Assembly: GCA_021129775.1 (NCBI GenBank)
Contig: JAJOKP010000072.1
Span: 1 to 49,742, forward strand
Length of the DNA: 49,742 nt
From: Clostridiales bacterium
GTDB taxonomy: Bacteria > Bacillota > Clostridia > Peptostreptococcales > NVVX01
Direction of reading: 5' to 3'
In this document: piece by piece, positions 1-49,742 of the stretch
Numbering within the stretch: position 1 is the first letter of the stretch
Layout: the number at the start of each line of letters is the position of its first letter
Notes under the pieces: model-generated
What the model saw: the letters and a program-made list of their open reading frames with translations, nothing else
Told to the model about the DNA's origin: nothing
Databases searched by the model: none
Translations under genes and position numbers: made by a program

Positions 1-1
1 A

Positions 2-268
2 GATTTTAAAAAGCACACAGGAGCTGGTACAGAATATTTTAAAAATCAATTGAAAGAAATTGAGAAGTTAATCGAAACAAACGAACTATCTGTGAGTAAT
101 AACATTAAGGTTGAAGTAGAAAAATTATCTTCTTATTATAGACATCAAATTGACTTGATGAAAGGGTATGAAAAAGATTTAAATAAGGTAATAGAATATA
201 CTAATGTATTACAAGATTGGATTAAAAAGATAGATAGATTTAGCGAAAGTATAGAGATATTAATATAA
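2..268 (+). CDS. C-terminal end of a coiled-coil protein (partial)
   Basis: Reading frame 2 is open from the first bases of the window to the TAA at 266-268, so the ORF-track start at TTG 50 is internal and the gene begins upstream of the window. The visible 88 residues are highly charged, rich in Lys, Glu and Leu/Ile, with heptad-like spacing typical of an alpha-helical coiled coil. No catalytic motif or signal is present, and I do not recognise the family. It could be the tail of a phage- or plasmid-type structural protein or a defence protein, but nothing in the sequence decides this. Confidence 0.6.
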   Translation, partial: DFKKHTGAGTEYFKNQLKEIEKLIETNELSVSNNIKVEVEKLSSYYRHQIDLMKGYEKDLNKVIEYTNVLQDWIKKIDRFSESIEILI

Positions 269-298
269 TAAAATAGGGTCTAATGTGAATTAGAATGT

Positions 299-452
299 AG
301 TCAACATCGCCTAACAATATATTTACGTCCGCTTCGCACATCCCACCACCTAAGTCCGTCGGGACAGTATTCGCATTAGCCGCTCGTAAACTCGCAGGCG
401 TGAGAGATTCCCTCTAAAGTGCTAGGACGTCGGAAATATGGGACGTTGATGA
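299..452. repeat. Structured spacer with long imperfect inverted repeat
   Basis: The left arm, starting TCAACATC and running through ATATTTACGTCCG, is mirrored on the right by a segment ending GGACGTTGAT whose reverse complement begins ATCAACGTCCCATATTT. The arms share TCAAC-TC, ATATTT and ACGTCC blocks. A shorter GTCCGTCGGGAC palindrome lies inside. The stretch is much richer in G+C than its surroundings and has no ORF. A GCCTAAC heptamer near the left end fits the RYYYAAC core of integron attC sites, but no matching GTTRRRY core is found at the far end. It sits between two unrelated short genes like a cassette junction. Confidence 0.45.
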
Positions 453-490
453 CGGAATGGTTTTTGAGTTAATCTAGGGAATGGTGATCT

Positions 491-1027
491 TTGATTGAAA
501 GGAAGAAAATAGTGAGTGGACTTAGAATGATATTTGTATCTGATGATCTGAGGGTTTTTAAAATTTCTCAGCCCCAAAATAGTATATACAATCCTGTAAA
601 ACAACTGTCAAACGCAACTGTCTTAGAAGTTGGTTTTTATTACGAGACATACGAGAGAAAACCAGTTAAGCTTTTGAATGTCTTTTTCGACAGACTACAG
701 CTTAATTCAAATGGACAGTATTTGTTAACAGAAGACGAACTAGGTCGAAGAACAAGAAATTTCAACCTATTCGCATTCGATACTCCTGAAACTTTCAGCA
801 AAAGTGAAAGACAGATTCCAATACCTTCAACTTTAGAATTTCCAACATCAAGAGAAAAAGAAATCATAATCGAATACATGAAAGATAAATTGCCACAGTT
901 GTATCCAGAGGGTTGCTATGTTATAGAGAAAACTATACAAGGAATAAAAGAAAAAAATGAAAAGAACAAAAATTTTGTAAGAGAAGTAGCCAAGCGTAGA
1001 GCTTTAAGCAAAGGAAGAGGGATTTAA
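491..1027 (+). CDS. Hypothetical protein, 178 aa
   Basis: The ORF starts at TTG 491, about 10 bases after AGGGA; an in-frame TGA six bases upstream rules out an earlier start, and an ATG at residue 13 is the alternative. The protein is soluble, with no signal peptide or membrane segment, and ends in a basic, Lys/Arg-rich tail of about 30 residues that could bind nucleic acid. I do not recognise a family. It is bounded on both sides by structured non-coding spacers (299-452 and about 1030-1130), an arrangement seen in gene cassettes and other mobile single-gene units. Confidence 0.5.
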   Translation: MIERKKIVSGLRMIFVSDDLRVFKISQPQNSIYNPVKQLSNATVLEVGFYYETYERKPVKLLNVFFDRLQLNSNGQYLLTEDELGRRTRNFNLFAFDTPETFSKSERQIPIPSTLEFPTSREKEIIIEYMKDKLPQLYPEGCYVIEKTIQGIKEKNEKNKNFVREVAKRRALSKGRGI

Positions 1028-1030
1028 ATA

Positions 1031-1047
1031 CCGCTGCTTAACAGCGT
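1031..1047. repeat. Short hairpin at start of downstream spacer
   Basis: A perfect small hairpin, CGCTG-cttaa-CAGCG, follows four bases after the stop codon of the 491-1027 gene. It has no T-run, so it is a poor terminator. The GCTTAAC inside it fits the same RYYYAAC pattern as GCCTAAC in the spacer before the gene, so the gene may be flanked by related junction sequences. The rest of the spacer to 1140 contains nothing I recognise. Confidence 0.35.
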
Positions 1048-1163
1048 GTTCGTAAAATAGCGAGTAGCAGTAGGATTGCCACTTTACAAAAATGCAAAAC
1101 GTCAACTAGCATAAATCACCAGTTTAGATAGTAAAAATATTCTGTCATGAAGGGAGATTTTAC

Positions 1164-1692
1164 ATGAAGTATATAGCTTGTTTGATAATAAGTCTTGGTT
1201 TGATGACTATTGCGATTTCAGGATGCGATAGAAGTAATAGTAGTGTAGGTAGTTAATGATAGATTTGCAGTATATATTGGTGAACAGGAAACTTTATCTA
1301 GTGAATATATTCTAAGAGAGAAACCGATTTTTACAGATGAAGATATTAAGTCATATGAATGGGATATGCAAATCATTATATTTAAAAACGAGTATTTAGA
1401 TCAACTAGATGTATGTAATGTTGAGGATAAATATTATATTGGTGGTTCTAGGTTATTAGGTGCTCGTCCAAGGGATAAATTTTACGTTTATATTAATGAT
1501 GAACTAATTTATGATGGATTCTTTATGCAATCAATGGTCTCATCATTTTACCCAACAGGTGCAGTTGTATTTGATGTTATAAATGGAATACAAATAAAAT
1601 ATAACGATATAATAGATGGTAAAACAGAAGATTTGAGATATGATAGCAGAATTAAGGAGTTAATGAAGAAGAAGGGTTTGCTTCGAGATTAG
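1164..1692 (+). pseudogene. Small lipoprotein split by a frameshift
   Basis: ATG 1164 follows a GGGAGA ribosome site and opens a lipoprotein signal peptide: a basic N terminus, a hydrophobic stretch and the lipobox ISGC. That frame stops after 30 residues at TAA 1254-1256. In the next frame a coding-like sequence continues immediately (DRFAVYIGEQETLSSEY...) through the ORF-track segment 1366-1692 to the stop at 1692. Joined across a one-base shift between about 1240 and 1257, the two give a single lipoprotein of about 175 residues. The mature part has no motif I recognise. As written, the cell would make only the truncated 30-residue leader, so this is probably a pseudogene or an assembly error. 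Confidence 0.7.
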
Positions 1693-1826
1693 TGGAATAG
1701 TCCGTGGTTTACATCAGTGAACAATATATTTCAAAACAGATTTAGAAGAATAATGTTGCCATTAAGAAAACCAAGGTTTGTAATCATCCTTGGTCTTTTT
1801 AATGACTATAATTATAATAAAGTGGG

Positions 1827-2807
1827 TTACTTAATATTAATAATTACAGTTCCCATTCCTGTCTCAATACGTATTTCAGATGTTGGGTTTTCTCCAATAT
1901 CGCCTTCTAAATCCCAATTATTCTTTTTAACGTTGTTTAGTGTAAAATCAATATCTGTAGTTCCCATGCCTGTATTAATTTTCAGTCTTGTGTTGGTATC
2001 TTGGGGTAAAGATAATTCGACAGTTCCCATACCTGTTTCTAATATCCAGTTTGCATTCTTAGCTATAGCTGAATTGACGTTTATTGTACCACTTCCAGAC
2101 TCTACATTTAAATCATTATGAATATGGTTTATGTCTATACTACCTAACCCTGTTTCAACTGACACGTTTCCATGTATATTATTTGCAGATACAGATCCAC
2201 TGCCAGTATTTATTGTAACATCTTATTGCACGTCATCAACTACAATGCTTCCAAGTCCAGTATTCAAGTTAATAGGACCTTTAATATTTTCAATTAATAT
2301 ATCTCCTAAACCAGTGTTTGAAATAAGTGTTGTTTCAAATGGAGTAACTATATCAAAACTTATACCTACACTGTGTTTTTCAGGCAAATTATACTTTTCA
2401 AGATTACCCAGTATTATTGTGCTTCCATTCACTTTAATTGGCGGATCTTCTAAGATTTTATTTAGTAGTTTTTTTGCTTCTTCTTCGTTTTCTGCTCCTA
2501 CATTAATAGTAATATTAAGATTCACTTCACTATCACTACTGCTTCTTACGGTTACTTCGCCCAAACCAGTGATAACTTCTAGTTCAACTAACTCATCCAC
2601 AGAAATTGTTTTCTCAAAAGATTCTTCTACTTGTACCTTGTTACCGAAAAATCCTTGCGCGTCGCTAATATTATTCAAGTTTATATTTATTTCATCGGGT
2701 AAATTAATAGCGGGAAAGTCAATGGTGGGTAAATCAATAGTACATGCAGATAACATAGTAACCAAAACAAGTAAAACTAAGATTTTAAAAATTCTAATTG
2801 ATTTCAT
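1827..2807 (-). pseudogene. Toast-rack/DUF4097-type surface lipoprotein with in-frame stop
   Basis: The N terminus is a lipoprotein signal (MLSAC lipobox near residue 21). The body then carries short Gly-rich beta repeats typical of DUF4097/toast-rack proteins: TGLGEV, TGLGDI, TGLGSI, TGSGSV, TGLGSI, SGSGTI, TGMGTV, TGMGTT, TGMGTV. Such repeats build a beta-solenoid on the outer face of the membrane. A single TAA near 2223 interrupts the frame in the middle of the repeats, and the same frame carries on to 1827, giving 326 codons in all. It lies 38 bases after the ABC permease, with a GGGAGTGAG ribosome site, so it is the last gene of the GntR-ABC operon. The truncated 194-residue form might still be exported. 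Confidence 0.75.
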
Positions 2808-2845
2808 TTATCTCACTCCCAATTTTTAATTTTGTGAAAACTGCA

Positions 2846-3613
2846 CTACAAGTTTAATTTTTTATCTATCAAAGCACCTGATAAAAAAGTCATAGCAACT
2901 ATTAGTATTATTCCTACCAAGTAACTAAAAAACATACCAGCTTCAGTTAGATTCTGTAACTGTATTGGCCCAGCTTGAAACGTCCAATTAAATATAGGGA
3001 TATTTGTCACAGCATCAATGAATATTAGCAAGACGCGAGCAAATAGGTCATAAAGAATATGAAGTGCTAAAAATACCAAGAAAGCTAGCGATTTTTTAAA
3101 CTTAACATTAGCAGCCAAAGTTTTGGTAAATAGTGCTGATATAAAAAGAATTAAAATATGTTTAAATAAACCTGTCATTTGTTCTAAGAGTTGAGAAATT
3201 AACCTGATTGGTGACAGCATGGAATAACTGGGGGTAAGGACTGTAAACATTATGCTCTGAACTAATACTAAGTGGATTGCAAATGATATTATAGCAAATA
3301 TTAAGACAGTCAGTAATTTAGATGCAATAAAAGCGAACCCACTTATTGATGTTGTAAAAGCGACTCTTCCTTCATGGCTAGAAAATTCGGACCACATTAT
3401 TTTATAAGTTGCGTAAAAGAAGTATATAACTAGCCCTACTATAGGTAGACCTCCTAAAAAAACAGTTGATATTAAAAGATTAAAACCATTTACTCTTCCA
3501 AATATATCACCTGTAAGTGCAATTCTCATCAAAACAAACATAAAAAACATCACTACTCCTAGAATTAGCAACTTTTGATTTGCCTTAAGTTCATACTTTA
3601 AAAGTTTAAGCAT
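2846..3613 (-). CDS. ABC transporter permease (ABC-2 type)
   Basis: About 255 residues with six or so hydrophobic segments (for example around LILGVVMFFMFVLM, LPIVGLVIYFF and ILIVAMTFLSG), typical of an ABC-2 type export permease. The ORF track starts at 3631, but GGAGGTG lies just before the internal ATG at 3613 (MLKLLKYELKANQ), which is the better start. The start codon lies within the last codons of the ATPase gene, so the two are translationally coupled. With the ATPase it should form a full exporter of the YtrA-regulated class. The substrate is unknown; relatives act on peptide antibiotics or cell-envelope compounds. Confidence 0.85.
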   Translation of the reverse strand: MLKLLKYELKANQKLLILGVVMFFMFVLMRIALTGDIFGRVNGFNLLISTVFLGGLPIVGLVIYFFYATYKIMWSEFSSHEGRVAFTTSISGFAFIASKLLTVLIFAIISFAIHLVLVQSIMFTVLTPSYSMLSPIRLISQLLEQMTGLFKHILILFISALFTKTLAANVKFKKSLAFLVFLALHILYDLFARVLLIFIDAVTNIPIFNWTFQAGPIQLQNLTEAGMFFSYLVGIILIVAMTFLSGALIDKKLNL

Positions 3614-4307
3614 TTTCAAACACCTCCACATACATTTTAACTATTGATTTATTGTTTTGTTCTCTTAGTTCTTCGATATTCTTCTTAAGTAAAACATGAC
3701 CTTTCGACAAGAAAATTAAATCTTCAAGCAAGTATTCAACATAGTTGACGTGATGTGTTGAAATAAGCATACAGCTGTCATCTCTTTGAGAATTAATTAT
3801 GGTTTCAATTAATTTTTCACGTGTCTTTATGTCTATTCCATCGAAGGGTTCGTCTAGTAAATAGAGCTTTGCATCTCTAGCTAATGTTAGAGCTAATTTA
3901 AGGCGGGCTTTCATTCCCTTTGACAATTTTTCAACAACATCATTATTGTTAAGATCCATAAATTCCATAGTTTCGCTCGCTTTTTGCATGTCAAAATCTT
4001 CGAAGAAATCGTGGTAGTACTCAATTGTCTCTCTAACAGTCATCCATGAATATAGGTCACTTCTATCTGGTAAATAAGCGACAATGCGCTTAGTCTTTGT
4101 TGAGGGTTTATGTCCATCAATTAGAACCTCTCTACTATAACTACTGATTAGTCCTGCCAATATTTTAAGTAAAGTTGTTTTTCCACTAGCATTTGGTCCT
4201 AATAACCCGTAAACCTTCCCTTTTTCTAAAGTCAAATTAATAGAATTGAGTGCATTTGTTGGTCCGAAGTTTTTTTGTAATTGTCTTATTGTCACGATGT
4301 TATCCAT
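3606..4307 (-). CDS. ABC transporter ATP-binding protein
   Basis: 233 residues with every ABC hallmark: Walker A GPNASGKTTLLK near residue 37, signature LSKGM near 129, Walker B LYLLDEPFDGID near 150 and an H-loop STHHV near 185. The Ala in the Walker A loop (usually Gly) is a tolerated variant. The start ATG overlaps the end of the GntR gene by 8 bases and the end overlaps the permease start, giving a tight operon GntR-ATPase-permease-lipoprotein. It powers the neighbouring permease at the cytoplasmic membrane. Confidence 0.92.
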   Translation of the reverse strand: MDNIVTIRQLQKNFGPTNALNSINLTLEKGKVYGLLGPNASGKTTLLKILAGLISSYSREVLIDGHKPSTKTKRIVAYLPDRSDLYSWMTVRETIEYYHDFFEDFDMQKASETMEFMDLNNNDVVEKLSKGMKARLKLALTLARDAKLYLLDEPFDGIDIKTREKLIETIINSQRDDSCMLISTHHVNYVEYLLEDLIFLSKGHVLLKKNIEELREQNNKSIVKMYVEVFENA

Positions 4308-4672
4308 TTTCCATTTCCCCCTTCAAGAATTTTTCTAATTCTTCAATCATTTGCTTATTACCGTATCCTAACACCCTTAAATCATTAACAAAAGTTGAAA
4401 TCTTGAATGAAATCCTTTCTTCTCTGATTCGTGAAATCATCTCCTCACTCTCTGTAATAAAAGAGCCAACTCCTTTTTTTGAAAAAATAATTCCATCTTT
4501 TTCTAAAAGTTGATAAGTTTTTGCTATTGTATTATGATTGACACGTAATTTTTGTGCTATATCCCTAAACTGATTCTAGCTTATCTGCTCTTTTATATTC
4601 TCCTGTAGCTATTTCTAATTTAACATGATCTATAATTTGCAGATAGATGGGCATGTTATCTTTAAATTTCAC
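4300..4672 (-). pseudogene. GntR (YtrA-type) transcriptional repressor, frameshifted
   Basis: The minus strand reads a typical YtrA-family N terminus from GTG 4672 (PIYLQIIDHVKLEIATGEY), with the winged helix continuing as IAQKLRVNHNTIAKTYQLLEKDG and a C-terminal helix of about 50 residues. Between the halves an extra base in GTTTAGG (near 4568) creates a TAG stop; removing one T restores the frame (VRDIAQ). Length 373 bases equals about 124 codons plus one extra nucleotide. This family represses its own ABC operon by binding inverted repeats at the promoter, so loss would leave the downstream ABC genes derepressed. The stop overlaps the ATPase start. Confidence 0.8.
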
Positions 4673-4924
4673 AGTATCGCTTCCCCGTGTACTATGTATG
4701 AAGACAAATTAGTATGTCTTAACACAGTTAATTTTTAGTTCTTTCTCATGTGCATAAATTCAGTTGACTAATATTTTCAGAAGTTTAGCAAACTATACTT
4801 GCTATTTTGTTCTACAAAGTAGGAGTGCTTAGAACTAATAATTACCTTATGACATTCAGTACTACACATATAGCACACCACTATCTGTATGATGTTAAGT
4901 CAGTAAATAGAATTTTAAGCGACT

Positions 4925-4953
4925 TTGCACAAGATATCTTTATTTGCTATAAT
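4925..4953 (+). promoter_or_regulatory. Sigma-A-type promoter upstream of alkD-like gene
   Basis: TTGCAC and TATAAT are separated by exactly 17 bases, followed about 57 bases later by an AAGGAG ribosome site and the ATG at 5010. The rest of the 4673-5009 gap contains only the short, unconvincing ORF 4807-4998. Confidence 0.65.
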
Positions 4954-5009
4954 AATGTTAGTGCAAGTAAAAGGAGATTAGATGGCTTACCTGGGTGAAA
5001 GGAGTTCAA

Positions 5010-5810
5010 ATGAAAAATTATAAAAGAATCTTCGATTCAAACCATGGGGATAAACCTAGAGATATTTTTAAGGATAATTCTCTTGAAACTTTGTCAGGCA
5101 TTCATCCTGCCCCACAAGGGAGACAGGTTTTCTGCCTACGTCGTTACAAAATAGACATTGTAAAAAAAGTAAATGAAGAACTCGCTTTATTTGAGTGCAA
5201 CAAGCGCTACAAAACAGGCGATGTTAGGAAAGTAAGTGTTAAGGTTTACAGACTAATCAAAAACTAGCCATTTGAGAGTATATTGGACCTATGTGAGGAA
5301 CTTTTAGAGGAGCGGTCATGGGCTATGGCTGTGATAGCATATGATATAGCTTTTAGAGAAAGAAAGAATTACACAAGAGAAACTTTCAATAGATTTGAAA
5401 AGTGGCTAATTAAGTACGTGAGAGATTGGGGAGATTGTGATGATTTTTGTACTCACGCATTCGGCGCGCTCTTAGCACAGTATAATGACTTGTTTGTGAA
5501 AGTACGTAAATGGTGCGACAGACCTGAATTTTGGGTAAGAAGAGCTGCAGGAGTTATCTTAATATATCCAATGGCTAAAAACGTGTATGGAGAAATAGAT
5601 CCGCTTAAAATTACTAATGCTCTTATGAATGATGAACATTATTTAGTGTTGAAAGGCTATGGGTGGATGTTAAAAGTGTACGGATATAGAGAGCCTAAGA
5701 AATTAGAAAAATACTTATTTGAGAATGTACAAACTATGCCAAGAGTTTCGTTCAGATACGCTATTGAGAAATTGGATGTTGATACAAAGAAAAGCTTGAT
5801 GAAAAAGTAA
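5010..5810 (+). pseudogene. AlkD-type DNA alkylation repair protein, interrupted
   Basis: Residues encoded at 5283-5810 match the C-terminal two thirds of AlkD-like HEAT-repeat DNA glycosylases: WGDCDDFCTHAFGALL, FWVRRAAGVILIYP, DEHYLVLKGYGWMLKV and MPRVSFRYAIEKL. The same frame continues upstream of a TAG at 5265-5267 into DIVKKVNEEL and GDVRKVSVKVYRLIKN, which fit the N-terminal helices of this family, so the stop is a nonsense mutation. The first 45 or so residues from ATG 5010 (AAGGAG site) look unrelated and overlap a sequence repeated at 7449, so the original start may have been the ATA before GACATTG near 5151. The family excises bulky or cationic alkylated bases. A functional product is unlikely. 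Confidence 0.7.
5071..5152 (+). repeat. Dispersed repeat, copy A
   Basis: A 40-base block (beginning AGGATAATTCTCTTG and ending CATTCATCCTGC) matches 7449-7488 at 36 of 40 positions. Weaker similarity runs on to a shared CAAAATAGA. Copy A is inside the 5' part of the alkD-like ORF. Both copies precede remnants of other genes, so this looks like debris of one duplicated segment. Confidence 0.6.
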
Positions 5811-5817
5811 ATTATGA

Positions 5818-6180
5818 AAAATAAGCAAAATTAAAGAATCCAAACTAGGATACAGAGCAATGGACATTTCTCAACTACTTGAAAATATCGTTTATTTAGA
5901 ACTTAAAAGGTGAGGTTACACTGTATACGTCGGAAAAGAAGGTGAGAGAGAAATTGATTTTGTCGGTGTAAAACGTGAAGATAAGATTTACATATAAGTA
6001 AGTTATTTGCTTTCAAGTGATAAAACGATAGACTGCGAATACAAACCGCTCTTAAATATTCGCGATAATTTTAGGAAGTACGTAGTATCATTGGATAAAA
6101 TGCAATCGGACAACTATCAGGGGATTAAGTGGGTCAATGTGATAGAGTTTTTAAAGTCAGATAATTGGACAGAGCTCTAA
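5818..6180 (+). pseudogene. Remnant of AAA+ ATPase with DUF4143 C-terminal domain
   Basis: In one frame the sequence reads a DUF4143-type C terminus: MDISQLLENIVYLELKR, then TGA, then GYTVYVGKEGEREIDFVGVKREDKIYI, then TAA, then VSYLLSSDKTIDCEYKPLLNI and on to a natural stop at 6178-6180. The phrases ENIVYLEL-RRGY, EIDF and KIYIQVAYLL are characteristic of these ATPases, which allows the two stops to be read as mutated Arg and Gln codons. The whole N-terminal P-loop domain is missing. It is not listed in the ORF track because of the stops. Confidence 0.75.
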
Positions 6181-6328
6181 AGAAAGGCTGTGACCTAGTC
6201 AAAAGTTTTATGAAAAAGCAATTTATCATAACTGTATTATACAAGCGAGATTGCGAGCCGAACGGCCCTCGCCTGCAAAAGTGCATTAAATTTTTTAACA
6301 CTATGTGTCGAAAAACAGGAGGAATATT

Positions 6329-7120
6329 ATGTATAAACTACTAGCCCTAGATGTTGATGGTACGCTGCTTAATAGTCGAGGAGAAGTAAGTGAGAAGACG
6401 ATAGAAAAAATCAGAGAAATTGTAAATAAAGGAATATTAGTTCTTATTTCTACTGGAAGACCTACTCAGGGAACAGTGGAACTTTTTGAAAAACTAGAAT
6501 TAAAAATGCCAGTAATCGCGTATAATGGCGCAAAGATAGTAAATCTGAATACGGGTGAAATATTACTTGAACAGAACCTAAGAGGCGTAGACGTTAAGAA
6601 AATAGTTGAAATTGGTGAAGAACTTAAAACGACAATAATCATTTGGTCTAAAAATCAGTTGTATTCAAATATAATGAATGATAACGTAACTGCGTATAAA
6701 AAATTGTCGGGGGTAGAGCCAATAATAATTGATAATTATGAAGATATTATTCGACAAGGAGCAACAAAAGTGTTATGGATAGATGAAGTAGAAGTAATAG
6801 CAGAATTTCAAAAACTTCTTGATACAAAACTTGATGCTGATGTGAATTATTGTACTTCCAAGCCTTATTACTTAGAATTTATTGATGAAAGCGTCTCAAA
6901 AGGCAGGGCACTAAGCATTCTTTGTGATAGATATAAAATAAAAAGAGAAGAAATTATTGCTATTGGTGACGGGCAAAATGATATAACAATGCTTGAATTT
7001 GCAGGGGTTGGTATTGCAATGGGCAATTCTTCGCAAGAAGTTAAAGACAAAGCTGACTATGTGACTGCCTCAAATGACGAAGAGGGAATAGCATTGGCTA
7101 TTGACAAATATTTTAGATGA
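6329..7120 (+). CDS. Cof-type HAD-IIB hydrolase, copy 1
   Basis: 263 residues of the Cof/HAD-IIB phosphatase family. All four motifs are visible: LDVDGTLLNS (nucleophile Asp near residue 6), STGRP, the Lys in SKGRA, and GDGQND near residue 213. Such enzymes dephosphorylate sugar phosphates, nucleotides or pyridoxal phosphate in the cytoplasm, and the substrate cannot be read from sequence. The ORF track begins at 6305, but AGGAGG lies 7 bases before ATG 6329, which also matches the start of the paralogue at 29151. The two copies are alike over their full length. Confidence 0.88.
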   Translation: MYKLLALDVDGTLLNSRGEVSEKTIEKIREIVNKGILVLISTGRPTQGTVELFEKLELKMPVIAYNGAKIVNLNTGEILLEQNLRGVDVKKIVEIGEELKTTIIIWSKNQLYSNIMNDNVTAYKKLSGVEPIIIDNYEDIIRQGATKVLWIDEVEVIAEFQKLLDTKLDADVNYCTSKPYYLEFIDESVSKGRALSILCDRYKIKREEIIAIGDGQNDITMLEFAGVGIAMGNSSQEVKDKADYVTASNDEEGIALAIDKYFR

Positions 7121-7350
7121 TTTTAATACTCTTGAAGCTTTTAGGGTGTGTAAGGCAGGATTTTATAAAACTATTAGAAAACAAAAACTATTCATTGTTA
7201 TGGTTAGGACAGAGTGTATCTGATCTAGTATTAAGTATCAACTACATTGGACTAATTATGACAAGCGAGATGAAGCTAGGATTAGAGTATATCAACAAGC
7301 ACGAAATTGTAAAGTTTGTAATTATGTTTTTTGCAATATCAGCGAGGTAA
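7117..7350 (+). pseudogene. Doubtful ORF, possible transporter remnant
   Basis: The ATG overlaps the HAD stop codon. The 77-residue product contains a segment (LLENKNYSLLWLGQSVSDL) reminiscent of the first helix region of major facilitator proteins, but the rest does not continue that family. No ribosome site precedes it. It is either a decayed MFS fragment fused to unrelated sequence or chance. Downstream to 7540 I see only copy B of the 5071 repeat. Confidence 0.2.
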
Positions 7351-7448
7351 GAGTTCTTGTTTCAGAAAAAACAAGCTTTTGGATGAAAGTTTTTTGGAAA
7401 ATGGATGGATTTTCGCAGAGAGAGTTAGAGTAATGAGGTTTGATTTAG

Positions 7449-7536
7449 AGGATGATTCTCTTGGAACTTTGTCAGGTATTTATCCTGCGGGATAGGTCTT
7501 GTATTCTAGCGTCTGCATAGCAAAATAGAAACAAGA
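7449..7536 (+). repeat. Dispersed repeat, copy B
   Basis: Matches 5071-5110 at 36 of 40 positions and then more weakly. It has no open frame of its own and lies just before the ATPase fragment. Confidence 0.6.
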
Positions 7537-7542
7537 AAATTT

Positions 7543-7924
7543 GCAAGCGTTGAGTAAAACATCAAACAGAATTTTTTAACAAAAATATCTAACTTGTATA
7601 ATGAACCAAGAAATTTATTCAGGTTAGAGCTAAGGGCACCACTGTGTACAATTCAATAATTGAAGCGATTGCTCTCGGGAATACAAAATTGAATGAAATT
7701 AGTGGGAAAACAGGTGAAAGTAAAGATAAAGTCCATAATTATATTATGAGTTTAATTGATTGCATATTATCGAAAAAACATACCCAATTACTGAAAAAAG
7801 CAGTTCGCGAAAGACATTATATAAGTTGCGCGATAACTTATTTAAGTTTTGGTATAGGTTTGTAGTTTCTAATGTAAGTAGTATTGAAAGCGGAATGAGT
7901 GATATTGTTTATAACAAAAATTGA
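7543..7924 (+). pseudogene. Internal fragment of archaeal-type ATPase (cf. 30153-31559)
   Basis: This stretch follows the intact ATPase gene at about 30780-31155 almost base for base: TATAATGAACC, GGTGAAAGTAAAGA, CATAATTATATTATGA, GAAAAAAGCAGTTC and CGGAATGAGTGATATT recur in the same order. Both ends are missing and at least two frameshifts are present, so the ORF-track entry 7644-7865 is only one open piece. As in the 29-31 kb region it lies downstream of a Cof-type HAD gene, so the pair HAD-ATPase was duplicated and this ATPase copy decayed. Confidence 0.88.
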
Positions 7925-7992
7925 ACTCTGCAACAAGAGGATAGAAACAGATCTATGATTAACTTGTGATAATGTCAGTCAATGCTGTCAGT

Positions 7993-8029
7993 CGCAAAAA
8001 AACATTAAAGCATCTTTGTAGGATGCTTT
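7993..8029 (-). terminator. Rho-independent terminator (minus strand)
   Basis: AAAGCATC and GATGCTTT form a perfect 8-bp stem with a 7-base loop. Read on the minus strand it is followed by AATG and then seven T. It could end the PadR/HAAS transcript, whose last stop is at 8116. Confidence 0.55.
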
Positions 8030-8115
8030 GATGCTAAAGGGAACATACTTCAATTAAGTAACAAGCATGCTGTCAATGCTAGCAAAACAATTTTTTAACC
8101 ACAGGGTGACAAAAC

Positions 8116-8924
8116 TCAATATGTGATAAAACGAACAAGTTGCGCGACTAAATATCTGACAGTAAAGTCTGAATCAGGTGCTTTTTCAAAAATATATGTT
8201 TTCATTGCTTCGGGGTCACTTATAACTTGTCTTACGAACTCCCCAGTACCACTTTGTGTATAAAATCCTACGCTAGCATGAATCGTTCCGCCTAAGGCTA
8301 CTCTAGCTCTAGCATATCCCCCAAAAGCAAGTTCTCGTGCAAAAGCAGCCCCCCAATTGAAATATAATTAGACATAGCTAATCCTCCAAACGCAAAAAAT
8401 CCCCCAATGGTAGCCCCCCCAATTGCAGCAATCAGCGAAAGAGCTACTCCACCCATACCTAGCAATATAGCAAAACTTATGCCACCAAGAGATATAAGTC
8501 CAAACGATATTCCTCCTACACTTATAACACCGATTGAAATGCTACCAACAGCAATAATCCCTTTGGCGACACCATACGGCTTATTATTTACATGTACCAA
8601 GGGGAACCCCATAAATTCTTTTTTAGACTTATACTCGATATATCGGTGCTTGCCATCGACAACTCGAATTAAGGGCATTCCTAAGAATGTGGTCTCCGAA
8701 ACATATGCGTATTTTGAAAAGAGATCAACACCCATATTTTCAGCAAATTCTACTGCTACATCACCTGGGTTTCCCAGTAGTTTGTATGGATCTGTTTCAC
8801 GTAACTTGATTGATTTTTCGTGAAGAATTATATTCAAATCTTCTCGAATTCTTGTTTTGTACTCGCTACTACAGTTTATTCTTTTTAGAACCTTATTAAT
8901 ATACTTACTATAACTTCTGTTCAT
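8116..8924 (-). pseudogene. HAAS-domain membrane protein with frameshift in a G6 run
   Basis: The N-terminal 60 residues resemble the HAAS helical signalling domain that accompanies PadR regulators. They are followed by a Gly/Ile-rich repeat region (ISVGGISFGLISLGGISF) forming membrane-associated segments. The frame breaks at a run of six C (six G on the minus strand) at 8349-8354. With one extra G it continues as AAFARELAFGGYARARVALGGTIHASVGFYTQSG and on to a TGA at 8116-8118. The ORF track reports only the out-of-frame ending at 8298. GGAGG precedes ATG 8924, the better start, and the gene overlaps the end of padR by 17 bases. The homopolymer could vary by slippage, so expression might be switchable. 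Confidence 0.7.
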
Positions 8925-9270
8925 AACTACCTCCTTCAATTCCAAGTAATTTGTTTGTTATATTTACAAAATTAGTCCATTCTTCTAGATAGTCACTAAC
9001 CTGACTTCTTCCCTCCCTCGTAATCTTATAGTACTTTCTGGCGATCTTCCTTTTTCCTTCTTCATGAAACATATAGCTTTCTATAAGACCACTATCCTCA
9101 AGTCTATATAATACTGGGTATAATGATCCTTCCTTAAGACTATAAAATCCATTGCTTTTTTTCTCAAGTTCTTGAATAATTTCGTATCCATACATTTCTT
9201 TTTTGTGTATTAAGCTTAATATAATGATCTCTAATGTTCCTTTTTTAAGTTGTTTTCTGATTTTTTCCAA
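8908..9270 (-). CDS. PadR-family transcriptional regulator
   Basis: 120 residues with the PadR winged helix: KGTLEIIILSLIHKKEMYGYEIIQELEKKSNGFYSLKEGSLYPVLYRLEDSGLIES (the family signature YGYEI and GSLYPVLYRLE), then the wing and a C-terminal dimerisation helix. It starts at TTG after GGAGGTG. The stop overlaps the HAAS gene start, so the two are translationally coupled, a common arrangement in which the HAAS partner relays an envelope signal. Confidence 0.9.
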   Translation of the reverse strand: MEKIRKQLKKGTLEIIILSLIHKKEMYGYEIIQELEKKSNGFYSLKEGSLYPVLYRLEDSGLIESYMFHEEGKRKIARKYYKITREGRSQVSDYLEEWTNFVNITNKLLGIEGGSYEQKL

Positions 9271-9382
9271 TAATTGTTTTCACCTCCTCATCAATACTTA
9301 GTACCACTAATTACATAGTATCACAAGTCAATTAGGACATCAAGGTTAAATGACAACAGAGATCAAAATATATTGCATAAGA

Positions 9383-9624
9383 GTTACTGTTCAGAGGCGA
9401 AATACGAGTCGAACGGGCTGAGTGAACGCCCTGAGTGAACGCCCGTCAGCATGTCACCCTGAGTGAACCCGTTCGATTCCGCTATGCTACACTCAGGGTA
9501 AACTCCGTGAGTCGAATGGGTCTCGAAAATAAGGTTTGGCAAAGGGGCAGACCCATTCGACTCGCAAAAGCTGGTCTCAGGGTGATACTGGGGGGGGATT
9601 AAACATTTAGCTCTGAACAGTGAC
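9383..9624. mobile_element. MITE-like palindromic element, copy 1
   Basis: A 242-bp non-coding element bounded by imperfect inverted repeats (GTTACTGTTCAGAGG at the left; reverse complement of the right end GTCACTGTTCAGAGC, 13 of 15 equal). Inside are a perfect 15-bp inverted repeat GAGTCGAATGGGTCT / AGACCCATTCGACTC (9509-9523 and 9549-9563) and several CCCTGAGTGAAC motifs. It is markedly richer in G+C than its surroundings. A related element with the same ends lies at 22994-23200. The ORF 9384-9677 lies mostly in this element and is not a gene. No transposase is present. Confidence 0.7.
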
Positions 9625-9730
9625 CAATACAGTATAAGCAAGCGATTTATGGAGTGATTTTGAGTTGACAAATACAAAAGAAAATAATTAGAGAATAAGG
9701 AGTCAGCAAATCAAACTGCAGAAATAAGAT

Positions 9731-9785
9731 GTATCAAAAAAATGTTCTGTTTTACCTTGACATGTGATACACTGTAGAAGAACAT
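9731..9785 (+). promoter_or_regulatory. BREX promoter region with interlocked inverted repeats
   Basis: TTGACA (9757-9762) is a consensus -35 box about 50 bases before brxA; the matching -10 is weak. Two inverted-repeat pairs are interleaved around it: GTATCA (9731) with TGATAC (9765), and ATGTTCT (9742) with AGAACAT (9779). Such pairs suggest operators for a dimeric repressor. Confidence 0.5.
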
Positions 9786-9812
9786 ACTGGATCTATTTTA
9801 GGAGCGTGACGA

Positions 9813-10409
9813 ATGATGAATCAAAAATACTCAGCAAGAATGGTTAAAAGCCCTACTTTTTTCAGAGAAATGATTGAGGTTGCAGGACTGAAATTACAAG
9901 GATTAGATGGGAAAACCCTCAGAAGCAAACTGATTAATGATAACATTCTTAAAATAACACCAGCGAGGAGAAATAAAGAAATTACTTCGGCTGTGCTAGT
10001 CAGAGTAGATGCTCTTACTTACGATGAACTTGTTTTGCTTGTGCATGGTTCCTTAAGTGATAAAAGGCAAATTACGATGGTATCTATTATGAAGACCGAA
10101 AGAATAGTCAGAGAGTTTATTAATGAGGTGTATGTTGATAAAATGGGATTTGGTCATACTGAGATTGAAGAAGCGGATTTGAATATTTTTTTTAGACGTA
10201 AAGCGGAAGAAGAAGCTGTGGCAAAATGGCAAGATGTAACAGTGAAGAAATTAAAGCAGGTACTTAAGAAAATTTTAAAAGAATTGGGATTTATAAAAAT
10301 AGACGGTAAGAGAATGGAGCTTGTTCCCCCTATCCCAACACGAGAGTTGTTAGAGGCGATCGAAAGTGAGAATGTGTCAATTAAGAGAGTTTTCGAAAGG
10401 GAGAGTTAG
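9813..10409 (+). CDS. brxA: BrxA (DUF1819), BREX component
   Basis: 198 residues matching the small helical DUF1819/BrxA proteins that open type 1 BREX operons. Recognisable stretches are the N-terminal YSARMVKSPTFFREMIEVAGL, the central TYDELVLLVHGSLSDKRQITMVSI and the basic C-terminal KKLKQVLKKILKELGFI. BrxA is a DNA-binding accessory protein of the complex. An AGGAG site lies 8 bases before ATG 9813; the second ATG three bases on is an equally possible start. It follows the promoter region at 9731-9785 and ends 2 bases before brxB. Confidence 0.9.
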   Translation: MMNQKYSARMVKSPTFFREMIEVAGLKLQGLDGKTLRSKLINDNILKITPARRNKEITSAVLVRVDALTYDELVLLVHGSLSDKRQITMVSIMKTERIVREFINEVYVDKMGFGHTEIEEADLNIFFRRKAEEEAVAKWQDVTVKKLKQVLKKILKELGFIKIDGKRMELVPPIPTRELLEAIESENVSIKRVFERES

Positions 10410-10411
10410 GA

Positions 10412-10987
10412 TTGAAACATATTTATGAAAGACTAGAGAAATTGCTAAATAGAATTAGAGATAAGAGTTTCCGTGAAAATAAAGGATTGGGGAATGAGGT
10501 GGGATTTCATATATTCGATTATGACCCTGAAGATGAATTGATTGTACGAGATAGAATTAAATATATTAAGAACCAAATAAAACATGAAGAATTTGAAATT
10601 CAAGAGTTTGATTTGCACAAAGTAATGTTAGAAATTCTTGATGAAAAAGGATTTCTTCCAAAAATATTAAAAACGGAAGAAAAAAAAGGGTCTGAAAAAA
10701 TAATTCCTCCAATTAGAAGAACCTTGAGATTTAACCAAAAAGATGACAAAATTGTTGCTCATATCAGAAGTAGAATTAATCAGAATGCTGTTGTGTTTTT
10801 GACTGGCATAGGCAGATCATGGCCAATAATTAGATCGCATTCCATACTAAATTCACTACATGTTGCTGTAGAGAAGGTACCAGTTATAATGTTTTTTCCA
10901 GGAACATATGATGGACAGACATTAGTGCTTTTTAACGAATTCAAGGATGATAATTACTATAGAGCATTTAAAATTATAGGGAGGTAA
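10412..10987 (+). CDS. brxB: BrxB (DUF1788), BREX component
   Basis: 191 residues of the DUF1788/BrxB family: N-terminal MKHIYERLEKLLNRIRDKSF, the central GFHIFDYDPEDELIVRDRI, then FLTGIGRSWPIIRSHSILNSLH and VPVIMFFPGTYDGQTLVLF near the C terminus, which is the best conserved part of the family. It starts at TTG 10412 with AGGGAGAG just upstream, within the end of brxA. BrxB is a structural component needed for methylation and defence in systems studied. It ends 6 bases before brxC. Confidence 0.9.
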   Translation: MKHIYERLEKLLNRIRDKSFRENKGLGNEVGFHIFDYDPEDELIVRDRIKYIKNQIKHEEFEIQEFDLHKVMLEILDEKGFLPKILKTEEKKGSEKIIPPIRRTLRFNQKDDKIVAHIRSRINQNAVVFLTGIGRSWPIIRSHSILNSLHVAVEKVPVIMFFPGTYDGQTLVLFNEFKDDNYYRAFKIIGR

Positions 10988-10993
10988 TGTGAT

Positions 10994-13900
10994 ATGAGAT
11001 TAGGAGACTTGTTTCACAGACCCATTGATCGTGACATCAAGGGGGTTATAAAAATTGGGCAAAAAGACGACGAAAATGTTATACAGGAGCTTGGAGAATA
11101 TGTTGTTACAAGAGAACTAAAAACACACATACACAAATTTTTTGCATCATACAAAAAAGGATTAGATGGTCATACCGATAAAATGGGAGTTTGGATATCT
11201 GGGTTTTTTGGATCAGGCAAGTCACATTTCTTGAAAGTATTATCATATATATTAGACAGTAAAGAAGTAAATGGTATGAAAGCTATAGAATACTTTAGAG
11301 ATAAAATAGATGATAGTATTTTACTTAGCGATATGATAAGAGCTAGTGAGATAGACTCTGATGTTATTCTTTTTAACATCGACTCTAAAGCTGATTCTGA
11401 TTCTAAATTTAACAAAGAAGCGATTGTAAAAGTATTTAATAAAGTATTTAACGATTATCTAGGTTATTGCGGAAGCATCCCTTGGTTAGCGGAACTAGAG
11501 AAAAAAATGGACCGCGATGGTGTTTATGAAGCCTTCAAAAATAAATTTGTTGAAATAAATGGTGAAGCATGGGTATCAGCTAGAAATGATTTCTTTTTTA
11601 TAGAAGATGAGTTCGTTGAGTGTTATTCATCAGTAGCTAATATAAGCGAAGATGCAGCTCGTAAATGGTTTAATAAAGCTGAAGACCACTATACAATTAG
11701 TATTGAGAAGTTTGCAAACTCAGTTAAACAGCATATAGAAGCTAAAGCAAAGCAACACCAAGTAATTTTCTTAGTGGATGAAATTGGGCAATATATAGGT
11801 GATAGTACAAGCTTAATGCTTAACTTGCAAACAGTTGCTGAAAACCTTGGAACAATGTGCGGTGGGAAAGCATGGATAATCGTTACTTCGCAGCAAGATA
11901 TTGATTCTGTAGTCAAAATAAAAGGTCCAAGTTTCTCTAAAATTCAAGGGCGTTTCGATACACATCTTAATATGTCATCTGCAAATGTTGATGAAGTTAT
12001 TAAAATGAGATTATTAAGGAAAAATGAATCTAATGGAGCTACAGATACACTAAAAATAAAATATCAGGACAATGAGTCCATTATAAAGAACCTATTAATA
12101 TTTTCGGCTAAGACACCTGAAATGAAAAAGTTTAAATCAGCAGAAGAATATGCCGAAATATATCCCTATATACCTTATCAGTTTGCACTATTGCAATCAG
12201 TTTTCAATTCAATAAGAACACATGGAGCTAGTGGTAAACATTTGGCTGAGGGGGAGAGGTCTCTACTATCTGCATTCCAAGAATCTGCAATTAGATACAA
12301 AGACAGTGAGTTAGACTTTATAATGCCTTTTTATGCTTTTTATCAAACGATTGAATCTTTTTTAGATCATGATATTAACATAGTTATGCAAAGGGCGATT
12401 GATAATGACACTTTAAATGCGTTTGATGTAAATGTGCTAAAACTGTTATTTCTTATTAAGTACCTAGGAGAAAAAATGCCTCCTAACTTAGAAAATATTT
12501 CTACGTTAATGGTTGATAGTATTAAAGTTGACAAATTGGATTTGACGAGTAAAGTCAAAGAATCTCTTGAAAGATTATATAAACAAGCATTAATTCAGAA
12601 GAACGGTGATTCGTTTATTTTCCTAACTAATGCAGAACAAGATATTAATAGTGATATCCAAAACATAACAGTCGAGTATTCTGAGGTCATCAAAAGCATT
12701 TCATCTGTTATATTTGATAGCATTTTAAATGCTGATAACAGATACGCTTATAATAAAGAGCATATTTTTACTTACAACCATAAATTTGATCATGATTTTT
12801 ATTCATCACAAAAAGGTGAGTTGACTCTGCATATAGTGTCGCCTGCGTTTAGCGGTACTGATGACGATGAGAATATGTTGAAGATGCTTTCATTACAAGA
12901 CAGTAGCGTGATTTTTAAGTTGCCTGAAGTGATGAGTTATTTTGAAGAGATGGAAATTGCTATGAAGATAGAAACTTATTTGCGCAGAAATATATCAAAA
13001 ACTAGAATACCTGAAGTAGAAAGAATAAAAATTACGAAAAGTGAAGAAATCACGACTAGGAAGGAACGTGCAGCTGATTATTTAGTCAGTTCTCTAGAAA
13101 AAGCAAAAGTATATGTTTTCGGGCGTAGAGTTGAAGTTAATGAAAAGTCTCCACTATTAAGAATTGATGATGCGTTTAAAACATTGGTTGAAGCCAAGTA
13201 CAGTAAAATTAACATTTTAAAACCTTTTGTTTCAAGTAGCGGAGCAAAAGCTAGGTATGGAGAAATTTTAAGAGAGAAAAAAATGCTTTTAGAAGATGAT
13301 AATATTTCTGGCACTGAAGCATATAACGAGGTTTTCTCATATATTGAAAATATGCATAAAATGCACCATCCATTAACAGTAAAATCAATAGTTAATAAAT
13401 ATGGTAGAGATCCTTATCACTGGAGAAGTGAAGATTTAAAAGGATTGGTACTCTATATGGTTAATTATCAAGCAATAAATTTAGCCTATGCTAGCGAATT
13501 TATAGATAAGAATGATGCAGATAAAATTGTAGACTTAATTAGTAAAGACAGCAATTTAGATAGTATAAAAATAAAATTAAAAATAAAACCAGACAGAGAG
13601 CTGTTAAAAAAAGCAAAAGAAATTATTGAGAAAGGATTTATTAATGTATATTTATCTCCAAAAGAAGCACAGCTAAAAGATGATGTAACGACGATTTTAA
13701 AGAATGAGCTAAGAGGCTACAATGCAGGTGGTGAGGAAGCAAATATTGAAGGCTATTTGAGACAATATAAAAAAGAATCTAACTATCCTTATCCAGGCAA
13801 ACAAGTTCTTTTAGTTGGCAAAGAAGTTATTGAGAGAATTCTCAACATTAAAGAGGAAGTTAATTTCTTTAAAGCGATAAAAGCTGCCGAAGATGATTTG

Positions 13901-14602
13901 TTAGATTACGCAGAAGACGTAGAAGATGTTAAAGAATTCTTTAAGAATAAGAGAAAAATATTTGACGAAGCGCTTGTTCAAATTGATAATTTTAAGCAGA
14001 GTGAAACTTATGTAACAGACACAGATGCTATCAATACAATTGAGGAAATGATAGAAATAGTATCAAGACAAAAGCCTTATAGTGAGATATATAAACTTCC
14101 AGAGCTTAGAATGAGGTTTATTAATATTTTTGTTGAGCTTCTAGAAAAAAAGAGTGAACTTGTTAAAGGCACTGTCGAAAGCAATAGAGAATCAGTTGTA
14201 AATTACCTAGAGAATTCATCTTTATCTGAAAAAGGAAAGAATGACATAAAAAATGTGATCGTAAATAAATTCAAAAAATTATTAGATGAATTAAAATCTT
14301 CCAAGCTATTTAAAGATGTGATTTTTAAGAAGGATGAAGCCAGTGTTGCAAAAGAGCTTCTAATAAAGCAAATTGACAGAAAGATTATTGAGGAAAGGCC
14401 TATTGCAAAAGAGCTTCCAAGTGGATATAAAGCAAATATCGAAGCAAAACCAAAGAAAAGAAATATAAATATCAACCTTACAAATTATTCAAAGACCTTT
14501 AAGGATATTGAGTCGAAAATCGATCTTGATGATGTAGTTAATAAGTTCAGAGAACTATTAGAAAAAGAGCTTAAAGAAGATACAGTAATTAAATTTTATT
14601 AG
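10994..14602 (+). CDS. brxC: BrxC, large P-loop ATPase of BREX
   Basis: 1202 residues, the normal size for BrxC/PglY. A Walker A motif GFFGSGKS lies at residues 70-77 and a Walker B-like VIFLVDEIGQYIG near 260. The conserved SARKPEMKKFKS-type region (here FSAKTPEMKKFKSAEEYAEIYPYIPYQFALLQ) follows near 370. The C-terminal half is helical and charged, with predicted coiled coils. BrxC is a DUF499-like AAA ATPase thought to assemble on DNA with BrxB, PglZ and PglX. GGGAGG precedes ATG 10994. No frame damage is seen over 3.6 kb. Confidence 0.93.
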   Translation: MRLGDLFHRPIDRDIKGVIKIGQKDDENVIQELGEYVVTRELKTHIHKFFASYKKGLDGHTDKMGVWISGFFGSGKSHFLKVLSYILDSKEVNGMKAIEYFRDKIDDSILLSDMIRASEIDSDVILFNIDSKADSDSKFNKEAIVKVFNKVFNDYLGYCGSIPWLAELEKKMDRDGVYEAFKNKFVEINGEAWVSARNDFFFIEDEFVECYSSVANISEDAARKWFNKAEDHYTISIEKFANSVKQHIEAKAKQHQVIFLVDEIGQYIGDSTSLMLNLQTVAENLGTMCGGKAWIIVTSQQDIDSVVKIKGPSFSKIQGRFDTHLNMSSANVDEVIKMRLLRKNESNGATDTLKIKYQDNESIIKNLLIFSAKTPEMKKFKSAEEYAEIYPYIPYQFALLQSVFNSIRTHGASGKHLAEGERSLLSAFQESAIRYKDSELDFIMPFYAFYQTIESFLDHDINIVMQRAIDNDTLNAFDVNVLKLLFLIKYLGEKMPPNLENISTLMVDSIKVDKLDLTSKVKESLERLYKQALIQKNGDSFIFLTNAEQDINSDIQNITVEYSEVIKSISSVIFDSILNADNRYAYNKEHIFTYNHKFDHDFYSSQKGELTLHIVSPAFSGTDDDENMLKMLSLQDSSVIFKLPEVMSYFEEMEIAMKIETYLRRNISKTRIPEVERIKITKSEEITTRKERAADYLVSSLEKAKVYVFGRRVEVNEKSPLLRIDDAFKTLVEAKYSKINILKPFVSSSGAKARYGEILREKKMLLEDDNISGTEAYNEVFSYIENMHKMHHPLTVKSIVNKYGRDPYHWRSEDLKGLVLYMVNYQAINLAYASEFIDKNDADKIVDLISKDSNLDSIKIKLKIKPDRELLKKAKEIIEKGFINVYLSPKEAQLKDDVTTILKNELRGYNAGGEEANIEGYLRQYKKESNYPYPGKQVLLVGKEVIERILNIKEEVNFFKAIKAAEDDLLDYAEDVEDVKEFFKNKRKIFDEALVQIDNFKQSETYVTDTDAINTIEEMIEIVSRQKPYSEIYKLPELRMRFINIFVELLEKKSELVKGTVESNRESVVNYLENSSLSEKGKNDIKNVIVNKFKKLLDELKSSKLFKDVIFKKDEASVAKELLIKQIDRKIIEERPIAKELPSGYKANIEAKPKKRNININLTNYSKTFKDIESKIDLDDVVNKFRELLEKELKEDTVIKFY

Positions 14603-14668
14603 AAACATAGTGGGTGAGAGAATAAAATAATAACTACTTAAACTAAACCTTTATGATTGGAGCTTGCA

Positions 14669-15562
14669 ATGAAAGATAAAATATTAAAAGCTAAAATGAA
14701 TGTCAACGGTAATGTTGTGTCTGTTATTTCTTGCGGATTAGACTAAGATGACTATATTTCAATTACTGATATTGCGAAATATAAAAATAGTGAGTTTCCA
14801 AGAGATGTGATTAAGAATTGGATGAGAAATAGAAATACCATCGAATTTTTAGGGTTGTGGGAGCAACTAAATAATGGAAGCTTTAAACAGGTCGAATTCG
14901 ACCTGTTTAGAAATGAATCGGGGGTAAATTCTTTTGTATTAACACCAAAGAAATGGACAGAAGAAACAAACGCAATCGGCTTAATATCAAAAGCGGGAAG
15001 ATATGGAGGTACTTACGCTCATAAAGATATTGCCTTTGAATTTGCTTCTTGGATATCAGCAGAATTTAAACTATATATTATAAAAGAATACCAGCGATTA
15101 AAAAGTGATGAAAATAGCAAGTTATCATTAAATTGGAATCTCAATAGAATACTTAGTAAAATTAATTATAGAATTCATACAGGTGCTATCAAAGACTACT
15201 TAATTCCAAAGGATATTTCTAAATACAAAAGGGGATTTACTTATGCTTCGGAAGCGGATCTTTTAAATGTTGCACTTTTTGGTATGACTGCAAAAGAATG
15301 GCGAGAAACTAATAAAGAAAAACAAGGTAATATAAGAGATGATGCTACAATTGAGCAGTTAATTGTACTAAGCAACTTAGAAAGCTATAATGCACAACTT
15401 ATTGGTCAAGATATAAATCAATCTGAAAGATTGACAATGCTTAATAAGATGGCACAGACTCAAATGATTTCATTACTAAAAAATAAGAGTGTTAAGCAAT
15501 TAAGCACTGAAAGTCCTACGGGTAATTTATTAATCCCAAAAGGAGATGCAAAAGATGAATAA
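14669..15562 (+). pseudogene. KilA-N domain protein inside BREX operon, with premature stop
   Basis: The frame opens at ATG 14669 (TTGGAG upstream) and reads the start of a KilA-N domain, then meets TAA at 14744-14746 where relatives have an acidic residue (GLD-stop-DDYISITDIAKYKN). It then continues to 15562 with the rest of the domain: VIKNWMRNRNTIEFLGLWEQLNN, RYGGTYAHKDIAFEFASWISAEFKLYIIKEYQRLK. The C-terminal 110 residues are a helical region. KilA-N domains bind DNA and occur in phage and host proteins. A GTG at 14807 (ORF-track start) could restart translation but would lose about a third of the domain. The end overlaps pglX by 8 bases, so translation through it may matter for pglX expression. 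Confidence 0.8.
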
Positions 15563-18500
15563 AACAGCAATCAAAGGGTTTTCAATCCGTGCTCGCAGAA
15601 AACTTATAGAAGACATAACGCAAAAAGCATTTTTTCTAGGTGTATATAGTACGGGGAAGCATGATGAAATCGAAGAGTTTGAAGGCGGGTTTAAAGTAAA
15701 GAATACGACTAATCAAATGCTATATTCAAAAGAACTTAAATCACATAGAGATAAACTAATTTCAGAAATAAGTAAAAAGGGATTTGAACAAGTAATAGAA
15801 GAAGTTGCTTACACATGGTTTAACCGTATTATTGCTATTAGGTTCATGGAAATAAATGAATATCTTCCCATCAAAGTGCGAATTTTATCTTCAAAAACTG
15901 AAGGGAAAAAAGAGCCAGACGTACTCACAAATACTTATGATTATGTTGAAGATTTAAAGCTAGACAAAGAGAAAATTTTTGAGTTAAAAGAAGCTCATAA
16001 GGATGAGGCGTTATTCAAATATATATTTGTGAAAAAATGTAATGCTTTAGGCAAATTGATGCCACAAGTTTTCGAGAAAATAGGTGATTTTGCAGAACTC
16101 CTTTTGCCAGATCAACTATTGTCGTCGGGATCAGTTATTCGTGATTTAGTAGAATCAATCGAAGAAGAGGACTTCAAAGAAGAAGTAGAGATTATTGGTT
16201 GGATGTACCAGTACTATATTTCTGAAAAGAAGGAAGAAATTACGGATGGGCTAAAGAAAAAAAAGAAAGTAAATAAAGAAGACATTCCTGCTGCTACACA
16301 ACTTTTTACTCCAAAATGGATTGTAAAATATATGGTACAAAACTCTTTGGGAGAATTATGGATTAAAAAAACAGGTGAAATGGATTTGAAAAACAGCATG
16401 GACTATTATATTTCTCCTAGTGAGGTTCAGAATCTTTCTAAAAATATTGAAGCAAGCAATTTGTCGCCTGAGGATATAACCTTCTTAGATCCATCTATGG
16501 GGAGTGGGCATATTCTTGTGTATGCATTTGATCTTTTATATGAGATTTATTTGCATAGAGGCTATGCTGAGGAAAACATATCAAAGCTAATTCTGGAGAA
16601 AAATCTATATGGATTAGATATAGATGAACGCGCAGCCCAACTAGCATCATTTGCTCTATTAATGAAAGGAAGAAGCAAAAGCAGGAAGTTTTTTATGAAA
16701 AGCACAAAGCTAAATATTAGTGCTTTCAAAGATACTAACAAATTAGATGATAATGCTAAAATGTTTATTAGAAACAAGGTTAGCGTTAATAATTGTGATG
16801 AGTTTTTAGAAGCAATAGAGTATTTGTATACTAGGCTTGGGAACTCTCTAGAATATGGATCCATTTTAGAGATTAAAGATATAGATTTTGATATACTAGA
16901 AGATGCCTTAATTCAAATCTTAAACCTTGAGGACATTGAGCTTGTTGATTATATAAGTTTTAATTTTTTAAGAAGAACATTGCCTGATTTGATAAAACTA
17001 GCTAAAATATTGAGTAATAAGTATGATGTGGTGGTAACTAATCCCCCATACATAGGATTAAGAAAATTAAATTTGACATTGAAAAATTATGTTGAAAGTG
17101 AGTATAAAGACTTTAAGTACGATTTATTTTCAGTTTTTATTAAACGGAATTTTGAATTTTGTAAAAAAGATGGGTATTTGGGACTTATGACTCCTAATGT
17201 ATGGCAATTCATATCTTCATATGAAAAACTCAGGAATTTTATACTTACGAATACAAGAATAACAAGTCTTATTCAGCTAGAAGAAGATGGGTTCAAAGAT
17301 GCTTCGGTCTCAATCAGTACTTTTATATTGAAAAAATCGCTAAAAGATAAAAAGGCTATCTTTATTAAAATGGATGACTCTAAATTTGATGGCGCACAAG
17401 AAGATAAAATAAAAAATATACTTGACGGGAGTTTACCAGGAAGATATGAAGTATCGAAAGAAATATTCTATGGTATTCCATATAACAAAATAGCTTTCTG
17501 GGCAACTAATGATACACTAAGAACGTTCAAAGAAGGGGTACCGTTAGAGGATATTGCAAAACCAAGACAAGGCATGGCTACATCAGATAATAGTCGATTT
17601 CTTAGAAGTTGGTTTGAAATTGATTTTGAGAAAATTAGTTTTGAGTCTGATGGTGTAAGTAGTAATAATCATTGGGTTCCCTATAATAAAGGTGGGGGAT
17701 ATCGAAAATGGTTTGGTAATAATGAAACAGTAATTATTTGGAGTAATCAAGGACGTGAGGTAAAAGATTACGCACGTGAACTTTATGGAAGTTATACTAG
17801 ATCAATAAAAAATGAAGAATTCTATTTCAAATCAGGTATTACCTACTCATTTATTGGGAAAGAAATAGGTCCTAGATATACTGAAGCGGGATTTGTGTTT
17901 GATGTTGCTGGTTCATTTATATTTATTAATAACGAGAGAAAAATGAATTACGTTATGGGGCTACTTGCATCTAATTTGGCAAAATACTATATGAACATGT
18001 TAAATCCTACAATTAATATCCAGGTTGGAGATTTAAAAAAAATTCCTGTAATTATTACTAAGGATAGTGAAAAAGTAGATTTAATAAACAAAATGGCAAA
18101 TGAGAATGTAGAACTGTCAAGAAATAATTGGGATATGTATGAAGTTTCCTGGGACTTTACAAAACATCCGTTTATGTTGTTTGCTGATGAAAGTATGTTA
18201 TTTAGTAAAGTGTATGACAATTGGTTTAATCGAAACAAACATAATTTCGATTGTCTTAAGAGAAATGAAGAAAAACTGAATGAAATCTATATAAATATAT
18301 ATGGACTAGATAATGAATTGACAACTGAAGTAGATACAAGAGATATAACTATTACAATTGCCGATTTGAAAGCTGACATGAAATCTTTTATTTCATATTC
18401 ATTAGGCTGTATATTTGGTCGCTATTCATTAGATCACGAAGGTTTAATATTCGCTGGTGGGCAATTCGATTCAACGAAATACTCTAAATTCAAACCAACA

Positions 18501-19106
18501 GCAGATAACATACTGCTAATATCAGAAGAAGATTATTTTGAAAATGACATAGTCCATAGATTTATTGAATTTATAAAAGCAACTTTTAGTGAAAAAACTC
18601 TAGAAGAAAATCTTAAATATATTGCAAGTGTATTAAATCCCAAAGCTAGTGTGACTGCAAGACAGGTCATTAGAGCTTACTTTGTTAAGAATTTCTATAA
18701 AGATCATTTAAAAACATATAAAAAACGTCCTATTTATTGGATGATAGATAGTGGAAAGCAAAATGGTATTAAAGCACTATTTTATTTGCACCGCTATGAT
18801 AAATCTACTATTGCAAGATTTAGAACTGATTATCTTCATGAGATACAAAGTGCTTATGAAAACGATATAGAGTTAACGTCTGATAGTATGGATGCTAAAG
18901 ATAAGAAAAAAGTAGATGTACTTAAGAAAAAAATAATAGAAGTAACTGAGTTTGATAAAATAGTCGCACATATTGCAAATCAGCAAATAGAAATAGATCT
19001 TGATGATGGTGTTGAACATAACTATGAATTATTTCAAGGTGTAGAAGTGCCGCTAGGTGATGGACAAAAACCAGTAAAAGCTAATCTTCTTGCTAAAAGG
19101 AAGTGA
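15555..19106 (+). CDS. pglX: PglX, BREX adenine-specific DNA methyltransferase
   Basis: 1183 residues. SAM-binding motif I DPSMGSGHILVYAFDLL lies near residue 312 and the catalytic N6-adenine motif NPPY near residue 495. The N-terminal helical part (IIAIRFMEINEYLP, near residue 90) and the C-terminal target-recognition region (residues 600-1000) are both present. AAGGAG lies 9 bases before ATG 15555 but directly abuts the ORF-track start at 15546, so 15555 is preferred. The gene overlaps the KilA-N gene by 8 bases and pglZ follows within 5 bases. PglX marks self DNA for the system and is required for defence. Confidence 0.95.
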   Translation: MNKTAIKGFSIRARRKLIEDITQKAFFLGVYSTGKHDEIEEFEGGFKVKNTTNQMLYSKELKSHRDKLISEISKKGFEQVIEEVAYTWFNRIIAIRFMEINEYLPIKVRILSSKTEGKKEPDVLTNTYDYVEDLKLDKEKIFELKEAHKDEALFKYIFVKKCNALGKLMPQVFEKIGDFAELLLPDQLLSSGSVIRDLVESIEEEDFKEEVEIIGWMYQYYISEKKEEITDGLKKKKKVNKEDIPAATQLFTPKWIVKYMVQNSLGELWIKKTGEMDLKNSMDYYISPSEVQNLSKNIEASNLSPEDITFLDPSMGSGHILVYAFDLLYEIYLHRGYAEENISKLILEKNLYGLDIDERAAQLASFALLMKGRSKSRKFFMKSTKLNISAFKDTNKLDDNAKMFIRNKVSVNNCDEFLEAIEYLYTRLGNSLEYGSILEIKDIDFDILEDALIQILNLEDIELVDYISFNFLRRTLPDLIKLAKILSNKYDVVVTNPPYIGLRKLNLTLKNYVESEYKDFKYDLFSVFIKRNFEFCKKDGYLGLMTPNVWQFISSYEKLRNFILTNTRITSLIQLEEDGFKDASVSISTFILKKSLKDKKAIFIKMDDSKFDGAQEDKIKNILDGSLPGRYEVSKEIFYGIPYNKIAFWATNDTLRTFKEGVPLEDIAKPRQGMATSDNSRFLRSWFEIDFEKISFESDGVSSNNHWVPYNKGGGYRKWFGNNETVIIWSNQGREVKDYARELYGSYTRSIKNEEFYFKSGITYSFIGKEIGPRYTEAGFVFDVAGSFIFINNERKMNYVMGLLASNLAKYYMNMLNPTINIQVGDLKKIPVIITKDSEKVDLINKMANENVELSRNNWDMYEVSWDFTKHPFMLFADESMLFSKVYDNWFNRNKHNFDCLKRNEEKLNEIYINIYGLDNELTTEVDTRDITITIADLKADMKSFISYSLGCIFGRYSLDHEGLIFAGGQFDSTKYSKFKPTADNILLISEEDYFENDIVHRFIEFIKATFSEKTLEENLKYIASVLNPKASVTARQVIRAYFVKNFYKDHLKTYKKRPIYWMIDSGKQNGIKALFYLHRYDKSTIARFRTDYLHEIQSAYENDIELTSDSMDAKDKKKVDVLKKKIIEVTEFDKIVAHIANQQIEIDLDDGVEHNYELFQGVEVPLGDGQKPVKANLLAKRK

Positions 19107-19110
19107 TCAA

Positions 19111-21663
19111 TTGATTGATAAGCAAATGAATATTAAAGAAATACTAAAAGCAAAGTTATGCAAAGAGTCTGCTAGTGGAAAGAAGCGCAATATAATATTT
19201 TGGTATGATGCTGACAAAGAATTTGAAAATGAAATAGAGAACTTAGTTTTTGATAATACTAAAGTGGTTACCTTAGCTGATAACAATGCATTTGCTCTTA
19301 AATATGATATTGAAGTGGCTGATTTGGAATCTAATTATTTGTTGTATGCGCCATTTGGTAAGCCAGAAGATAGAGAAAATTGGCTTCTAGATATACAGAA
19401 ATATTCAGAAGAATTTACAACTGAGAGAGCAGTATATGAAATGAGACGACTTGGTATTACAGATGAAGCATTGAAACCAGTAATTAAGAGTAATATGAAG
19501 TTTTTTGCGAATGAAAAACGTGTAAAAAAATTAGAATCATTCGGGATAACAGAATACGATTCTAAAAGTCTTGAAATAGGAATCATTTCAGTATTAGCAA
19601 AACTTAAAGTAGCAGATTTTGACGAGTTAATAAAAATTTTGCTTAGGGAAGATTTAGAAGGTAGAGATAACCTAATTAAAAACATTGTAAAATATGGCAA
19701 CTTAGATTCGTTTTACAGTCATATAAAACAGAGATTTGGTTGTACAGATAACGTATTTAAGGTTGATGCGTTTGCGGCTATGTTGTTCTTTACAGCATTC
19801 TCCTATGAATATGAAGGCAAATTGCCATTTGATTTGGATCGATTAAAATCATCTAAAATGAGTGAAGTTGTGGTATTTGTTAGTGAGTTCATAAAAGACG
19901 AAAACTATTTTGAAGCAGCAGAGAAATATTCGAGAAAATTTGAAGAAATATTAAGAATAAAAAAAGTACTAGATGAAGTAAGCACTGAGAATTTTGTTAA
20001 ATGCGAAACGTTCAAGATTATAGATGAAATTATTATTGAGCGAATGATTAAAAATATTATTGATGGAAACAAAGATTTCGATACTCATATACACAATGCA
20101 AAGGTCAGAAGAACATCACTTTGGAAGAATAGCTTTATAAATGAATATAGAGCCCTTATCAATGGCTTGGAACTTCTACAGAAGTTTGATAGTTTATCAG
20201 GCAAGTTTATCTCTGAATCTTTGAATGACTTTTATACGATGTATATCACTGAATTTAGCCAAATTGACTATTATTACAGAAAGTTCTATTATCACTATGA
20301 TCAAATAGACAACAAAGACGCTTTATCTGAATTAAATCAAGTAATAGAAAACACATATGTAACAGGGTATTTGGATACACTTTCTATAAAGTGGTCGAGT
20401 CTAATCGAAGAGGAAGGCTTAAGTATGCTTGACTCTGTGTTGTATAAAAAACAATGGGATTTCTATAGTGATTATGTAAAGAAGTATAGTAATAATGATG
20501 AACGTATATTTGTTATTATAAGCGACGCAATGCGTTATGAAGTTGCTTTAGAGTTAACTTCTGAGCTTCTTAAAGAAAGACGTGCTGAAATTAGTTTGAG
20601 TGCAATGCAAGGAGTCATCCCGTCGCAGACAAAATTTGGAATGGCGGCGTTACTGCCGCGGACAGTCATGACTTACGATGAGGATCAATGTATAAGAATC
20701 GACGGAATTAAAACATCGGGCATTAAAAATAGAGAAAAGGTGTTATTGCAAGTTAATGTTAACTCCTTGGCGATTAAATATGATGACATTAAGAACATGA
20801 AAAATGATGAATATAAAGCAGCTTTTGCTGGAAAAAAACTTGTGTATATTTATCATGATACTATTGACAGAATCGGACATGCAGGTACTCCTTTTGATGC
20901 AGCAGAAGCAGCAATTAGCGAAATTAAAGATACTGTACGTTCACTGGTCAATCGTATGAGTGCTGCAAAAATTATAATCACTGCTGATCATGGATTTATA
21001 TATCAAAGATCTAATTTGGCTGAGTATGATAAGATGAAAAAAGCAAAAAATGATCTGGTGATTGAAACTGACAGAAGATATATTATATCTACAGAAACAA
21101 CAGACGATATGAATCTTTTGAATTTACCATTAAGTCAATCATTTCAAACTGTAGGTTCGTTGCAAGTAATAGTTCCTAAACGTTCTATTAGATTTAAGAC
21201 TCAAGGAAGTGATGGCAATTTTGTTCATGGTGGAGCAACACTGCAAGAGATGGTAGTGCCAGTTATTGAGTATTTTGACAAAAGAAGCGATGTTTATAAA
21301 GCAAAAAAAGTTGAAGTTGAGTTAACAAGTATTACTAGGAAACTTACAAATAGAATAACGCACCTAGAATTTTTTCAAACCAAATCTGTTTCTGAAAAGA
21401 AACTACCACTTAACGTAAAAATATTTTTAGCAGATAGTAATGGAAAAAGAGTGAGTAATGAAGTAATGATCATTGCAGATAGCAACTCTTCAGTTCCTGA
21501 AAACAGAACATTTAAGGGGAAATTTGTATTAAGAAACTTAGGGTATAAAAAAGAAGATACATACTATTTAGTGTTTGAAGATGACGAAGAAAATATTAAT
21601 CCAATCATTAAAAAGATTCCCTTTTACATTGACCTTGCAATAGGTGATGATTTTGGATTTTAG
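19111..21663 (+). CDS. pglZ: PglZ, BREX alkaline-phosphatase-superfamily protein
   Basis: About 850 residues with the PglZ domain in the second half: VIISDAMRYEVALELTSEL near residue 467 (metal-binding Asp), YIYHDTIDRIGHAG near 585 and ITADHGFIYQR near 626. The N-terminal part (NIIFWYDADKEFENEIENL) is the characteristic opening of the family. The best start is TTG 19111, with AGGAAG overlapping the pglX stop; ATG 19126 is the alternative, and the ORF-track start at 19090 lies inside pglX. PglZ is essential in BREX systems examined, although its reaction is not settled. It is the last gene of this operon. Confidence 0.93.
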   Translation: MIDKQMNIKEILKAKLCKESASGKKRNIIFWYDADKEFENEIENLVFDNTKVVTLADNNAFALKYDIEVADLESNYLLYAPFGKPEDRENWLLDIQKYSEEFTTERAVYEMRRLGITDEALKPVIKSNMKFFANEKRVKKLESFGITEYDSKSLEIGIISVLAKLKVADFDELIKILLREDLEGRDNLIKNIVKYGNLDSFYSHIKQRFGCTDNVFKVDAFAAMLFFTAFSYEYEGKLPFDLDRLKSSKMSEVVVFVSEFIKDENYFEAAEKYSRKFEEILRIKKVLDEVSTENFVKCETFKIIDEIIIERMIKNIIDGNKDFDTHIHNAKVRRTSLWKNSFINEYRALINGLELLQKFDSLSGKFISESLNDFYTMYITEFSQIDYYYRKFYYHYDQIDNKDALSELNQVIENTYVTGYLDTLSIKWSSLIEEEGLSMLDSVLYKKQWDFYSDYVKKYSNNDERIFVIISDAMRYEVALELTSELLKERRAEISLSAMQGVIPSQTKFGMAALLPRTVMTYDEDQCIRIDGIKTSGIKNREKVLLQVNVNSLAIKYDDIKNMKNDEYKAAFAGKKLVYIYHDTIDRIGHAGTPFDAAEAAISEIKDTVRSLVNRMSAAKIIITADHGFIYQRSNLAEYDKMKKAKNDLVIETDRRYIISTETTDDMNLLNLPLSQSFQTVGSLQVIVPKRSIRFKTQGSDGNFVHGGATLQEMVVPVIEYFDKRSDVYKAKKVEVELTSITRKLTNRITHLEFFQTKSVSEKKLPLNVKIFLADSNGKRVSNEVMIIADSNSSVPENRTFKGKFVLRNLGYKKEDTYYLVFEDDEENINPIIKKIPFYIDLAIGDDFGF

Positions 21664-21694
21664 GAGACTAGGTACGAATTCAAATGAAAAGCTA

Positions 21695-21748
21695 CAGACA
21701 GGGGGACAGGGACTTGTCTGGTCATATGTTCCACTGTCTGATTTTTTT
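21695..21748 (+). terminator. Terminator after pglZ
   Basis: CAGACAGGGGGACA pairs with TGTTCCACTGTCTG, followed by ATTTTTTT. It closes the BREX operon without room for brxL. The stem belongs to a dispersed family of CAGACAGGGGGACAGGGACTTGTCTG-like sequences seen elsewhere in the window. Confidence 0.75.
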
Positions 21749-21914
21749 CGTAAATTGTGGGAGATGTTTTTGAAAAAGTTGCGGGTAATGGCTCCTTGAC
21801 AAGAAAAAGTACTAAATATTTGACATTATGTCGATTATATATTACAACAATGGTGAAATATAATAATTATGCGAGTGGAGTAATGAGAAGACTTGACAGC
21901 AAAAAAAGGGGATG

Positions 21915-22808
21915 TTAATTAGTTATCTCCTTTTTACCTGACGGTTTATTGACTAAATAAACAGAACTAATTACAAATAGTCCACCAATAAATTGAAAAT
22001 GAGTTATTCTTTCTCCTAAAAAAATAATAGAGACTATTACTGAGACGATAGGGATAACGTTTAAGAATATTGCTGAATTAGAAATCCCTAAGTGCTTAAG
22101 ACCGATAAGATAAAGATAAAAACCTATTGCTGAAGCAAATACTCCTAGAAAAATAATGTTTAATACTATTGTTAAATCAAGCATAAGCCAGTTATTATCT
22201 TCGAAAATCATAAATGGGATAAAAAAAATAGTGCCAATAAGTGATTGATAAAACACTATTGTGAGGTAGTCATATCTTTTAAACAGAGGTTTAGTACTTA
22301 AAGAATATGCTACAGCAGTGAAAGCAGCTGCAAACATCATTAGGTAGCCTTTTAAAAAACCTGTTGCAATAAGTTCTCTATAATTGAAACCTACTATAAG
22401 CAAAACACCGAAGATTGACAAAAACAAGCTCATCCATTTTTTGGAAATGATTTTTGTTTTGTAGACAATGCTCTCTGCGAGAGCTGAAATGACAGGTATT
22501 GAAGCGATAATTAAAGATGCAGTTGAAGCGGTAGTAATTCTAACACCGTTAAATTCGAAGTAAAAATATGCCGTTATACCAATTGCACCAGCAACAAACA
22601 TCAAAAAATAATCTTCTTTATCTATGGTTAGATTTTGTTTTTTGATATTAACTAGTATAAAAAGTAAAGTGCTCGCCAAAGAAAATCTCAAGAAACCAAG
22701 TGTCATAGGCTCTAGTACTGCCACCACAACTTTTATACTGACAAATGAAATGCCCCAAATAAATGCGCATATGAACATAGCAATACTCCCAATTTTGTTA
22801 TTACTCAT
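21915..22808 (-). CDS. EamA/DMT-family transporter
   Basis: 297 residues with about ten hydrophobic segments in two EamA repeats of five. The first begins IGSIAMFICAFIWGISFVSIKV, typical of the family; the second starts near LKGYLMMFAAAFTAVAYSLSTKPL. Such proteins export amino acids or other small metabolites across the cytoplasmic membrane. The ORF-track GTG start at 22820 overlaps the ribosome site AAGGTGG, so ATG 22808 is preferred. It is convergent with the BREX operon and has no partner gene. Confidence 0.88.
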   Translation of the reverse strand: MSNNKIGSIAMFICAFIWGISFVSIKVVVAVLEPMTLGFLRFSLASTLLFILVNIKKQNLTIDKEDYFLMFVAGAIGITAYFYFEFNGVRITTASTASLIIASIPVISALAESIVYKTKIISKKWMSLFLSIFGVLLIVGFNYRELIATGFLKGYLMMFAAAFTAVAYSLSTKPLFKRYDYLTIVFYQSLIGTIFFIPFMIFEDNNWLMLDLTIVLNIIFLGVFASAIGFYLYLIGLKHLGISNSAIFLNVIPIVSVIVSIIFLGERITHFQFIGGLFVISSVYLVNKPSGKKEITN

Positions 22809-22993
22809 GCATGATACCACCTTGATTACGTATTTTAAAACTAATATTGTTTTAAAAAAAACTTGACCCTTTGTAAAAAACTACCGATTTTGCTTAGTAA
22901 AAGCATTATAAAGCGACGAAATGTACTATATCATAATAAGATGTTGTTTGCAATAAAATTGGAAACAGTTGCAGTTAACTTCAAAAACTAATT

Positions 22994-23200
22994 GTTACTG
23001 ATCAGAGGCGAAATATGTGTCGAATAGCCTGAGCGAACGCTCCTCAACATGTCGCCCTGAGCGAACATAGTGAGTCGAATGGGCTCAAAAATAGATAATC
23101 AAGAAAAAAAAGAAATATTTAATTGGTTTGGCAAAGGTGCAGACCCATTTGACTCGCAAAAGCTCGCTCAGGTGACAGTCCATTACCTCTGAATAGTAAC
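22994..23200. mobile_element. MITE-like palindromic element, copy 2
   Basis: A 207-bp relative of 9383-9624 with the same ends (GTTACTGATCAGAGG; right end reverse complement GTTACTATTCAGAGG), the CCTGAGCGAAC motifs, the GAGTCGAATGGGCTC / GACCCATTTGACTC pair and the shared GGTTTGGCAAAGG loop sequence. The ends can be extended by two more paired bases. It is non-coding and ends 24 bases from the psuG stop. Confidence 0.7.
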
Positions 23201-23224
23201 AACTAACTGAGTAAACTGAATTAG

Positions 23225-24145
23225 CTACTTTGTTATTAAGTTATACTCAACCGCAATTTGCGCGGCTACTTTAGCATTATGATATACAAGTTGAATGTTA
23301 GTCTCTAAACTTTCACCGCCAGTTAAGTCTTTGACTCTAGCGAGGAGAAAGGGAGTTGATTCTTTACCTTTAACACCACTTTTTTTAAGCTCTAGCAAAG
23401 CTTGATTAATGGTACGAGTGATTTTTTCTCTATTTTCTTCATACTCATTAGGTACAGGATTCCCAATTACAAGTCCACCTTTTAAACCCATTGACCATTT
23501 TGAACTCATTATGTTTGCTACTTCTTTTGGAGAATCAACCCGCGCGTCAACTGAAAACCCACTGTCCCTAAGATAAAATGCTGGTAAGTTATCAGATTTA
23601 TAGCCGAGGACTGTCACACCATGAGTTTCTAGGTATTCTAGAGTTAATCCAATGTCTAGTATTGATTTAATTCCAGTACATACAACTGCAACCTCAGTAT
23701 TAGCAAGTTCAATTAAGTCCGCAGAAACATCAAATGTTTCTTGTCCGCCTCTGTGAACACCACCGATTCATCCTGTTGCAAACACACTTACTCCTGCCAT
23801 TTTCGCAATTATCATTGTTGTAGCTACTGTTGTAGCACCGTCTAAACCTTTTGTCACTACAATAGGTAAATCACGTCTGCTGGTTTTAATTACCTCTAAT
23901 CCTTTTTTACCTAGAAAATCTATTTCTTCAGTCGTAAGACCTACTTTTAGCTTGCCATTAATAATAGCAATAGTTGCTGGAGTTGCGCCTCGTTTTCTAA
24001 CTATATCTTCAACCTCAAGAGCTGTTTCAACATTTTTAGGATAAGGCATACCATGCGATATAATAGTTGACTCTAGAGCAACAATGGGTTGTTTTTTACT
24101 CATTGCTGCTTTGACTTCTTCACTTAATACCATGTTCTTATTCAT
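23225..24145 (-). pseudogene. psuG: PsuG pseudouridine-5'-phosphate glycosidase with in-frame TGA
   Basis: Two ORFs in one frame together give 306 codons, the normal PsuG length. Family signatures include VALESTIISHGMPYPKN (catalytic Glu), [36 protein letters not shown] (active-site Lys) and [16 protein letters not shown]. The only defect is TGA at 23768-23770, at the first Gly of the conserved FATGGIGGVHRG loop, explained by GGA to TGA. The family splits pseudouridine 5'-phosphate into uracil and ribose 5-phosphate. No selenocysteine signal is apparent and the residue is not a Cys. The start overlaps the HTH ORF by 8 bases. Confidence 0.88.
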
Positions 24146-24290
24146 AAAATAGTTCTCCTTTTTTCATTAAGTTGCTTATATGAACAGCTACAGATGTTCT
24201 TGTGATTTTAAGCAACCTAGCAATCTCTGCCTGAGAAAGCATGGGATCTTTTTCTATGAGTTTAAATATTTCTTTTTCTCGCTCTGTCAT
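24138..24290 (-). CDS. Stand-alone winged-helix ORF, N-terminal stub of a PsuK-type kinase
   Basis: 50 residues, missing from the ORF track: MTEREKEIFKLIEKDPM, then SQAEIARLLKITRTSVAVHISNLMKKG, an HTH exactly like the one that begins many Firmicutes PfkB-type pseudouridine kinases (PsuK). The ribosome site GAGGAGCC is good and the stop TAA overlaps the psuG ATG. The kinase domain that should follow is absent, so a deletion has joined the HTH to psuG. It may still act as a small DNA-binding protein. Confidence 0.65.
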   Translation of the reverse strand: MTEREKEIFKLIEKDPMLSQAEIARLLKITRTSVAVHISNLMKKGELFYE

Positions 24291-24546
24291 AGGGGCTCCT
24301 CACATTAGTTTATTTTGCTTATATAAGTTTAGAATACAGCTTTTTTTTATTGTTGTCAACTCAACTCCTTTCACCCTTGCGCAGGAAGAGATAGCGTTGC
24401 TTGCAGACAAGCATTTATATTTTGGGGTTTACATACTGTGCGTATTTTGTTAAGATACTGTAATGAGAGAAAGCAATGGAAATATTCATTTGTATTACGG
24501 ATTACATTTTCCTATCATAGAAAATCATAACGTGGAGGTGTGTAGA

Positions 24547-25143
24547 ATGAAGCTAAATTGGAAAGGAAAATACAAAGGGGTAGAGAGTTTAGCAAAAGGC
24601 ACCTTGCCAGAAGATGCGGTAATGTTTAGAGAGCCGAAAACGATGTCAGAGTTAGGTTGGGTTGCTTCAATTTTTTTGATTCCAGTTTTTTTAGTAGTAG
24701 GAATTGGTACATATTTAAGGTTTGGAGAGATTGTGTTTTTTTTCGGGATGATAAACTCTTGGGGGGCTTTGCTTGCATTAGTAATGATTGTACCACATGA
24801 AGTATTACATGCTATTGCTTTTCCAAAAGATGCAGAAGTTGATGCGTGGTATTCACTAAAGTATGGGATGGCCTTTGTTCATTCTACGCACCCAGTATCT
24901 AAAAATCGCTTTATATTTCTTTCCTTGCTGCCAAATATTGTTTTTGGATTTATACCGTTTATACTTTGGGTGTTTATTCCCAACGAATCTACATGGCTAA
25001 CGGAGTTTTGGTTCACATTTTCGGTATTGGGATTAACAGTTGGTGTAGGTGATTATTTGAATGTATTTAATTCTATATGGCAAATGCCTAAAAATGCGGT
25101 AACCCAGCATTCGGGTTTTAATTCATACTGGTATATTCCTTAG
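24547..25143 (+). CDS. DUF3267 putative zincin-like membrane metallopeptidase
   Basis: 198 residues. Hydrophobic segments lie near residues 36-60, 65-85 and 130-170, with the zinc-binding motif HEVLH (VPHEVLHAIAF) just after the second. This layout matches DUF3267 family proteins, which are membrane proteins with an HExxH core and mostly unknown substrates. GGAGGTG precedes ATG 24547; the ORF-track start at 24463 is 28 codons too early. No operon partners are evident. A CAGACAGAGGGACTTGTCT repeat follows the stop. Confidence 0.8.
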   Translation: MKLNWKGKYKGVESLAKGTLPEDAVMFREPKTMSELGWVASIFLIPVFLVVGIGTYLRFGEIVFFFGMINSWGALLALVMIVPHEVLHAIAFPKDAEVDAWYSLKYGMAFVHSTHPVSKNRFIFLSLLPNIVFGFIPFILWVFIPNESTWLTEFWFTFSVLGLTVGVGDYLNVFNSIWQMPKNAVTQHSGFNSYWYIP

Positions 25144-25370
25144 TCAGACAGAGGGACTTGTCTCACTGTCTCTTTGTCTCGGCTTTATTTAAATTTACAC
25201 ATTGTGTAGGAGAATGAGCGTCGCTGTAGAAAACTATGCTAATTCTCTTTTTCGTGAGAAAAAAGAAGCAAAATTATTAAAAGAGTGGTATTTTTCGGCT
25301 ACTTGTGTTACTTAGAGAAATTTGTAAGAAATTGTGAAAGATGATGATATATGAATTTAAGGAGAGAAAT

Positions 25371-26354
25371 ATGGTATATGAAATTGCACAAAACAAAATT
25401 ACAGATATTAAATTTTGCAAAGAAAGCACTCAAAAAACATTTGAGATAGGGTGGAAAGATTACGAGGAATACATAGAAATAGATGTACCTGAGGACTTTA
25501 GTTTTGAGCAATGTATGGTTTACTTAGGAAGATCAGATACAGAAATTCTTCACAAGATTGAAAAGGGCGAATTTTATAAATTACTTAACTTTGATGGCGT
25601 TAACATTTTAATTAGTATTGCAATGAATTTGAAAAAACTAAAAGTAACATTTTTAGAAAAAGCACCACCAAAACCCTTTAGACTGCTAACAGCTAAATAT
25701 ATGTGGAATATGTTCGATTTAGGTACGGATTTAACACAATTCTATAAACTAGCCGAAACTGACTCAATCATTAAACTTTTGGTTGACAAGTATAAAGGGC
25801 TTAGAGTTGTAAAAACAGATGACGTTTTTGAAGCAATATGTTGGGCAATTATTGGGCAACAAATAAATTTAAAGTTTGCATATACCCTTAAGAAGAGATT
25901 AGTTGAATCTTATGGCGAAAGAGTAGAATATAAGAATAACGAGTATTTTTTGTTTCCTACACCATTTGTGATTTCTAAGCTCGAAGTTGAAGATTTAAAA
26001 CATTTGCAATTTACTATAAGGAAGGCTGAGTATGTAATAGGTGTTGCAAATCTCCTTAAAGATGGAATCATTACGAAGAAAGAATTATTGTTAGAGAAAA
26101 ATTGTGAAAAACTAAAGCAGAGATTAGTTCAAATAAGGGGAGTAGGAAATTGGACCGCAGATTATACAATTTTAAAATGCTTTGATATAAAAGATGCTTT
26201 TCCAATCGCTGATGTTGGTATTTATAATGCTTTGAAAGGAATTTTGAAACTAGATGAGAAGCCTTCTATAAACGAGATAGAGAAACTCTCTAAAAATTGG
26301 AATGGTTGGCAACCGAATACTACATTTTATTTATGGCGGTGGTTGTACGAGTAA
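25371..26354 (+). CDS. AlkA-type DNA-3-methyladenine glycosylase, copy 1
   Basis: 327 residues of the HhH-GPD base-excision repair superfamily. The N-terminal AlkA_N-like half is followed by FEAICWAIIGQQINLKFAYTLKKRL near residue 157. Then comes the helix-hairpin-helix LVQIRGVGNWTADYTIL with the catalytic Asp in FPIADVG, near residue 285. The enzyme removes alkylated purines from DNA. AAGGAGAG lies 5 bases before ATG 25371, preferred over the ORF-track start at 25341. A close full-length paralogue with the same start context lies at 32949-33932 (roughly 80% identical by eye). It ends at its own terminator. Confidence 0.88.
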   Translation: MVYEIAQNKITDIKFCKESTQKTFEIGWKDYEEYIEIDVPEDFSFEQCMVYLGRSDTEILHKIEKGEFYKLLNFDGVNILISIAMNLKKLKVTFLEKAPPKPFRLLTAKYMWNMFDLGTDLTQFYKLAETDSIIKLLVDKYKGLRVVKTDDVFEAICWAIIGQQINLKFAYTLKKRLVESYGERVEYKNNEYFLFPTPFVISKLEVEDLKHLQFTIRKAEYVIGVANLLKDGIITKKELLLEKNCEKLKQRLVQIRGVGNWTADYTILKCFDIKDAFPIADVGIYNALKGILKLDEKPSINEIEKLSKNWNGWQPNTTFYLWRWLYE

Positions 26355-26367
26355 AGAGGTATATTTA

Positions 26368-26400
26368 GAGACAAGTAGTAATGTACTTGTCTCGTTTTTA
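26368..26400 (+). terminator. Terminator after alkA copy 1
   Basis: GAGACAAGTA and TACTTGTCTC form a perfect 10-bp stem with a 6-base loop, followed by GTTTTT, 13 bases after the stop codon. Confidence 0.85.
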
Positions 26401-26423
26401 GTCCTACCTTCGGTTTGAAATCA

Positions 26424-26894
26424 CTAAAATGAAATATGGCAGTACCCACTAGGATTTTTATCTAAGTAGTCTTGATGGTATTCTTCAGCGTCCCAAAACA
26501 CCTTTAATGGCATGATTTCTGTTACAATAGGTAGTTCGTATTTCGATTGTTCTGCATCCTTTGAAGATGTTATTACAGAATAATCAACTTCATCATAATA
26601 GTAGATGCCCGTTCTATAGTGGCTTCCTACATCTGGACCTTGACGGTCAATTACAGTAGGATCAACTATTTTCCAATACAGTTCAAGTAGAGCACTAAGA
26701 CTTATAACAGCTTCATCATATTCAAGATAGCAGGTCTCAGCGTGTCCCGTTTGTCCACTACATACTTCTTCATAAGTGGGATAGTCTTTTCGACCGTTTG
26801 AGTAACCTACCTTAACAAATAAAATGCCATTAATTTTCTTGAAATATGCTTCCACACCCCAAAAACAACCTGCAGCAAAAACAATTTTTTTCAT
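26424..26894 (-). CDS. msrA: Peptide-methionine (S)-S-oxide reductase MsrA
   Basis: 156 residues with the active-site motif GCFWGVEA (Cys at residue 10 and Glu), [26 protein letters not shown] and [10 protein letters not shown], all family hallmarks. MsrA reduces S-epimers of methionine sulfoxide with thioredoxin, protecting cytoplasmic proteins from oxidation. AAGGTG lies 8 bases before ATG 26894, so the ORF-track GTG start at 26906 is less likely. It is a single gene, convergent with alkA. Confidence 0.94.
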
Positions 26895-27033
26895 TGAGAA
26901 CAACACCTTTTTTAGATTTTTTGTGACTAGTACAACGAGTTCTCTTAATAATAGGCTAAACTAATATGGTGTAAAAAGCAAGGGAAGATGGGGTTGAAAT
27001 AATGAACTTTTACTCTTTTATCTACTTTGTTTT

Positions 27034-27160
27034 AGAGTTAAGACTCCTACTTCTTTAAGTGGGAACTTCCAATCAGGTGGGGTAGAATCCCCATCTGATT
27101 CCCCGATGTTCAGCGCAGCTGGACGAGTTCACTTTCGTCACCACATAGAGCTTTCCATTC
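27034..27160 (-). mobile_element. Possible right-end remnant of an IS200/IS605-type element
   Basis: On the minus strand two hairpins follow each other: AATCAGATGGGG/CCCCACCTGATT and a smaller TCCCACTTAAAGAAGTAGGA, ending GTCTTAAC. Paired hairpins ending in a CCCACTT-AAAG-AAGTAGGAGTC stem resemble the 3' ends of IS200/IS605 elements, where the guide-like RNA of TnpB lies. No TnpA or TnpB frame is recognisable nearby. The rest of the 26907-27335 gap shows nothing else. Confidence 0.4.
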
Positions 27161-27335
27161 ATATTTAATCTATTAAACCCTTTTTCAATAAATTCTTTTG
27201 GCACAGAAAAATTCTCATGATAAAGTATAGAAGCTCATAATAACATCAAAATGAAATATATTTTGTAGAGTCATTTTGATAAAATTACCATATAGAGTTA
27301 CATAAACAGAAAAATAATGGATACAGGGGAGGCAC

Positions 27336-27898
27336 ATGTTAACATTTCTATTAGTTATACATAGTGAAAAAGCACGAGATAAACTAGAAGAAATATATTA
27401 TCATTATCACCGAGAGTTATTTATAACAGCATATACGGTTCTAAAAGATTATCATGAAGCCCAAGACATGGTTCAAAATGTAATTTTAAAACTTTCTAAC
27501 AACTTAGACAAAATTATTGAAATAAAGTGTAAGAAAACAAGCCTTATCTGGTTATTATAGTGAGGAACCTTTCTATAGATGCGTACAACCGTAAAAAAAG
27601 AACTACGTATATCCCTTTTGACGAAGTAGCTAGACTAGAGATATTAGACGATGTGGACCTTGATGAACATGTGTTAAGAATCGAAGAAAGTAAGGAAATG
27701 GCGAAAAGCCTTGCTGATTTACATCAACCCTATGCAGATATTCTAACACTTAGATATTATCATCAATTATCGATTACAGAAATAGCTGACGTATTAGAAA
27801 TAACAGAGAATAACGTAAGTGTACGTATTGGTAGGGCAAAGAAGGCACTAAAAGGCATTCTTGAAAAAGGAAGTGTCACATATGAAGAAGCGACCTAG
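27336..27898 (+). pseudogene. ECF sigma factor (sigma-70 family), frameshifted
   Basis: The N-terminal ORF carries region 2 (LEEIYYHYHRELFITAYTVLKDYHEAQDMVQNVILKL). The C-terminal ORF resumes with VRNLSIDAYNRKK and region 4 (LHQPYADILTLRYYHQLSITEIADVLEITENNVSVRIGRAKKALK). They are joined by a one-base shift near 27545, where TSLIWLL-stop would read YLVII if shifted. GGGGAGG precedes ATG 27336. The downstream gene has the anti-sigma layout, so this was a membrane-signal-responsive sigma/anti-sigma pair. As written no functional sigma factor is made. Confidence 0.82.
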
Positions 27899-28298
27899 AG
27901 ACGAACAAGAGCGAATAGATAAACTAAAAGACATGTTTTTATATAATATAGGGTACGAACACGCACAGAATACTTGTAAAGAAGCAGATCGACTACTAGG
28001 AGAATATAAAAACTTTGAAATTCCAGGAAGTCTTAATGAATGGTTTTTAAAACATCAAACAAAATGCAACAAGAAAATAAAGCGAGAGAAAATTAGAAAA
28101 AGTGTAATAAGAATTAGTAAACGAGTAGCTATGATTATACTTGTAATCGGAATAACATCTGGAGTGGTTAAGATGAGTGTCGAAGCATTTAGAATTCGAT
28201 TTTTAAACATGATAATTGAGACAACTAATAAATTTAGCACTATGCAGATTGAAGAAAAAAATAATGTAGACTATGTAGGTGACTTGCCACAAGAATGA
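27882..28298 (+). CDS. Anti-sigma factor-like membrane protein, probably truncated
   Basis: 138 residues starting at ATG 27882, 9 bases after AAGGAAG and overlapping the sigma gene by 17 bases (the ORF-track start 27861 is upstream of the ribosome site). A charged N-terminal cytoplasmic part of about 75 residues is followed by a basic stretch, one transmembrane helix (VAMIILVIGITSGVV) and a short extracytoplasmic tail ending NNVDYVGDLPQE. In related Clostridia proteins this tail runs on into a large sensory domain. Here TGA cuts it off directly before a TGG, so the sensor is missing. Confidence 0.65.
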   Translation: MKKRPRDEQERIDKLKDMFLYNIGYEHAQNTCKEADRLLGEYKNFEIPGSLNEWFLKHQTKCNKKIKREKIRKSVIRISKRVAMIILVIGITSGVVKMSVEAFRIRFLNMIIETTNKFSTMQIEEKNNVDYVGDLPQE

Positions 28299-28312
28299 TG
28301 GAGGGCGAGAAT

Positions 28313-28929
28313 ATGAAAGTTAGATGCGTTTTGCCTGCTGTGTTAATTATAATTTCTGTTGCTACACTTTTTTGATTTCACCGAAGCAAGATGATACTTT
28401 TTAAGATGCAGTGGTAAACGAAAATATAATTGAGGTCAAATCATTCAGCGTAAATTCAGATTCTACAGAAATGAATATATTAGCAAAAGGAACGGTATTT
28501 ATCAAAAGAGCTGATGGAATTCCTGAACATGTACAGATTGTTGCTTAGATTGAGATAGACCCAAATGACTGGGGCGGTGTTACTTTCTACTTCTCTGACG
28601 AATGCCACGTTTCCAACATAACAAGCAGTTACCCCGAAAACGAAACTCAAACAAATCATTCGTATTATGTAGCAAAGTAGACTACTGCGGCTGTGGAACG
28701 TGAATGGAATAAGTGGATAGAAGTTGGAAGATGTCGTAGATATATGCCAACAGGGGGCGGCACAGGAACAGTTGTGATTGATTTGTTTCTTGATAAAAAT
28801 GCAACACATCACCCTGAGACATTCAATTTTACAGTTGCGGTCGGCTCCGATGAAAGAGATGGTATAAAGGTTATTGACGTTGATTATAAAACTATCGAAA
28901 TACCCATACCATTAACAGATAACGAGTAA
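28313..28929 (+). pseudogene. Exported protein with frameshift and three in-frame stops
   Basis: ATG 28313 follows GGAGGGCGAG and starts a hydrophobic signal (CVLPAVLIIISVATLF). The frame then breaks in a run of six T; one more T would continue as LISPKQDD. The continuing frame carries TAA after DDTF, TAG after HVQIVA and TAG after YYVAK, before the open part 28693-28929. The combined protein would be about 205 residues, with a Trp- and Gly-containing beta-rich C-terminal part. I do not recognise the family. Position suggests it was the third gene of the sigma/anti-sigma operon. Confidence 0.7.
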
Positions 28930-29150
28930 TCAGTTTCAATAATACGAATTGAATAATAGCAATCTAAGTAAAACAGGTAAAAGCCGAAGCCGCTTGCACA
29001 CGAGATATGAAAAGTTGTTTGTAAAAGCTGATAAAGAATTGATAAGGTAACAAAGTTAATTTATAGACTAATAGGGGTAAGTGGCGTGACAACAATGATA
29101 AATGGGGTAATTCTATTGCTTCATGCAAAAAAAAGTGACGGAGGAATATT

Positions 29151-29942
29151 ATGTATAAATTGCTAGCATTAGACGTTGATGGGACTTTACTTAACAGTCA
29201 AGGCGAAGTAAGTGAAATAACAATAAAAGGAATTAGAGAGCTTGTTAATAAAGGAGTACTAGTCCTTATTTGTACTGGAAGACCTACGCAGGGGACAGTT
29301 GAACTTTACAAAAAACTAAGCTTAAAGATGCCAGTGATTGCATATAATGGAGCTAAAATTGTAAACTTAGACACTGCAAAGATACTCCATGAGCAGGGTT
29401 TAAAAGGTAGTGACGTTAAGAAAATAGTTGAAATTGGGGAGGAGCTTAAAACTACAATAATTATTTGGGCGGAAAATCAGTTATATTCAAATATATTTAA
29501 CGATAACGTCATTGCATATAAAGAATTGTCAGGTGTTGAACCAATAGTGATTCATAATTATGAAAAAATCATTCAACAAGGTGCAACAAAAGTGCTATGG
29601 ATAGACGAAGTAGAAAAAATAGCAGAGTTTCAAAAAGTTCTTGATATAAGACTTGATGCTGATGTGAATTACTGTACATCTAAACCATATTATTTAGAGT
29701 TTATTGACGGAAATGTTTCAAAGGGCAGAGCATTAAGCATTCTATGTGATAAGTATAGAATAAAAAGAGAAGAAGTCATTGCAATTGGAGGTGGACAAAA
29801 CGACGTAACAATGCTTGAATTTGCAGGGGTGGGTGTTGCAATGGGCAATGCACCAAAAGAAGTTAAGGAGAAGGCTGACTATGTAACTGCTACAAATGAC
29901 GAAGACGGGATAGCGGTGGTTATTGAAAAATACTTTAAATAA
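29151..29942 (+). CDS. Cof-type HAD-IIB hydrolase, copy 2, altered motif IV
   Basis: 263 residues, a full-length paralogue of 6329-7120. Motif I LDVDGTLLNS, the CTGRP motif II and the SKGRA Lys are kept. Motif IV reads GGGQND where copy 1 and the family have GDGQND, so one of the Mg-binding Asp residues is replaced by Gly (GAC in copy 1, GGT here). GGAGG precedes the ATG. If the change is real, activity should be reduced or lost while the fold is intact. The next gene is the full-length ATPase, the same neighbour pair as at 6-8 kb. Confidence 0.88.
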   Translation: MYKLLALDVDGTLLNSQGEVSEITIKGIRELVNKGVLVLICTGRPTQGTVELYKKLSLKMPVIAYNGAKIVNLDTAKILHEQGLKGSDVKKIVEIGEELKTTIIIWAENQLYSNIFNDNVIAYKELSGVEPIVIHNYEKIIQQGATKVLWIDEVEKIAEFQKVLDIRLDADVNYCTSKPYYLEFIDGNVSKGRALSILCDKYRIKREEVIAIGGGQNDVTMLEFAGVGVAMGNAPKEVKEKADYVTATNDEDGIAVVIEKYFK

Positions 29943-30074
29943 TGCTTAACTTGCAGGGTGCGCAGGACAAGCAGTTGTCACTCTTTAAAAAATAGTACAA
30001 TCTATCATTTATCTGAGGAGGCTTTTTAATGGATTTAGCCCATAAATAAATACAGCAAATTTTAAAAATGCCAA

Positions 30075-30103
30075 TTGACATGTTGACACAATTGAGATAC
30101 AAT
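30075..30103 (+). promoter_or_regulatory. Sigma-A-type promoter for the ATPase gene
   Basis: TTGACA and TACAAT separated by exactly 17 bases, ending 50 bases before the TTG start at 30153. Confidence 0.75.
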
Positions 30104-30152
30104 AGAATTACAATTAAACTAATTTAGAATCTATTAAAAGGAGTTGCATAAG

Positions 30153-31559
30153 TTGTTTATTGGAAGAGAGCGCGAAATGCAGTTGTTGAATGGATTGTAT
30201 GAGAAATTTGATTTTAATTTTGTTGTTATGTACGGAAGAAGAAGAGTTGGAAAAACGACGATACTTAAAGAGTTTTGTAAAGATAAAAAGGCAGTGTTTT
30301 TTGTATCAGAAGAGTATAATGATAAATTAGCGCTAGAAAAATTCTCAGTTGTGATAAAAGAAAGCTTAGGGGAGGTATATGATAAGAGCGCATTTAACTC
30401 ATGGGTAAATGCTTTTGAGTACATTGCAGACAAAGCAATTAACGAAAAAATAGTGCTTGTTTTGGATGAATTTCAGTATTTGGCGAACTCCAATAAATCA
30501 ATAGTTTCATTGATGCAGAATATGATAGACCATAAATTAAGAGAGAAAAATTTATTTATTGTTGTGTGTAGTTCAGTTATTAGTTTTATGGAGGAAAAAA
30601 TTCTATCTCAGAAAAGCCCGCTATTTGGGCGAAAAACGGCAGAGTTTTATATTAAACCGCTTAGCTTTTATGATAGTATAAAGTTCTTTGAAAACTATAG
30701 TAGCGAAGATAAGATACTAGCATATGCAATTTTAGGCGGGATTCCCTTGTATTTAAACCAGTTTGATGACAAGTTAAGTATAGAGCAGAATATCAAACAG
30801 AATTTTTTGACGGAGATATCGAACTTGTATAATGAACCAAAAAATTTACTGAGGTTAGAGTTAAGGTCACTAGCTGTGTACAACTCTATAATTGAGGCAA
30901 TTGCTTTAGGGAATAAGAAATTAAATGAGATTAGTAGCAAAACAGGTGAAAGTAAAGACAAAGTTCATAATTATATTATGAATTTAATGGATATGCATAT
31001 TATCGAAAAAATGCATCCAGTTACTGAAAAAAGCAGTTCACGAAAGACACTATATAAATTGCGTGATAACTTATTTAAGTTTTGGTACAGGTTTGTAATT
31101 TCTAATATAAGCAGTATTGAAAACGGAATGAGTGATATTATCTATAGCAAAAAAATCGACCCGCATATTTCAAGTTACGTTGGGAGTATTTTTGAAGGTA
31201 TATGTATTGAATACTTGATTAAAGAAAATATTGGGTCAAAGTTGCCTATAGTATTCGATAAAATTGGAAAATGGTGGGGATCAAGTCCAATAACTAAACA
31301 AGAAGAAGAAATAGACATTATGGCATTATCAGATGAAGGGACAATATTTGCAGAATGCAAATATAAGAATGGAAAGGTTGGGGTAAAGGAACTAGAGAAA
31401 TTAATTGAGAGAGCAAGTATTTTTAAGTGCGAGAACAAATACTACTATCTGTTCTCAAAAAATGGATTTAAAGAAAGCTTAAGTAATGTTGAAAAAAGTA
31501 GAGATGATGTGTATCTAATTGACTTGCCATTGCTTATGGCTACAACAAATCGTTCATGA
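30153..31559 (+). CDS. Archaeal-type ATPase with DUF234-like nuclease fold
   Basis: 468 residues. The N terminus FIGREREMQLLNGLYE and Walker A GRRRVGKTTILKEF, with Walker B IVLVLDEFQYLA near residue 110, identify the ATPase_2/archaeal ATPase family. An HTH-like middle part (LNEISSKTGESKDKVHNYIMNLMDMHII) follows. The C-terminal domain EEIDIMAL-EGTIFAECKYKN has the E-x-D ... E-x-K pattern of PD-(D/E)XK nucleases (DUF234). These proteins are linked to mobile elements or DNA processing, and their function is poorly known. AAGGAG lies 9 bases before TTG 30153, and the ORF-track TTG at 30144 abuts it. A broken copy lies at 7543-7924. Confidence 0.85.
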   Translation: MFIGREREMQLLNGLYEKFDFNFVVMYGRRRVGKTTILKEFCKDKKAVFFVSEEYNDKLALEKFSVVIKESLGEVYDKSAFNSWVNAFEYIADKAINEKIVLVLDEFQYLANSNKSIVSLMQNMIDHKLREKNLFIVVCSSVISFMEEKILSQKSPLFGRKTAEFYIKPLSFYDSIKFFENYSSEDKILAYAILGGIPLYLNQFDDKLSIEQNIKQNFLTEISNLYNEPKNLLRLELRSLAVYNSIIEAIALGNKKLNEISSKTGESKDKVHNYIMNLMDMHIIEKMHPVTEKSSSRKTLYKLRDNLFKFWYRFVISNISSIENGMSDIIYSKKIDPHISSYVGSIFEGICIEYLIKENIGSKLPIVFDKIGKWWGSSPITKQEEEIDIMALSDEGTIFAECKYKNGKVGVKELEKLIERASIFKCENKYYYLFSKNGFKESLSNVEKSRDDVYLIDLPLLMATTNRS

Positions 31560-31596
31560 TCTAATTGACAAGACCGGCAAGAGAAAAGAGGTAAAC

Positions 31597-32748
31597 ATGA
31601 ATACAGATACAATAATTACAAAAAAAATAATTAATGAAAAGCCTACTAAGTTTGTTTTTAGTAACCCACGAGGCAAACAGGAAAAATACGAGAAAGTTAC
31701 TATATACTTTAAAAATGAATATTATCAAATTGAAAGCAAGACTGATAAACAAGTTTTCCACGTAAATATTCAAATTGATGAGTTAGAGAGTAGTTTGATA
31801 GAGTTAATGAAAAAATACAGACAAATGAATGCTTGGAATGATGAATATGAGCTATTGCTAACTACAACAAAAAAAGGGAAGATGAATTATAAGAAAATCA
31901 AGAACAAGTTAAATAGGCAGGAGTGTAGTGATTCAGAGCATAATAGACAAAAGAATTATATTTTAGAAGAAGGCGTGACTATAGAACCGCTTATTGATAT
32001 GGGTGTCTTTACAGCAGAAGGAAAAGTTGTGAAGTCAATGTACTCAAAATTCAAGCAAATAAATAGATTTGTTGAGATGATAGATGACACAATAAAGAAT
32101 CTAGAAACTAAGAGATTAAACATTATTGACTTTGGATGCGGGAAATCATACTTAACTTTTATACTGTATTACTATCTTACAAAAGTAAAAGAAATTGAAG
32201 TTAATATGATAGGTTTAGATTTGAAAGAAGAAGTTGTTAAAAACTGTAATAAGGCAGCTAGAAAATACGAGTATGAAGGATTGAAGTTTGAAGTAGGAGA
32301 TATTAGTGGTTTTAAAATTCAAACTCAAGTAGACATTGTAATTACACTTCATGCGTGTGACGTAGCAACAGATTATGCTCTATATAATGCAATAAAATGG
32401 GATGCTAAAATGATATTTTCAGTTCCTTGTTGTCAACATGAATTAAGCTCTCAAATCAAAGCTGATGATTTGCCGATTATTACCAGATATGGTATTGCAA
32501 AAGAAAGGATTTCAGCATTGTTTACCGATATAATTAGATGCAATCTTTTGCAGTATTCATCATATAAAACACAGATGTTAGAATTTGTTGACTTGAGCCA
32601 TACCCCAAAAAATGTACTAATTAGAGCTGTAAAATCAAACATTCCTAAGAATGTTAGAAATGATAGGTTAAAAGAAGTAAATGATCTAGTCGGAAAATTT
32701 GAGTTAGAGCCTACTTTGTTGAAGTTGTTAAAAAGGAATGAGCATTAA
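31597..32748 (+). CDS. Class I SAM-dependent methyltransferase (METTL25/RRNAD1-like)
   Basis: 383 residues. The N-terminal half is specific and lysine-rich; from about residue 155 comes the Rossmann core: motif I NIIDFGCGKSYLTF, the acidic loop IGLDLKEEVV, DIVITLHACDVATDYAL and VPCCQHEL. The last two phrases are the signature of the Methyltransf_32 family. The Cys-Cys-x-His may bind a metal. Likely substrates are RNA, but this is inference. AGAGG lies before ATG 31597; the ORF-track start at 31519 is inside the ATPase gene. The gap to the ATPase stop is 37 bases, so they may be co-transcribed. Confidence 0.82.
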   Translation: MNTDTIITKKIINEKPTKFVFSNPRGKQEKYEKVTIYFKNEYYQIESKTDKQVFHVNIQIDELESSLIELMKKYRQMNAWNDEYELLLTTTKKGKMNYKKIKNKLNRQECSDSEHNRQKNYILEEGVTIEPLIDMGVFTAEGKVVKSMYSKFKQINRFVEMIDDTIKNLETKRLNIIDFGCGKSYLTFILYYYLTKVKEIEVNMIGLDLKEEVVKNCNKAARKYEYEGLKFEVGDISGFKIQTQVDIVITLHACDVATDYALYNAIKWDAKMIFSVPCCQHELSSQIKADDLPIITRYGIAKERISALFTDIIRCNLLQYSSYKTQMLEFVDLSHTPKNVLIRAVKSNIPKNVRNDRLKEVNDLVGKFELEPTLLKLLKRNEH

Positions 32749-32948
32749 GCAGGAGAATGAGTAAAGACTCAAATACTGTAGAAGATGAATACTATCATTT
32801 TGACACTCTTTGTACAATCCAAAACCAAATATTTTGTTAGAGATGGTGCTTTTCGTCTCAAACTCAACTACGAGATATAATTGAGGTGAAAAAGGTCGAA
32901 AGTGCTCATCACCATGTAATGGTGATATACGATTTTAAGGAGAAAAAT

Positions 32949-33932
32949 ATGGGATATGAAATTGAACAAAATAAAACTGTAGAAAACAAATGTTGCAAAG
33001 AAAGCGCACAAAATGCATTAGGTGTAGGGTGGAAAGATTACGAGAAATACTTAGAAATAGATGTCCCTGAGGATTTTGATTTTGAACAGTGTATGGTTTA
33101 TTTAGGCAGATCAGATGCGGAAATTCTACACAGGATTGTAGAGGGAGAATTCTATAAATTACTTAACTTCGATGGTGTTAATGTTTTGATTAAAATTGCA
33201 ATGAAATTAAAAAAACTAAGAATAACATTCTTAAAAAAAATCTCGCCGAAACGTCTTAGATTACGAACAGCTAAATATGTGTGGGATATGTTTGATTTGG
33301 GTACTGACTTAACAACATTCTATAAACTAGCCGAAGTTGATTTGATTATTAAACTTTTAATTGACAAATATAAGGGACTTAGAATTGTAAAAATTGACGA
33401 TATTTTTGAAGCAATTTGTTGGGCAATTATTGGGCAACAAATAAATTTAAAGTTTGCATATACTCTTAAGAAGAGATTAGTTGAATCTTATGGAGAAAGA
33501 ATAGAATATAGGAATAGCGAGTATTTTTTATTTCCTGTACCAATTGTAATTTCTAAGCTCGAAGTTGAGGATTTGAAGCAATTACAATTTACTACAAGAA
33601 AGGCTGAGTATATAATAGGTGTTGCAAAGCTCTTTGAAGATGGAACTATTACGAAGAAAGAACTAATGTTAGAGAAAAATTATGAAAAACTAAAACAGAG
33701 ATTAATTCAAATTAGAGGAGTAGGAAATTGGACCGCGGATTATGCAATTTTAAAATGCTTTGATATAAAAGAGGCTTTTCCAATTGCTGATGTTGGTATT
33801 CATAATGCCTTAAAAGGAATTTTGGAATTAGAAGAGAAACCTTCTTTAGAAGAGATAGAGAAGTTGTCAAAAAACTGGAACGGGTGGCAAGCGTATATTA
33901 CATTTTATCTATGGCGGTGGCTGTATGAATAA
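32949..33932 (+). CDS. AlkA-type DNA-3-methyladenine glycosylase, copy 2
   Basis: 327 residues, aligning end to end with 25371-26354 without gaps by eye. The HhH motif LIQIRGVGNWTADYAIL and the catalytic Asp in FPIADVG are intact, so both copies should be active. AAGGAGA is 5 bases before ATG 32949, and the ORF-track start at 32886 is upstream of it. Similarity also extends into the upstream leader (GATATA-GA-TTTAAGGAGA), showing the duplication covered the ribosome site. It is followed by a large palindrome instead of a classical terminator. Confidence 0.88.
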   Translation: MGYEIEQNKTVENKCCKESAQNALGVGWKDYEKYLEIDVPEDFDFEQCMVYLGRSDAEILHRIVEGEFYKLLNFDGVNVLIKIAMKLKKLRITFLKKISPKRLRLRTAKYVWDMFDLGTDLTTFYKLAEVDLIIKLLIDKYKGLRIVKIDDIFEAICWAIIGQQINLKFAYTLKKRLVESYGERIEYRNSEYFLFPVPIVISKLEVEDLKQLQFTTRKAEYIIGVAKLFEDGTITKKELMLEKNYEKLKQRLIQIRGVGNWTADYAILKCFDIKEAFPIADVGIHNALKGILELEEKPSLEEIEKLSKNWNGWQAYITFYLWRWLYE

Positions 33933-33945
33933 TAGAGGAAAGAAC

Positions 33946-34026
33946 GGGGTCAGGCTTAACCTTTGCAACTTATTGCTTAGTCGAAATTTCTTTCAGCAGT
34001 AAGTTGCAAAGGTTAAGCCTGACCCC
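33946..34026. repeat. Perfect 27-bp inverted repeat (REP-like hairpin)
   Basis: GGGGTCAGGCTTAACCTTTG (first 20 of 27 bases) at 33946-33972 is repeated exactly in reverse complement at 34000-34026, around a 27-base loop. No T-run follows, so simple termination is unlikely. The GGGGTCAGGCTTAACCTT-type sequence resembles REP elements mobilised by Y1 (RAYT-type) transposases. The rest of the 33933-34264 gap shows nothing else. Confidence 0.85.
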
Positions 34027-34264
34027 CTCCACTTCTAATAAAGAAAAACTATAGGCAGTTAGTGTTGTAGAAGTCATCGCTTTACACCTCCAGGATTTTA
34101 GACTTACATATTGTTTTAATTTTATACGAATTTTTGAGTAGATTAGAATTTAATGGTTAGTATTTTTCAAAACTATACTTAAATATGGTATGATTAATAA
34201 ATCAAATATCAAGATTTGTAAGGGAATTAAGAAAAAAATGCAAACTTGTCAAGCACGTGATTTC

Positions 34265-34918
34265 ATGAGTAAAGAAAAAATTTCAGTTATTATTGTCGAT
34301 GATCATCCGTTGTTTAGGCGAGGTGTGAAACTATACCTAGAATCAATTCCTGAAATAGAGCTGGTAGCTGAAGCCGGTAGTGGAGAAGGAGTATTATCGT
34401 TACTAGAAAGTGGTAGTAATGCTGATGTAATTCTAATGGATTTACAGATGTCAGGAATGAGCGGAGAAAAAACAACAGAAGTGATAAATATGAGATGGTC
34501 AGAAGTAAGAGTGTTGGTCCTCAGTAGTTATGGAAGATGGGATAAAGTTCATGCTGTTTTAAAAGCAGGTGCATCCGGATATCTGTTAAAAGATGCAGAG
34601 CCAGATGAGCTTGTTGTAGCAATTAAAGCTGTGCACTGCGGTGGAACTTATTTTAACAAAGAGATTGCTACTACACTGTTAAATCATGCCAATCAAAAAA
34701 GAGAAATAGAATTTGCCGATATGATAGAACCTTTAACCGAAAGAGAATTAGATGTACTAAAACTCATTGGGCAGGGATTGGGCAATTTTGAAATAGCCAA
34801 GAGATTATATGTAAGCCAGAACACAGTAAAAACCCATGTGGCAAGAATATTTCAAAAACTGGGAGTAAGCAGTAGAACACAAGCGGCGTTATATGCTTTT
34901 CAAAAGGAGCTGATTTAA
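34265..34918 (+). CDS. NarL/FixJ-family response regulator
   Basis: 217 residues. The receiver domain has the acidic pair IVDDHPLFRRG, the phosphorylated Asp in VILMDLQMSGMSG near residue 55, and LSSYG and LLKDAEPDELV. The C-terminal LuxR-type HTH is LTERELDVLKLIGQGLGNFEIAKRLYVSQNTVKTHVARIFQKLGV. The start at 34265 fits the family, but no strong ribosome site precedes it; ATG 34238 (AGGGA upstream) and ATG 34190 are alternatives. The stop codon overlaps the start of the kinase gene. With the kinase and ABC genes it resembles LnrJK/YfiJK-type systems controlling an ABC exporter. It is intact while its kinase is broken. Confidence 0.9.
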   Translation: MSKEKISVIIVDDHPLFRRGVKLYLESIPEIELVAEAGSGEGVLSLLESGSNADVILMDLQMSGMSGEKTTEVINMRWSEVRVLVLSSYGRWDKVHAVLKAGASGYLLKDAEPDELVVAIKAVHCGGTYFNKEIATTLLNHANQKREIEFADMIEPLTERELDVLKLIGQGLGNFEIAKRLYVSQNTVKTHVARIFQKLGVSSRTQAALYAFQKELI

Positions 34919-36055
34919 TGGATTCTTTTTTTAAGAAAAGATAGAAAAAAAGAAAGAAATGCTTTAGAAATATGCTTTTTTTGTTTGGCTGCTGGAGGAG
35001 CTGTTCTAATTTTTTTAGATTTAATTCTTAATTTTGGATTTTTTTCTAGAGTGCACGTAATGATAGGAATGATGTCTGTTAGTCTATTTATGGCTGGGGT
35101 TACAGGTCTCTCTGGTATTTATTTAGACTCTTTCTTGGTTAGAAAAGGATTAGAGAAAGACTTGATTAGGCAAGCAATAGCAACACTTACAGTTCTAATA
35201 GGCACTAATATTGCCCTTTTGATTATATTTTTTAGGTACAGGAATTCTATGGAGGGCTTCAATTTTTATTTTATGCTTACAATTGGAAATTTTTTAGCAG
35301 TGTTTGTTTCAACAGTGTTTCAAGTGGTTGATCATTATACTTGGAAAGCGAGAAAAAAGGTGTTGATGCTAGAATTTGAAAACAAACACTTAAAAGAATT
35401 AGCACAAAAAGATACTCAACTAGATCAAACTATTAAAAATCTAATTATTACTCAAGAGAGAAATGAAATAGCTAGAGAGTTACATGATTCAATATCTCAG
35501 GGTATTCATGGAATCAGTTATAGTATAAAATCGCTGCGAAAAAGGTTAGAAAATAAAGCGGATGTAGAAAACATAGCAGAAGTTATAGAGCATTTAGAAA
35601 AAACTACCGAAGCAACTCTAGCAGAGTTAAGCAATATGATTCTAGAGTTGAAACCGTCTTCCTTAGAAAAAGAAGGGCTTATAAAAGCATTGATGCTTCA
35701 TTGTGAGCTATTCTCCAAAAGACAAGAAATAGACCTTAAGCTAGATTTGCATCAGATAAAAAAACTCACGCCAGAACAAGAATTTGCAATATACTGAATT
35801 GTACAAGAGGCACTTAGTAATGTGCAGAAGCATAGCAGAGCTAGACATGTAAAGATTTCTCTAAAAGAGGGAGAAAAAGTAGCAACACTGTGCATTGAGG
35901 ATAATGGCAGAGGATTTAATGCTGATGAAGAAAGCAAAGGGAATGGGCTAATAAACATGAATACAAGAGCTACCAAAAATAATGGCAGTTTTAAAATAGT
36001 ATAAAAACAAGGGGAAGGACTTACTTTAATAGTCGAATTCTCTTTGAATAATTAG
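34918..36055 (+). pseudogene. NarL-type sensor histidine kinase, multiply broken
   Basis: ATG 34918 overlaps the regulator stop but its frame ends after 8 codons. Removing one T from a run of seven opens the frame MDSFLRKDRKKERNALEIC, leading into membrane segments and ITQERNEIARELHDSISQGIHGISYSIKSL, the HisKA_3 box with the phospho-accepting His. TGA at 35795 interrupts EFAIY-stop-IVQEALSNVQKHSRA (N box), and TAA at 36002 interrupts the end; the full frame stops at 36053-36055. The ATP-binding G box DNGRGFN is visible. At least three lesions make a functional kinase very unlikely. Confidence 0.88.
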
Positions 36056-36195
36056 TTTGGATTAGTAACTGATAAGCGTAGTTTAAAATAATCATATAGA
36101 GTGACCCAGTTTAGTAATTATGGGTGACTCTATTTTTATTTGTAACGGGTATGATGAGTACAAGAAACTGTATAAATTAAGTAGGAGGCTTGAAC

Positions 36196-36267
36196 ATGAG
36201 AGAAATAATTATTGATGTAAAAGACTTTCGTAAAGCATATGGGAGGGGAATTGCAAATGAAAATCTT
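36196..36267 (+). pseudogene. Five-prime stub of ABC ATP-binding protein gene
   Basis: AGGAGG precedes an ATG whose first 16 codons (REIIIDVKDFRKAYG) are the typical opening of an ABC-type ATP-binding subunit just before the Walker A region. The next bases are already the GGGAGGGG ribosome site of the permease, and the frame stops at 36267. A deletion removed about 270 codons, including all nucleotide-binding motifs. Confidence 0.7.
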
Positions 36268-36975
36268 TAGAAGTGTTTTTTTGGCTAACTTTAGGGAAAT
36301 GACACGTGATAAAATGTCATTATTTTGGTTTATAGCATTTCCCGTAATCCTTGTTATTTTATTTGGAACAATATTCCAAGTAATTAAAGATTTTGAACAT
36401 ATTATGCCAGGACTACTCGGACTATCTTTAATGCAGTCAGGATTATTTGGCTCATTGAGATTTTTAGAGTTAAGGGAAAAGAAAGTGCTAAGAGGGCTAT
36501 CGACTACTCCTCTTCCAAAAATCATATTGTTTGCAAGTGAGCTCCTTCTTAGAGTATTAGTTGCTTTAGTGCAGGCAAGCTTGATTCTGATTATTGCACA
36601 TATAGTATTTGGCGTTACAATTGTAGGATTCTATTTCTAATAGCAGGAATCGTAATTCTGGGAGCATTGGTATTTATAAGCTTAGGGTACTTACTAATAT
36701 CTTTTGTTAATTCAGCAGATAGCGGAATGGGAATTTTACAAGCAGTTCAATTTCCTATGATGTTTCTATCAGGGGTTTTTGTTCCAATTGAGATGCTTCC
36801 AGATTTCATTAATCCAGTTGTAAGGATTATTCCGTTAACATATTTAGGAGACGTATTAAGGCAAGTTTTAGTTGGAGGTTCTTCTGAGTTTAGTATTTCG
36901 TTTAATATATTGGTGTTAGGTGGTTTCTTGATTTTAAATTTTGTTTTGACTATTAAGTTTTGGAGATGGGAGTAA
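36257..36975 (+). pseudogene. ABC-2 type permease, frameshifted
   Basis: ATG 36257 with GGGAGGGG upstream reads FRSVFLANFREMTRDKMSLFWFIAFPVILVILFGTIF, the start of an ABC-2 permease. The frame ends at 36640 (GFYF-stop). Shifted by one base it continues ILFLIAGIVILGALVFISLGYLLISFVNSADSGMGILQAVQFPMMFLSGVFVPIEMLPDF to 36975. Joined it gives about 240 residues with six membrane segments and the FLSGVFVPIE-LP phrase of the YfiM/YfiN type. Without its ATPase and with the frameshift the exporter is defunct. Confidence 0.85.
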
Positions 36976-36981
36976 AAGAGT

Positions 36982-37026
36982 CATTAGCAGACAGGGGGAG
37001 CGAGATATGTCTGCTAATGCTTGCTT
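36982..37026 (+). terminator. Terminator after the ABC remnants
   Basis: CATTAGCAGACA and TGTCTGCTAATG form a perfect 12-bp stem, followed by CTTGCTTTTTT. The loop begins with GGGGGAG, so it belongs to the CAGACAGGGGG repeat family. Confidence 0.85.
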
Positions 37027-37079
37027 TTTTAGAAGCAGATAAGCCCCTAGCCCCTGTTTGAGAATCAATTATAATACTA

Positions 37080-37392
37080 TTATTTTTTGTTCAAGATGTA
37101 TATTGCTCCTCCGTAACCTACTATACACCACAAAGCTAGTTTTATATAGTGAATCATATCTACTGAAAAATATGTGGCTGCCAAACAGATCTCATTACTT
37201 CTGCCATTGAATATAATGGCAACACACTATGGAGTAACTGAAGCCACCCAGGAAGCCGCTCCATTGGAAAATTAATAGGTGAAAACATTAGAGCTCCGAA
37301 AACTAAGACTTGTGAAAGTGCCATAGAACTGTATCAGCAAGAATAATTGTGGCTTTATTTACAGGCCATGTACGTGTAAACTAGATGTATCC
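37080..37392 (-). pseudogene. C-terminal fragment of an ABC-2 permease
   Basis: On the minus strand three short frames read, in order, RTWPVNKATIILADTV, then MALSQVLVFGALMFSPINFPMERLPGWLQLLHSVLPLYSMAEVMRS, then YFSVDMIHYIKLALWCIVGYGGAIYILNKK and a stop at 37080. Each piece is typical of the last third of an ABC-2 permease and the order is right, so at least two frameshifts separate them. The N-terminal part is gone. It faces the other ABC remnants tail to tail. Confidence 0.7.
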
Positions 37393-37456
37393 TTCCGCTT
37401 TTGCATTAGCGATATATTGACTGAGCAAGTGTATTGCTTGACAAATTTTTTGTTGG

Positions 37457-37547
37457 GGAAATCACAGGGATAAGGAAATCACAGGGATAGGAACCTTGAT
37501 TTGGATTTTAGTAACGATGCAAATCAAGGTTTCTGTCCCTATGATTT
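37457..37547. repeat. Hairpin element with tandem 17-bp repeat
   Basis: GGAAATCACAGGGATA occurs twice in tandem (37457-37472 and 37474-37489). The second copy begins a 28-base arm ending CCTTGATTTG that pairs with 37520-37547; the three non-identical positions all allow G-T pairing in RNA. The 16-base loop is AT-rich. It is not followed by a T-run. The ORF 37501-37695 overlapping it is not credible. Confidence 0.7.
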
Positions 37548-37759
37548 CAGTATTGACATATCAAAAGCAAAGTACAATGATTTTGGTTGTAATGGTTGCT
37601 ATCAACGTGCTGAAACATCTAATTTAACATTTCCTATTTTTATAACTTTTTGGCAACGGTGTAAAACTACTAATTCCTACGGTTATACCACTTAATGTTA
37701 CTATACTTTGTAGAACAGTTGCTATCATTTTTTTATTCATAACAAACTCATCTCCTTGA

Positions 37760-38828
37760 TTATTCAATATTAAAGCTACTCTTTAACGCTGAAATTAATT
37801 CTTCAAATTTAACTTTATTTAGTGTGTAATAAATCCTATTATCAGATTTTTTAATTTGAAGCAAGCCGACAGTTAAAAACTATTCTAAATGGTATTTTAT
37901 AGCAGGTGTACTAAATCCCAATGAATCTGCCATTTCAGTTAAATATTTAGGTCCTTGATTCATTTGCAGTAATATCTTTAATCGGGTTTCATCTGCTAAA
38001 ACTTTAAATATGCTGAGTTTTGAAAGTAATCCTTGGCTTCCAACACCCCATATTTGAACCATCTCTGGATATCTATATCCAATAAAAAGACATTTATTTT
38101 CAAAAAAAAAGAACTTCCAAATTCGAGAAAATAGCTAACGTGAACAATAAGGGGATTTCGCTCTTTAAATATATCTGTTGTAATTTTTTTGATAAAACAG
38201 GTAAAAGACTGTTAATAAATGATTGTTTTAGTTTCTCTTCATTATGAGTGATACATTGGTTAATGAGTTGATCTACCTCACTTTGTTTTTGTTTATAGAA
38301 GGTATTGTAATAATACCTCAATAGTGACAGCAATTCTTTTTTTATTAACTTAGGTTTACTCAGTATTTTAAAAACTCGCCACTTTCCTTCATCAGAGACT
38401 GAAAAGTACGTAGTTATAATATCAAACAGTTTCTCATCGTGCTGGAAGATAAAAAAATCGTCTCTCCACTTATCTTCGCAAGCAAAACGTAATAAATAAT
38501 TACCGATTTTTTCAGGCGATAATTTTTCAATATATGCAATGAGATTTTCAAAGTTTTTCTGTTCTCTTAATTCATTTACTATAAACAATAATCCTAACCC
38601 CAAAAAACCATCGTCGTTAAAATAGAATTCTAACAAATCTTTCATGGGAGTACTGATGGTGTTGAGAACTTCGTTGACCCAACTATCAATTTCCTCATCA
38701 ATAGCTAGACCATATTCCTTTGAAAGTTCGTGGTAACGATTATTCATACCAATCCTCAGTAAACTCATAAGCAGTTCCATAAGAGTTCCCGACTGGAGCT
38801 CAATTTTATCAAAATAATTTTCTTTCAT
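37760..38828 (-). pseudogene. ArsR-type winged-helix regulator with N-terminal domain, broken
   Basis: ATG 38828 (AAGGAG upstream) opens a helical N-terminal domain of about 240 residues ending LEVLFF-stop at a run of nine A (38102-38110). One base fewer continues ENKCLFIGYRYPEMVQIWG and enters the ArsR winged helix: FKVLADETRLKILLQMNQGPKYLTEMADSLGFSTPAIKYHLE. TAG then interrupts the wing, after which FLTVGLLQIKKSDNRIYYTLNKVKFEEL runs to the stop at 37760. Full length would be about 355 residues. It probably controlled itself and the amidohydrolase, which carries the same upstream motif. The DNA-binding domain cannot be made as written. Confidence 0.82.
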
Positions 38829-38846
38829 AACTCAGATCTCCTTGAT

Positions 38847-38906
38847 ACTATGCATAAGGACATATTTTTTTTAGTCCGGACATAGTTTATTTTTTAGAAA
38901 CATATT
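38847..38906 (-). promoter_or_regulatory. Shared upstream motif, copy 1 (before ArsR-type gene)
   Basis: ACTATGCATAAGGACATA, an A/T run, AGTCCGGACATAGTTTATTTTTTA. Two GGACATA direct repeats and an ACTATG/CATAGT inverted pair lie about 20 bases upstream of the start codon. Nearly the same sequence precedes the amidohydrolase gene, so both probably share an operator. Confidence 0.6.
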
Positions 38907-38928
38907 GTTACATGCTGTTCGGCGGAAC

Positions 38929-40377
38929 TTATAATTCTACGTCTTTACTATAAACTATATCCCCTCTTTTAATAACTAGATTGACATTGTTTAAGTTTGA
39001 TATTTTTTTCAATGGATTACTTTCCAAAACGACTATATTGCCAACCTTTCCTTCCTCAATAGTTCCCACTTTATCTATTATCCCTAATAGTTCTGCTGCA
39101 TTTTTTGTTGCTGTCTGGATAGCACTAAATTCACTCATACCGTTATTAATATATACTTCTAATTCTTTGTATAATTGACCATGCGGGACATAACCAGCGC
39201 CTCCTGCGCCACAATCAACTCCAGCAGCAATCTTAACTCCCTTTTCTATTGCTAGTTTTAAATTCTCAGGAAAATATTTTTGCTGTAATGGTTCCATTTC
39301 TTTGTAAAATTTACCCCAAATTCCACCATTTTTTATGTCATTTCTTAGCTGTTGCAAAGATTTTTTTCCATGAGAATGCAGCGGTTCTGGAATTAATTCT
39401 TTTATTTCTGCTGTTTCGAATAACTCGGGATTATCTATAATATTTTTCCAATTATAAAAAGCATATATCGTAGGCACCCAAAAAATTCCTTTTTCCTTCA
39501 TAAGATCGAAAGTTTTTTCACTCATTAACCCTATTGGAGAATGCTCTATACTATTTGCACCTGCAACTACCGCTTCATAAAATTCTTCAGGTCTATAAAT
39601 GTTATGGCAGGCAACTTTTAGATTTAGTTGGTAGGCTTCCTCAGTAATAGCTTTTAATATTTCGGGTTGCATGCTTGCCTCTATTTGTTCTTTTTTCAAG
39701 CCTTTCTGAAGTAATTCTAACTTCATTTTTTCTTCTTTTGCAAAAGGATAATAAGGGGAACCAGGAGTAATAGTTTTTATAAAATCTACCCCTTCTTTTT
39801 TAAGCCTTCTAACTATCTCTTTTGCTTCTTTCTCATTATTTACATCAATGGATAAACCGCGCACTCCAAATAATCGCTCTATGAAAAACCGCACAAAAGG
39901 GCTAAATGGCAAAAATGATAAAATGCTAAAATAACTATATGGTGTTGTAATAGCAGGGCCAGATGCTAAAATTCTAGGTCCTACAATTTTGCCTTGCGCC
40001 ACTTTTTTTCTATATTTAAAAATTCTATATCCTCGTACTCCAGGCATATTTCTAACAGTAGTAACTCCAGAACGTATCGTTATCAAGCAATTTCTTTTGA
40101 ATTTAGTGATTAATCTTTCGGCAAATGGTTTCATGAAATCGTCTACTCCAGATTGACAAAGATGGACATGAGAATCAATTAAACCAGGAATAACAGTTTT
40201 ACCCGAAAGTGTTATTATTTGTCCTCCTTTAGGTATTTCTAGTTCACCATATTTTCTTATTTTTTCTATAATACCATTCCTAATAATTATTACCATATTT
40301 TTTTGGATGTTATCCATGTTACCATCAATTAAATCAACATCTTTTAATACAAGTAGTTTTGCTTTTTGCTTTTTCAT
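38929..40377 (-). CDS. Amidohydrolase-superfamily enzyme (imidazolonepropionase/prolidase-like)
   Basis: 482 residues. The beta-barrel metal motif is GLIDSHVHL near residue 69. It is followed by GVTTVRNMPG, GPRILASGPAIT, a possible carboxylated Lys in GVDFIKT near 200, the metal His of VACHN and IEHSP, and the final Asp in GVDCGAG near 395. The end PLKKISNLNNVNLVIKRGDIVY is typical of this branch, which contains imidazolonepropionase-like dipeptidases and organophosphate acid anhydrolases. The substrate is not predictable. GGGGAGAAAAT precedes ATG 40377. It lacks a signal peptide and is intact, in contrast to the regulator beside it. Confidence 0.88.
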   Translation of the reverse strand: MKKQKAKLLVLKDVDLIDGNMDNIQKNMVIIIRNGIIEKIRKYGELEIPKGGQIITLSGKTVIPGLIDSHVHLCQSGVDDFMKPFAERLITKFKRNCLITIRSGVTTVRNMPGVRGYRIFKYRKKVAQGKIVGPRILASGPAITTPYSYFSILSFLPFSPFVRFFIERLFGVRGLSIDVNNEKEAKEIVRRLKKEGVDFIKTITPGSPYYPFAKEEKMKLELLQKGLKKEQIEASMQPEILKAITEEAYQLNLKVACHNIYRPEEFYEAVVAGANSIEHSPIGLMSEKTFDLMKEKGIFWVPTIYAFYNWKNIIDNPELFETAEIKELIPEPLHSHGKKSLQQLRNDIKNGGIWGKFYKEMEPLQQKYFPENLKLAIEKGVKIAAGVDCGAGGAGYVPHGQLYKELEVYINNGMSEFSAIQTATKNAAELLGIIDKVGTIEEGKVGNIVVLESNPLKKISNLNNVNLVIKRGDIVYSKDVEL

Positions 40378-40391
40378 ATATTTTCTCCCCG

Positions 40392-40446
40392 ACTATGTAT
40401 AAGGACATATTTTTTTCAGACCGAACATAGTTTATTTTTTAAAAAG
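40392..40446 (-). promoter_or_regulatory. Shared upstream motif, copy 2 (before amidohydrolase)
   Basis: ACTATGTATAAGGACATA, an A/T run, AGACCGAACATAGTTTATTTTTTA, matching 38847-38906 in sequence, spacing and orientation. The surrounding bases of the two genes differ, so the conservation is limited to the motif. Confidence 0.6.
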
Positions 40447-40883
40447 ATATCCGACGCAATAATTATCTTAGCAAGATTATTAGTGAAGTAAAATTCTTTT
40501 TTTCCTTGCAAAAACATTGTGTTTATTGCCCAAAAAGCATGCATGCTTTCTCATATCAAGTTAAACATATACTGAACTCATATATAATATATATTTAACA
40601 TCATATTAAACTAAATCAGATATGTGTCAAGATTTTGTTTTAATCTAATACGTCAATTTCATATTTTTTGCTAAAACGAAAAGCAGGAGAATAAGTAGTA
40701 CTGTACAATGAATGTACTAATTTCATTTATGTGAGAAAACATTGTTGACAATGATAGTTTCAAAAGCTCCACGAATCAATATAGAGAACAATTTAGAGGG
40801 TTCATGAAAATTCTTGTACTTAAGGATTTTGTTTTATATAATGATAAAATAGGATTTGTATCGCTTTAAACGGAAAGTTCAGC
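40447..40883. other. Intergenic region, AT-rich
   Basis: No ORF with a ribosome site is seen. It holds a GCATGCATGC palindrome near 40540 and a very AT-rich tract near 40580 that could contain the amidohydrolase promoter. A GCAGGAGAATAAGTA-like sequence near 40682 faintly resembles ones near 25206 and 32751. Confidence 0.4.
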
Positions 40884-40908
40884 TAGACAAGCCCCTGTCC
40901 TACTGTCT
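40884..40908 (-). repeat. CAGACAG-family repeat, inverted copy
   Basis: Read on the minus strand, CAGACAGTAGGACAGGGGCTTGTCT matches the core of the hairpin after pglZ (CAGACAGGGGGACAGGGACTTGTCT) at 22 of 25 positions. Related pieces lie at 25144 and 36986. Confidence 0.55.
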
Positions 40909-40933
40909 GTATTATTTGAAAGAGGTGTTTTTT

Positions 40934-41548
40934 GTGAGACTTTGGACTATCAAAGATATAAATGGATATAATGAATTAAAAGAAACTAAGATTTTACGTG
41001 GTAAAACTGAATATGTTGATGATGAGTTTAGGATGGCATATAATTGGATGATGGAGCAGATGAAAAATAAATTGAAATTTTCATTGACTAATTCATCAAC
41101 ATATCCAGTTTGGGCTTGGTATCAGTGGGGAGGAGCTAATAAAAAAAAGCCAGATTTAAGATGTAGTGGTTATGAGAAAAAAGGAAAGAAATTATTTAGA
41201 ATTGAAACTGAAATTGAAAAGGATAAAGTACTGTTATCTGATTTTGATTTATTTCATTATGTATTGAATTATTGGTATTTACCTAAAGATGAAGAAGATC
41301 AGAATATATTCGATAAGGAAATGAAGAAAAATAATATAACACTATTTGATTTGCAGAATTTTAATGAGAATTCAAAACTACTAGATGAATTGAGATTCAA
41401 AGTAGAAAAAAGTTGGAATCAAATATTTGATTTAGATATATATAATGAATATGTAGATACTACTGAACGTGAAAAATCAATACAAGCGACATTTTTGGAA
41501 CTACGATGGGAACAAGTAATTAATGTAAAAGAATTTATTGCAAGATAG
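40934..41548 (+). CDS. DUF3841 domain protein
   Basis: 204 residues. It begins RLWTIKDINGYNELKETKILRG and contains MAYNWMMEQMKNKL, YPVWAWYQWGG, KKPDLR and VLLSDFDLFHYVLNYWYLP, the typical DUF3841 phrases. The family is cytoplasmic, usually encoded as a single gene, and of unknown function. GTG 40934 follows GAGGTG; the ORF-track start at 40856 is too early. The protein is intact. Confidence 0.85.
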   Translation: MRLWTIKDINGYNELKETKILRGKTEYVDDEFRMAYNWMMEQMKNKLKFSLTNSSTYPVWAWYQWGGANKKKPDLRCSGYEKKGKKLFRIETEIEKDKVLLSDFDLFHYVLNYWYLPKDEEDQNIFDKEMKKNNITLFDLQNFNENSKLLDELRFKVEKSWNQIFDLDIYNEYVDTTEREKSIQATFLELRWEQVINVKEFIAR

Positions 41549-41820
41549 AACGTGTATGAGCATCTAATTATCAATTGCATTACACACGGTGTGATGGAAG
41601 AAACTACAGGCTTTCTATAGGCAATCATCATATCTGTTCCACTCTTTGAAATATAGGCGATGTCTTTTCTTACTGGACATAAAAAACCTACTATATAATT
41701 GACGCAGAATTTTAGTTATTGTATTTCTTGCCTTTCTTAATTGGATTTTAATGACAGTTTAATTATATTCTAATCTAAAAACTGTATCGTGTAGACATAA
41801 GAAAGAGAGGAGAGGTTTTA

Positions 41821-42618
41821 ATGATTGAAAAGAAGCCGATAGATTTTTATTATTTTTCTGGAACAGGTAATACATATTTGGTTGTGAAAGCTATGAAAGA
41901 TGCATTTGAAAAACACGAACTTGAGGTAAACTTACTACCTTTAGTTAGATTTACTGAAAGCGGATTTAATGAGAACAATATTGTCGGGCTTGCTTTTCCC
42001 GTAGCGGCACAAGGGACTTACCCTCTTTGTTGGGAGTTCTTAAATAAGTTGCCTCAAGTAAATGGTACACAAATTTTCATGGTGGACACTTTAGCAGGCA
42101 TTTCTGGTGGAATAGTGGGACCAGTAAAAAAAATTCTAAGAAAAAAAGGATTTACTACAATCGGTGCAAAAGAAATTAGAATGCCTAGTAACTATTTTAC
42201 TAAGGGAAAAAACAAAGAAAAAATTATTAAAATGATTAAAACTGGTAAAGGTGAGGCAAAGAAATTTGCGGATGATATAGTAAATGGAACTTCAGGATGG
42301 GCTCGTATTCCAGTATTTTCTGATTTACTATCTTTACTATCAAAAAGTAACATGGTGTGGCAATTTATGAGGAAAATGACTAATATTAAATTAGACACCA
42401 ACCTTTGTACACTGTGCGATCTTTGTGAGAAAGCCTGTCCTATTAATAACATCGTTTTAAAACCATATCCAACAATCAACAATAGATGCCAATTATGTCA
42501 GAAATGTATTGCTGTTTGCCCAACGGAAGCTTTAATATGTGCCTTTAAAAATAAAGATGGAAAGGCATATACTCCTTACAGGGCAAAAGGAGTGGCCCCC
42601 GATGAATTAATAGATTAG
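41821..42618 (+). CDS. EFR1-family flavodoxin/ferredoxin protein
   Basis: 265 residues. The N-terminal flavodoxin-like domain has the FMN phosphate loop SGTGNTY near residue 14. The C-terminal part has two [4Fe-4S] motifs, CTLCDLCEKACP and CQLCQKCIAVCP. This combination defines EFR1 ferrodoxins, cytoplasmic electron carriers common in Clostridia and other anaerobes. A GAGAGGAG site precedes the ATG. It is a single gene ending at a strong terminator. Confidence 0.92.
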   Translation: MIEKKPIDFYYFSGTGNTYLVVKAMKDAFEKHELEVNLLPLVRFTESGFNENNIVGLAFPVAAQGTYPLCWEFLNKLPQVNGTQIFMVDTLAGISGGIVGPVKKILRKKGFTTIGAKEIRMPSNYFTKGKNKEKIIKMIKTGKGEAKKFADDIVNGTSGWARIPVFSDLLSLLSKSNMVWQFMRKMTNIKLDTNLCTLCDLCEKACPINNIVLKPYPTINNRCQLCQKCIAVCPTEALICAFKNKDGKAYTPYRAKGVAPDELID

Positions 42619-42636
42619 CTTGAATAAATTAGCTTG

Positions 42637-42668
42637 AAATTTCTTGCGCAAGCAAGAAATTTTTTTGT
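42637..42668 (+). terminator. Terminator after EFR1 gene
   Basis: AAATTTCTTGC and GCAAGAAATTT form a perfect 11-bp stem around GCAA; the right arm runs directly into a T-tract. Confidence 0.88.
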
Positions 42669-42893
42669 TCTGATTTTGCATAACTGAAATGAAAATTTAA
42701 CTTTTTCTTAACACTACCTTTACCTTAGACAACCTAAAGTTAACATTGTTTTATTATACTAAAAGTGAGAATAAGTTTTGAAAATTACTGCGTTGGGATA
42801 ATGCAAGACAAAAAGGGGGGATAACACCAATCTGGCTAGAGGCAAGAATTCGGTAAGTAAAAGCACGGTAAAAATTGAGGAGGTATGGTAAAC

Positions 42894-45800
42894 ATGTTCA
42901 AAACGGTAAAAAGCAATATGTTAAAAGGTATAATTGGATTAGGGGTATTATTATTTGTTTTTGCAAGTATGTTTAGTATCTTTTTAACACCAGATGCACT
43001 GCAGAGCACAAACACAGAAGAAGTTAGTGTGGTTTATACAGAGCAACGCAACGTAATTTTTATCCATCCAGATGGAGCGAATGCTTCACATTTCACGGCT
43101 GCGCGTCTTTTTTTGCATGGCCCCGATGGGGAATTGAATTGGGATAAGCTACCAAATGTAGCGATATACAAGCCGCATATTTTAGACAATCTTCAAGCAG
43201 GATCAGTTGGTGGGGCAGTCGCTCATGCATCTGGTATTAAGTCAAACTTCAATTACTATGGTTTGGGTCCAGACAGAAATGAACTAACAACTATTACTGA
43301 AGAGGCTAGAGATGCAGGATTTGCTACAGCTTTAGTTAATAGTGGTACGATTACCGAACCAGGTACAGGTGTTTTTGTGGCGAATGTTGTATCTCGTAGA
43401 AATCATGCGGAAATCGCTCGCCAAATTATAGAATCAGATGTAGATGTAATACTTGGTGGCGGTGAACGTTGGTTTTTACCACAAGGAGCTACTGGAGTGC
43501 ATGGAGAAAGTGCACGTGAAGATGATCTTGATTTAATTCAAATTGCTAAAGACAAAGGATATACTGTTGTTTTTACAAGAGAAGAATTGTTAGCACTTGA
43601 TTTAGATAAGACTGAGAAACTGCTTGGTCTTTTTGCTCATCACCATACATTTAATGCTAAAACTGAAGAGCATCTTCTTGAGAATAACCTACCTCACTAC
43701 TGGGATTATAGTCCTACGCTAGCCGAAATGGTACAGGCAGCAATAGCAATCTCCTCTCGTAATGAAAAAGGATTTTTGCTAGTAGTGGAAGAAGAAGGTA
43801 CTGATAATTTTGCAGACGGAGCTAATAACGCTGAGGCAACTATGGTTGCTCTTGGGCGCGCAGACGACGCTATTGGCACAGCCATTGCTTTTGCTAAAGA
43901 AAGCCCTGGAACATTGGTAATTACAGCTGCTGATTCAGATGCTGGTGGTATGCAAATACTTGCTCCAGGACCTAGTAGAATAGATAGATGGGAAGGATTT
44001 GTCCCAGAAACAACAAATGCACCAGGGTGGCATGATCCATATGAAAACATGGCATCTGCTGATGGAATTGGCGGAACTGGCGGCAAACCGTTTAGCACAC
44101 CTTGCGGCAAATGGCAGTTTGGCATAAGTTGGGCTGGACAGAGTGACTTTGCTACTACTATGATTGCCAGAGCTTTTGGGGCTCGCGCAGAGTTAGTAGC
44201 TGGTAACATTGACAACACAGATATTTATCATATTATGAGAAAGGCTTTAGGTCTAGGAGAGAAGTCTCAAAAGATTACTATTATTCACACTAGCGACTTT
44301 CATGGGAGAGCGATACCGTATGGTAAAGCAGATGTTGAAGGTAAAGTTGGTGGACTCGCTCGTATTGCAACTGTAGTAAACAGAATAAGGGATGAAGGAC
44401 AGCCTGTATTGCTTCTTGATGCTGGAGATACAATTCATGGTACTGGGATAGCAGCTGCGACTAAAGGGAAAGTGTTAATAGATGCTATGAATCTTATGGG
44501 CTTTAATGCAATGACTGTAGGTAATCATGAATTCAATTGGGGGATGGAACCCTTATTTGCTAGTCGAGATGAAGCAGAATTTCCGTTTCTTTCTGCTAAT
44601 TTATTAGAAACGGCGACTGATGAATTATTGTTTGAACCTTATAAAATTATTGAGCAGGGTAATGTGAAAATAGGAATATTGGGTTTGTCGGCAAGAGCAA
44701 ACCGCCACCATGCGCCTGAAGTCAGAGAACTTGTGACTAATTTAGATGCAATTGAAGTCGCTAGTGAAATAGTTCCTGAGTTGCGCGAGAAAGTTGATAT
44801 ATTAGTAGTGCTTTCACATTTAGGTCATTTTAATGACCGTTTTTTAGCAGAATCAGTAGATGGTATTGACCTTATTTTAGGTGGGCATACTCACTGGCTA
44901 TTAACTGAACCAATAGAAATAAATGATACTTTGATTTTTGAAAACGGCTGGGGTGGCGAATATTTAAGTCGCATTGATTTGACAATTAGTGAAAATACTT
45001 TGGTAAGAGTTAACCATCAGCTAGTTCACATAAATGATTCAATAAAACCGCATATTGAAGTAGATAGAGTAATCAACAGAGCTTACGAAAAAGAAGAGAG
45101 TTTAACGAAGGTGATAGGAATATCAGAAACTGATATTGCAGGAGAGAAATACAACCCGTTTTGTCCTATAATGATGACATATATACCAGACGCCGAACCA
45201 GGTTCTTTTTGGTACAAACTAAACGCCGATATTAAAAGAGGAGCAATTACTTTTAACGATAGGCGTATGTCAACTGCTCTTTGGGAAACACCGCTAGGCA
45301 ATTTCATTGCAGATGCAATGCGCTATGAAGGTAAAACGGATATAGCTGTACAACGAGCAGGGCACATCCGCGAAGGGATAGTTAGTGGTAATATTAATAT
45401 GGATGATCTATACAGAGCCTTCCCTTATGATCACGAAATTGTTGTTTATGAATTGACGGGGGAACAATTAGTACAATTACTAGAGTTAAGCGTTAGCAAT
45501 TGGCCGAGACTACCCAATAGCAATTTTTTACAGGTATCAGGTGTAGAGTTTAGTTTCGATCTTTTACAAAATATAGGTGAGAGAGTGTTTGATATCAGTG
45601 TTAATGGAGACGAGCTAAATATAGATAAAAAATATACAATTGCAGTTACCTTGACTTCAGTTGAGCAGGTGCGTAGTTTGCGCGAAATATTCGAACAAGG
45701 CAGATTTAGGCGCAATACTAGAGTTTTCGTACGAGATGCGATGGCAGCGTACTTAGCTGCGCACACGCCAATTGCACCAAAAGTTGAAGATAGAATAGTA

Positions 45801-47240
45801 TTATCCGATGCACCTGGTGACTTTACAATATTGCACACAGGCGATATTCATGGGCATTTAGAAGCGTTTAAACCAAGAGGGGCAACAGAAGCTATTGGTG
45901 GAATATCTCGCATAGCAAGTTTAGTTACAGAAATAAGAGAAGCTCAGCCAAACACAATCTTGCTTGACGCTGGGGACACAATACACGGAACAAACATTGC
46001 TAATTTAACTTTTGGGGAATCCGTAATCGCTGCAATGAACGAAATTGGTTATGATGCGATGGTTGTTGGAAACCATGATTTTAATTACAAATTAGATATA
46101 TTAGAAAAAAGAGCAGAGCAGGCTAATTTCCCAATTCTAGCTGCAAATGTACGCTTTAAAAATGGAGAAGCAGTGCCATTTCTTAAGCCATACACCATAA
46201 TTGAAAAGGAAGGTGTTAAAATTGGTGTAATCGGAGTAGTAACCACTTATACTCCAGTTGTAACACATCCAGACAATGTTGCCGATTTAGAGTTCTTAGA
46301 TCCAATTAAAGTTACTAGAGAAATAGTTGAAAAATTGGAGGATAAAGTCGACACAATTGTTCTTTTAGCACATATTGGAACAGAAGAAGAGAAAAGACTA
46401 TTTGATTCAATATCGGGAATTACTATTTCGGTTAGTGCTCATACACATGAAGAACGCCATGAAGTGAATGAAGACGGCGTTATTTTAGTTGACTCTGGTG
46501 CATACGGAACAGTGCTAGGAAGACTAGATGTCGCACTAAAAAATGAGGAAATTACAAACCACAGACATCAATTCATTGCTATAGATTCAACAATTGCTAA
46601 TTGCGAAAAAGTAGAAAAAGTATTAAATCCTTTTAGAGAAAAATTAGATGATAAACTTAGTGCAGTAATTGGCGAGACAACTATCTTACTTGATGGTGAA
46701 AGAGCAAATGTACGCTCTAGAGAAACTAATATGGGAAATTTAGTTGCAGACGTTTTGCGACAAGAAACAGATGCTGATATTGCAATTCAAAATGGTGGCG
46801 GAATACGTGCAAACATAGAAGTAGGAAAAATTACATTAGATCAAATCTTTACTGTGTTGCCTTTTGACAACTATATAGTAAGTTTAGAACTGACTGGAGA
46901 GCAAATATGGCAGGCTTTAGAAAACGGATTACGTTATTATCCAAAGCTATCTGGTCGCTTCCCGCAAGTATCAGGGATGAGTTATGCTTTCGATCCTTCA
47001 AAGCCAGCTGGCGAACGCATTATAGAAGTTAAAATAGGAGGAAAAGTAATTGATTTAGCTAAAACATATAAAGTTGCTACTAATTGTTTTATGGCTGGCG
47101 GTGGTGATGGATACGCGATGATGAAAGACGCACGCATGCTTATAGAAACAGGGACTTTTATGCGTGATGCAGTAGCAGATTATATTCGTCAACAAGGAAT
47201 TATTAATCCTCAAACTGAGGGAAGAATTACGAAACAATAA
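42894..47240 (+). CDS. Exported triple phosphatase: alkaline-phosphatase-like + two 5'-nucleotidase units
   Basis: 1448 residues. A signal peptide or anchor (LKGIIGLGVLLFVFASMF) is followed by an alkaline-phosphatase-like domain (about 50-455), with VIFIHPDGAN, SVGGAVAHASGIKS, LLVVEEEGTDNFAD, VITAADSDAGGM and the family-like end NIDNTDIYHIM. Then comes 5'-nucleotidase unit 1: SDFHGR near 467, DAGDTIHG, GNHEF, SHLGH, GGHTHW and a C-terminal domain near 795-960. Unit 2 follows: GDIHGH near 980, DAGDTIHG, GNHDF, AHIG, AHTHE and a C-terminal domain with NGGGIR near 1300. By eye the His ligands of classical alkaline phosphatase are replaced. No sorting signal is seen at the C terminus. GAGGAGG lies 10 bases before ATG 42894. 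Likely role: phosphate or nucleoside scavenging outside the membrane. Confidence 0.88.
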   Translation: MFKTVKSNMLKGIIGLGVLLFVFASMFSIFLTPDALQSTNTEEVSVVYTEQRNVIFIHPDGANASHFTAARLFLHGPDGELNWDKLPNVAIYKPHILDNLQAGSVGGAVAHASGIKSNFNYYGLGPDRNELTTITEEARDAGFATALVNSGTITEPGTGVFVANVVSRRNHAEIARQIIESDVDVILGGGERWFLPQGATGVHGESAREDDLDLIQIAKDKGYTVVFTREELLALDLDKTEKLLGLFAHHHTFNAKTEEHLLENNLPHYWDYSPTLAEMVQAAIAISSRNEKGFLLVVEEEGTDNFADGANNAEATMVALGRADDAIGTAIAFAKESPGTLVITAADSDAGGMQILAPGPSRIDRWEGFVPETTNAPGWHDPYENMASADGIGGTGGKPFSTPCGKWQFGISWAGQSDFATTMIARAFGARAELVAGNIDNTDIYHIMRKALGLGEKSQKITIIHTSDFHGRAIPYGKADVEGKVGGLARIATVVNRIRDEGQPVLLLDAGDTIHGTGIAAATKGKVLIDAMNLMGFNAMTVGNHEFNWGMEPLFASRDEAEFPFLSANLLETATDELLFEPYKIIEQGNVKIGILGLSARANRHHAPEVRELVTNLDAIEVASEIVPELREKVDILVVLSHLGHFNDRFLAESVDGIDLILGGHTHWLLTEPIEINDTLIFENGWGGEYLSRIDLTISENTLVRVNHQLVHINDSIKPHIEVDRVINRAYEKEESLTKVIGISETDIAGEKYNPFCPIMMTYIPDAEPGSFWYKLNADIKRGAITFNDRRMSTALWETPLGNFIADAMRYEGKTDIAVQRAGHIREGIVSGNINMDDLYRAFPYDHEIVVYELTGEQLVQLLELSVSNWPRLPNSNFLQVSGVEFSFDLLQNIGERVFDISVNGDELNIDKKYTIAVTLTSVEQVRSLREIFEQGRFRRNTRVFVRDAMAAYLAAHTPIAPKVEDRIVLSDAPGDFTILHTGDIHGHLEAFKPRGATEAIGGISRIASLVTEIREAQPNTILLDAGDTIHGTNIANLTFGESVIAAMNEIGYDAMVVGNHDFNYKLDILEKRAEQANFPILAANVRFKNGEAVPFLKPYTIIEKEGVKIGVIGVVTTYTPVVTHPDNVADLEFLDPIKVTREIVEKLEDKVDTIVLLAHIGTEEEKRLFDSISGITISVSAHTHEERHEVNEDGVILVDSGAYGTVLGRLDVALKNEEITNHRHQFIAIDSTIANCEKVEKVLNPFREKLDDKLSAVIGETTILLDGERANVRSRETNMGNLVADVLRQETDADIAIQNGGGIRANIEVGKITLDQIFTVLPFDNYIVSLELTGEQIWQALENGLRYYPKLSGRFPQVSGMSYAFDPSKPAGERIIEVKIGGKVIDLAKTYKVATNCFMAGGGDGYAMMKDARMLIETGTFMRDAVADYIRQQGIINPQTEGRITKQ

Positions 47241-47289
47241 TCATCACATAAATTGCAAAATAGTTTAGCGTTCAGACTACTAACAAGAT

Positions 47290-47322
47290 GGCGGGCACCT
47301 AATTATTAGGGGTCCGCCTTTT
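47290..47322 (+). terminator. Terminator after the triple phosphatase gene
   Basis: GGCGGGCACCTAA and TTAGGGGTCCGCC pair over 13 positions with two mismatches, followed by TTTT. In the gap beyond it (to 47540) a short frame near 47350-47496 (LEKHVPNESVKGASVIPTNG) looks coding-like but lacks a start; I do not recognise it. Confidence 0.75.
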
Positions 47323-47540
47323 GAGTGCTGATAGTTGGAGGCTCTCGTTTAAAACAGAATATCTGCAAGCCTAGAAAAACATGTGCCAAATGAAAGTGTC
47401 AAAGGTGCAAGTGTAATTCCGACAAATGGAAACTTTTTTGAGGTGCCGTCTTGGAGCAAGATGTACACTCGTCAGTGTTATTTTACGACTTCTTAAGCTG
47501 ATAATTACTGTCCTTTACATGTGATTTCTCTAGATTAGAA

Positions 47541-48260
47541 TCAATTGTTTTGTTTCTTTAGCATTTTAAGAATCTGCTGCAAAGGTTTGGTTGACATGTT
47601 ATTAGTTTTATTAACATAATAGCCTATATATCCTTGGTTACCCAACTTACCTTCAACAAGATTAAAATTACCATCGAAAAGCAGCATGTAAAAATCCCTA
47701 AGGTCAGAAGGGCTCTGTGAATTTAAGAATTCTTCTGCTTTTTTGTATTGTCCGTCAATCATAAACTCAAATAATGGCTGAAAGTCAGAGGTATCAACTA
47801 ACGCAAAAAGTGCCTGATATTCTTCGGTCATTAGTGATATTTTGTTAGAGAGTATTAAAAAATCATAGAAACGGTCATGATTTTTAGGAGTATTTCCGTA
47901 CCGTAGATAGTAATCTAACCCTTCTAGAAACTTACCTTGCATAATAAGATTTTCGCCAAGTGCCATATTAATATAGACATTATTAGGATTAAGAACAAGT
48001 TTTTTCTGAATAAGCTCATACTCTTTTTCATAATCGTTATTTATTTCATAAAATCTAGCTAGCGTTGATAAAAAAAGTTGATTATCTGGGGCTAGTGAAA
48101 GTAGTTTTTCTTGATAATAAATAGCTTTTTCTATGTTCCTACCATCATAATAGTAAGCAAATTCTTCCGCTGATTCGATATAACCTCTATGATAAAAAGC
48201 AGCTAAAATCTTTAAAGCATGCGGGCAAATATTCTTTTTAAACCAGTAAAATGAATAAAG
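47541..48260 (-). pseudogene. TPR-repeat protein, N-terminally truncated
   Basis: The ORF track lists only 47541-47966, but the same frame is open back to a TAG at 48261-48263. The added residues are clearly coding: HRGYIESAEEFAYYYDGRNIEKAIYYQEKLLSLAPDNQLFLSTLARFYEINNDYEKEYELIQKKLVLNPNNVYINMALGENLI. This contains at least two TPR-like helix pairs ending in the P-N-N turn (LAPDN, LNPNN). No ATG, GTG or TTG with a ribosome site opens the extended frame, so the N terminus is lost or the gene is interrupted at the TAG. The function is unknown; TPRs mediate protein contacts. Confidence 0.65.
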
Positions 48261-48263
48261 CTA

Positions 48264-48746
48264 CAGCAAATCTTCCTTATAAAAGAATCTAACTATTTAG
48301 CAAATCTAAGATACTGATAACTTCAACTTAAGAGTTGTCAATTTCACTTTGATTAGCCAAAGTTTGCTGTTTTAAGTCTATGTAGGTCTGAAGTGATGCT
48401 TAGTTTAGAGTATATTAATTCTTTGAATAATACTATAATAACGTGAGTAATGTCATGGAAATTTAATAAGATATTGGAACGAACAATGCTACAATTATAT
48501 AATATTATAACTATCACTATAACAAAATGCACTTAAGTTTAAAGACATGGATGAGCCAGTAAACAAGAGGTATTTGGCTTGTTTCAGAGTAAAAGGCAAC
48601 AAAAAAGAAGCACCAAGGTATACAACAACTAAAATTTGGAGGCAGGTGGATAAACCAAAATATGAGAAATATGCTGATAAGAATTAAAAAAGTATTCCTA
48701 TTAGACAAAAAAAAAGATACAGATAGTAAAGGATAAAAGAATTGCC
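48264..48746. other. Intergenic region, no confident gene
   Basis: A 46-codon ORF at 48547-48687 (MDEPVNKRYLACFRVKGNKK..., very basic) has no ribosome site and is not convincing. A GGAGG near 48639 is not followed by a usable ORF. The rest is AT-rich. Confidence 0.4.
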
Positions 48747-49115
48747 ATGTATGGAAGCGAAAGAAAATATAGCCAAGTAGCGATTATTTTAGGAATGACT
48801 GTGTATACAATGGGAATCATGTCTTTTATCACGCATTGCGAATTGATGCCCGTATCAATAGTTTTTATGGTTTCTGCAATAGTACTTACAATAATAGGAG
48901 ATTTGAATATTTATATAATTACACCTTCACACAAACGTTTTAAAATACTTGTTTCTATGGTTTTATATACGTTTACGATTGTAATTCTTATAGAAAAAAG
49001 TGAGTTAGCATTAATGCTGATAAGGCTTTCAACGTTTGTAGCAGCGGCGTGGTTTTCTTTTCATTCTGCTGTAATCTATATTAGACATAGGAAAAGACAG
49101 AAGAAAAACAAATAA
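48747..49115 (+). CDS. Small membrane protein, four predicted helices
   Basis: 122 residues with hydrophobic segments at about 11-30, 35-58, 66-83 and 87-108, and a basic C-terminal tail (RHRKRQKKNK) suggesting a cytoplasmic C terminus. No family is recognised. The site before ATG 48747 is weak (AAAGGATAAAAG). It is followed within 30 bases by another small membrane protein and then a third, so the three may form an operon running off the window. Confidence 0.65.
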   Translation: MYGSERKYSQVAIILGMTVYTMGIMSFITHCELMPVSIVFMVSAIVLTIIGDLNIYIITPSHKRFKILVSMVLYTFTIVILIEKSELALMLIRLSTFVAAAWFSFHSAVIYIRHRKRQKKNK

Positions 49116-49144
49116 ATACATACTATTTAAAAGTGGGGTTTATA

Positions 49145-49360
49145 ATGAGATTAAAACAAAGGGATGACAACGAAAAAAGTACGATACGCAAACTGTGCGA
49201 AGTTATTGCAGTTTTTGCTGTAGGTATAATAGGAGATTATTATGTTGATTCAAGCGACTTTAGTTTTAGCACTGCGTCTACAATGGCAGTATTCGCTATG
49301 GGTTTTATGAAGTTGCCCGAGCTTTTTATTAACCCAGAAAATAGAAGGTTAGAGCAGTAG
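49145..49360 (+). CDS. Small membrane protein, 71 aa
   Basis: A charged N terminus (MRLKQRDDNEKSTIRK) is followed by two hydrophobic segments, around VIAVFAVGIIGDYYV and ASTMAVFAMGFMKL. Start ATG 49145 is preferred over the ORF-track GTG 49133; GTGGGG is a weak ribosome site before it. The family is unknown. It lies in the same direction as the flanking membrane proteins. Confidence 0.6.
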   Translation: MRLKQRDDNEKSTIRKLCEVIAVFAVGIIGDYYVDSSDFSFSTASTMAVFAMGFMKLPELFINPENRRLEQ

Positions 49361-49435
49361 ATATTCAGACAACATGTATTGCAATTGTATTGGAAGATGT
49401 TATCAAAAATATGGATAATTTAGGGGGGAGAGTAC

Positions 49436-49742
49436 TTGGATTTATTGTTAGATGTACTAGGAGAGCTTTTTTATGAGAAGGAGTTTTTTGAAGAAGTGGG
49501 TAAATTGACGTTTGCGGTGGGTCTCATGGCAAATAGTACGTTTCCTTTTTTCATTAGGCACAGATATAGAGAAAAATATAACGTAATACATTCGTTGGTG
49601 ACGCCACCTAATTTTAAGAGTGTAGGCGAATTGCTCTTAAATGTGCTAATCGTGTTTGCTATTTACTTTTTTGGTGAGCATATACCTTTACCAATAAGAG
49701 AAGAGCACATTATCATAATTTTTATTATTTCGATAGTGGCGA
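49436..49742 (+). CDS. Membrane protein, partial at window end
   Basis: This gene is not in the ORF track because it runs off the window. TTG 49436 lies a few bases after GGGGGGAGAG and the frame stays open for 102 codons to the edge. It reads LLLDVLGELFYEKEFFEEVGKLTFAVGLMANSTFPFFIRHRYREKYNVIHSL, with a hydrophobic segment LLLNVLIVFAIYFF near residue 75 and a second beginning HIIIIFIISIVA at the edge. No family is recognised. It is likely co-transcribed with the two small membrane proteins upstream. Confidence 0.65.
   Translation, partial: MDLLLDVLGELFYEKEFFEEVGKLTFAVGLMANSTFPFFIRHRYREKYNVIHSLVTPPNFKSVGELLLNVLIVFAIYFFGEHIPLPIREEHIIIIFIISIVA

Follow-up and report, generated by a model that had tools for sequence, protein, structure and literature searches.

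A predicted exported protein of a Clostridiales bacterium joins an alkaline phosphatase-fold module without zinc-ligand histidines to two 5'-nucleotidase-type units

The window, by which we mean the whole 49,742-nucleotide stretch of Clostridiales bacterium DNA analysed here (contig JAJOKP010000072.1, assembly GCA_021129775.1), carries a gene whose product is comprised of an N-terminal hydrophobic segment, an alkaline phosphatase (AP) module and two consecutive units of Metallophos plus 5_nucleotid_C, as assigned by Pfam and with each unit also confirmed separately (Table 1). The ORF listing gives one unbroken plus-strand frame from 42885 to the stop at 47240, corresponding to 1451 aa, and residue numbers are counted from this start throughout. 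The in-frame ATG at 42894, giving 1448 aa, is rated the better start, as the GAGGAGG ribosome-binding site ends 10 nt before 42894 but only 1 nt before 42885. Neither a frameshift nor an internal stop was found in the fusion frame, and a search of the same genome recovers it intact; the single 1448-residue ORF claimed in a preliminary description of this DNA is thus borne out, as one frame with no stop and five Pfam domains. The GC content of the gene is 0.39, rising to 0.43 in the AP part. A recent foreign origin, suggested by this high GC, was rejected because third-position GC is normal, and the high GC therefore reflects amino-acid composition.

Table 1 Features of the fusion gene and its upstream region
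Feature	Position	Strand	Description
Terminator-like hairpin after the upstream gene	42636-42663	+	12-pair stem, then T-rich tail
Putative PHO box TTAACTTTTTCTTAACACTACCTTTAC	42697-42723	+	three TTWAC repeats, 11-bp period; 170 bp upstream of the fusion gene
Ribosome-binding site GAGGAGG	42877-42883	+	read directly from the sequence
Fusion gene	42894-47240	+	1448 aa (1451 aa if started at 42885)
Hydrophobic export/anchor segment	42927-42986	+	residues about 15-34; hydropathy
AP-fold module	43047-44252	+	residues 55-456; Pfam, AlphaFold, structure search
Metallophos, unit 1	44277-44897	+	DFH, GDT, GNHE, SH and GHTH two-metal motifs intact
5_nucleotid_C, unit 1	45273-45650	+	divergent: QRAGHIR for NGGGIR, no GGDGY loop
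Metallophos, unit 2	45822-46451	+	motifs intact
5_nucleotid_C, unit 2	46665-47126	+	canonical: NGGGIR, GGGDGY

The hydropathy maximum, with a value of 2.6 averaged on 19 residues, lies at residue 16; past residue 60 the next best value is 1.1, and the segment at about residues 15-35 is the only strongly hydrophobic one in the protein. From this segment we infer that the fusion protein is exported. Pfam detected neither a LysM nor any other wall-binding domain in the window protein, so that N-terminal membrane anchoring and release are both possible. The Pfam domains and the hydrophobic segment support the earlier view of a single exported chain bearing three phosphohydrolase modules, with export being a prediction.

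In UshA and CD73, the NGGGIR and GGDGY motifs hold the nucleoside. Unit 2 possesses both pocket motifs together with the two-metal motifs and is a full-length match to canonical 5'-nucleotidases (2.5e-73 to 2z1a), whereas unit 1, which matches the same family (PF00149 + PF02872; PDB 2z1a, 3ivd, 1ush) in both domains, keeps all two-metal motifs but has lost NGGGIR and GGDGY. Since these motifs are lost, the substrate of unit 1 probably differs and unit 2 alone resembles an ordinary 5'-nucleotidase; of the two complete 5'-nucleotidases originally described, unit 2 therefore stands as such and unit 1 does not. The chain also departs from UshA and CD73 in placing two units behind an AP module. A second 5'-nucleotidase in the same genome (contig C40, positions 2598-3996; L002, L003) is split into two overlapping frames with a stop and is probably frameshifted or mis-assembled.

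The tandem arrangement recalls B. subtilis YfkN (PRK09419), an extracellular, phosphate-related protein that likewise contains two Metallophos plus 5_nucleotid_C units. In the window protein, however, no CpdB-like first unit was seen and an AP module is added, and for both units the matches to 5'-nucleotidases are better than those to CpdB/YfkN phosphodiesterases. Scores against the YfkN-type NCBIfam (PRK09419) are far below the cut-offs (484/1646, 411/2554 and 403/2801 bits), and no NCBIfam cut-off, YfkN-type models included, is passed by unit 1 or unit 2 alone, leaving the resemblance to the YfkN-type proteins named in the preliminary description a loose one. Membership in the UshA-like PCGU family was rejected, as the over-threshold score is the sum of the two units and neither passes alone.

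Residues 55-456 match Alk_phosphatase (PF00245) with an E-value of 4.7e-49 and a score of 167.9 bits against a gathering threshold of 24.4, covering profile positions 2-422 of 423. Modelled alone by AlphaFold with a 64-sequence alignment, the module reaches a pLDDT of 93.1 and a pTM of 0.94; this alignment was used in place of one with only 9 sequences, which gave a poor model (pLDDT 65). The best 50 PDB matches to the model are all APs, with a probability of 1.00 and query-normalised TM-scores of about 0.73-0.80. Structure prediction thus bears out the first module as an AP fold, and residues 50-455, for which a different fold had initially been allowed, match AP structures in the AlphaFold model.

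The catalytic roles of the E. coli PhoA residues are well established, and we mapped them onto the window protein by motif and alignment, with profile-profile alignment yielding the same pairing. D63, S107, E158, G160, R171, E302, D307, D311, D350, S351 and D421 occupy the positions of PhoA D51, S102, D153, T155, R166, E322, D327, H331, D369, H370 and H412, respectively. The module therefore shares the fold and the D51, S102, R166, E322, D327 and D369 core of PhoA (PF00245; PDB 1alk), including the serine nucleophile (S107) and the phosphate-binding arginine (R171), but differs from it in the replacement of H331, H370, H412, T155, D153 and D101. Judged by its aligned zinc-ligand positions, it is not a classical zinc AP (PhoA, EC 3.1.3.1).

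Replacements at positions 155, 331, 370 and 412 are shared by an 81-sequence set consisting of the window module and the 80 best-ranking loci out of 388 that were confirmed after scanning 84,980 species genomes. S102 (81/81), R166 (80/81) and D369 (81/81) are kept, whereas T155 is replaced by Gly, H370 by Ser and H412 by Asp in all 81; position 331 is Asn in 78, Asp in two and Gly in one, and not one of the 81 sequences has His at 331, 370 or 412. D51, E322 and D327 are also kept, although conservation at these positions and at E324 is partly circular because the peptides used for the scan covered them; positions 102, 155, 166, 331, 369, 370 and 412 lie outside those peptides. A pattern-free HMM search across 399 genomes from the phylum recovered 21 classical APs, all with the three histidines (21/21), versus 8 variants with Asn at 331 and Asp at 412, one of which has Ile at 370 and one of which is partial. 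The HMM scores drop from 260 bits to 182 bits between variant and classical APs, and no sequences intermediate between the two were seen in these 399 genomes. In a tree, a fully supported branch separates 64 variant sequences from 10 classical APs of the order, the exact depth of this split being uncertain because both branches are long. The earlier label "alkaline phosphatase" consequently holds for the fold but not for a classical zinc enzyme, as all three zinc-ligand histidines are missing and the module belongs to a separate branch.

In other genomes the variant mostly stands alone as an exported protein of about 440 aa, and its hosts include cyanobacteria, Ignavibacteriota, Bacteroidota, Nitrospirota, Chloroflexota, Zixiibacteriota, Bipolaricaulota, Pseudomonadota, Bacillota and others. 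Among the copies examined, the standalone relatives showed no conserved gene partner, and the metal-transporter genes clustered about 4 kb from a single cyanobacterial variant were not found again beside the others. No description of a PhoA branch without these histidines was found in the open-access literature searched, and the branch, although widespread, seems to be undescribed. Two published enzymes considered as relatives were rejected: Psip1 is a beta-propeller like PhoX (PMC11098088), and the Haloferax polyphosphate-degrading enzyme appears unrelated (PMC13318637). In some Bacillota MAGs (L058, L062), a Cu_amine_oxidN1 domain lies N-terminal to the variant AP.

PF00245 matches occur in 38 of the 395 genomes examined from the window's order, and the matching frames are at most 614 aa long except for those of the window (1453) and of a congener (1391). 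The congener protein (L020, positions 2357-6493; NVVX01000075.1, 'Alkaliphilus sp. NORP52') is comprised of an OB-like region, SNase, two AP modules and LysM, with AP modules of the variant type that are about 69% identical to the window AP; the genus therefore uses the AP module as part of two distinct multi-domain exported proteins. The tandem modules of the congener are very alike and probably arose by a recent internal duplication. Its layout resembles that of B. subtilis YhcR, a nuclease plus nucleotidase surface protein, with AP replacing the nucleotidase, whereas a nuclease domain is absent from the window protein. The presence of SNase and LysM beside a doubled AP in the congener points to nucleic-acid scavenging. 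The claim of an unusual architecture holds within the collections searched: AP followed by two Metallophos plus 5_nucleotid_C units had no second case in the genomes, no plasmid record covered 80% of the fusion protein, and no description of the architecture was found in the open-access literature searched.

PhoP boxes of Bacillus consist of TT(A/T)AC(A) repeats with an 11-bp period. The PHO box-like element upstream of the fusion gene is the only perfect match in the window, where 0 are expected, and the genome as a whole has 4 perfect matches versus 0 in a reversed control. Allowing one mismatch gives 21 versus 7 in the control, a modest specificity; boxes of this kind precede pstS in both this genome and the sister (congener) genome and are conserved between the two. 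Of the three perfect sites elsewhere in the genome, one precedes genes for an ABC transporter and a solute-binding protein, which form a plausible Pho gene set, and two precede genes without a clear phosphate link. The SNase-AP-AP gene of the congener has a weaker version of the box about 110 bp upstream. The terminator-like hairpin of Table 1 follows a gene for a flavodoxin-like/ferredoxin protein and suggests that the fusion gene probably has its own promoter, although such matches are no more numerous in the region than chance would give. From these elements, the fusion gene is probably under phosphate-starvation (Pho) control. One of the perfect sites of this genome, a PHO box-like triple repeat (contig C57, positions 7020-7046; L149, L152), lies about 75 bp before an EAL-CBS-GGDEF gene, a possible phosphate/c-di-GMP link. 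A DUF3841 protein of unknown function is encoded at 40856-41548, upstream of the fusion gene.

We propose, with a probability of roughly 0.6, that the fusion is a Pho-regulated exported phosphoesterase whose three catalytic modules release phosphate extracellularly from nucleotides and further organic phosphates. Phosphate starvation would induce the gene and the product would be exported; unit 2 would act as an ordinary 5'-nucleotidase through two-metal, water-attack hydrolysis, and unit 1, with its two-metal centre kept and its pocket changed, would probably act on other phosphoesters. The AP module would hydrolyse phosphomonoesters, probably via S107 with R171 holding the phosphate, and its metals would be coordinated through the oxygens of Asp, Glu and Ser rather than, as with zinc, by histidine, a replacement that makes Mg2+, Ca2+ or Mn2+ likelier than Zn2+. 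We infer both the activity and the metal from the active-site residues, and it is just as conceivable that phosphatase activity disappeared along with the three zinc ligands. Complete processing to nucleosides and phosphate on one scaffold, the rationale first suggested for the fusion, would need no more than a 5'-nucleotidase; the AP module therefore probably widens the substrate range. A parallel for the proposed scavenging is found in B. subtilis, where YhcR increases when phosphate is limiting and where YhcR, NucA and NucB together recover phosphate from extracellular DNA; a role as partner has been proposed for YfkN (PMC11458576).

The fusion itself, as an observation, is far beyond chance. 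An accidental join between two adjacent genes of a metagenome bin, or another assembly artefact, might be suspected from a draft source (161 contigs, 87% complete) and from an architecture not found elsewhere in the genomes searched; however, the frame reads through short linkers without a stop, the third-position GC of all modules (0.22-0.27) is typical of the window (median 0.26), and the congener independently carries the same AP module within another long multi-domain protein, making such an origin highly improbable.

A more substantive alternative is that the AP module is dead or ligand-binding, binding phosphoesters or aiding dimerisation while the nucleotidase units do all the chemistry, as the absence of T155 and of all three zinc-ligand histidines would allow. 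We consider this unlikely, given that the serine nucleophile, R166, D51, E322, D327 and D369 are kept, that the replacements are fixed across many phyla whereas dead sites usually drift, and that in most hosts the branch constitutes a whole standalone exported protein. The module might instead act on sulfate esters, phosphodiesters or phosphonates through a one-metal, sulfatase-like site. Sulfatases have Asn at the H370 position and one Ca2+ bound by oxygen ligands, a pattern that the S370 of the variant APs resembles, but the phosphate-binding R166 is conserved, a direct reading around S107 reveals no apparent sulfatase maturation motif, and the module is found together with nucleotidase and nuclease domains; such a specificity seems quite doubtful. 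Beyond the preferred reading of the fusion as a phosphate-scavenging phosphoesterase, we suggest more tentatively that the variant may constitute an undescribed zinc-free AP branch, with an all-oxygen Asp/Glu/Ser/Asn site for Mg2+, Ca2+ or Mn2+, which this lineage has built into multi-enzyme surface proteins that take phosphate from nucleic acids and nucleotides.

The zinc-dependent PhoA and the iron/calcium-dependent PhoX frame much of the debate on metal limits to phosphate acquisition in aquatic and soil environments. A broad branch that is annotated as alkaline phosphatase but has no zinc-ligand histidine would be miscounted in surveys of metal limitation, and through it one can ask directly whether the AP fold works with oxygen-only metal ligands. 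We regard this branch, which is absent from the preliminary description, as more interesting than the architecture, the fusion illustrating how such modules are combined for phosphate scavenging.

Classical APs also occur in fusions. In several genomes of the same phylum, proteins of about 950-1120 aa (L052, L053, L054, L055, L056 and L057; Pfam on L053 and L054 only) combine a classical AP with a C-terminal Exo_endo_phos domain. L053 and L054 resemble the window protein in fusing AP to another phosphoesterase/nuclease, but their partner is an EEP domain and not a 5'-nucleotidase, and their AP is classical, with His ligands. Another classical AP (L051, positions 854-3784) bears a C-terminal CBM9-like carbohydrate-binding domain.
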